A DNA stretch of 39,512 nucleotides from an uncultured Actinomycetes bacterium. GTDB lineage: Bacteria; Actinomycetota; Actinomycetes; Nanopelagicales; Nanopelagicaceae. Position numbers and translations under genes: made by a program. The DNA is taken from NCBI GenBank assembly GCA_903832395.1, contig CAILBF010000061.1, positions 1 through 39,512 of the forward strand, in the 5' to 3' direction. The notes beneath the pieces are model-generated. The model was not told the origin of the DNA. It ran no database searches and was given only the letters and a program-made list of their open reading frames with translations. Positions 1 to 39,512 of the stretch are shown piece after piece (within the stretch, counting starts at the first letter, position 1; each line of letters begins with the position of its first letter).

Positions 1-763
1 TGCCTGGCAGGATTGGGCTAAAGCACGTGGTGCTAAAGGTCTTGCCTACATTCTGATAAACGATGACGGCACTTTGGGTGGACCTGTTGCAAAAAATTTG
101 AGCGAGAGTGAGTGCGCAGGAATTGCCGCATCAACTGGCGCTACAGCTGGGGATGCAATCTTCTTCGCTGCTGGCGAGCGGATGGCGTCATTGAATTTAC
201 TAGGCGCAGTTCGTCTTGAAATTGGAAAGCGCTGCGGACTAATTCCCGACGGCAAGTGGGAGTTCTTATGGGTCCTCGATGCGCCAATGTTTGAGCCAAC
301 TGATAACGGCGGCTGGACTGCAGTCCACCACCCATTTACTGGACCCAAGCCTGAATTTGCTTCAACTTTTTCTAGTGATCCGGCCAACGCTTTGGCCTAT
401 GCCTATGACATTGTTTTGAATGGAACTGAACTTGGCGGAGGGTCAATCCGTATCCATGATCAGAAGATGCAGAAAGAAGTCTTCCGCGTCATTGGTTTAA
501 GTGATGAGGAAGCAGCCTCCAAGTTTGGATTTTTATTGGAGGCCTTTAATTACGGTCCACCACCACATGGCGGAATCGCCCTTGGCCTGGACCGAGTGTG
601 CGCACTATTGACGGGCTCGGATTCGATTCGCGAAGTTATTGCCTTCCCGAAGACGGCAAGTGGCGGAGATCCCTTAACGGGAGCCCCCACCCCAATTACT
701 TCGGCACAACGCAAAGAGAGCGGAATCGATGGCGCACCTAAAGCAGCGCCTCGGGTAGACTAG
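1..763 (+). CDS. aspS: Aspartyl-tRNA synthetase, C-terminal part (5' end outside window)
   Basis: Class II aminoacyl-tRNA synthetase that charges tRNA-Asp in the cytosol. Only the last ~253 residues are visible. The reading frame is open from base 2, so the gene continues upstream and the ATG at 74 in the ORF track is internal. The visible part starts in the bacterial GAD insertion ([13 protein letters not shown], then [15 protein letters not shown]). It continues with the catalytic core ([13 protein letters not shown]) and ends with class II motif 3, [16 protein letters not shown], followed by [13 protein letters not shown]. These blocks are specific to bacterial AspRS. Whether it is the discriminating or Asp/Asn non-discriminating type cannot be judged because the N-terminal anticodon domain is missing. 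The stop overlaps the -10 element of the next gene. Confidence 0.97.
756..761 (+). promoter_or_regulatory. Leaderless -10 element (TAGACT) for the DUF948 gene
   Basis: TAGACT lies exactly 6 nt before the ATG at 768, which places the expected transcription start on the A of the start codon. There is no Shine-Dalgarno sequence. It overlaps the aspS stop codon. No good -35 is seen. Confidence 0.55.
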
Positions 764-767
764 AACT

Positions 768-1127
768 ATGGGACCAGGCGGAATTGCAACAATTATTGCA
801 GCGTGCGGGCTGTTTATCATCGCAGTTGCAATTAGTTATGTTGTCGTTCGTGTAGGTCGTTTCATCGATGAAGCTAAATTATCGTTGAAGTCATTGACCG
901 ATGAAACCGCACCTCTCATCGAAGAGGTTCATACGACGGTGACACTTGTCAATGGCCCACTCCAAAGCATTAATCGCATCACTAAAAATGCCGAAGATTT
1001 GTCGGATAAAGTTAACGAAGCAACAAGTACATTTTTAAACAAGAAAGGCTCTGCGGTCAAAATTGCGGGCGCGCTATTATCGGCGGCTTCAATGAGTAAA
1101 GCCCGCTCGAAGAAGAAGGCTGAGTGA
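768..1127 (+). CDS. DUF948 domain membrane-anchored protein
   Basis: Small protein of 119 residues and unknown function. It has one N-terminal membrane helix (about residues 4-27, IATIIAACGLFIIAVAISYVVV) followed by a long amphipathic, probably coiled-coil segment (residues 30-95) and a basic tail (KARSKKKAE). This is the architecture of the DUF948 family, whose gene commonly sits just upstream of alaS in actinobacteria, as here. The ATG at 768 is 4 nt after the aspS stop and has no SD but a -10-like hexamer 6 nt upstream, so a leaderless transcript is likely. The gap to alaS is 9 nt. No enzymatic motif is seen; a cell-envelope structural role would be a guess. Confidence 0.8.
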   Translation: MGPGGIATIIAACGLFIIAVAISYVVVRVGRFIDEAKLSLKSLTDETAPLIEEVHTTVTLVNGPLQSINRITKNAEDLSDKVNEATSTFLNKKGSAVKIAGALLSAASMSKARSKKKAE

Positions 1128-1136
1128 TCTCGGTAC

Positions 1137-3809
1137 GTGGAATCCGCCGAGATCCGTGCGCGCTGGCTGCGCTTCTTTGAATCAGATAACCGCCAAGGTC
1201 TAACTCACACAGTCGTCCCATCGGCCTCCTTAATCGCCGATGATCCAAACCTTCTGCTCGTTAACGCGGGAATGGTTCCCTTTAAACCATATTTTCTGGG
1301 CGAAGTAACGCCACCATTTAAGCGTGCAACTTCAGTGCAGAAGTGCGTTCGAACCCTGGATATCGACGAAGTTGGTAAGACAACTCGTCACGCATCTTTT
1401 TTTCAAATGTGCGGAAACTTTTCTTTTGGAGATTACTTCAAAGAGGGCGCAATTTCGTTGGCGTGGGAGTTATTAACGCGCGCTTCTAATGATGGTGGAT
1501 ATGGTTTCGCACCTGAAAAACTGTGGGTCACTGTTTTCCTTGATGATGATGAGGCCGCAGATATCTGGCATAAGAAAATTGGTGTACCTAAAGAGCGCAT
1601 TCAACGTATGGGAATGGCCGATAACTTTTGGTCAATGGGAGTTCCCGGACCCTGTGGGCCGTGTTCTGAGATTTATTATGATCGTGGACCAGCTTATGGA
1701 AAAGATGGCGGACCGATCGCCGATGAAAACCGTTACATGGAGGTTTGGAACCTAGTCTTCATGCAAAATGAACGCGGCGTGGGTAGTGGCAAAGATGATT
1801 TCCCAATTTTGGGCGAGTTACCCGCAAAAAGCATTGACACGGGACTTGGTCTAGAGCGCATGGCCGCACTCTTGCAAGGCGTTGAAAATATCTATGAAAT
1901 CGATACAACGATGCAGATTTTAAAGAAAGCATCCGAGCTAACAGGCGTCACTTATGGCTCCTCAGAGAAGTCCGATATCTCACTGCGCGTTATTGCAGAT
2001 CATGCCCGCACATCGGCGATGCTGATCGGTGATGGAGTAACTCCCGGTAATGAGGGTCGCGGTTATGTTCTGCGACGCATGATGCGCCGCACTATTCGCA
2101 ACATGCGCCTGCTGGGATCGATGGATCCAATAATGTCAGAACTTACGGTTGCAGCAATTGGCGCAATGGGCCCGCAATATCCTGAATTAGTAAGTGATAA
2201 GAAACGTATTCTCTCTGTGAGCGTCTCTGAAGAAGAGAGCTTCTTGCAGACGCTTAAAAGTGGCACAACAATATTTGATGTTGCAAGTGCTGGCCTTAAA
2301 AAGAGTAAGAGCTCAGTTCTTCCTGGAGCCGATGCCTTTAAACTCCACGATACATACGGTTTTCCGTTCGACTTAACCCTTGAAATGGCGCGAGAAGAGG
2401 GCCTTGAAGTCGACGAAGAGGGTTTTAGACGCTTAATGAAGGAGCAAAAGGATCGCGCTAAGGCCGATTCGCGCGCGAAAAAGAGTGGCCATACCGATGT
2501 GAGCGAGTATCGAAAGATTGCCGATAAAAGCGGCAAGAGTGAATTTTGCGGATATACATCGGTAACAAGTGAGGCAACGATCACTGGAATTTTGATAGAC
2601 GGTGTTTCCTCACAGAGCGCAACTACTGATGATGAAGTCGAAATTATTTTGAATCGCACACCTTTTTACGCTGAAGGTGGCGGACAACTCGCCGATGGCG
2701 GAACGATTTCTTTGTCCAATGGCGCGGTCATTGAAATCGATGACGTTCAGACTCCCGTGCCGGGAGTCTTCGTTCACCGTGGGCGAGTAGTAACTGGATC
2801 GGTAGAACTTGGCAACGATGCTCTTGCGACAATTGACATCGAACGACGTGACGCGATTTCAAGAGCACATACTGCAACGCATATGGTGCACAAAGCTTTT
2901 CGTGAAATCTTGGGCGAGACTGCCACACAGGCAGGATCTGAGAACTCTCCTGGACGTTTCCGTTTCGATTTCCCGTCAGCCGGCGCCGTTCCAGATAGCG
3001 TCATCAATGATGTCGAATCTCGAGTCAATACACTCTTGTTAGATAACTTAGAGGTTACTGCGCAAAATATGTCTCAAGCCCAAGCTAAAGAGATCGGCGC
3101 GATGGCCCTCTTTGGTGAAAAATATGGCGATGTTGTTCGCGTCGTCAGTGTTGGAGATTGGGCGCGCGAGCTCTGCGGCGGTACACACGTATCCCGATCT
3201 GGGCAGTTAGGCGTAGTGAAATTATTGAGTGAGTCATCTATCGGCGCTGGCGTTCGCCGCGTCGAAGCGCTGGTAGGAGTAGATGCTTATAAATTTTTAG
3301 CCCGCGAACATATTCTTCTTAACTCGCTGACATCTATTATTAAGGGTGCACGTGTAGAAGAGTTGCCAGAACGGATCTCTGATTTATTAACAAAGATTAA
3401 GGATATTGAGAAGGAGCTCGCTGGCGTTCGCTCGGCCGCAGCTTTTGCTCAAGTTGGCGAAATCGCAAAGAGCGCCACAGTGATCAATGGAGTTTCAACA
3501 ATCGTCGCTGTTCTCAGCGATGGAATTTCAGGCGATGACCTTCGAAAAATTGCTTTAGAGCTACGTGCTAAGTCAGCTAACTCTGTAGTTGCGCTCATTA
3601 GCGTCAATGACGCCAAGCCCGTTTTAGTCGTTGCCGCAAGTGATGCCGCTAGAGCACAGGGCGTTAAAGCTGGAGCTCTCGTGAAAATTGGATCTACCGT
3701 CCTTGGTGGTGGCGGCGGCGGTAAAGATGATTTCGCTCAAGGTGGCGGAACCGACATTACGAAGCTAACGCAAGCATTGGACGCCATCACAGCCTCTTTA
3801 CAAGGATAA
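1137..3809 (+). CDS. alaS: Alanyl-tRNA synthetase
   Basis: Full-length AlaRS of 890 residues, cytosolic, charging tRNA-Ala and clearing mischarged Ser/Gly-tRNA-Ala. It starts at GTG 1137. The N-terminal catalytic domain shows [29 protein letters not shown] and [13 protein letters not shown] (motif 3). The editing domain carries the zinc/active-site sequence [16 protein letters not shown] and the downstream [13 protein letters not shown]. The C-terminal DHHA1 domain ends with the glycine-rich [16 protein letters not shown]. All parts are present and of usual length. It lies between the DUF948 gene and ruvX, the common actinobacterial order. Confidence 0.99.
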
Positions 3810-3817
3810 TTGCCGGC

Positions 3818-4243
3818 ATGCAACGTGGCCGCCGAATCGCATTTGATTACGGTGATGTTCGAATAGGAGTTGCGCTCTCTGATCCCGATTCAATTCTGGC
3901 ATCCCCACTGACGACGCTTGTTTCGACCGATAAGAAACTTGCGCAGTCTTTGACCAAAATTTTCGAAGAATACGAACCAATCACAATTTATGTAGGAAAG
4001 CCATCAAACATGGACGGCTCATCCGGGCCCGCTATCGAAAAAGTGAAAGCATTTTGTGCCCTCTTGGCTTCATTAACGCAGGCTCCTATTGAACTCATCG
4101 ATGAACGACTATCTACGGTTAGCGCTGCCCGGGATATGCGTTCATCTGGCATCAATGCCAAGGAGGCTAAATCTCGTATCGATCAAGCTGCTGCCGTTGC
4201 AATTTTAGAGTTCGCGATATCTATTGAAAAAAACCGTCCGTGA
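3818..4243 (+). CDS. ruvX: Putative pre-16S rRNA nuclease / Holliday junction resolvase-like YqgF
   Basis: RNase H-fold nuclease of 141 residues (YqgF/RuvX family), linked to 16S rRNA 5' end maturation and proposed as a Holliday junction resolvase. Catalytic acidic positions sit in FDYGDVRIGVALSD near the N-terminus, IDERLSTVSA in the middle and RIDQAAAVAILE near the C-terminus. Start ATG 3818 is 8 nt after the alaS stop. Its stop overlaps the mltG start (GTGA), so the two are probably translationally coupled. Confidence 0.95.
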   Translation: MQRGRRIAFDYGDVRIGVALSDPDSILASPLTTLVSTDKKLAQSLTKIFEEYEPITIYVGKPSNMDGSSGPAIEKVKAFCALLASLTQAPIELIDERLSTVSAARDMRSSGINAKEAKSRIDQAAAVAILEFAISIEKNRP

Positions 4244-5256
4244 AATTTAAACCTTTAGCGTTGGCTTTGGCCTTTGTTTGCCTTTTCACTTATGGTCTAC
4301 ATGTCGTTCGCAGTCAAAACTCATCAGCCCCGGATTTTCCAAATCGCGTTATTGCGACGGGGGAGAGCGAGGTAACGTTAGAGATTCCATCTGGGGCTAC
4401 AGGCTCAGATGTGGGGAAGATTCTCTTCGCACACGGCGTAGTTGCCTCTTCATCGGCATACTTTGCAATCGCGGTTGCCGATAAAAAATCCGAACGCGTC
4501 TCTCCCGGTAATCACCGACTTTCTCGCCGGATTTCAGCGGCACAAGCTTTAACCCAACTTCTTGATCCCGCACGGATACCTAATCTCATTAAGGTTTTTG
4601 AGGGAGCTTGGAAGAGCGAGGTTGTTGCTTCAATGATCACCTATGGTTTTACCCCAGGAGAAGTTACGAAAGCTTTTGGACAAGTAGTTCTACCAAAGGG
4701 ATTCTCAAACTCCGAAGGTCTACTCTTTCCTGCCCAATATAGTTTTCCAAAGGGCACAACAGCTTTAGCGGCAGTTCAAGCAATGGTCGATCGTTTTAAG
4801 GCCGAGCAGGTAGGTCAGGAGTTATTGAGTTCAACGGGTAAGTATGGCCCACTCCAACTTTTAACCATTGCCTCAATTGTTCAGGCCGAGAGCGATACGC
4901 AGGATTTTGAGAAGGTTGCCAGAGTAATTTTCAATCGCCTAAAGATATCCATGCCACTGCAGATGGATTCAACGGTGCACTATGTGAAAAGAGTTAGGGG
5001 CCAAATCTTTTTAAGTACCGACTCCACGCTTATTAAATCCCCATTCAATACGTACCAGCACTACGGTCTGCCTCCTTCACCCATTGGTAATCCTGGAGTA
5101 AAGGCCATGCAAGCCGCGCTTAATCCAGCCGTCGGCGACTGGCTCTATTTCATTACAGTTGCCCCAGGAGACACTCGCTTCACCGTATCCAATAGTGAGT
5201 TCAATACATGGAAATCGCTATATGAAAAGAATCGAAAGGCGGGTGCATTTAAATGA
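4240..5256 (+). CDS. mltG: Endolytic murein transglycosylase MltG
   Basis: Membrane-anchored peptidoglycan lytic transglycosylase (YceG-like, 338 residues) that cuts nascent glycan strands at the outer face of the membrane. It has an N-terminal signal-anchor (about residues 5-22, LALALAFVCLFTYGLHVV), a LysM-like region, then the catalytic YceG domain. The conserved Glu lies in LLTIASIVQAESD (E217). The first of the two glutamates often seen here (IVEKE) is Gln, as in other actinobacterial members, to my recollection. Downstream motifs ARVIFNRL, LQMDSTVHY and SPFNTYQHYGLPPSPIGNPG are intact. It starts at GTG 4240 overlapping the ruvX stop and ends overlapping the aroE ATG. Confidence 0.96.
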   Translation: MKFKPLALALAFVCLFTYGLHVVRSQNSSAPDFPNRVIATGESEVTLEIPSGATGSDVGKILFAHGVVASSSAYFAIAVADKKSERVSPGNHRLSRRISAAQALTQLLDPARIPNLIKVFEGAWKSEVVASMITYGFTPGEVTKAFGQVVLPKGFSNSEGLLFPAQYSFPKGTTALAAVQAMVDRFKAEQVGQELLSSTGKYGPLQLLTIASIVQAESDTQDFEKVARVIFNRLKISMPLQMDSTVHYVKRVRGQIFLSTDSTLIKSPFNTYQHYGLPPSPIGNPGVKAMQAALNPAVGDWLYFITVAPGDTRFTVSNSEFNTWKSLYEKNRKAGAFK

Positions 5257-6071
5257 TTAAAGCGGCCGTGCTCGGTTCACCTATTAACCACTCGCTAAGC
5301 CCATTGCTTCATACCGTTGCTTATGCCGAATTGGGTTTAGAAAGTGAGTACACGAGAATTGAAGTCAAGAGCGGTGAACTTGGAGCCTTCCTCGCGCAAT
5401 GCGATGCAGGTTGGACTGGTTTTTCATTAACGATGCCGCTCAAAGAGGAAGTTCTGCAGTTCACCGAAGATGCCACTGCCCTTGCCAAACGAATTAAAAG
5501 TGCGAACACACTTGTTCAGAAAACTTCACACTGGAGTGCAACTACGACCGACGTTACCGGTATTACCCATGCGTTGGCGGCCCACGATACTGATGCAACT
5601 GGCAACGTTCTCATAATTGGTGGAGGTGCAACTGCGCGAGCTGCGGCCGCTGCTTGCGATGGGATTGCGACAAAGATAACGATTATGAATCGATCTTTGT
5701 CTAGAGTGGCCGATCTTGCTAACGCGGTAGAAACTTCAGATTTAGAGTTTATAAGTTGGGGCGATGACAGCGCTTTCGAGTTAGCTGATTTGATTATCTC
5801 GACAACCCCTGAGGGTGCCACTGATTCACTCGTTTCATCTTTTCCACCAAAGCCTTCCGGAATCTTCTTTGAGGTCCTATATAAACCGTGGCCAACGGTT
5901 GCGGTGAGTGCGTGGAGTGATAACGGTGGCCAAATTATTGATGGCCTTGATCTTTTAATTCACCAAGCGATAGATCAAGTGAGCATATTCTCCGGTGAGA
6001 TTGTTGAACGCTCCAGCATGGCTGCGCTTATGCGTCGCCACGGATTGAAGGCATTGGCTTCATCCACATAG
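5253..6071 (+). CDS. aroE: Shikimate dehydrogenase
   Basis: NADPH-dependent reduction of 3-dehydroshikimate to shikimate, fourth step of chorismate synthesis. 272 residues. The substrate-binding domain shows GSPINHSLSPLLHTVAY. The active-site lysine lies in SLTMPLKEE, the NT dipeptide in SANTLVQ, and the Asp in TTDVTGI. The NADP-binding GGGATARAAAAAC is near residue 125. The C-terminal part has the Q in GLDLLIHQA. The start ATG 5253 overlaps the mltG stop (ATGA). It is first of the aro genes in this block. Confidence 0.97.
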   Translation: MIKAAVLGSPINHSLSPLLHTVAYAELGLESEYTRIEVKSGELGAFLAQCDAGWTGFSLTMPLKEEVLQFTEDATALAKRIKSANTLVQKTSHWSATTTDVTGITHALAAHDTDATGNVLIIGGGATARAAAAACDGIATKITIMNRSLSRVADLANAVETSDLEFISWGDDSAFELADLIISTTPEGATDSLVSSFPPKPSGIFFEVLYKPWPTVAVSAWSDNGGQIIDGLDLLIHQAIDQVSIFSGEIVERSSMAALMRRHGLKALASST

Positions 6072-6074
6072 CCT

Positions 6075-6103
6075 TCGAAAGTTAGAGTTGGCATACCTAG
6101 TCT
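6075..6103 (+). promoter_or_regulatory. Leaderless promoter before the A24 peptidase gene
   Basis: TCGAAA (6075-6080, 4/6 to TTGACA) and TAGTCT (6098-6103, TANNNT) are separated by 17 nt. The -10 ends exactly 6 nt before the ATG at 6110. No SD is present, so the transcript probably starts at the start codon. Confidence 0.6.
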
Positions 6104-6109
6104 TGACCA

Positions 6110-6556
6110 ATGATTGGTTTAATTCTCTTTGCGATTCCGATATGTATCGCCGATTGGCAGTATCGCCGGATTCCAAATATCTATTGTGCACTGATTGCAT
6201 ATGGAGTTGTCGTTGAACGGATTATTTTTGGCATTGCCTCACTATCGACCCAATTAACTGCATTACTTATTGCAGGTATCGGTCTCGCGCTTCGGATGGG
6301 GATGGGGGATGCCAAACTATTCGTGATCACTGTTTTGGCAACTAATCTCATTGATTTAGCTGCGTTATGGTATTTAGCGATATCTATATACATAGTGGCA
6401 ATTGCGCATGTTTTGCTTGTGTGGGCACATTCACGTGCGATTCCGCACAGTATTCCGATGGCTTTTTCAATATTTTTGGGAAGCGCGCTCTATTTGGCAG
6501 CGCGTAGCCATCCATTTCTGCAAGAATACGCAGATGCGTTGGTTAACAGCTGGTGA
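6110..6556 (+). CDS. Prepilin peptidase-like A24 family membrane protease
   Basis: Integral membrane aspartic protease of 148 residues that resembles the catalytic half of type IV prepilin peptidases. The first catalytic Asp lies in [12 protein letters not shown] and the second in the GxGD motif GMGDAKLF. About 5-6 hydrophobic helices are visible. The N-terminal methyltransferase domain of the classical PilD/TadV fusion is absent, giving the short stand-alone form. No pilin, tad or secretion ATPase genes lie in this window, so its substrate is not shown. The 3' end overlaps the aroC start by 23 nt. A short A24 gene between aroE and aroC is a recurrent actinobacterial arrangement. Confidence 0.85.
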
Positions 6557-7715
6557 ATCTCACGGCCAAGCCCTGAGCGCAATTGTTGAGGGAATTCCAG
6601 CTTCTGTAAAAATTACTACGAAGGATATTGATTACCACCTAGCGCGTCGACGATTAGGTGTTGGACGAGGTGCTCGTCAAAGTTTTGAGGCCGACAAAGT
6701 AACAATTCTTGGAGGCATACGTTTAGGTTTAACACAGGGTGGACCGATTGCAATCCAAATCGCAAACTCTGAGTGGACTAAGTGGGAGAAAGTTATGTCG
6801 GCCGATCCCGTGCCGAACTCTGAAATTGAAACTTTGGCGCGCAATGCCCCTCTCACAAGACCTCGTCCTGGACATGCCGATTTAGTTGGAATGCAGAAAT
6901 ACGATCTTGACGATGCGCGACCAATTCTCGAGCGAGCAAGTGCCAGAGAGACGGCCTCGCGCGTTGCCCTTGGTGCAGTCGCGCGAAATTTTCTTGAGCA
7001 AAGTGTTGGGATTACGATTTTGTCTCATGTGCTTTCAATCGGCACAGTTCGCGTTCCAGATGGCACGGCACTTCCAGCAGCTGGAGATATGCAAAGTATT
7101 GATGCCGATCCAGTTCGATGTGCTGATGCTACGACAAGTGCGCGAATGATTACCGAGATAAAGAGTGCTCACTCGGATGGAGATACTTTAGGTGGGGTAG
7201 TGGAAGTCCTTGCCTTTAATATGCCACCTGGTCTTGGTTCACATGTTCATTGGGATCGTCGACTGGATTCACGTTTAGCTGGGGCTCTCATGGGAATTCA
7301 AGCCATTAAAGGCGTTGAACTAGGAGATGGTTTTGAAACTGCAACACGCCGAGGCAGCGTGGCCCACGATGAAATTGAAAAATCAAGCAGCGGAAAGATT
7401 GTTCGTCGAACCGATCGCGCAGGCGGTACTGAAGGCGGTATGTCCAACGGCGAAACGTTGCGCGTTCGAGCCGCGATGAAACCTATTTCAACTGTGCCTA
7501 AAGCGCTAGATACCGTAGATGTCGCAACCGGCTTGCCAGCCAAAGCGATTAATCAGCGCTCGGATGTCTGTGCAGTTCCAGCTGCAGGTGTTGTCGCAGA
7601 GGCAATGGTTGCATTGGTTTTAGCCGAAGCCGTTCTTGAAAAGTTTGGTGGAGACAGTGTTACTGAAACGAAGCGCAATTTTGAGAGCTACATGCAGAAT
7701 TTGAATTTTAAGTAG
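6534..7715 (+). CDS. aroC: Chorismate synthase
   Basis: Last step of the shikimate pathway: conversion of EPSP to chorismate using reduced FMN. I place the start at ATG 6534 ([20 protein letters not shown]), giving 393 residues, the usual actinobacterial size. The ORF track start at 6402 adds 44 residues that are an out-of-frame read of the upstream gene. Family motifs are [61 protein letters not shown] and the C-terminal [25 protein letters not shown]. It overlaps the A24 gene by 23 nt. Confidence 0.97.
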
Positions 7716-7724
7716 AGCGAATTC

Positions 7725-8225
7725 ATGCCACGCGCAATTTTGATAGGCCCACCAGGCAGCGGTAAAAGCGTCGTGGGGAAAGCTCTGTCAAAAGTGTTAG
7801 GCACTACTTTCATTGACACCGATAAGGTAATCGAAGCCCGAGCCGGAAGAAAGATTTCGGATATTTTCGTCGATGATGGCGAAGCGGTTTTTCGCGAGTT
7901 GGAGTTCGAAACTCTCGTAACGTGCCTAAAAGATGATGATGCCGTTATCTCCCTAGGGGGAGGTGCTCCTATTTCACCGCGAGCCCAAGAAGTTCTAGCA
8001 GCATCTGGCGCACCAGTAATTTTCTTAGATGTTTCACTCTCAGTTGCCGCACCGCGTGTCGGTTTTAATCGTGATAGACCCTTACTTCTTGGTAACCCAC
8101 GTGCACAGTGGCAAGCACTCTATGAAGAGCGAAAGCCTATCTATTCGAAGTTGGCGACTATGACGATACAAGCCGATGTAATGAATCCGAATGAGATCGC
8201 TACAGAGATTGCAGGGGCGCTTTAA
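7725..8225 (+). CDS. aroK: Shikimate kinase
   Basis: ATP-dependent phosphorylation of shikimate to shikimate 3-phosphate. 166 residues, normal size for an NMP-kinase fold. The Walker A motif GPPGSGKSVVGKAL is at residues 8-21, the shikimate-binding FIDTDKVIEARAGRKISDIF follows, then EAVFRELE and ISLGGGAP. The lid arginine lies in FNRDRPLLLG. The next gene starts on the base after the stop, so it is co-transcribed with aroB. Confidence 0.97.
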   Translation: MPRAILIGPPGSGKSVVGKALSKVLGTTFIDTDKVIEARAGRKISDIFVDDGEAVFRELEFETLVTCLKDDDAVISLGGGAPISPRAQEVLAASGAPVIFLDVSLSVAAPRVGFNRDRPLLLGNPRAQWQALYEERKPIYSKLATMTIQADVMNPNEIATEIAGAL

Positions 8226-9281
8226 ATGAAGAGAATTAGCGTTAGCGCCGAACGAAATTATGATGTTCAAGTCGACTGTGACTGGAGGGTTGAACTCGCC
8301 ACGTTGGTAGAAAATCGTTCGAGAATTGCCATCGTCCACACAGATGCCATGCGTGATGCCGTTGCGTTGCCTGCAAATCTTGCAGCGGAGGTTTTCTACT
8401 TCAATCTCCCCGATGGAGAGGCTGCCAAGTCATTCGAAACCATCTCTAAATTATGGAATTGGTTAGGGGCCGCTGGTTTCACGCGCTCTGATTTAATTGT
8501 CGGAATTGGAGGAGGCGCGATCACCGATGTCTCTGGTTTCGCCGCCGCTTCTTGGCTTCGAGGAATCGATTGGGTTGCAGTTCCAACGAGTATTGCCGGA
8601 ATGGTAGATGCAGCAGTTGGTGGAAAGACTGGAATCAATAGTGATTATGGCAAGAACTTAATCGGCGCATTTCACTCTCCGATTGCAGTATTGGTTGATA
8701 CATCGTGGCTATCGACTTTATCGGATCGTGATTTAGCTGCAGGAATGGCTGAAGTTATTAAGTGCGGCTTCATTGCCGACAAAGAAATATTGCGCTTACT
8801 CAAGGGGCAATTGGTGAGCACATTGCGCGCAGACTTGCCGCGGGTTGTTGCGTTGATAGAGGCGGCCGTATCAGTAAAGGCCACAGTTGTTGCCAGTGAC
8901 TTCAAAGAGAGCTTTGCCCGTGAAGTCCTTAACTACGGACACACTCTGGCGCATGCAATCGAGCTTCACAGCAAGTATTCCTTGCGACATGGCGAGGCCG
9001 TAGCGATTGGGCTTGTTTTTGCCGCCGAACTTTCAAATATTAAGGAACACCTAAATCCTGATGTGGTTGCCATGCACCGTGAAATTCTGAGTGGACTAGG
9101 ACTACCGATCTCATATCCACGTCAAGCATGGTCAGAGTTATTGCCCTTATTAGCCCTGGATAAAAAGGCTCGTGGCAAGAAACTGCGCTTTGTTGCGATA
9201 TCTGATGTAGCTCAAACAATTCGCATTGACGATGCAAATGAGAATGAACTTACTGCTGCCTATGAGAGAATTAGCTCATGA
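8226..9281 (+). CDS. aroB: 3-dehydroquinate synthase
   Basis: NAD- and metal-dependent cyclisation of DAHP to 3-dehydroquinate, second step of the shikimate pathway. 351 residues. Diagnostic blocks are DLIVGIGGGAITDVSGFAAASWLRGI, VPTSIAGMVDAAVGGKTGIN, the metal-binding Glu in MAEVIKCGF, the histidines in NYGHTLAHAIE and RHGEAVAIGLVFA, and the C-terminal LDKKARGKKLRFV. It starts directly after aroK with no gap and its stop overlaps aroQ (ATGA). Confidence 0.98.
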   Translation: MKRISVSAERNYDVQVDCDWRVELATLVENRSRIAIVHTDAMRDAVALPANLAAEVFYFNLPDGEAAKSFETISKLWNWLGAAGFTRSDLIVGIGGGAITDVSGFAAASWLRGIDWVAVPTSIAGMVDAAVGGKTGINSDYGKNLIGAFHSPIAVLVDTSWLSTLSDRDLAAGMAEVIKCGFIADKEILRLLKGQLVSTLRADLPRVVALIEAAVSVKATVVASDFKESFAREVLNYGHTLAHAIELHSKYSLRHGEAVAIGLVFAAELSNIKEHLNPDVVAMHREILSGLGLPISYPRQAWSELLPLLALDKKARGKKLRFVAISDVAQTIRIDDANENELTAAYERISS

Positions 9282-9709
9282 AGATTCTTGTGATCAATGG
9301 ACCGAATCTGGCCCGCTTGGATATTCGCGACTCTTCGATCTATGGCGATCTTAACTACGGCGAGCTCCAGAACCTTATTCAAACTGCAGCCACGAAACAT
9401 GGCTTTGAAGCCGATGTTCGACAGAGCGATGATGAAGCGACGATCATTGGCTGGTTGCACGAGGCTGCCGATAAGAAACTACCTGTCATCATTAACCCGG
9501 CCGCATTTACGCACTACTCATATGCCATTCGTGATGCCGCTGAGCTAGCAAAAGCGCCACTTATTGAGGTTCATCTATCGAACCCACTTTCGCGCGAAGA
9601 GTTTCGGCACACCTCAGTAATCGCTGGAGTGGCTAATGGAACTATCGCTGGTTTTGGTCCGAATTCTTATGTATTGGCGATAATCGCGCTTAAAAACCTC
9701 ATCGGATAA
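9278..9709 (+). CDS. aroQ: 3-dehydroquinate dehydratase, type II
   Basis: Dehydration of 3-dehydroquinate to 3-dehydroshikimate. 143 residues, the small dodecameric type II enzyme rather than AroD. Motifs are VINGPNLARLD, the catalytic Tyr in SSIYGDLNYGEL, EATIIGWLHEA, NPAAFTHYSYAIRDA, EVHLSNPLSREEFRHTSVI and GTIAGFGPNSY. The usual LG after the first motif (NLNLLG) is relaxed to NLARLD. It ends the aro run; 87 nt separate it from efp. Confidence 0.96.
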   Translation: MKILVINGPNLARLDIRDSSIYGDLNYGELQNLIQTAATKHGFEADVRQSDDEATIIGWLHEAADKKLPVIINPAAFTHYSYAIRDAAELAKAPLIEVHLSNPLSREEFRHTSVIAGVANGTIAGFGPNSYVLAIIALKNLIG

Positions 9710-9796
9710 GCGAACAAAGCACTACTCGCAAGCGGGTATCCTTAACCCCTTGCTGTCGCATCCGATAGCCGAATTTATACGAGTGGAGCTTTAATC

Positions 9797-10357
9797 GTGG
9801 CAACAACAGCTGATTTAAAAAATGGAATTACCTTAGACATTGAGGGTCAACTGTGGAACGTTGTTGAGTTTCAACATGTGAAGCCAGGCAAGGGTCCAGC
9901 TTTCGTGCGAACAAAGTTGAAGTCAGTTCTTACTGGAAAAGTCATTGACCGTACTTTTAACTCAGGCGTAAAGATCGATATTGAAATTTTAGAAAAGCGC
10001 GATATGCAGTTTTTATACAAAGAGGGCGAAGACTTTGTTTTCATGGACGCCAAGACTTTTGATCAAATGACTATTTCTATGGCTACCGTTGGCGAGATGG
10101 CCAACTACATGCTTGAAAACACCGATGCAGTTGTTGCAGTTCACGATGACAATCCTCTTTATATTGAACTTGCCGCTGCAGTACCACTAAAAATTACATA
10201 TACCGAACCTGGAATTCAGGGAGATCGCTCGTCAGGTGGCACAAAGCCAGCAACCGTTGAAACAGGCATCGAAATTCAAGTTCCATTATTTATTAAGCAA
10301 GATGAGATCGTCATGGTTGATACTCGTGATGGGTCTTACCAAGGCCGCGCTAACTAG
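9797..10357 (+). CDS. efp: Translation elongation factor P
   Basis: Relieves ribosome stalling at polyproline. 186 residues with the KOW-like N-terminal domain and two OB domains. The tip loop reads VKPGKGPAF with Lys32. This PGKGP loop is typical of actinobacterial EF-P, which is known to work with unmodified lysine in some species. The C-terminal OB domain has [16 protein letters not shown] and the terminal [13 protein letters not shown]. The GTG start at 9797 is supported by GGAG at 9785-9788 (8 nt spacing). It overlaps nusB by one base (TAGTG). Confidence 0.98.
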
Positions 10358-10779
10358 TGTCGGCCCGCAGTAAAGCCCGAAAAGCGGCGCTAGATCTACT
10401 CTATGAGGCAGATATCCGCGGTACTAACGCGGTCGAAACGCTTACGCTTCGAGATGTAGTCCAAGAGGGTCCAGATGCACGACCAATTCGCGACTATACG
10501 CGCGAGTTAGTGGTTGGCGTTGGCGATAACTCGCGAAAGATCGACGAACTTATTACAACGTATGCCCAAGGTTGGGATATGGATCGATTGCCCGCCGTGG
10601 ATAGAAATATCTTGCGTCTTGGTATTTATGAAATTCTCTGGTCGGAGGCAATTCCAGATGGCGTAGCTATTGATGAAGCGCTGGCCTTAGCTAAAGAGTT
10701 ATCGACCGATGAGTCAGCGGGCTTTATTCACGGTGTATTGGGAAGAATCTCTTCCATCAAAGAGAGTTTAGCTATCTAA
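10357..10779 (+). CDS. nusB: Transcription antitermination factor NusB
   Basis: Small all-helical RNA-binding factor (140 residues) that pairs with NusE at boxA in rRNA operons. Motifs are ARKAALDLLYEADIRG at the N-terminus, then VVGVGDNSRKIDELI, DRNILRLGIYEILW and GFIHGVLGRI. It uses the GTG at 10357, overlapping the efp stop by one base. The gene converges on bldD and the two stops overlap by 8 nt (10772-10779), so there is no room for a separate terminator. Confidence 0.96.
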   Translation: MSARSKARKAALDLLYEADIRGTNAVETLTLRDVVQEGPDARPIRDYTRELVVGVGDNSRKIDELITTYAQGWDMDRLPAVDRNILRLGIYEILWSEAIPDGVAIDEALALAKELSTDESAGFIHGVLGRISSIKESLAI

Positions 10780-11260
10780 TTTTTAGCAGTAGTTTGTTGT
10801 CGATAAGTATTTCGTTGACTTCATCGTGAGTTTTACCTATGGCCAAAGCCAAGAGCGTTAAATCCTCTGATCGCATGGAGAGAATCTCGCCATTCCAGTC
10901 ATTTCTCAGTGCCACGATGCCACTTATATAGGTGATGATTGTTCGCAGGTGGAGATTGACGTGGCCCGTTCGCGATGCATTGCTACTCATCGCCCGTAAG
11001 GAACGCAGATCAATTACGGGTAAACGTGCAACCGAGGATGGCGTGACTGGTGCTTCAAGAAGATAGCTCAAAGGAACACCATAGAAATTGGCAATAAGTA
11101 TTGCTTTGCTGATGCTCAAACTTCGATCTCCGCGCTCATATGAGCCCAGGACAACGGCCTTAATTTTTCGGAGGCTCTTCGCCTCAACATCTGAGAGGGA
11201 TAGTCCTTTAGCGATTCGGATTGCCCGAATCCTGGCCGAAATCGATTCGCTTGTTGTCAT
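10772..11260 (-). CDS. bldD: BldD-type transcriptional regulator with c-di-GMP signature
   Basis: 162-residue regulator with an N-terminal XRE-type helix-turn-helix (ISARIRAIRIAKGLSLSDVEAKS, VLGSYERGDRSLSISKAI) and a C-terminal BldD domain. The C-terminal domain keeps the c-di-GMP signature RxD-X8-RxxD as RND-WNGEILSM-RSED (R119, D121, R130, D133). In Streptomyces BldD the same positions bind tetrameric c-di-GMP and trigger dimerisation on DNA. The nusB-bldD-pyrR position is the Streptomyces one. I chose the ATG at 11260, not the ORF-track start at 11344, because homology begins here and a TACCCT hexamer lies 7 nt upstream (leaderless). What it controls in a small planktonic cell is not visible. 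Confidence 0.9.
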   Translation of the reverse strand: MTTSESISARIRAIRIAKGLSLSDVEAKSLRKIKAVVLGSYERGDRSLSISKAILIANFYGVPLSYLLEAPVTPSSVARLPVIDLRSLRAMSSNASRTGHVNLHLRTIITYISGIVALRNDWNGEILSMRSEDLTLLALAIGKTHDEVNEILIDNKLLLKIR

Positions 11261-11267
11261 AGTGGGC

Positions 11268-11273
11268 AGGGTA
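11268..11273 (-). promoter_or_regulatory. -10 element (TACCCT) of bldD
   Basis: Read on the minus strand, TACCCT lies 7 nt before the bldD ATG (11260) and no SD is present. This fits leaderless transcription and supports the short bldD start. Confidence 0.5.
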
Positions 11274-11324
11274 GTTCGCCGCGGCGTCGGGGAAGTGGCG
11301 ATATCCACAGGTAGATAGAAGCGA

Positions 11325-11333
11325 TGGTATGCT
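11325..11333 (+). promoter_or_regulatory. Extended -10 promoter of the pyr operon (TGG-TATGCT)
   Basis: TATGCT at 11328-11333 is preceded by TG at 11325-11326 (TGN extended -10). A start 6-7 nt downstream would fall at about 11340, just before the 5' arm of the PyrR-type hairpin at 11344, so the mRNA would begin with that hairpin. No convincing -35 is seen. Confidence 0.55.
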
Positions 11334-11343
11334 CGCCCACGCA

Positions 11344-11380
11344 TCCTTTAACGACCCATCCTGAGAGATGGGGAAGGAGA
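11344..11380 (+). promoter_or_regulatory. Probable PyrR-binding RNA hairpin overlapping the pyrR SD
   Basis: The leader folds as a lower stem UCCUU/AAGGA (11344-11348 with 11374-11378, plus a U-G pair 11349/11373), a one-sided purine-rich bulge AACGA (11350-11354), a perfect upper stem CCCAUC/GAUGGG (11355-11360 with 11367-11372) and the hexaloop CUGAGA (11361-11366). The loop fits the PyrR consensus CNGNGA, and bulge plus two stems are the known binding-loop shape. The lower stem contains the SD (GGAAGGAGA, 11372-11380) for the ATG at 11386. PyrR bound with UMP would hide the SD. PyrR-dependent translational repression of this kind is known in mycobacteria. Confidence 0.78.
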
Positions 11381-11385
11381 TTTAC

Positions 11386-11913
11386 ATGAGTGTTGCCATG
11401 TCCGCACAGGATATTTCACGTGCGTTGATTCGTATTTCCCACGAGATTCTTGAAGCTAACTCCGATGCCACAAAGATTACTCTCCTGGGTATTCCAACGC
11501 GTGGAGCCCACCTTGCCCAACGAATTGCCACGATCATGGCCGGTATTACTGGGCACGATATCCCGGTTGGAATGCTGGATATAACGCTGCATCGCGATGA
11601 CTTAAGACTTCGTCCACCTCGAGCGATCATGCCGACAAATATTCCCGTCGAGGGAATCAATGGGCGAGATGTTGTACTTATCGATGATGTTCTCTTCTCT
11701 GGACGAACGATTCGCGCTGCCTTAGATGCATTGGGGGAGATTGGTCGACCTCGTACCGTTCAATTGGCGGTTCTGGTCGATAGAGGCCACCGTGAGCTGC
11801 CTATTAGAGCTGATTACGTAGGCAAAAATCTGCCGACATCAACTGTGCAATCAGTGAAAGTTCAATTGACTGAGATTGATAGCGTTGACGAAGTTTTGAT
11901 TGAAGATAACTAA
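11386..11913 (+). CDS. pyrR: PyrR, pyrimidine operon regulator / uracil phosphoribosyltransferase
   Basis: 175-residue bifunctional protein: RNA-binding repressor of the pyr operon and usually weak UPRTase. The PRPP-binding loop is [21 protein letters not shown]. Other family blocks are [25 protein letters not shown] and [26 protein letters not shown]. The ATG at 11386 is preferred over 11368 because GGAAGGAGA ends 5 nt before it and 11368 falls within the regulatory hairpin. The stop overlaps pyrB (TAATG). Its own leader carries a PyrR-type binding loop, so feedback by UMP is expected. Confidence 0.97.
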
Positions 11914-12860
11914 TGCGCCACTTACTCTCGATCTCCGACCTAACAAAGCTAGAAGCGATCTCAATCTTAGACACGGCAACTGAGTTATCGCGTATCAGCG
12001 ACGGAGCCGTCAAGAAACTTCCAACTTTGCGCGGACGTACAATCGTCAATCTATTCGCAGAAGACTCCACCAGAACGCGAATCTCATTTGAAGCCGCCGC
12101 CAAGCGTCTATCGGCCGATGTTATTAACTTTTCAGCTAAAGGCTCGAGCGTGAGTAAAGGCGAGTCGTTAAAAGATACGGCACTTACTCTTCAAGCGATG
12201 GGCGCCGATGCGGTAATCATTCGTCACGGTGCATCAGGCGCACCTCAACGTCTTGCCGATTCAGAGTGGATGCATGGAAGCGTCATCAATGCCGGTGATG
12301 GTACCCATGAACATCCAAGTCAAGCCCTACTCGATGCGTTCACAATGAGAAAACACCTCGGAAAGGGAAGTTCAGATTTAGCTGGCATACGAGTTGCCAT
12401 CGTTGGCGACGTTCTCCACTCACGTGTAGCTCGATCGAATGTTTTGCTTCTAACTCTTTTAGGGGCGAGTGTCACTTTAGTTGCACCACCAACACTTCTA
12501 CCAGTCGGTGTAACTTCATGGCCAGTAACGATTTCTTATGATTTAGATAGCGTGATTGCAAACGTTGATGTCGTCATGATGTTGCGAGTGCAACAGGAGC
12601 GCATGACCGATTTGTTCTTCCCTAATGCCCGCGAATATTCGAGATATTTTGGTCTCAATACCGAGCGCTTAAAATTAATGGCGCCTAATGCAATAGTTAT
12701 GCACCCAGGTCCAATGAATCGCGGATTAGAGATTGCCGCAGAAGTTGCCGACAGTGCCCGATCTGTAATCGTTGAACAAGTAGCTAACGGCGTGAGCGTA
12801 CGAATGGCTATTTTGTACGTCTTACTTGCAGGTCATCCTTTGGAAGCAGGTGCTAATTAA
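11913..12860 (+). CDS. pyrB: Aspartate carbamoyltransferase catalytic subunit
   Basis: Condenses carbamoyl phosphate with aspartate, the committed step of pyrimidine synthesis. 315 residues, with no separate regulatory PyrI gene beside it. The carbamoyl-phosphate site is [20 protein letters not shown]. Other motifs are the family sequence [29 protein letters not shown] and [11 protein letters not shown]. Coupled by TAATG overlaps to both pyrR and pyrC. Confidence 0.98.
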
Positions 12861-14170
12861 TGTCAACACAACGCTATCTAATTAAAAATGCGCGTTTAGC
12901 CGCAGGCAATGCCACAGATGTACTGGTAGTAGACGGCGTTATTAGTGCGGTATCGACAAACATTTCAGATCACGAAGCAACGGTGATTGATGCTAAATCC
13001 TCGATTGTTCTGCCTGGCTTAGTTGATTTACATACGCACCTGCGCCAACCTGGACGCGAAGATGCCGAGAGCGTTCTCTCCGGTTCACGTGCTGGCGCAA
13101 AAGGTGGATTCACGGCGCTCTCTGCCATGGCAAATACGTCACCAGTTGCTGATAACGCTGGCGTTGTAGAACAAGTATTTCGTTTAGGACAAGAAGCGGG
13201 ATATTTAGATGTCTTTCCTATCGGCGCAGTAACTGCAGGTCTTAAGGGAGAATCTCTATCAGAGATCGGCGCGATGGCCGATTCCATTGCTCGCGTTCGA
13301 GTTTTTAGCGATGATGGAAACTGCGTCTTTGATCCCTTGGTAATGCGTAGAGCTCTTGAATACATTAAGGCCTTTGATGGTGTCATTGCACAGCATGCAC
13401 AAGAGCCTCGACTAACAGTTGGTGCGCAGATGAACGAGGGCGAAGTCTCCTCTATCTTGGGACTTAAAGGTTGGCCAGCAATTGCCGAAGAGGCGATAAT
13501 TGCTCGAGATGTTTTGCTCACTGATCACGTTAAGTCCAGACTTCATGTTTGCCATGTTACGACCGCTGGGGGAGTTGAGATAATTCGTTGGGCGAAAGCT
13601 CGCGGAATTAATGTGACTGCCGAGGTAACTCCTCATCATCTCTTATTAACCGATGAACTTGCCCGCTCTTATGATCCGATATTTAAAGTTAATCCACCGC
13701 TTCGAAGTGAACGCGATGTCATGGCGCTTCGTGAAGGGTTAGCCGAAGGAATTATCGATATCGTTGCAACCGATCATGCACCACACACTATGGAGAGTAA
13801 AGAGTGCGAATGGCAGGAGGCCTCATTCGGAATGTTGGGTCTTGAAACCGCATTATCAATCGTTCAGAAAACTATGGTTGATACTGGTCTCATGAATTGG
13901 GAAGCGGTCGCAGATCGTTTATCAACGGCCCCAGCACGCATAGCCGGCTATAGCCAGCAAGGTAACAATCTTGCAGTAGGTTCTGCGGCCAATCTCACAA
14001 TCATTAACCCAGCTGCGAGTTGGTTAGTTGATCGCGATTTAGTGGCTTCTAAGAGCCGAAATACGCCTTTCCACGGCTTTGAACTTCCTGGCGTAGTCAC
14101 TCACACTTTCTACAATGGCATTCCAACGCTCATTGATGGCGCACTTGTCGCCCCGACTGGTTCGCGATGA
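12860..14170 (+). CDS. pyrC: Dihydroorotase (class I)
   Basis: Zinc amidohydrolase that closes carbamoyl-aspartate to dihydroorotate. 436 residues, the long class I form. The metal-binding motif HTHLRQPGRED lies near residue 60. The class I Asp pair is in VRVFSDDGNCVF, histidines in IAQHAQEPRL and LHVCHVTTAGG, and the catalytic Asp in IVATDHAPHT. It overlaps pyrB (TAATG) and carA (ATGA). Confidence 0.98.
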   Translation: MSTQRYLIKNARLAAGNATDVLVVDGVISAVSTNISDHEATVIDAKSSIVLPGLVDLHTHLRQPGREDAESVLSGSRAGAKGGFTALSAMANTSPVADNAGVVEQVFRLGQEAGYLDVFPIGAVTAGLKGESLSEIGAMADSIARVRVFSDDGNCVFDPLVMRRALEYIKAFDGVIAQHAQEPRLTVGAQMNEGEVSSILGLKGWPAIAEEAIIARDVLLTDHVKSRLHVCHVTTAGGVEIIRWAKARGINVTAEVTPHHLLLTDELARSYDPIFKVNPPLRSERDVMALREGLAEGIIDIVATDHAPHTMESKECEWQEASFGMLGLETALSIVQKTMVDTGLMNWEAVADRLSTAPARIAGYSQQGNNLAVGSAANLTIINPAASWLVDRDLVASKSRNTPFHGFELPGVVTHTFYNGIPTLIDGALVAPTGSR

Positions 14171-15282
14171 GTACCGCATTTTTCGTCCTTGACGACGGCC
14201 GAATTTTTGAAGGTAAGAGCTGGGGCGCCGAAGGCAAAGTATTTGGTGAGGCCGTATTCCAAACTGGCATGACGGGTTATCAAGAGACCTTAACCGATCC
14301 TTCGTATCACAAGCAGGTAGTAGTTATGACTGCGCCACATATCGGAAACACCGGAGTGAATAAGGAAGATAATGAATCGGCGAAGATTTGGGTTGCAGGC
14401 TTTGTGGTTCGTAATCCTTCAACGCTGACCTCTAATTGGCGCAGCGAAAATGATTTGGAGACCGAGTTAATTGATCAGAATATTGTGGGTATCCAAGGCG
14501 TTGATACCCGCGCGATAACTCGCCATTTGCGTGATCGTGGTTCGATGCGTGTGGGTATTTTCTCCGGATTAGAGTTAAGTCGCGAAGAGATGGTTGTCGA
14601 AGTTCGAAAGTCAGAGTCGATGACCGGTGCTTTTTTAGTAGCTGATGTTTCAACACCCGTTTCTTACATCGTTCCTGCAATTGGTGAGAAGAAATTCGTT
14701 GTGGCGGCAATTGATTTAGGCATTAAGGGTGCAACACCGCGAGCTTTGGCAGAGCGTGGCGTTGAAGTACATGTGTTGCCCTTTAATTCAACGGTAGAGC
14801 AAATTCTTAGCTTGAATCCAGATGGTGTTTTTCTTTCAAATGGTCCGGGGGATCCCGCATCAATGGTCGAGACTATAGAAATGGTTCGCGAGATTTTGTT
14901 GAAGGAGATTCCAATCTTCGGTATCTGTTTCGGCCATCAAATTTTAGGTAGAGCTTTAGGTTTCGAAACATATAAGTTAACTTTCGGCCATCGTGGTATC
15001 AATCAACCGGTGATCGACAAAAATACGGGTAAAGTTGAGATCACATCGCACAACCATGGTTTTGCTCTTAAAGCACCTACGGATAGCCAGTTTTCAACGG
15101 TATACGGCAGTGGAGAGGTCACTCACGTCTCACTCAATGATGGCGTTGTCGAAGGTCTACAACTTCTAGATCGGCCAGCATTTTCAGTGCAATATCACCC
15201 AGAGGCGGCCGCAGGTCCCCACGATGCCGCCTATCTCTTTGATCGTTTCGTCGATTTAATGGCTAAGAAAGTACGTGCATAA
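14167..15282 (+). CDS. carA: Carbamoyl-phosphate synthase, glutamine-hydrolysing small subunit
   Basis: Provides ammonia from glutamine to CarB through a tunnel. 371 residues. The N-terminal CPSase small-chain domain has [22 protein letters not shown]. The C-terminal class I amidotransferase has the SNGPGDP oxyanion motif, the nucleophile Cys in [16 protein letters not shown] and the His/Glu pair in [15 protein letters not shown]. Start ATG 14167 overlaps pyrC, and the stop overlaps carB (TAATG). The product also feeds arginine synthesis; no arg gene is nearby. Confidence 0.98.
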
Positions 15283-18200
15283 TGCCATTAGATCCAACGA
15301 TTAAATCGGTTCTAGTCATCGGTAGTGGCCCTATCGTTATTGGCCAAGCTTGTGAGTTCGATTATTCCGGAACACAGGCCTGTCGAGTTCTTCGCGAAGA
15401 GGGCATTCGCGTCATTCTTGTGAATTCCAATCCAGCAACGATCATGACCGACCCTGAGTTTGCCGATGCAACATATATTGAGCCAATTACTCCAGAAGTC
15501 ATTGAAAAAATAATTGCCCATGAAAAACCCGATGCGGTATTGGCAACGCTGGGTGGACAGACGGCGCTAAATGCCGCGATAGGTTTATTTGAGCGCGGAA
15601 CATTAGCGAAGTATGGCGTTGCATTGATTGGTGCAGATGTTGCTGCGATTCAGCGCGGAGAAAACCGCGAACTGTTCCGAGGAATCGTTGAAAAAGTTGG
15701 TGGCGAGTCAGCTAAGTCGATTATCTGTCACACGATGGAAGAGATTTTCATCGCAGTGCAATCACTGAACTATCCAGTTGTGGTGCGACCTTCATTTACT
15801 ATGGGTGGTCTTGGCTCAGGTATCGCATTTGATGAAATCGAACTTCGTCAAATAGCTGGGGCTGGACTGCGGCACAGCCCAACATCTGAGGTTCTTCTTG
15901 AAGAGTCGATCATTGGGTGGAAAGAGTACGAACTAGAGGTTATGCGTGATCGCAAAGATAACGTGGTTATCGTGTGCAGTATTGAAAACCTCGATCCAAT
16001 GGGAGTTCACACAGGTGATTCAATAACCGTGGCTCCGGCTATGACTTTGACCGATGTTGAGTATCAGAAACTGCGTGATTTATCCCTTGATATTATCCGT
16101 GAAGTTGGCGTTGATACAGGTGGCTGTAACATCCAATTCGCAATTAACCCAGCTAATGGGCGGATTATTGTTATTGAAATGAATCCACGAGTATCGCGTT
16201 CAAGTGCTTTAGCATCAAAAGCCACTGGCTTCCCAATTGCCAAGATAGCTACGAAGTTAGCGATTGGTTATACGTTGGATGAGATTCAAAACGATATTAC
16301 GAAAGTTACTCCTGCTTCATTTGAACCAACCTTGGACTACGTAGTTGTGAAAGTTCCACGTTTTGCCTTTGAAAAATTTGCGGATGCCGATCCACGATTA
16401 ACCACCACCATGAAGAGTGTTGGCGAGGCTATGGCAATTGGCCGATCTTTTTCCGAAGCTCTCATGAAGGCGCTACGTTCACTAGAGCGCAAAGAGGCGA
16501 TATTTGCGTGGCCGACAGTGAGCGCCAATGAGAAGAACGAACTTCTGCAATCAATGCAAATTCCAACAGAGTACCGTTTGCAGCAAGTGCAACGTGCGCT
16601 GTGGGGCGGGGCAACGATTTATGAGGTTTTCAACGCTTGCAAGATTGACCCTTGGTATTTGCGTCAAATTGAAATTATTAATCAACATGCCGCTCTTATT
16701 TCCCTACCTGGGGATTTGAGTTTACAGATCCTCAAAGATGCCAAATCGGCAGGTTTCTCAGATGCTCAAATTGCAGAGTTACGAGGCATCAGTGAAGATG
16801 AAGTCCGACGGTTACGACATCACTTTGGACTTCGCCCCGTCTATAAAACCGTTGATACATGTGCCGCCGAATTCGAAGCTTTCACCCCGTATCACTACTC
16901 AAGTTATGAAGAAGAAAGTGAAGTCCGAACACGCACTACGCCAGCAGTCATAATCTTAGGAAGCGGGCCTAATCGCATCGGCCAGGGAATCGAATTTGAT
17001 TATTCATGCGTGCATGCATCTTTTGCACTACGCGCAGCCGGATATGAAACCATCATGATTAACTGCAATCCAGAGACAGTGTCGACTGATTACGACACAA
17101 GCAACCGACTCTATTTCGAACCGCTTACACTCGAGGATGTTCTGGAAGTCATTGCGGCAGAGAGCGCAGCTGGCCCACTACTTGGCGTCATTACTCAATT
17201 GGGCGGGCAGACACCTTTGGGGCTGGCTGCCGGCTTGAAAGCTAATGGCGTAACTATTTTGGGTACGAGCCCTGAAGCAATCAATTTAGCTGAAGAGCGC
17301 GGAGCTTTTGGCGATATCTTGGCCCAGCAGGGTTTGAACGCCCCAGAGTTTGGAATGGCTTCATCCGAGTTAGAGGCGATAACTATTGCCACTCGCATCG
17401 GTTACCCAGTTCTCGTTCGCCCATCCTTTGTTTTAGGTGGTCGTGGAATGGAAATTGTTTATGACGATGGCGCGCTCGGTGGTTTCATTACGCGCGCTAC
17501 CGATATCACGCCAGATCATCCAGTTTTAGTTGATCGTTTTCTCGATAGCGCAATTGAAATCGATGTTGACGCGCTATTTGATGGCACTGAACTCTTTCTT
17601 GGTGGCGTCATGGAGCACATTGAAGAGGCGGGCATTCATAGTGGTGACAGCGCTTGCGTGCTTCCCTCAATGACAATTACCCCGTCACAGCTAGCTGAGA
17701 TCAAAGTTGCGACAACTAAAATTGCGCAAGGCGTCGGAGTGCTTGGATTAATTAATATTCAATTCGCTATTGCAGATAGTGTTCTATATGTTTTGGAAGC
17801 AAATCCTCGAGCCTCTCGAACAGTTCCATTTGTAAGCAAAGCAACTGGTATCGCACTAGCTAAAGCGGCCGCCAGAATTTCACTTGGCTCAACTATTGCC
17901 GAGTTGCGCATCGAAGGAATGTTGCCGCTAATCGGTGACGGTGTAGCTAAAGGAATTTCAGTTAAAGAGGCCGTACTTCCGTGGAATCGCTTTCGTCGAA
18001 CCGATGGCCGCGGTGTCGATGCAATTCTCGGTCCAGAGATGCGCTCCACTGGCGAAGTCATGGGAATCTCACCCGGCTTTGGTGAGAGCTATGCCAAATC
18101 TCAAATTGCCGCCTTTGGGCCGCTTCCAAAACATGGAACCGTCTTTATCTCACTGGCGGACAAGGACAAAGCATCGGGAATCGATGCCGCCAAAGGTCTG

Positions 18201-18542
18201 GCCGCTCTTGGTTTTACTATTTTGGCCACAGAAGGTACTTCAAAGTATTTAATTGAGCATGGTGTGGTTTCAATCGCAGTTCGCAAGAACTCAGATGGCA
18301 CAGGGCCTATGGGGGAGCGCACCATCGTTGAAATCATTAATTCGGGAGACATTGACTTGGTTATTAATACACCTGTTGGACGGGGCACGCGCGCCGATGG
18401 TTGGCTTATTCGCACAGCCGCTGTTCAGCGCTCCATCCCAATCATTACCACTACAGCAGGTTTCAATGCTGCAGTAGAAGGCATACGTTTTCTACAATCA
18501 AACGAGCCTTCGATTAAACCTTTGCAGGAGTGGTTGGCATAG
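15282..18542 (+). CDS. carB: Carbamoyl-phosphate synthase large subunit
   Basis: Makes carbamoyl phosphate from bicarbonate, ammonia and two ATP. 1086 residues with the usual internal duplication. The first ATP-grasp half begins [26 protein letters not shown]. The second begins at about residue 555 with [24 protein letters not shown]. Between them is an oligomerisation region. The C-terminal MGS-like allosteric domain (from about residue 940; [27 protein letters not shown]) is the usual site for UMP and ornithine control. Full length, no frame break. It overlaps carA by one base. Confidence 0.99.
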
Positions 18543-18544
18543 AT

Positions 18545-19381
18545 ATGAGTCAGATTAATAAAAATGCCAAGGCGATAAGCGCGACGTTAGTGAGCAATAA
18601 ACGCGTTGGGCAGTACCACCAATTGATTATTAACGTTGGTGATATTGCGAGTGTGTGCAAACCAGGTAACTTCGTTGCAATAAGTGTTGGCGGAGACAGT
18701 TCGAGAATGGTGTTGCGACGCGCATTTGCGATCTCCCGAGTTTCTACCAACTCTACTTTTGGCGGAACAATGGAGCTCATCGTTGCTCCCCATGGTTCTG
18801 GTAGTAAATGGTTATGCGCACAAGCTGAAGGCGCGATTTTGGATGTCGTTGCCCCCTTAGGAACGGCCTTTGGAATTCCAACAGAACCGGTACAGGTTTT
18901 GTTGGTTGGCGGCGGGTATGGATCAGCTCCACTATTTGGTTTAGCTGAAGTTCTTAACGCACGAGGTTGCCGCGTAGACATGCTGCTTGGCGCCAGTACG
19001 GCAGCAAAAATTTATGCGCCCATGGAGGGCAAACGTTCCGTTAATTCACTTCGAATTTATACCGAAGACGGTTCGATGGGACAGTTGGGCCGCGTAACCG
19101 ATCCAATTGCCTCGCTCATAGCCGATCTCAATATCGCCGTCATTTACTCGTGCGGACCAATGGGGATGTTATCTGCCATTAATTCAATTACTAATGGCAC
19201 CGAAGTTGTTCATCAATGTGCAGTTGAAGAGTCAATGGCCTGTGGAATTGGTATCTGCATGACTTGCGTTATTCCGGTCGCCGATGAGTCTGGAAACATT
19301 GCAATGCTCCGTAGCTGTATCGACGGGCCTGTCATGGATGGCGCATCAGTAGCGTGGGACAAAGTGGGTCAGGTTCTATGA
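18545..19381 (+). CDS. pyrK: Dihydroorotate dehydrogenase electron-transfer subunit PyrK
   Basis: FAD and [2Fe-2S] subunit that links class 1B dihydroorotate dehydrogenase to NAD+. 278 residues from ATG 18545; the ORF-track GTG at 18530 lies inside carB and is less likely. A ferredoxin-reductase-like FAD domain shows LRRAFAISRVS. An NAD-binding domain follows with VLLVGGGYGSAPLFGLAE and YSCGPMGML. The C-terminal cluster ligands are in VEESMACGIGICMTCVIPV and LRSCIDGPVMDG. It lies between carB and pyrD, as in Bacillus-type operons, and its stop overlaps pyrD (ATGA). Confidence 0.95.
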   Translation: MSQINKNAKAISATLVSNKRVGQYHQLIINVGDIASVCKPGNFVAISVGGDSSRMVLRRAFAISRVSTNSTFGGTMELIVAPHGSGSKWLCAQAEGAILDVVAPLGTAFGIPTEPVQVLLVGGGYGSAPLFGLAEVLNARGCRVDMLLGASTAAKIYAPMEGKRSVNSLRIYTEDGSMGQLGRVTDPIASLIADLNIAVIYSCGPMGMLSAINSITNGTEVVHQCAVEESMACGIGICMTCVIPVADESGNIAMLRSCIDGPVMDGASVAWDKVGQVL

Positions 19382-20316
19382 CGACTGTCGATTTCTCAAC
19401 GACCCTTGGAAATGTTTGGTTCCCATCTCCGGTATTTACGGCAAGTGGTTGCGCCAGTTCGGGGCGTGAATTAGCTCAATTTTTCCCCCTCAATTCAATT
19501 GGTGGAGTAGTCACGAAATCAATTATGAGCAAAGCGCGTTTGGGTCGTCCAACCCCGCGAATGGCCGAGACGCCAAGTGGCATGCTCAATTCAATTGGCT
19601 TACAAGGGCCGGGAATCGATGCCTTTATTGCAAAAGATATTCCCTATTTAATCGAGCAAAAAGCGCGCATCATCGTCTCCATTGCAGGCGAAACCGTTGA
19701 AGAGTATGCAACGCTGGCACGAAAACTTCGCCCGGTTGCAGGTATTAGTGCAATTGAAGTCAATATTTCCTGTCCGAATGTTGAAAACCGAGGCTTAGTA
19801 TTTGCATGCGATATCGATGCTTCACGCCGTGTTGTCGATGGTGTACGACGCACTATTGGCGGAGAACTTCCAATTATTGTCAAACTATCTCCCGATGTAA
19901 CTGATTTAGTCTCAATCGCAAAAGCAGTTGTTGATGCTGGCGCAGATGGATTGGCGCTCATTAACACGGTTCTTGGAATGGTCATTAATTTAGACACCAT
20001 GCGTCCGCACTTAGGTGGAAGGACTGGCGGACTATCAGGACCAGCTATTAGACCGATTGCTGTTCGTGCAATTTATCAAGTTCATGCGGCACTACCGAAC
20101 GTTCCAATTTTAGGAATGGGCGGGGTATCAAGCGGAAGAGATGCCCTTGAAATGATTGCAGCCGGCGCACGTGGGGTCTCGGTAGGAACAGCTAGTTTTG
20201 GAAATCCGAATGCACTTATTAAAATCCAGGATGAGTTACGGGCGTTGCTCATTGAAAAGGGCTTCAGTTCGCTTCGCGATGCCGTTGGTTTTGCCCACCG
20301 CGTAGAGGAGAATTAA
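19378..20316 (+). CDS. pyrD: Dihydroorotate dehydrogenase, class 1B catalytic subunit
   Basis: FMN enzyme oxidising dihydroorotate to orotate in the cytosol. 312 residues from ATG 19378, which overlaps the pyrK stop. The active-site base is Cys, in VNISCPNVENRG, which with adjacent pyrK marks the NAD-linked class 1B. Membrane class 2 enzymes use Ser. Other motifs are FTASGCASSG, NSIGLQGPGIDAF, IVKLSPDVTD, LINTVLGMVINLD, GGLSGPAIRPIAVR and GMGGVSSGRDALEMIAAGARGVSVGTA. Confidence 0.96.
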   Translation: MTTVDFSTTLGNVWFPSPVFTASGCASSGRELAQFFPLNSIGGVVTKSIMSKARLGRPTPRMAETPSGMLNSIGLQGPGIDAFIAKDIPYLIEQKARIIVSIAGETVEEYATLARKLRPVAGISAIEVNISCPNVENRGLVFACDIDASRRVVDGVRRTIGGELPIIVKLSPDVTDLVSIAKAVVDAGADGLALINTVLGMVINLDTMRPHLGGRTGGLSGPAIRPIAVRAIYQVHAALPNVPILGMGGVSSGRDALEMIAAGARGVSVGTASFGNPNALIKIQDELRALLIEKGFSSLRDAVGFAHRVEEN

Positions 20317-21020
20317 TGAACACAAAGGCGCCGATAGTTCTAGCCGTTGATACGTCGGATTTAAATACTGCAATAAATTGGGTGAAGGCTACCGAAGGTG
20401 TGGTCGAAGTCTACAAACTCGGGCTGGAATTCTTTCTTACTTTTGGAGGCGATGGCGTCCGAGCAATCACCGATCAAACCGATAGTGCTATTTTTTTGGA
20501 TTTAAAGCTCCATGACATTCCGCATACGGTTAGCGGTGCTGCCCGGGCAATTTCATCGCTGCGTCCAAAATATTTAACGGTTCATGCTTCCGGCGGAAGT
20601 GCGATGATTGCAGCGGCAGTTGAAGCCGTACCTTCGACCCACGTGACCGGTGTGACGATTCTGACCTCACTGTCTGAAAGCGATGTGGCAGCAATAGGTT
20701 TTAGCGCAAATGCATTGGAGAGCGCAGTGGGACTTGCGAAATTGGCTGTCTCCAGCGGTGCTCGCGCCATCGTCTGTTCACCGCTTGAGATTCTTGCAAT
20801 TCGCTCGGCTCTCGGTGATGCCACAACGATTATTACTCCTGGAGTTCGACCGGCAGATTCGGCCACTAGCGATGATCAAACGCGAACCATGACTCCACGT
20901 GAGGCGATAGATAGAGGTGCAAACCTTGTTGTTATTGGTCGTCCAATCACCTCGGCTTGGAGCGACGGCGCCAGTGCAATGCGAGAACGCGCTTTGGCGA
21001 TTGGCGCCCAGATTCTTTAA
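20316..21020 (+). CDS. pyrF: Orotidine 5'-phosphate decarboxylase (short type)
   Basis: Final step to UMP. 234 residues with the (beta/alpha)8 catalytic motif IFLDLKLHDIPHTVSGAA containing the DxKxxD triad. The phosphate-binding end reads IITPGVRPADS and LVVIGRPITSAWSDGASAM. It is the short type found in Firmicutes and proteobacteria, not the longer (~280 residue) type common in mycobacteria and Streptomyces. The TAATG overlap with pyrD couples them. The pyr operon ends here without pyrE; 28 nt with a new -10 separate it from the next gene. Confidence 0.96.
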   Translation: MNTKAPIVLAVDTSDLNTAINWVKATEGVVEVYKLGLEFFLTFGGDGVRAITDQTDSAIFLDLKLHDIPHTVSGAARAISSLRPKYLTVHASGGSAMIAAAVEAVPSTHVTGVTILTSLSESDVAAIGFSANALESAVGLAKLAVSSGARAIVCSPLEILAIRSALGDATTIITPGVRPADSATSDDQTRTMTPREAIDRGANLVVIGRPITSAWSDGASAMRERALAIGAQIL

Positions 21021-21036
21021 ACAAGGCTTTGTAGTC

Positions 21037-21042
21037 TAGATT
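21037..21042 (+). promoter_or_regulatory. Leaderless -10 element (TAGATT) of the mIHF-gmk gene
   Basis: TAGATT lies exactly 6 nt before ATG 21049 with no SD. A second TANNNT (TAGTCT, 21032-21037) overlaps it. Confidence 0.5.
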
Positions 21043-21048
21043 TCTTCC

Positions 21049-21921
21049 ATGGGCGCACCTCCGATTCTTACACCAGAACAACGTGCAGCCGCCCTGGCTA
21101 AAGCCGCCCAATCACGCAAACGCAGAGCTGAAGTTAAAATCAAAATTAAGCGTGGTGAGTTTTCAATTGATACAGTTTTAGAGATTGCCGCTAATGAAGA
21201 GGCAGTTGCAAAGATGCGCGTCCGTGAACTTCTCGAGGCACTTACCGGCGTTGGAAAAGTTCGGGCAAGTTCTTTGATGGAACGGCTAAAGATTTCGCCA
21301 ACACGTAGAATTGGTGGTTTAGGGCGACATCAGATTAAGGAACTGCGAAACGAGTTTATGAAATCATCACATGCGATCACTCCAGGCAAGCTTCTGGTTC
21401 TTTCAGGCCCCGGGGGAGTCGGCAAAAGTACGGTGGCTAGTCGATTGCGCGCCTCGGGAGATTTTTGGGTGAGCGTTTCTGCAACTACGAGATCGCCTCG
21501 AACGAATGAGCACGATGGTGTCGACTATTTCTTTATTACTGACGAAGAGTTCTCTCGAATGGTTCGCAGCGATGAGTTTCTAGAATGGGCAGAGTTTGCT
21601 GGTAATCGATATGGAACCCCGAGCGGACCGGTTGAAGAGGCTTTACTTGCTGGACGCAATGTTTTATTGGAGATTGAGATAGATGGCGCAAAGCAAGTAA
21701 AAGCGCATCTGCCGCAATCGGTTTTAGTATTTTTAGAGCCTCCAACCTGGGAAGAGTTAGTCTCACGGCTTGAGGGTCGCGGTACAGATAGTCCCGATAG
21801 ACGAGCCGAACGCTTGCAATTAGCCCAGGATGAGCTAGCCGCAGCCTCTTTTTTTGACGTGGTCATCGTCAATGATCAGGTCGAGCGGGTCGTTGAACAA
21901 CTGATAGGATTGACCTCTTGA
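21049..21921 (+). CDS. gmk: Fusion protein: actinobacterial integration host factor (mIHF) + guanylate kinase
   Basis: One uninterrupted 290-residue frame holds two proteins that are normally separate neighbours. Residues 1-103 are a complete mIHF nucleoid protein: PPILTPEQRAAALAKAAQSRKRRAEVK, then the helix-two-turn-helix region LLEALTGVGKVRASSLMERLKI and RRIGGLGRHQIKELRNEF. Residues 104-290 are a complete guanylate kinase (GMP + ATP to GDP + ADP). It has the P-loop LSGPGGVGKSTVA (canonical GPSG is GPGG), SVSATTRSPRTNEHDGVDYFF, FLEWAEFAGNRYGTP, NVLLEIEIDGA and GRGTDSPDRRAERL. No stop lies between them. An internal ATG (21358) could give free kinase but has only a weak SD. rpoZ follows. Confidence 0.95.
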   Translation: MGAPPILTPEQRAAALAKAAQSRKRRAEVKIKIKRGEFSIDTVLEIAANEEAVAKMRVRELLEALTGVGKVRASSLMERLKISPTRRIGGLGRHQIKELRNEFMKSSHAITPGKLLVLSGPGGVGKSTVASRLRASGDFWVSVSATTRSPRTNEHDGVDYFFITDEEFSRMVRSDEFLEWAEFAGNRYGTPSGPVEEALLAGRNVLLEIEIDGAKQVKAHLPQSVLVFLEPPTWEELVSRLEGRGTDSPDRRAERLQLAQDELAAASFFDVVIVNDQVERVVEQLIGLTS

Positions 21922-21951
21922 CCAGGGCAAACACATATATATGAGCGGGGA

Positions 21952-22206
21952 ATGACTATGGATGGCATTACAAATCCACCAATTGATGAGCTTCTTGAAA
22001 AGAGTGGCTCTAAGTACAGCCTCGTTCTCTATGCCGCTAAGCGCGCACGCCAAATCAATGCCTATTACTCACAACTTGGAGAGGGCCTTCTGGAATACGT
22101 AGGACCACTAGTTGAGACACACGTTCATGAGAAGCCACTATCTATCGCACTACGCGAAATCAATGAAGGCTTGCTCACGATTGAAAATCTAGAACCAACC
22201 GCTTAA
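21952..22206 (+). CDS. rpoZ: RNA polymerase omega subunit
   Basis: 84-residue omega subunit that helps assemble beta-prime in RNA polymerase. It has the actinobacterial sequence [51 protein letters not shown]. The ATG at 21958 (two codons in) has the better SD spacing (GGGGAA, 5 nt), so translation may begin there. The gmk-rpoZ-coaBC-metK-priA order is the standard actinobacterial one. Confidence 0.96.
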
Positions 22207-22223
22207 ATAGTTTTTAATCGCCT

Positions 22224-23408
22224 ATGTCTTCCACAACTCGTGAGGTTATTCTCGGAGTGGGAGCAGGGATTGCCGCTTATAAATCATGTGATCTTTTGCG
22301 ACGCCTGCAAGAGCGCGGATATGGCGTAACGGTTGTTCCAACACCAACATCGCTTAACTTTGTAGGTGCAGCAACTTGGCAGGCGCTCTCGGGTCGGCCA
22401 GTGACGACCCAAGTCTGGGAAAATACTCATGAAGTTTCACATATTTCTTTGGCCGAGCGTGCCGATTTCTTTTTAATTGCCCCAGCAACTGCAGATTTGA
22501 TTGCACGAATTGCCGCTGGTCGCGCCGATGATCTTCTGACTAACTTAGTTCTGGCCTCCGATGTTCCCATGTTAATCGTGCCCGCAATGCACCCGAGTAT
22601 GTGGAATGACCCAGCTACGGTTGCGAATGTGGCAACGCTGCGAAAGCGCGGCTATACCGTGATGGAGCCTGAAGTAGGACGTTTAACTGGTACCGATAGT
22701 GGTCAAGGTCGTTTCCCAGAGACTTCCACAATTATTGCTGCGTTGGATGAGATCTCAGGTAATAAACGTGACTTGGTTGGAAAACGAATTCTTATTACGG
22801 GCGGCGGAACGCGTGAGGCGATAGATCCAGTGCGTTTTATCGGTAATCGCTCATCGGGAAAACAGGCTTTGGCCATCGCGCGCAACGCACTCCTGCGCGG
22901 AGCCACGGTAGATCTCATCGCGGCAAATATGGATAGTTCATCGCTGAATGGGGCTCACGTAACTAGCGTTGAGAGCGCCGCCGAAATGCGAGCAGCATTG
23001 GCCATTAGCTTTCCGCTCTGTGACGTACTCATTATGTGCGCAGCAGTTGCAGATGCCAAGCCTGTGCGTAGCGCTATCGAGAAGATCAAGAAATCTCTTT
23101 TCACCTCGATTGAATTAGAGCCAAATCCCGACCTCTTAGCTGAGTTGGGTAAGAGCAAGACCCATCAGATCATGATTGGTTTTGCCGCAGAAACGAGCGA
23201 GCTTCGTGAATCGGCCCGGGCTAAATTGCTGGCTAAAGGCTTAGATGTTATCTATGTCAACGACGTCAGCGGTGGCGCAATATTCGGAAAAGACACCACG
23301 CAGGGTATGATTCTCACACGCACTGGTGCGGATATAGCGCTCAAGGAAGTCTCCAAAGACGCTCTCGCAAATCTACTCCTTGATCACGCCAACCGGCAGT
23401 TAGGTTAA
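22224..23408 (+). CDS. coaBC: Bifunctional phosphopantothenoylcysteine decarboxylase / phosphopantothenate-cysteine ligase
   Basis: Two steps of coenzyme A synthesis in one 394-residue flavoprotein. The CoaC half (about 1-185) has [18 protein letters not shown], the active-site His in [22 protein letters not shown], and PAMHPSMW in place of the usual PxMNxxMW. The CoaB half (about 188-394) has [26 protein letters not shown] and [10 protein letters not shown] with the lysine-rich KIKK. Both halves look functional. The gap to rpoZ is 17 nt, and metK follows after 4 nt. Confidence 0.97.
23401..23406 (+). promoter_or_regulatory. Leaderless -10 element (TAGGTT) of metK
   Basis: TAGGTT in the last codons of coaBC lies exactly 6 nt before the metK ATG; no SD is present. 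TTGATC (23380-23385) is a weak -35 candidate with 15 nt spacing. This would allow metK to be expressed separately. Confidence 0.45.
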
Positions 23409-23412
23409 AAAT

Positions 23413-24603
23413 ATGTCAAAACGTCTCTTTACCTCTGAATCCGTAACCGAAGGCCATCCAGACAAGATTGCAGATGCAATCTCAGATGCCGTCCTCGATT
23501 CACTTCTAAACCAAGATATTAAAAGCCGTGTTGCAGTGGAAACTTTAATCACTACCGGTCAAGTACATGTTGCCGGTGAAGTAACAACCGATGGTTACGC
23601 CGACGTCAATACAATCGTCCGCGACACCGTCCTAAACATTGGCTATGACTCATCCGATAAAGGCTTTGATGGAAATAGCTGCGGAGTTTCAATCTCAATT
23701 GGACAGCAATCCCAAGATATTTCACAAGGTGTCAATAACGCATATGAGCACCGTGTTGCAGCGGGCGCCGACCCTTTGGATTTACAGGGCGCCGGAGATC
23801 AAGGCCTCATGTTTGGTTATGCCTGTGATGATACAAAGGAGTTAATGCCGCTACCAATTTGGTTAGCCCATGCATTGGCACAACAACTTTCGAAAGTCCG
23901 CAAGTCCGGCGAACTGCCATACCTGCGTCCCGATGGAAAAACCCAAGTAACGATTGAATACGATGGCGATCGCGCCGTTGCACTCAATACCGTTGTAATC
24001 TCTAGTCAGCACGCAGAAGATGTAGATGTTGCCAAGACACTTACTCCAGAGGTAATTGAATACGTCATTGAGCCGATTTTATCGACTATCGATCTTCCAC
24101 GTAAGGATCTAAAGACACTTATCAATCCAACTGGCCGCTTTGTAATCGGCGGACCAATGGGAGATGCTGGATTAACTGGCCGCAAAATTATTGTTGACAC
24201 ATATGGCGGCATGGCTCGACATGGTGGAGGAGCCTTTAGCGGTAAAGATCCATCGAAGGTTGATCGTTCAGCTGCCTATGCAATGCGTTGGGTAGCTAAA
24301 AATGTTGTAGCGGCAGGTCTTGCACGTCGCTGCGAGGTTCAAGTTGCTTATGCAATTGGCAAAGCACAACCAGTTGGTCTCTTCGTTGAAACTTTCGGAA
24401 CTGAGACCGTTCCAGTTTCGAAGATTCAAGATGCAGTGTTAGCTGTCTTTGATCTGCGCCCTGCAGCGATCATTAGAGATTTGAATCTATTGCGACCTAT
24501 TTATTCACTAACAAGTGCCTACGGTCACTTTGGTCGTGAACTACCTGAGTTTGCATGGGAGCGTACTGATCGCGTGAGCGATCTTCAAAGCGCAATAAAG
24601 TAG
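23413..24603 (+). CDS. metK: S-adenosylmethionine synthetase
   Basis: Makes SAM from methionine and ATP. 396 residues, full length. Motifs are [53 protein letters not shown] and [23 protein letters not shown]. No SAM riboswitch is possible in the 4-nt gap from coaBC; a leaderless -10 candidate sits just upstream. priA begins 3 nt after the stop. Confidence 0.99.
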
Positions 24604-24606
24604 TCA

Positions 24607-26490
24607 GTGGCGACGCCAAGGCGACTTAACTTAAAGGCCGAAATAATTCCTCGGCCAAAAGTTAGCGCCTTGGTCAAACCCATTGTTCGTGTCTGGGTTG
24701 ATTCCGGTGTATTTCATTTAGATTCCGCCTTTGATTATGCAGTTCCTGAAGAGTTTTCTCACCTTGTAGCAGTAGGCGTGCGAGTGCAAGTGCCATTTAA
24801 TGGCCGTGAAGTCGAAGCCATCGTGTTGGAGCGACTAGATGAAACAAAAGTAACCGGTGCAATCAAGACGATCACTAAAATTCTCTCGCCACATCCAGTT
24901 GCAACATCTACATCCTTAGAGTTAATTACCCTCGCGTCGCAGCATTGGGGAGCCCATCCCTTCGATATTCTGCGATCGGCCATACCTCCACGGGTGGCGG
25001 CAGTAGATAAAACCTTTGTTAACGTTTCTCAAGATGAGTTTAAGGCGCCTGCATCACAAGGAATCTACGCCTTCATCGCCTTTGAACCTTTTGAAAGCCC
25101 GCCCGAACAAGTTGTTAGGCACATTCAAAAGGCGCTTGCACATGGCTCAGTTTTACTCATAGCCCCGGATGAGGGCGATATTGATGCCATTGTAAAGAGT
25201 GCAGCGCGAGTTGGAATTCCATTTCTACGCTTGGATAGTTCGCTACCTCGTGCAATTCGCTATCAAAATTATCTTAAAGCGATGGCGGCGCAGAAAGTTT
25301 TGGTAATCGGCGCACGCGGTGCGGTCTTTACTCCTATTGCCGATTTAAAGACCATCATCGTCTATAAGGAATCATCGCATGATCATTACGAGATTCGCAC
25401 TCCCGCGTGGAACGTTAAAGATGTGGTCAAACTGCGCAAAGGTTTAGAGAATCTAGATGTTTACTTTACGGGCTATACGCCCTCCCTTGACCTATCCCTT
25501 CAAATAGAGAACAAGCAACTGGAATATGTAGCCCAAAATCATCGATTATCGGTGAAAGCTTTCTCATCGGAGGATGGAACGTTACTGCCGGGCAAGATAT
25601 TTACACCTATACGTAAGGCGTTGGCACGTGGACCAGTTCTCTTCCTTGTGCCACGTAAAGGTTATGGAAATGCGCTGCTGTGTGCCCACTGTAAAAATTT
25701 GGCCATGTGCGCGTGTGGATCCAGACTTGTCGTAGTATCAAAAGGCGCCGCGCCTAGTTGTACGACCTGCTTATCAACGTATCCGGATTGGAAATGCTCG
25801 TGGTGTCAACGTGATAAACAATATGTAGCGGCTCGGGGAATTGAACGTGCGAGTGAAGAGATTTCACGTGCCTTCACCGGCCTTCCTATAATCCTTTCAT
25901 TCGGTGATGTTATAAAGGGCTCAGTCGAATCGAAACCATCTATCGTTTTATCTACGCCAGGAGCTGTTCCAAGAGTGAATGGTGGATACGGGGCTGTAGT
26001 AATTCTTGAAGGGTTGAAGTTTTTCGCACATCCAGATTTACGAGCTCAGGAACGCGCGCGCGAATTATTCTTTGAAACTGCAGCAATGATAAACGCTAAG
26101 GGGGAGGTCTTGCTTAGTATCGATGAAGCACATCCAATAGTCGCCTCGCTGATTAGATGGAGCCCGGGTGCAATGATTCGCCGAGAGTTAGCAGAGCGGG
26201 GGGAGATTCCACTTCCTCCATATGTACGAAGTGCCGTTATTACTTCTCCAACTCCCGAGGCAACAACGCTTTTCTCAGGTCTAGAAAAGGCGATCGAGAG
26301 CCAACGATTGCCGTCAACGGTTAGAGTCTTCGGTCCCCACGATGCTGGCAAGGGATTGTCAAAAATCGTTTTATATTCGCAAGGAATGGATTCGAAGGCG
26401 CTAGTAGATTTCTTACACGAGCTACAACGCCGCCGAAGCATCGCTAAAAAGGAGCTTCTCGGAATCAAAGTTGATCCATATTCGTTATAG
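24607..26490 (+). CDS. priA: PriA-like primosomal protein N' lacking helicase motifs
   Basis: 627-residue actinobacterial form of PriA, expected to help restart replication forks. The N-terminal 3'-DNA-end-binding domain is clear (VRVWVDSGVFHLDSAFDYAVPEEF). The zinc-binding cysteines are present (LLCAHCKNLAMCACGSR, CTTCLSTYPDWKCSWCQRD). The Walker A region normally reading GVTGSGKT is replaced by HGSVLLIAPDEGDIDAIV, and no DEAH/DEEH box is seen, so ATP-driven helicase activity is unlikely. This loss is typical of actinobacterial PriA. GTG start 24607 lies 3 nt after metK. Confidence 0.93.
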   Translation: MATPRRLNLKAEIIPRPKVSALVKPIVRVWVDSGVFHLDSAFDYAVPEEFSHLVAVGVRVQVPFNGREVEAIVLERLDETKVTGAIKTITKILSPHPVATSTSLELITLASQHWGAHPFDILRSAIPPRVAAVDKTFVNVSQDEFKAPASQGIYAFIAFEPFESPPEQVVRHIQKALAHGSVLLIAPDEGDIDAIVKSAARVGIPFLRLDSSLPRAIRYQNYLKAMAAQKVLVIGARGAVFTPIADLKTIIVYKESSHDHYEIRTPAWNVKDVVKLRKGLENLDVYFTGYTPSLDLSLQIENKQLEYVAQNHRLSVKAFSSEDGTLLPGKIFTPIRKALARGPVLFLVPRKGYGNALLCAHCKNLAMCACGSRLVVVSKGAAPSCTTCLSTYPDWKCSWCQRDKQYVAARGIERASEEISRAFTGLPIILSFGDVIKGSVESKPSIVLSTPGAVPRVNGGYGAVVILEGLKFFAHPDLRAQERARELFFETAAMINAKGEVLLSIDEAHPIVASLIRWSPGAMIRRELAERGEIPLPPYVRSAVITSPTPEATTLFSGLEKAIESQRLPSTVRVFGPHDAGKGLSKIVLYSQGMDSKALVDFLHELQRRRSIAKKELLGIKVDPYSL

Positions 26491-26498
26491 CTCTTTGG

Positions 26499-26504
26499 TA
26501 GGCT
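26499..26504 (+). promoter_or_regulatory. Leaderless -10 element (TAGGCT) of def
   Basis: TAGGCT lies exactly 6 nt before the def ATG (26511) and there is no SD. Confidence 0.5.
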
Positions 26505-26510
26505 TGCTAA

Positions 26511-27062
26511 ATGGGCATTCAAGAGATTCGTTATTTTGGAGACCCTGTCCTGATAACTCCAGCAAGCCCGGTTATTGATTTCGATAAAGAGTTAAGAACG
26601 TTGGTAGCAGATCTCACCGAAACAATGTTAGAAGCACCTGGCGCAGGTCTGGCAGCACCTCAAATTGGAGTTTCCCTTCGCGTTTTTGTTTGGCATGTTG
26701 ATGACGTTCTTGGCCATCTGATTAATCCAACGCTTGTCCTAGGTAGCGAAATCGAAGAAGATGATGAAGGTTGCTTATCTTTTCCCGAACTAACCTATCC
26801 AACGCCCCGTGCAATTCGCGCCGTAGCTAATGGGTTTAATATGTTTGGTGAACCGATATCCGTTGATGGATCTGATTTGTTGGCCCGAGCCCTCCAACAT
26901 GAGACCGATCATTTAGATGGAATTCTCTTTATCGATCGCTTGAGTAAAGCAGAGAGAAAACTTGCGATGAAGGAGATTCGCGAGAGCGATTGGTTTAACG
27001 AGGCGGGGGCAAATATTCTGATTAAAGAGTCGCCGCACACCATCTTCGGACGGAACACGTAA
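26511..27062 (+). CDS. def: Peptide deformylase
   Basis: Metal hydrolase that removes the formyl group from new proteins. 183 residues. All three family motifs are present: GAGLAAPQIG, EGCLSF (metal Cys) and the histidine pair in QHETDHLDGILF (HExxH variant HETDH). The gap to priA is 20 nt with a new -10 element. The stop overlaps fmt (TAATG), so deformylase and formyltransferase are co-translated, a common pairing. Confidence 0.98.
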   Translation: MGIQEIRYFGDPVLITPASPVIDFDKELRTLVADLTETMLEAPGAGLAAPQIGVSLRVFVWHVDDVLGHLINPTLVLGSEIEEDDEGCLSFPELTYPTPRAIRAVANGFNMFGEPISVDGSDLLARALQHETDHLDGILFIDRLSKAERKLAMKEIRESDWFNEAGANILIKESPHTIFGRNT

Positions 27063-27967
27063 TGCGCATCGGAGTAGCGGCTACTCCGGAAGTTGCTATA
27101 CCTACAATGGAGTGGCTACTTAATTCTGGACATGAGTTGAGCTTAGTAATTTCACAGCCCGATAGAGCCGCAGGTCGGGGACTTGAGTTAAAGGCCTCAC
27201 CGGTAAGTCTGTGGGCGATTGGAAAAGGGATACCTCTGCTGCGGCCAGAAACTCCCGCTGAGTTAGTCGGAGCAGTTAATAATCTGGATTTAGTTCTAAC
27301 AATTGGTTATGGCGTACTTTTGCCGCAAGAGATTCTCGACCTCCCTCGCTACGGATTTATGAATCTGCATTTCTCACTTTTGCCAGCGTATAGGGGAGCC
27401 GCCCCAGTTCAACGCGCAATTGAGCATGGTGAGATTGTTACTGGTGTCACTGTTTTTAAACTAGATGCGGGAATGGACACGGGCCCGATTTATAGCAGCG
27501 CCACTTTAGAGATTGCTCCGCAATGGCGCACATCTGAGTTGATGACTGCCTTGTCCACCATGGGTCCTCAAGTAGTTGGCGAAGCTCTTACTTCAATTGA
27601 AGAATCGAAAGCACCAACTCCGCAATCAGGTACCAGCTCGCTCGCGCCTAAGTTAAGTAGGAACGAAGCCAAAATATCGTGGAACGAAGACGCCCGCACG
27701 ATAGTTAATCGCATTCGTGCTTTCTTCCCCGCACCCGTTGCATGGTGTTTATTTCGAGGAGATAGTTTTAAAATCACCTCTGCGCAAGCCTCGGATGCAA
27801 AACTAAAGCCAGGGGAGATTGCCGTTATTGATGGCGATGTCGTAGTTGGTTGCAGCGACGCAACCGCTATCTGCCTATTGAAAGTTATACCTGCCGGTAA
27901 GAAAGAGATGGATGCTAAGGATTGGGCTCGTGGTGCACGGTTGAGTAACGGAGAACTCCTTGGTTGA
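27062..27967 (+). CDS. fmt: Methionyl-tRNA formyltransferase
   Basis: Formylates initiator Met-tRNA using 10-formyl-THF. 301 residues. N-terminal catalytic domain motifs: RIGVAATPEVAIPTMEWLL, ISQPDRAAGRG, FMNLHFSLLPAYRGAAPVQRAI (SLLPxYRGxxP) and GVTVFKLDAGMDTGPI. A C-terminal OB domain binds tRNA (KPGEIAVIDGDVVVGC). The stop overlaps the TTG start of rsmB by 8 nt. Confidence 0.98.
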   Translation: MRIGVAATPEVAIPTMEWLLNSGHELSLVISQPDRAAGRGLELKASPVSLWAIGKGIPLLRPETPAELVGAVNNLDLVLTIGYGVLLPQEILDLPRYGFMNLHFSLLPAYRGAAPVQRAIEHGEIVTGVTVFKLDAGMDTGPIYSSATLEIAPQWRTSELMTALSTMGPQVVGEALTSIEESKAPTPQSGTSSLAPKLSRNEAKISWNEDARTIVNRIRAFFPAPVAWCLFRGDSFKITSAQASDAKLKPGEIAVIDGDVVVGCSDATAICLLKVIPAGKKEMDAKDWARGARLSNGELLG

Positions 27968-29312
27968 AGCGCGTCGTAATACTTTCAAATCGCCTAAACC
28001 AGATGCCGCTCGATTGCTGGCCTTTGATTTGATCACTGAAGTAAACCGTAATGAGGGTTATTCAAACTTACTTTTGCCGCAAGCGTTGAGTTCTAGTTCA
28101 ATGGAGGAGCGCGACCGTAATTTAGTCACAGAACTTGTTTATGGAACGCTGCGGATGCAGGGCAAACATGATTGGATTTTGGCGCAAATCAGCGATCGAC
28201 CTTGGCCAGAAGTAGATCCCGGAATCGTCGATGTTGCTCGGCTCGGTGTACATCAGATTCACGAAATGCGAATTCCAGACCATGCCGCAGTTGCTGCAAC
28301 CGTTGAGGTAGCAAGAAAGAGAGTGGGCGAATCCAAAGCTAGTTTTGTTAATGCACTTCTGCGAAGTGTCACACGTAAAAGCATGGAGGAGTGGTTTGCG
28401 CCATTAGCCGCGATTAAGGATCCAGTTACCCGAATGGCGATTCAATACTCTCACCCAGAGTGGATTATTTCGGCCTATTACGATCTTTTAAAGGATTGGG
28501 AGCAGGTTGAGGCGGCACTCGCAATTAACAACGTTCCGGCAACTCCAACGTTAGTTTCATGGCCTGGTTTTTCAACGCAAGAGGATTTAGTTGCACTTGG
28601 CGCCCAAACTACGCAATTCTCCGAATTCGGTGCCTCGTTCAAAGGCAACCCGGGAAGTTTAGATATTGTTCGCCATCGTTTAGCTGGAGTCCAAGATGAG
28701 GGATCGCAGTTAGTTGCCACGGTATTTGCGCGCGTTGCGAACGGACAGTCATGGCTTGATCTTTGTGCAGGTCCTGGAGGAAAGGCTGCACTTCTATCTG
28801 CAATTGCTTCAACACGCGACATTAAGTTCACCGCTAATGAGATCTCAACACCTCGTGCTAACTTAGTAATGAATGTTGTCCATGGCGCGCGTGTATGGGT
28901 GGGCGATGGTCGCGAAATCGCCTCACATGGCGAGAGTTTCGATGCAATTTTAATTGATGCGCCGTGCACCGGTCTTGGCGCGCTGCGTCGGCGCCCCGAA
29001 GTACGTTGGCGTCGTTCGCTGAAAGATTTACGCGAACTCACGCAGTTGCAACGCGAGTTGATCGAATCCGCAATTTCCGTTTTGAAACCTTCAGGGGTTT
29101 TCGGCTATGCGACATGTTCACCTCACTTGGCCGAAACCACGGTTCAAGTTAACGACATATTGAAGAATCATCCTGAATTAGAGCTCATAGATATAGCCCC
29201 ATACCTTCCAAAAGGCCTTGAATCGGCCACCCGTGGGGGAGCAATGGCGCTCTGGACTCATCTACACGGCACAGATGCAATGTTCTTAGCTCTCCTTCGA
29301 AAGAAAAGTTAG
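27960..29312 (+). CDS. rsmB: 16S rRNA m5C967 methyltransferase (RsmB/Sun)
   Basis: 450-residue SAM-dependent rRNA methyltransferase. An N-terminal NusB-like RNA-binding domain (about 15-150) precedes the methyltransferase core. The SAM loop is WLDLCAGPGGKAALLSA. The two family cysteines are in DAPCTGLGALRRRPEVRWRR and GYATCSPHLAET. It uses a rare TTG start at 27960, supported by GGAGA 5 nt upstream. The stop (TAG) overlaps a -10 element for rpe. Confidence 0.95.
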   Translation: MVEARRNTFKSPKPDAARLLAFDLITEVNRNEGYSNLLLPQALSSSSMEERDRNLVTELVYGTLRMQGKHDWILAQISDRPWPEVDPGIVDVARLGVHQIHEMRIPDHAAVAATVEVARKRVGESKASFVNALLRSVTRKSMEEWFAPLAAIKDPVTRMAIQYSHPEWIISAYYDLLKDWEQVEAALAINNVPATPTLVSWPGFSTQEDLVALGAQTTQFSEFGASFKGNPGSLDIVRHRLAGVQDEGSQLVATVFARVANGQSWLDLCAGPGGKAALLSAIASTRDIKFTANEISTPRANLVMNVVHGARVWVGDGREIASHGESFDAILIDAPCTGLGALRRRPEVRWRRSLKDLRELTQLQRELIESAISVLKPSGVFGYATCSPHLAETTVQVNDILKNHPELELIDIAPYLPKGLESATRGGAMALWTHLHGTDAMFLALLRKKS

Positions 29313-29315
29313 GAT
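29310..29315 (+). promoter_or_regulatory. Leaderless -10 element (TAGGAT) of rpe
   Basis: TAGGAT, which contains the rsmB stop codon, lies exactly 6 nt before the rpe ATG (29322). AGGA could instead act as an SD at 7 nt, so the case is ambiguous. Confidence 0.35.
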
Positions 29316-29321
29316 ATTGCG

Positions 29322-29987
29322 ATGACCCGTGAAATCAGAATCACCCCAAGTATTTTAAATGCTGATTTAACGAAATTGAGTCAAGAGATTGCCCGTATTG
29401 CCGGTGTTTCCGACCTTCTCCACTTAGATGTTATGGATAATGTTTTTGTACCTAACTTCACATTCGACTTCGAACGCGCGAGCCAAATCATCAAAGAGAG
29501 CGTCCTTCCAGTTGATGCACACTTAATGGTCGCTGATGTGGATTTAATTGCCCCGGCTTATGGCGAAGCGGGTTGTGCAAGCGTGACTATTCACGCAGAG
29601 GCGACTACAAATATTGCATCAACGCTGCGCGCGATTCGCCACACTGGCGCACGCGCCGGTTTAGGTATTAAACCCGGAACCAAAATTGAAGATTATGAAA
29701 GCTTTAGCGATCAAGTTGATATGTTTTTAATTATGACGGTAGAACCGGGTTTTGGTGGTCAAAAGTTCATGCATGAGATGATGGAAAAGGTGCGGCGCAC
29801 TCGTAAATTAATTGGTGATAGACCTATATGGCTGCAAGTCGATGGCGGCATCTCGATAGATACGATTGCAGAGGCGGCCGAGGCTGGCGCCGATACCTTT
29901 GTTGCCGGCAGCGCCGTATTTAACGCCGGAGATCCAGCGGCGATGGTCCTTTCATTACGCAATTGCGCAACCTCTGTGGCAGACTAA
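29322..29987 (+). CDS. rpe: Ribulose-phosphate 3-epimerase
   Basis: Pentose phosphate pathway enzyme interconverting ribulose 5-phosphate and xylulose 5-phosphate. 221 residues, TIM barrel. Motifs are ITPSILNADLTKLSQE, LLHLDVMDNVFVPNFTF, VDAHLMV, MTVEPGFGGQKFM, and the phosphate loop in LQVDGGISIDTI and TFVAGSAVF. It is the last gene before the FMN riboswitch, which begins about 9 nt after its stop. Confidence 0.98.
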   Translation: MTREIRITPSILNADLTKLSQEIARIAGVSDLLHLDVMDNVFVPNFTFDFERASQIIKESVLPVDAHLMVADVDLIAPAYGEAGCASVTIHAEATTNIASTLRAIRHTGARAGLGIKPGTKIEDYESFSDQVDMFLIMTVEPGFGGQKFMHEMMEKVRRTRKLIGDRPIWLQVDGGISIDTIAEAAEAGADTFVAGSAVFNAGDPAAMVLSLRNCATSVAD

Positions 29988-29995
29988 GCCCACGT

Positions 29996-30115
29996 TGTTC
30001 CGGGGGTCGGTGTTAATTCCGAACCGGCGGTAAAGTCCGCGACCCAGTCACATCCAGTGATTGGTTGATTTGGTGTAATTCCAAAACCGACAGTTATAGT
30101 CTGGATAAAGGGACA
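29996..30115 (+). promoter_or_regulatory. FMN riboswitch (RFN element) aptamer
   Basis: The sequence follows the RFN consensus block by block: GGGGTCGGTG, then TTCCGAACCGGCGGT, AAGTCCGCGACCC, a variable arm, GGTTGATTTGGTGTAATTCC, AAACCGACAGT and TATAGTCTGGAT. The closing P1 stem pairs UGUUCC (29996-30001) with GGGACA (30110-30115), allowing one G-U. It senses FMN and should lower expression of the downstream transporter when FMN is plentiful. It sits only 8 nt after the rpe stop, so its promoter must lie within rpe or upstream. Confidence 0.95.
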
Positions 30116-30116
30116 T

Positions 30117-30149
30117 GTGAGCATCTGTGCTACCTGCACATGTGCTTAC
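30117..30149 (+). promoter_or_regulatory. Hairpin in the FMN riboswitch expression platform
   Basis: GTGAGCATCTGTGC (30117-30130) pairs with GCACATGTGCTTAC (30136-30149) across a 5-nt loop with one mismatch. No U-run follows, so it is not an intrinsic terminator. Downstream, GCTTCCT (30156-30162) is complementary to the SD region AGGAAGG (about 30178-30184). Control of translation is therefore more likely than control of termination. Confidence 0.5.
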
Positions 30150-30191
30150 TGTGTTGCTTCCTGGAGCTTTTCATCCTAGGAAGGATCAACT

Positions 30192-30881
30192 ATGAACATC
30201 ATTAAGTGGCTTTTTGAAACAAATGTACATTTTGGAAGTAAATCAATCGCCGTTCGCGAAATTTTAGGCGGAACTTTAGGTCTATCGAGTGCAATTTTAG
30301 GTGCACGCCGAAAAGTATCTGCGTGGCCGATTGGCATTGCAGGAGATGCGCTTCTTTTCACCGTATTTCTTGGAGCGGTATTTGCTTATGCCGATCAACC
30401 TTCGGCCAATTTCTATGGGCAAGCCAGCAGGAATCTTTTGCTGATAATTGTCAGTGTCTATGGCTGGATTCGTTGGGCACGACATACCCGTGCCAATGGC
30501 AAGACACAACCACCAGTATCACCACGTTGGACTACCTCAAAAGAAAAACTCGTATTGTTTCCAACAATAATCATCTTTTACCTACTTTCAATGCAGATCT
30601 TTAAAGCTCTTGGCGAAAGTGGAACGTGGGTGCTTGTCGATACGTGGATCTTTACCGGGACGGCTTTGGCAACTTATGGCATGAGCCGTGGGTATGTTGA
30701 ATTTTGGCTGGTATGGATTGCCGTTGACTTTGTCGGCGTTCCCTTTGCTTTTAAGAATGGCTACTACCCAACTGGGACTCTCTATGCAATCTATCTACCC
30801 TTCGTAATTTGGGGCTTTATGTCCTGGCTACGAATATCTAAGCTGGAGGCTAATTCAGAACCCGCGGTCGTTGGAGCATAG
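30192..30881 (+). CDS. ribM: RibM/PnuX-type riboflavin transporter (PnuC family)
   Basis: 229-residue integral membrane protein of the PnuC fold with about 6-7 helices and the typical C-terminal WLVWIAVDFVGVPFAFKNGYYPTGTLYAIYLPFVIWGFMSWLR. PnuC homologues carry NMN/nicotinamide riboside, thiamine or riboflavin. The FMN riboswitch directly upstream assigns riboflavin, as for RibM in Corynebacterium and Streptomyces. SD AGGAAGG lies 7 nt before ATG 30192. It is the only flavin-related gene here; ribE, ribAB and ribH, which accompany ribM upstream of hisE-hisG in Streptomyces, are absent. Confidence 0.88.
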   Translation: MNIIKWLFETNVHFGSKSIAVREILGGTLGLSSAILGARRKVSAWPIGIAGDALLFTVFLGAVFAYADQPSANFYGQASRNLLLIIVSVYGWIRWARHTRANGKTQPPVSPRWTTSKEKLVLFPTIIIFYLLSMQIFKALGESGTWVLVDTWIFTGTALATYGMSRGYVEFWLVWIAVDFVGVPFAFKNGYYPTGTLYAIYLPFVIWGFMSWLRISKLEANSEPAVVGA

Positions 30882-30887
30882 TAAACT
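30882..30887 (+). promoter_or_regulatory. Leaderless -10 element (TAAACT) of hisE
   Basis: TAAACT, overlapping the end of ribM, lies exactly 6 nt before the hisE ATG (30894); no SD. It would free the his genes from FMN control. Confidence 0.5.
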
Positions 30888-30893
30888 TCCCGA

Positions 30894-31157
30894 ATGAAAT
30901 CCTTTGATTCCTTATGGAGTGAGCTCGCAGCCAAAGTTGCGAGCCGCCCAGAAGGTTCGGGAACCGTGGCTGCAGTTGATGCAGGTGTGCATACAATCGG
31001 TAAAAAGATCTTAGAAGAGGCCGGTGAAGTGTGGCTGGCTGGTGAACATGAGTCAAATGATGCTCTTGCCGAAGAGATAAGTCAGTTGATTTACCACGTG
31101 CAGACAATGATGTTAGCCCGCGGATTAACGCCCGACGACATTTATAAGTATCTCTAA
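30894..31157 (+). CDS. hisE: Phosphoribosyl-ATP diphosphatase
   Basis: Second step of histidine synthesis, hydrolysing PR-ATP to PR-AMP. 87 residues, all-helical MazG-like fold, with [17 protein letters not shown] and [23 protein letters not shown] carrying the conserved acidic residues. It is a stand-alone enzyme, not the HisIE fusion. hisG follows after 20 nt, the usual actinobacterial pair. Confidence 0.96.
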
Positions 31158-31177
31158 AGAAGGAATCGAGAATCCAT

Positions 31178-32023
31178 ATGTTGCGAATTGCGGTGCCCAA
31201 TAAAGGATCTTTAGCCGAAGCGTCAATATCGGTTTTGCAAGAGGCCGGTTACAAGCAGCGCAGTGATAGTCGTGATTTAGTTTTGGTCGATGCCGATAAT
31301 AATGTTGAGTTCTATTACTTGCGACCACGAGATATTGCAATCTATGTCGGATCAGGCGAACTAGAAGCTGGGATTACGGGCAGAGACTTGCTTATAGATT
31401 CAGGCGCAGATGCTAAAGAAGTATTGTCCTTAGATTTTGGTGGCTCTACTTTTCGCTTTGCGGGTCCAGTTGATCAGAATTTCACCGTCGCAGATATCGC
31501 TGGCAAGCGAGTTGCAACGGCATATCCCGGCTTAGTGAGCGCACACTTATCCGACCTAAAACTCACGGCCGAGGTTGTGCGACTCGATGGCGCAGTTGAA
31601 AGCAGCGTGCGTTTAGGCGTCGCGGATTTGATTGCCGATGTAGTGAGCACTGGAAATACGCTTCGACAAGCTGGGCTAAAGATTTTTGGCGAGCCAATTT
31701 TGACCAGTGAGGCGGTAGTAATTACTCGTCAAGGCGTTGAGGTTAGAAGCGAGCTTGAAGTGTTGATACGTAGATTGCAGGGAGTTGTCACTGCCCGCAA
31801 ATATGTTTTGCTCGACTACGACATTCCCTCTGCAACTGTTGAGGCGGCTTGCGCAATTACTCCAGGTTTAGAGTCACCAACCATCTCACCTCTCCAAAAA
31901 CCAGGTTGGGTCGCAGTACGCGCGATGGTCTTGCGCAAAGATACAAACCGAGTGATGGATGAACTATGGAATGTGGGAGCACGCGGGATACTAGTTACCG
32001 ATATTCACGCCTGCAGATTGTAA
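31178..32023 (+). CDS. hisG: ATP phosphoribosyltransferase (long form)
   Basis: First, feedback-controlled step of histidine synthesis. 281 residues, the long hexameric form with a C-terminal histidine-binding regulatory domain, so no HisZ is needed. Motifs are LRIAVPNKGSLAE, the family block IAIYVGSGELEAGITGRDLL, PRPP loop LIADVVSTGNTLRQAGL, and the C-terminal SPTISPLQKPGWVAVRAMV and VGARGILVTDIHACRL. GAAGGA lies about 12 nt before the ATG. It converges on serB with a 4-nt gap. Confidence 0.97.
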   Translation: MLRIAVPNKGSLAEASISVLQEAGYKQRSDSRDLVLVDADNNVEFYYLRPRDIAIYVGSGELEAGITGRDLLIDSGADAKEVLSLDFGGSTFRFAGPVDQNFTVADIAGKRVATAYPGLVSAHLSDLKLTAEVVRLDGAVESSVRLGVADLIADVVSTGNTLRQAGLKIFGEPILTSEAVVITRQGVEVRSELEVLIRRLQGVVTARKYVLLDYDIPSATVEAACAITPGLESPTISPLQKPGWVAVRAMVLRKDTNRVMDELWNVGARGILVTDIHACRL

Positions 32024-32027
32024 AAAA

Positions 32028-33218
32028 CTAGTTAGTTTCCGAATCAATTGCTTCGCGAGGTATTCCGAGTAGATAGAGAACTGAATCAAGGTATGGGGCG
32101 CTCACACTGCTATCTGCGGCCGCTTTGACTGCTGGTTTTGCATTGAAGGCAATTCCTAAGCCAGCCGCTGCGATCATATCTAGATCATTTGCACCATCTC
32201 CGATGGCTACAGTCTGCGAAATACTTATCGACTCCTCGGCCGCGAACTCATGAAGTGCTTGTGCTTTGGCCGCTCTATCGATAATTGGACCCAAGACTTC
32301 GCCCGTAAGTTCACCATTGTGAATGCCTAATTTATTGGCCCGAAAACTCGTGATTTGGAGCTCGTTCATTAAGGGTGAAATTACATCGGTGAATCCTCCC
32401 GAAACCACAGTTACTACATGACCTAATCGATGCAACGTTTGAACCAAGGTTTTAGCACCAGGAGTGAGTGTGATTTCACTTTGAACTTCCTTGATAACGC
32501 TCTCCGGTAACCCTTTAAGTAGTAGCACACGCGCACGTAGCGATTGCTCAAAATCTAACTCACCGCGCATAGCCGACTCTGTTATTTCTTGCACAAGCTG
32601 GCCTTTGCCTGCCTTAGCGGCAAGTAAATCAATGACTTCTTGCTCAATTAAAGTTGAATCAACATCTAGTTGAATCAGTTTCTTACCAAATCGCAAATTC
32701 CCACTTGGTTGGATAGCAATATCAATGCCATGTGTGGCAGCTACAACCGACAGGGATGCACTTAAAGCCTCTTGTTTCGCACCGGATACGAGAAACTCTA
32801 TAGCCGTTACTGGAGTTGATGCAGTTCGAGTGACACCTTCAATATTTCCATCGGCCTCGGCAATTGCCCCAGCAACGTTAGCGACCGCCTCGGGCAATAG
32901 TTTCGTGGTCAAAACTACGACGTGCAACAATCCTGCTTTAGTTGAGATGCTAGAAGTATTCGTCTGGGCATAGAGAGTTGCGATATCAACATCAAGTCTG
33001 GTGGCACAAGCTTGTAGATCGTCTTCAATCGCCTTTTCATGAGCGGGATTCAAAGCGATGAGTACGGTCAAAATTAATCGATTACTTATAACCACCTGCT
33101 CAATATCTATAATTGAGATTGAAAACGGAGCCAACGTATCAAATAGTTCTTGCGTAATCCCTGGCTTATCGACTCCGCTGAGCAGAATCAGACCAGTGAA
33201 CTGCTCAATTGTGCTCAT
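32028..33218 (-). CDS. serB: Phosphoserine phosphatase with N-terminal ACT domains
   Basis: Final step of serine synthesis, a HAD-family phosphatase of 396 residues. An ACT-like regulatory region fills the first ~170 residues (LILLSGVDKPGITQELFDTL, then a second ACT repeat). The catalytic part has LDVDSTLIEQEVIDLLA (DxDST), VSGGFTDVISPL and VAIGDGANDLDMIAAAGLGIAFNAKP. I chose ATG 33218 over the GTG at 33245. A TAACCT hexamer lies 10 nt upstream (33229-33234), implying a very short leader. serB diverges from the ABC ATPase gene. Confidence 0.95.
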   Translation of the reverse strand: MSTIEQFTGLILLSGVDKPGITQELFDTLAPFSISIIDIEQVVISNRLILTVLIALNPAHEKAIEDDLQACATRLDVDIATLYAQTNTSSISTKAGLLHVVVLTTKLLPEAVANVAGAIAEADGNIEGVTRTASTPVTAIEFLVSGAKQEALSASLSVVAATHGIDIAIQPSGNLRFGKKLIQLDVDSTLIEQEVIDLLAAKAGKGQLVQEITESAMRGELDFEQSLRARVLLLKGLPESVIKEVQSEITLTPGAKTLVQTLHRLGHVVTVVSGGFTDVISPLMNELQITSFRANKLGIHNGELTGEVLGPIIDRAAKAQALHEFAAEESISISQTVAIGDGANDLDMIAAAGLGIAFNAKPAVKAAADSSVSAPYLDSVLYLLGIPREAIDSETN

Positions 33219-33290
33219 AATGGAGCCAAGGTTATCGCGAATCACGCCGGGCTAGATGCCAAAACCGCCTCCCAATGCTCTCTCACCGAT

Positions 33291-33296
33291 TATCCT
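33291..33296 (+). promoter_or_regulatory. -10 element (TATCCT) of the ABC ATPase gene
   Basis: TATCCT lies 8 nt before ATG 33305, predicting a leader of only 1-2 nt. There is no SD. This supports the internal ATG over the ORF-track start at 33275. Confidence 0.45.
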
Positions 33297-33304
33297 TTTC
33301 TTCT

Positions 33305-34096
33305 ATGGCCAGCGGATCTGTTTTAGAAGTTATGAATGTGTCGGTTCGACGCGGAGAAAAGATCATTCTGGGACCCATCAACTTCACAATAAATTCGGGG
33401 GAGCGTTGGGTCATCCTTGGGCCAAATGGTGCGGGAAAATCTACTTTGCTTCAGATTCTTGCAACCAAAATATTTCCAACTACCGGAACGGTTTTGATTT
33501 TAGAGAAGGAAATGGGTCGAGTAGATTTATTTGAACTGCGCACTCGAATTGGTCTATGTGGAGCGATTCTTGCCGAAGATATTCCGGCCGATGAATTAGT
33601 CAAAGATGTCGTTTTAACGGCGGCGTACGCAATTTTGGGTAGATGGAATGAAGCTTATGATCTTTGGGATGAATCTCGCGCGATGGCACTGCTGACAACC
33701 TTTGGCGTACGCGAGCTAGGTGATCGCCTATACGGAACGCTAAGCGAAGGAGAGCGAAAGCGAGTACAGATCGCTCGTGCGCTAATGACCGATCCTGAAC
33801 TTCTATTGTTGGATGAACCAGCGGCGGGCTTAGATGTTGGTGGCCGAGAAGATTTGTTGCGCAGGTTTGCTGACTTTTCATTGGATGCGACTGCACCTGC
33901 AACGGTTTTAGTTACACACCACATTGAAGAGATTCCGGTCGGTACGACTCATGCGCTCCTGTTAAAAAACGGAATCATTGCTGTATCTGGTCCCGCCGAG
34001 CAGGTCATCACGAGTGAACATATCTCAGCTATATTCGATACGCCTATCGAAGTTAGTTCGGTAAATGGCCGATTCTCAGCGCGAGCTTGGATGTAG
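33305..34096 (+). CDS. ABC transporter ATP-binding protein (YlmA-like), no cognate permease nearby
   Basis: Soluble ATPase subunit of 263 residues from ATG 33305. It has Walker A WVILGPNGAGKSTLLQ, signature LSEGERKRVQIARALMTDPELLLLDEP (signature plus Walker B), D-loop AGLDVGGRE and H-loop VTHHIEEIPVGTTHALLLKNG. The sequence resembles the YlmA / iron-chelate-type ATPases. No membrane or binding-protein gene lies beside it, so its transported substrate, or a non-transport role, is unknown. The C-terminus runs into ung. Confidence 0.9.
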   Translation: MASGSVLEVMNVSVRRGEKIILGPINFTINSGERWVILGPNGAGKSTLLQILATKIFPTTGTVLILEKEMGRVDLFELRTRIGLCGAILAEDIPADELVKDVVLTAAYAILGRWNEAYDLWDESRAMALLTTFGVRELGDRLYGTLSEGERKRVQIARALMTDPELLLLDEPAAGLDVGGREDLLRRFADFSLDATAPATVLVTHHIEEIPVGTTHALLLKNGIIAVSGPAEQVITSEHISAIFDTPIEVSSVNGRFSARAWM

Positions 34097-34097
34097 C

Positions 34098-34736
34098 GTG
34101 AGTTTGTTCGACCAGTTACATCCAGAGTGGAAAGTCGCACTCAATCACTTGCACGATGCTTTAAATCTTATAGATTCGCAGCTTGATCCATCGACTCTGG
34201 CCCCTGACTATGACAATGTTATGCGTGCATTAACTACACCCATTGATTCAATTCGAGTGGTGATTTTTGGTCAGGATCCATATCCGACACCGGGTTATGC
34301 AAATGGGTTGGCCTTTTCAGTTAAACCAGAGATTTCAAAACTTCCGGCATCGCTTAAGAATATTTTTACAGAGTTAGAAAGTGACCTTGGTGGGCCAATG
34401 AGTACGAACGGTGATTTAACCAGATGGGCTAATCAAGGTGTTTTGCTGCAGAATCGCATCTTAACGACCCAATCTGGTGCAACTATGAGCCACAAAAATT
34501 TAGGATGGCAGAAGTTTACCGATGAAGTAGCCAGAGTATTGGGGAGTAGATCGGTCATTGCAATTCTCTGGGGTAAAAACGCGCAGGAACTAGAGCTTTA
34601 TTTCAAAGCTGAACTCGTAATTACATCACCACATCCGAGTCCACTCTCTGCTTATCGTGGATTTTTCGGTTCTAAGCCATTTTCGAGAGTTAATGCAATC
34701 TTAGTTGCACAAGGTCAATCGCCCATTAGTTGGTAG
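34098..34736 (+). CDS. ung: Uracil-DNA glycosylase (family 1)
   Basis: Removes uracil from DNA in base-excision repair. 212 residues from GTG 34098; the ORF-track ATG at 34065 would overlap the ABC gene by 32 nt, and neither start has a clear SD. The water-activating Asp is in VVIFGQDPYPTPGYANGLAFSV; the usual His of GQDPYH is Pro, which I recall as common in actinobacteria. Other motifs are NRILTTQSGATMSHKNLGWQKFTDEV, AILWGKNAQE and the catalytic HPSPLSAYRGFFGSKPFSRVN. It is followed by a strong hairpin terminator. Confidence 0.95.
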   Translation: MSLFDQLHPEWKVALNHLHDALNLIDSQLDPSTLAPDYDNVMRALTTPIDSIRVVIFGQDPYPTPGYANGLAFSVKPEISKLPASLKNIFTELESDLGGPMSTNGDLTRWANQGVLLQNRILTTQSGATMSHKNLGWQKFTDEVARVLGSRSVIAILWGKNAQELELYFKAELVITSPHPSPLSAYRGFFGSKPFSRVNAILVAQGQSPISW

Positions 34737-34741
34737 TTACA

Positions 34742-34779
34742 TAGGAAAGCCCCGCAGATTTCTCTGCGGGGCTTTCCTA
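34742..34779. terminator. Bidirectional intrinsic terminator between ung and the NCS2 permease
   Basis: A perfect 17-bp inverted repeat (TAGGAAAGCCCCGCAGA / TCTGCGGGGCTTTCCTA) with a 4-nt TTTC loop. The GC-rich core is flanked by AAAG and CTTT so it reads as A-stem-T in both directions. It sits between two convergent stop codons, 5 nt after ung and 15 nt after the permease. Confidence 0.9.
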
Positions 34780-34794
34780 CTTTAGAGGTTTTAG

Positions 34795-36234
34795 TTACCC
34801 AATCCACCCACTAATAGGTGCTGAGAGGAAGTAGATAACGAAGAGCGCAGAGACCAGTAGAAGCAAAGGATGAACATCCTTGCGACGACCCTGAGCAAAT
34901 CGAATCACTACGTGTGAAACAAAGCCTGCACCGATTCCAACTGAGATGCTGTAAGTAAATGGCATCAAGATGATCGTAAGGAAAGCCGGAATAGCAATTC
35001 CCAAATCGGTCCAATCAATGTCTTTCACTTGTGTCATCATCAAGAATCCCACGATAACCAACGCTGGAGTAGCGGCCTCATATGGAATAATTGCGACAAG
35101 AGGAGATAGGAAGATTGTTAACAAGAAACAGATGCCCGTTACAACTGAGGCAAGACCTGTTCGGGCTCCCTCACCTACACCTGATGCCGATTCAATATAT
35201 GAAGTATTGGATGAGATTCCTGCGGCGCCACCTGCAGCTGCAGCAATTGAGTCAACAAGCAAAATCTTCTCAATGTTTGGAACAGTTCCGTCAGCACCAA
35301 TTAAGCCTGCTTCGTGACCAATAGCTGTCACAGTGCCTACTGTGTCAAAGAAATCCGACAGAAGTAGCGTGAAAACTAGAAGAATTCCCGAAACAAGCGA
35401 GATTCGACTGAAAGAACCGAGCAAGCTGAAATGTCCCAATAAGGAAAAGTCAGGGGTTGAAGTAATCGATGTTGGGAGTTTAGGAATATTTAAACCCCAG
35501 CCCTTTGGATTGCTTTCGGTTGGTGAGATGAAACTTGGGCCAATCTTAAATGCGGCCTCAAGAATAATCGCCAAAACGGTTGCTGCAACGATACCAATAA
35601 GTAGCGCACCCTTAGTTTTCTTAACCATCAAGATGGCGATTAAGAGTAAACCGAAGATGAATACAATGATTGGCCAACCCGTTAGATTTCCACCATCACC
35701 AAGTTGAACTGGAACTGGTCCAGTACCGGTACGACGCACGAAACCTGAATCCACCAAACCGATTAGAGCGATGAATAGACCAATTCCGACAGAAATTGCG
35801 TATTTCAATTGCTGTGGTACTGCCCTAAACACGGCGGTACGAAAACCGGTAAGAACTAATACGGTAATGATTAAGCCCTCAAGAACGACAAGACCCATTG
35901 CATCGGCCCATGTCATTTTGGAAGCGATTCCATAAGCGACGAAAGTATTGAGACCAAGTCCTGTTGCTAGAGCTAATGGGAAATTACCAATGACTCCCAT
36001 AAGAATTGTGAGTACGCCCGCAACGAGAGCCGTTGTGGCGGCAATCAAGGGGAGATTTTGACCAAATGCAGAAAACCCTCCGAGGAATTTTTTATTGCTA
36101 TCGACTGCTCCACCGAGGATCAATGGATTTAGTGCAACGATATAAGCCATTGTGAAGAACGTGACGATTCCGCCTCGGACTTCACGACTTAGCGTTGACC
36201 CTCGCTCAGAGATTTTAAAATACGTATCGAGCAT
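34795..36234 (-). CDS. NCS2-family purine (guanine/hypoxanthine/adenine) permease, AzgA/PbuG type
   Basis: Proton-coupled nucleobase transporter of 479 residues with about 12-14 membrane helices. The N-terminus LSREVRGGIVTFFTMAYIVALNPLILGGA and the blocks GNFPLALATGLGLNTFVAYG, LSDFFDTVGTVTAIGHEAGL, GAAGISSNTSYIESASGVGEGARTGLASVVTG and ATPALVIVGFLMM are those of the AzgA/PbuG branch. Exact base preference cannot be read from sequence. SD AAAGGGA lies 6 nt before the ATG, so unlike its neighbours this gene has a leader. It probably supplies salvaged purines. Confidence 0.93.
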   Translation of the reverse strand: MLDTYFKISERGSTLSREVRGGIVTFFTMAYIVALNPLILGGAVDSNKKFLGGFSAFGQNLPLIAATTALVAGVLTILMGVIGNFPLALATGLGLNTFVAYGIASKMTWADAMGLVVLEGLIITVLVLTGFRTAVFRAVPQQLKYAISVGIGLFIALIGLVDSGFVRRTGTGPVPVQLGDGGNLTGWPIIVFIFGLLLIAILMVKKTKGALLIGIVAATVLAIILEAAFKIGPSFISPTESNPKGWGLNIPKLPTSITSTPDFSLLGHFSLLGSFSRISLVSGILLVFTLLLSDFFDTVGTVTAIGHEAGLIGADGTVPNIEKILLVDSIAAAAGGAAGISSNTSYIESASGVGEGARTGLASVVTGICFLLTIFLSPLVAIIPYEAATPALVIVGFLMMTQVKDIDWTDLGIAIPAFLTIILMPFTYSISVGIGAGFVSHVVIRFAQGRRKDVHPLLLLVSALFVIYFLSAPISGWIG

Positions 36235-36332
36235 GAATTATCCCTTTCTGTTGTGGTGATAGACCGGAGGAACTCCTTGCAGCCTGCACACGAGTACCAC
36301 CTGAGGGAAGATGGTTAAAAGGTTAACGCGTA
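36235..36332 (-). other. 98-nt leader between the YczE gene and the NCS2 permease
   Basis: On the minus strand this holds SD AAAGGGA (36241-36247) and possible small hairpins: GGAG-TTC-CTCC, TGCA-GGC-TGCA and an enclosing GTGGT/ACCAC pairing (36296-36300 with 36253-36257). I cannot match it to a known purine riboswitch consensus. A promoter is probable but not clearly seen. Confidence 0.3.
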
Positions 36333-36998
36333 CTAGTCAGTAAGTCGGGCTACAACACCAAGGGCGACGGCGATAGATTGACCAATCAATGCCGCAAAAA
36401 GCACGGTTCCAAGGCCAACTTTGCCCCCTAATAACGCCCCGAGGACCACAACGGTGACCTCGATACCCAAACGGACACGCCCAACTCTTATGCCGCTGCG
36501 CTGATGAATTGCCGTCATTAGGCCATCTCGAGGACCCGGTCCAAGGCCACACGTGATGTAGAGGCCTGTGGCTATGCCAATCATTCCGATGCCAAGAAGG
36601 CAGATGAATAATCCAAGGATGAAACTGTGCTGAAGCGGAACAAGATCAACACCAATTTGAATTGCTACGGCGATAATCACCAAATTAGAGAGCGTGCCGA
36701 AACCTGGCTTCTCTCGAAGCGGAATCCACGCAAGTAGAACGACTGCACTGATTGCAAAAGTCGACCAACCCATTGAAATGTTCAAATGTTTTGAGAGACC
36801 TTGCGCCAGCACTGACCAAGGACCATTTCCAATATTGCTTTGAATCACAAATGCATCGCCCAAGCCAAATATGAAAAGCCCTATAAAAAGAATAAGCACG
36901 CGAAGGGGTTTGATATCCCAGCGACCATTGCCGGTCCAAGGAGTCATCGGAACGGTGCGATGAGGCCGTAGAAACTCCATAATTGGATTAGTTGACAT
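36333..36998 (-). CDS. YczE-family integral membrane protein
   Basis: 221-residue protein with about 5-6 membrane helices and unknown biochemical role. Family-typical segments are LFIFGLGDAFVIQSNIGNGPWSVLAQGLS, ATGLYITCGLGPGPRDGLMTAI and the RVGRVRLGIEVTVVVLGALLGGKVGLGTVLFAALIGQSIA block, matching YczE/YitT-like membrane proteins. No SD, but TAGACT lies exactly 6 nt before the ATG on the minus strand. It precedes the purine permease in the same direction and diverges from the DUF554 gene. Confidence 0.82.
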   Translation of the reverse strand: MSTNPIMEFLRPHRTVPMTPWTGNGRWDIKPLRVLILFIGLFIFGLGDAFVIQSNIGNGPWSVLAQGLSKHLNISMGWSTFAISAVVLLAWIPLREKPGFGTLSNLVIIAVAIQIGVDLVPLQHSFILGLFICLLGIGMIGIATGLYITCGLGPGPRDGLMTAIHQRSGIRVGRVRLGIEVTVVVLGALLGGKVGLGTVLFAALIGQSIAVALGVVARLTD

Positions 36999-37004
36999 TC
37001 GTGG

Positions 37005-37010
37005 AGTCTA
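37005..37010 (-). promoter_or_regulatory. Leaderless -10 element (TAGACT) of the YczE-family gene
   Basis: Minus-strand TAGACT, exactly 6 nt before the ATG whose first base is 36998; no SD. Confidence 0.5.
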
Positions 37011-37032
37011 GTGGAAATGCTATGAACCCGCC

Positions 37033-37061
37033 TTGCTTCTAGATTTACTTCTGCGTAGCCT
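37033..37061 (+). promoter_or_regulatory. Leaderless promoter of the DUF554 gene
   Basis: TTGCTT (37033-37038) and TAGCCT (37056-37061) with a 17-nt spacer. The -10 ends exactly 6 nt before ATG 37068, and there is no SD. It lies back-to-back with the YczE promoter in a 69-nt intergenic region. Confidence 0.6.
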
Positions 37062-37067
37062 GCTCTA

Positions 37068-37802
37068 ATGTTTCCAGGAATTGGCACGCTCATTAACGTC
37101 GTCGGAATTATTTCCGGAGCATCCATTGGTGTAGTTATAGGCAATCGAATGGGCGTCAAGACGCGCACTTTGCTCACTGACGTGTTGGGCTTGGTTGCAC
37201 TCTTAGGTGCAGCCTCAGCGCTCATACCAATGTGGTCGCAGGGCTTTTCATCTGCATTTCCAAAAGGTTGGGCGCTTCTAGTTATTCTCGGCTCGCTTTT
37301 AATAGGTGGACTCATAGGTTCGGCACTTGATCTTGAATCACGCCTGGACTCATTCGGACAAAATCTTCGTAGACGGTTCAGGGCTTCGGAGGAGAGTCGT
37401 TTCGTTGAGGGTTTTGTTTCAGCTTCGTTGCTCTTTGCAATCGGCCCACTTGCAATTCTCGGATCTATTAGCGACGGAATGTCGAGTGGAATCGATCAAC
37501 TATTACTCAAAAGTACACTCGACTTTTTTGCTGCGATGGCCTTCGGAAGCTCTCTCGGTTGGGGCGTCGCGGTCTCTGCACTTGCCGTGGGTATTTATCA
37601 GGGGTTTTGGACAATCGCGGGGTTTTTTCTTGGCCAGATATTGAGTACGTACCAAATCGATGCCATGACTGTTGTTGGAGGCGTCATGCTTATTACCATA
37701 GGAATGAAGCTACTTAATATCAAAAACGTTGCAGTCGGAAATCTCTTGCCGGCCCTTGCGGTGGCACCGCTTTTAGCTTTAGCTGTACATAGTTTTCATT
37801 AG
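37068..37802 (+). CDS. DUF554 (YdfK/YqgA-type) membrane protein
   Basis: 244-residue integral membrane protein with about 7 helices. It opens with GIGTLINVVGIISGASIGVVIG and contains FVEGFVSASLLFAIGPLAILGSISDGMSSGIDQLLLKSTLDFFAAMAFGSSLGWGV, the DUF554 core with a conserved D. Members are proposed small-molecule or ion channels/transporters but the substrate is not established. It may be co-transcribed with the decarboxylase, which starts about 54 nt downstream with its own SD. Confidence 0.88.
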   Translation: MFPGIGTLINVVGIISGASIGVVIGNRMGVKTRTLLTDVLGLVALLGAASALIPMWSQGFSSAFPKGWALLVILGSLLIGGLIGSALDLESRLDSFGQNLRRRFRASEESRFVEGFVSASLLFAIGPLAILGSISDGMSSGIDQLLLKSTLDFFAAMAFGSSLGWGVAVSALAVGIYQGFWTIAGFFLGQILSTYQIDAMTVVGGVMLITIGMKLLNIKNVAVGNLLPALAVAPLLALAVHSFH

Positions 37803-37856
37803 TTTTTTCCGGTTTTCGCTCACGAAGTGGGGGTAGGTGCAATGGAGAGAAAACCT

Positions 37857-39269
37857 ATGCGCCTTGGCGAAAATCGTGAGGAAGTTCTTGATTTTGCTAC
37901 CTCTATTACTAAAGCAGCTTGGAAATCTTTCGATCAAGCGCGTTTAATCGAACCAGTCATTGATTCGCAGAATGAAGCTCTCTTGTCTCAAACAGCGCCT
38001 GAGCTGGGTATTGATCCATTAATTGCGCTCAATGAAGCTAGCTCTCTCCTCAATCAATCTTTAGCGCATGCACGACCTAGATTCTTGGCTTACGTTGGAT
38101 CTAGTGGATTGGAGATCGGTGCCATTGCCGATTTACTCGCTGGCTCCTATGACATCAACATGGCCTTAGCCGCCGGCGCTGCGACGAGAGTTGAAAATCA
38201 AACCGTTCAGTGGGTATCAGAGTTTCTAGGTTACGAATGCGCCGGGGGATGGTTTACAAGTGGAGGGACAATCTCAAACATAAATGCCTTGGTTGCAGCT
38301 CGCGAGAATGCACTTCCGGGTTCCCGCATTCATGGGTTATCGAAAACTAAATCTGCGATGTACTGCTCGCAAGAGGTTCACTATTCAATCGTTCGTGCGG
38401 CGGAGTTGATGGGTTTAGGAAGTGCTTCGGTTCGCAAAGTGGCAATAGTTAGTGAAGGTCGTGGACTCAACCCGGTAGTTCTGGAGGAGTTAATATGTGC
38501 CGACATCGATGCAGGAGTTGTTCCGATTTGCGTTGTAGCAACGGCCGGTACAACTTTGACGGGTGCAATAGATCCGATTAATGACATTGCCGATATCTGC
38601 GAAAAATATGGAATTTGGTTGCATGTTGATGGTGCGTATGGTTTACCTGCAGCGTCGACATCGCGTGCACCGTTATTTGCTGGTTTGAACCGCGCCGACT
38701 CTGTAAGTGTCGATGCGCATAAATGGATGTATGTTCCTAAAGCGTGCAGTATTTTGATGATCAAGAAGCAAGCGCCCTTTGCTCGAGCCTTTGGTCATGA
38801 TGAGGCCTATATCCCGCATGATGAAGAGATTCTCAATCCAGTTGATATGACGCTTGAATACTCTCGACCTTTTAGAGCGCTCAAACTTTGGCTCGCAATG
38901 CGGGTTCACGGTATGAGTGAGTTCCGAGCTGCCCTGGAAGGTAATTTGGCCCAGGCGAACTACTGCTACGAAAAGGCGCGTGATTGCGGTGAGTTTGAAG
39001 TACTACCTTTTCATCCAGTTCTGAGCACAGTGCCAATTCGCCACATAGTTAAAGGCTGTCCCGATGTAGATGTTCATAATCGCGAACTTGCTCAAGCGAT
39101 AATGAACGACGGTTCATCCTATGTATCACCGGCAATTATCGATGGTCAGCAGTGGCTTCGCCCTTGTTTTACTAACATTCGTACCACATTGACAGATGTT
39201 GATGTTTTCCTCGAAAGCGCAATCGAACTTGGAATCGGTTTATGCCCAACCCATGGGACTGCTAACTAG
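37857..39269 (+). CDS. PLP-dependent group II amino acid decarboxylase, substrate unknown
   Basis: 470-residue enzyme of the aromatic-L-amino-acid / glutamate decarboxylase superfamily. I chose ATG 37857 because GGAGAG lies 7 nt upstream; the ORF track starts at GTG 37827 and an ATG at 37842 is also possible. The cofactor region shows GGWFTSGGTISNINALVAARE, ATAGTTLTGAIDPINDIADICEKYGIWLHVDGAYG and the PLP lysine in DAHKWMYVPKACS (about K289). Product could be an amine from an aromatic amino acid, or beta-alanine from aspartate; the sequence does not decide. Its stop shares CTAG with the convergent dehydrogenase. Confidence 0.88.
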   Translation: MRLGENREEVLDFATSITKAAWKSFDQARLIEPVIDSQNEALLSQTAPELGIDPLIALNEASSLLNQSLAHARPRFLAYVGSSGLEIGAIADLLAGSYDINMALAAGAATRVENQTVQWVSEFLGYECAGGWFTSGGTISNINALVAARENALPGSRIHGLSKTKSAMYCSQEVHYSIVRAAELMGLGSASVRKVAIVSEGRGLNPVVLEELICADIDAGVVPICVVATAGTTLTGAIDPINDIADICEKYGIWLHVDGAYGLPAASTSRAPLFAGLNRADSVSVDAHKWMYVPKACSILMIKKQAPFARAFGHDEAYIPHDEEILNPVDMTLEYSRPFRALKLWLAMRVHGMSEFRAALEGNLAQANYCYEKARDCGEFEVLPFHPVLSTVPIRHIVKGCPDVDVHNRELAQAIMNDGSSYVSPAIIDGQQWLRPCFTNIRTTLTDVDVFLESAIELGIGLCPTHGTAN

Positions 39270-39512
39270 ATAGTTGTGGCATCAATCACGAAGCGGTATT
39301 TGACGTCGCTTGCAACAGTACGTTCATAAGCTTTATCAACGTAACCAGCTGAAATTACCTCAACATCGCTCACGATTGCGTGCTTCCCACAGAAATCCAA
39401 CATCTCTTGAATCTCCGGAATGCCACCAATCATCGATCCGGCAATACGTCGGCGCCCATCTAGAAATGAACCCGCGTTTACGGCATATGGGTTACTTGGT
39501 AAACCAATCACA
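39266..39512 (-). CDS. Zinc-dependent alcohol dehydrogenase, C-terminal fragment (continues beyond window)
   Basis: Only the last ~82 residues are in the window; the frame stays open to base 39512. VNAGSFLDGRRRIAGSMIGGIPEIQEMLDFCGKHAIVSDVEVI and the ending DVKYRFVIDA match the medium-chain, zinc-dependent NADP(H) alcohol dehydrogenases of the YahK/AdhC (cinnamyl-type) group. The catalytic zinc ligands lie in the missing part. It converges on the decarboxylase; the two TAG stops share the palindrome CTAG (39266-39269). Confidence 0.88.
   Translation of the reverse strand, partial: VIGLPSNPYAVNAGSFLDGRRRIAGSMIGGIPEIQEMLDFCGKHAIVSDVEVISAGYVDKAYERTVASDVKYRFVIDATTI

Follow-up and report, generated by a model that had tools for sequence, protein, structure and literature searches.

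The gene at positions 21049-21921 on the forward strand of the window, i.e. the whole 39,512-nucleotide stretch of DNA analyzed here, encodes a genuine, conserved and convergently evolved two-domain protein built from two well-known parts, the actinobacterial integration host factor (mIHF) and guanylate kinase (GMK). It is a single open reading frame of 290 codons plus the stop, running from ATG to TGA without an internal stop. It probably specifies one bifunctional protein, in which the mIHF part would carry the GMP kinase on the nucleoid at a 1:1 ratio. The N-terminal mIHF domain (21049-21360, approximately residues 3-104) has an S13-like H2TH fold and is recovered both by the Pfam H2TH_5 model (residues 33-103, E 4e-24, 84.9 bits versus a cut-off of 27) and by the NCBIfam actino_IHF model NF041260 (residues 5-103, 122.6 bits, above the curated cut-off of 60). 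A short linker of about nine residues (21361-21384, approximately residues 105-112) leads into the guanylate kinase domain (21385-21918, residues 113-290), whose P-loop GPGGVGKS occupies residues 120-127 and which matches Pfam Guanylate_kin (residues 114-285, E 3e-42) and the NCBIfam equivalog guanyl_kin TIGR03263 (residues 113-286, 214.6 bits, above the curated cut-off of 160.45). The initial annotation had proposed a whole mIHF and a whole guanylate kinase in one stop-free frame, and on this the reading of the frame and the matches to both databases agree; the match boundaries likewise uphold the domain limits that it had given.

This architecture is a property of the window's genus as a whole. 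The 32 congeners in which a match was found all have the complete fused frame, finished single-contig chromosomes among them; the four congeneric genomes without a match are 57-82% complete. Across these congeners the full 290 amino acids align end to end, free of stops, at 56-85% identity. The closest named public loci belong to Candidatus Planktophila, e.g. strain IMCC19121 with its complete chromosome (CP015605.1), and to freshwater actinobacterial genomes, including the single-cell genome AAA044-N04. In the sample of the window's family (f1), which has streamlined genomes of 1.1-2.2 Mb (the window's own assembly amounts to 1.84 Mb in 244 contigs), the fusion was found in 70 of the 99 genomes with a match, 68 with the whole frame and two cut by contig ends, and the remaining 29 have two separate genes. 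The fused genera are g1, g25-g28, g30-g32, g35, g37 and g39, and the split ones g29, g33, g34, g36, g38 and g40. The survey of related genomes that had been suggested thus places the fusion across the genus and most of the family. The chance that the fused frame stems from an assembly or sequencing error is practically negligible: one apparent fusion (L174, genome G771, contig C45) does have a run of N, i.e. a scaffold gap, as its junction, and was for that reason discarded as a further independent case, but the same fused frame recurs in assemblies made independently of one another, dozens in all, some of them single-contig chromosomes or chromosomes of isolates. These assemblies, the finished chromosomes and the family-wide conservation rule out an artefact or a recent stop loss.

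The fused gene is also the sole source of both domains in the genomes searched. No second full guanylate kinase match was detected in the fused genomes of the genus and family samples, save for one fused genome whose gene is divided between two contigs or assembly pieces, and each of the 16 genomes searched with H2TH_5 has exactly one locus. In the fused genomes tested for other nucleoid proteins Lsr2 was not found, and the other such protein is HU, usually in one copy, with two matches in the window's assembly. Separately, the assembly of genome G666 holds, on contig C17 (L201, L202), a second mIHF and GMK pair at 48-63% identity, for which contamination is likely.

Nearly all other sampled actinobacteria encode mihF and gmk as two adjacent genes, and the earlier statement that this is the arrangement in most actinobacteria is true of the genomes sampled. 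The fused form nevertheless recurs outside the window's family. In the class sample it is present without stops in family f36, in 15 of the 16 genomes; we take the sequences of this family to resemble those of Microbacteriaceae, and its genomes measure 2.8-4.3 Mb, with a GC content of 66-73% at the loci read. The fusion is likewise present without stops in two genomes of genus g103 of family f34. The phylum sample adds a genome from another class (G742, family f50) with an open fusion and a gap-free junction. In a tree built from GMK, RpoZ and CoaBC, a single clade comprising all fused rows was rejected (lnL difference 244, p-AU ~3e-92), which eliminates one fusion event for the whole class, and the f1, f36 and f34 fusions are therefore best read as separate events. 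Hence, the mihF-gmk fusion arose at least three times, in family f1, in family f36 and in genus g103 of f34, with perhaps an additional origin in the lineage of G742. Inside f1 two trees, one including and the other omitting the columns of the fused gene itself, each require three changes of state, but grouping the fused rows as one clade was not rejected (p-AU 0.16); the family may have seen one gain with fissions, or up to three gains. From the RRxxGLG motif to the P-loop, most fused f1 proteins count 26 residues, though the intervening sequence varies; the distance is 37-38 residues in g32, 28-30 in f36 and 31-38 in f34. Such a near-constant spacing agrees with a single principal event in f1, while g32 may represent a separate one.

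Loss of a single stop codon between mihF and gmk is the likely route to the fusion. In several split relatives gmk lies in frame, within approximately 10-20 codons of the mihF stop, and in L178 and L179 (also in L112 and L113) that stop is immediately followed, in frame, by the start codon of gmk; the arrangement of the L178/L179 type is a one-mutation precursor of the fused gene. The simple loss of a stop codon, which had been raised as a possible explanation of the open frame, is thus retained, in light of these in-frame split relatives, as the likely origin; as a label for the present state it is wrong, since the fused gene is of long standing, extends through the family, is under strong selection and has evolved convergently. 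Programmed stop readthrough, as suggested by the in-frame layout, was considered and found no support, given that, even in a sample enriched for in-frame cases, gmk shares the frame of mihF at 28 of 73 distinct split junctions, and that out-of-frame loci likewise have no canonical gmk start. At four loci from families f88 and f52 (L175, L183, L186 and L190) gmk apparently lacks an ATG, GTG or TTG in the interval from the mihF stop to the P-loop, as it also does at the out-of-frame loci L137 and L144, and at L175 and L183 neither a CTG nor an ATH codon occurs upstream of the first kinase strand. Such loci may reflect initiation at a non-canonical codon, readthrough of the stop or an error in the sequence.

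The neighborhood of the fused gene is that of its split counterparts. On the same strand it is preceded by pyrF (20316-21020), a separate gene wherever it was found, and followed by rpoZ (21952-22206), which encodes the RNA polymerase omega subunit and stands apart from gmk at every locus, and then by coaBC (22224-23408). At most loci read mihF, gmk and rpoZ are adjacent. A deletion of mihF in M. tuberculosis required gmk and rpoZ to be supplied in trans, owing to polar effects (PMC6155035). In the loci read, mihF and gmk are fused at 120, which are not mutually independent, and the pairs pyrD-pyrF, pyrF-mihF and gmk-rpoZ furnish no single-frame case. The genes rpoZ and coaBC share one frame in a single instance (L009, genome G022, from the window's genus) and are separate in its relatives; the shared frame might be genuine or might result from an indel in a metagenome assembly. 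At two further loci (L143 of genome G040, family f5, and L168 of genome G442, family f34) pyrF, gmk, rpoZ and coaBC follow in order with no mIHF detected in the stretch upstream of gmk; mIHF has possibly been lost there or has strongly diverged.

Both halves of the protein are, judging from codon substitutions, clearly under strong purifying selection. For 90 Planktophila gene pairs of moderate divergence, which are not independent of one another, dN/dS has a median of 0.044 in the mIHF half and of 0.027 in the kinase half, with dN being highest in the linker (0.050, versus 0.037 and 0.021 for the two halves respectively). In the kinase half the P-loop and the GMP/ATP-site residues are conserved, and G123, G125, K126, T128, R148, R151, Y160, E179, Y188, R240 and R255 are invariant in an alignment that takes in distant guanylate kinases. 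It is predicted to phosphorylate GMP, as its single copy and low dN/dS also suggest. The RRxR motif of split mIHFs, whose arginines presumably correspond to Arg170, Arg171 and Arg173 of the M. tuberculosis protein, reported to be important for DNA binding or contact, reads R86-R87-I88-G89 in the window and hence retains two of the three arginines. The third is found in 20 of 20 outgroup split mIHFs and in none of the confirmed gap-free fused proteins, which have glycine, glutamine, alanine or lysine in its place. It is also missing from the split mIHFs of g34, g40, L169, L177-L179 and L187-L189, so that its loss was rejected as a mark of fusion and is only a correlate. The mIHF domain has a net charge of about +9 with most basic positions kept, and its DNA binding could be weakened or altered by the loss of the third arginine.

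These residues bear on the idea that the mIHF half no longer acts in the nucleoid and is now just a structural or oligomerization part of the kinase. The absence of the third arginine from every confirmed fused protein is in keeping with it, as are the somewhat faster evolution of this half relative to the kinase and its strong divergence in some fused genera. We nonetheless regard it as improbable, given the constraint on the mIHF half, the persistence of its positive charge, the retention of Arg86 and Arg87 throughout the window's family with one exception at position 87, and its being the sole mIHF in genomes that yielded no other nucleoid protein than HU, Lsr2 being absent. A different departure from a single polypeptide would be a gene that still yields two proteins, with free kinase arising by initiation at Met104 or by proteolysis of the linker. 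The ATG in question (21358-21360) lies 16 codons upstream of the P-loop and, as a candidate alternative start or a fossil one, is conserved only in the window's subclade of the genus; among the 45 distinct sequences of this subclade, which is marked by an EF(M/L)K motif, 42 have ATG, two TTG and one TTA at this site. Together with a linker that is flexible in the structure model, this favors the two-protein reading, and the initial proposal that free kinase could be made from this codon stands to the extent that initiation is possible in the subclade. However, no conserved ribosome-binding sequence was found upstream of Met104 in the subclade, where synonymous positions vary freely, and in many other fused relatives the proposal is untenable: among 99 distinct fused junctions, 22 are devoid of ATG, GTG and TTG over the 18 codons scanned, a stretch ending four codons short of the P-loop. 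A start codon is absent from this stretch in other Planktophila, in nearly all f36 junctions and in both listed f34 junctions. Internal initiation therefore cannot be the general source of the kinase, and we consider production of two proteins distinctly unlikely; Met104 may instead be a fossil of the former gmk start.

The proposed bifunctional protein would then operate as follows: its N-terminal domain would bind and bend DNA, its C-terminal domain would convert GMP to GDP, and the two, folding independently on a short linker, would have the kinase ride on the nucleoid in a fixed 1:1 ratio. The join would have arisen when the mihF stop codon was lost between closely packed, co-transcribed essential genes, and would have persisted because neither half can be dispensed with or has a second copy, and because a C-terminal extension is harmless to mIHF. 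An AlphaFold model based on 26 sequences (mean pLDDT 89, pTM 0.70) comprises the mIHF helices (residues 9-104), a weak block at residues 101-110 with a mean pLDDT of 63, and the guanylate kinase from approximately residue 113. No fixed interdomain arrangement or interface is evident in it, judging by the pTM and the weak linker, and of the dimer or oligomer suggested earlier, a fixed dimer finds no support there. If the mIHF half binds DNA, the architecture itself would anchor the kinase at the nucleoid. In M. smegmatis, where the gene is essential, IHF fusions to EGFP or mNeonGreen sustain normal growth and mIHF-EGFP replaces the native protein (PMC10028186), which indicates that a large fused partner is tolerated. 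In M. tuberculosis mIHF ranks among the ten proteins of highest abundance (PMC6155035); such amounts are not normally required of a metabolic kinase, and the benefit of a fixed 1:1 ratio is therefore not obvious. The Gmk of M. tuberculosis is an essential enzyme under the control of phosphorylation (PMC5686395).

The most likely reading is thus a guanylate kinase that is bifunctional and bound to the nucleoid, and beside it stand two views of the tether, as merely tolerated or as important. According to the former, operon compaction was neutral: a stop was lost, both halves kept their old jobs, and the association of the kinase with the nucleoid is incidental, without any coupling. This is a serious candidate, if somewhat short of an even chance. 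It is favored by the split relatives in which just a stop and a few codons separate in-frame genes, the streamlined genomes of f1, the side-by-side occurrence of split and fused genera in that family, the linker being the fastest-diverging part, and the model's want of a confident domain arrangement. Against it, mihF-gmk was fixed independently at least three times when, in the same loci, the pairs pyrD-pyrF, pyrF-mihF and gmk-rpoZ were never found fused and rpoZ-coaBC was found so once, and the larger genomes of the convergent family f36 indicate that streamlining is not the common cause; the 26-residue spacing in most fused f1 members also speaks against it, though shared descent may explain that. 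According to the latter view coupling was selected, in that the tether supplies GDP/GTP at the nucleoid or guanylates (GMP, GDP, ppGpp) modulate DNA binding by mIHF. The same preference for mihF-gmk over the neighboring pairs, the conserved linker length and the adjacency of mihF, gmk and rpoZ at most loci read are consistent with it, but the model has no interdomain interface, GMP and GDP diffuse fast in a small cell, and close relatives live without the fusion; on balance we consider it unlikely. Very improbable is the stricter version of a nucleotide-sensing nucleoid protein, in which occupancy of the kinase by GMP, GDP, ATP or ppGpp alters DNA binding by mIHF or DNA alters the kinase. Were it true, chromosome packing and guanine nucleotide supply would be co-regulated in one repeatedly evolved molecule.

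Nucleoid-associated proteins are usually small free-standing DNA binders, and it is unusual for one to be joined, family-wide and repeatedly, to a kinase of core metabolism. The freshwater bacteria that have this fusion are an abundant group. In them a DNA binder that is normally very abundant would be made in a fixed ratio to a metabolic enzyme, and GDP synthesis should take place on the chromosome. Nucleoid-localized nucleotide supply and cross-talk between guanylates and chromosome packing thereby become testable in cultivable freshwater actinobacteria, and also in a second lineage of larger-genome relatives, with natural split and fused relatives providing a ready comparison.

Our literature searches combining mIHF or integration host factor with guanylate kinase recovered no report of such a fusion. 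NCBI types its actino_IHF model as 'equivalog_domain', and its curators may already be aware of longer proteins with this domain. The individual parts have solved relatives, namely sIHF (4itq) and mIHF (6tob) for the N-terminal domain, and M. tuberculosis Gmk with many others for the kinase; the best solved matches in a Foldseek search were the M. tuberculosis Gmk structures 1z8f, 1s4q and 1znw (target TM 0.86-0.87, 45-46% identity). With mIHF/sIHF (NF041260) the protein shares a full-length match over residues 3-104 that passes the curated cut-off, and the gene neighborhood, but those proteins end after about 105 residues whereas the fused one continues into a kinase and has Gly89 in place of the third arginine of RRxR. 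With Gmk (TIGR03263; Rv1389) it shares a complete P-loop, the conserved kinase residues, the fold and the above level of identity; Rv1389, however, has only a short N-terminal leader where the fused protein has a domain of a DNA-binding family. The split mihF-gmk loci of other Actinomycetota have the same order of pyrF, mihF, gmk, rpoZ and coaBC and differ in the stop codon between the two genes, which in several lineages is a single stop in frame. MAGUK-type proteins offer a further parallel, as they too join a guanylate kinase fold, in their case a C-terminal GK-like domain, to other domains. The MAGUK GK domain binds proteins and has no catalytic activity, whereas in the mIHF-GMK fusion the catalytic residues are intact.
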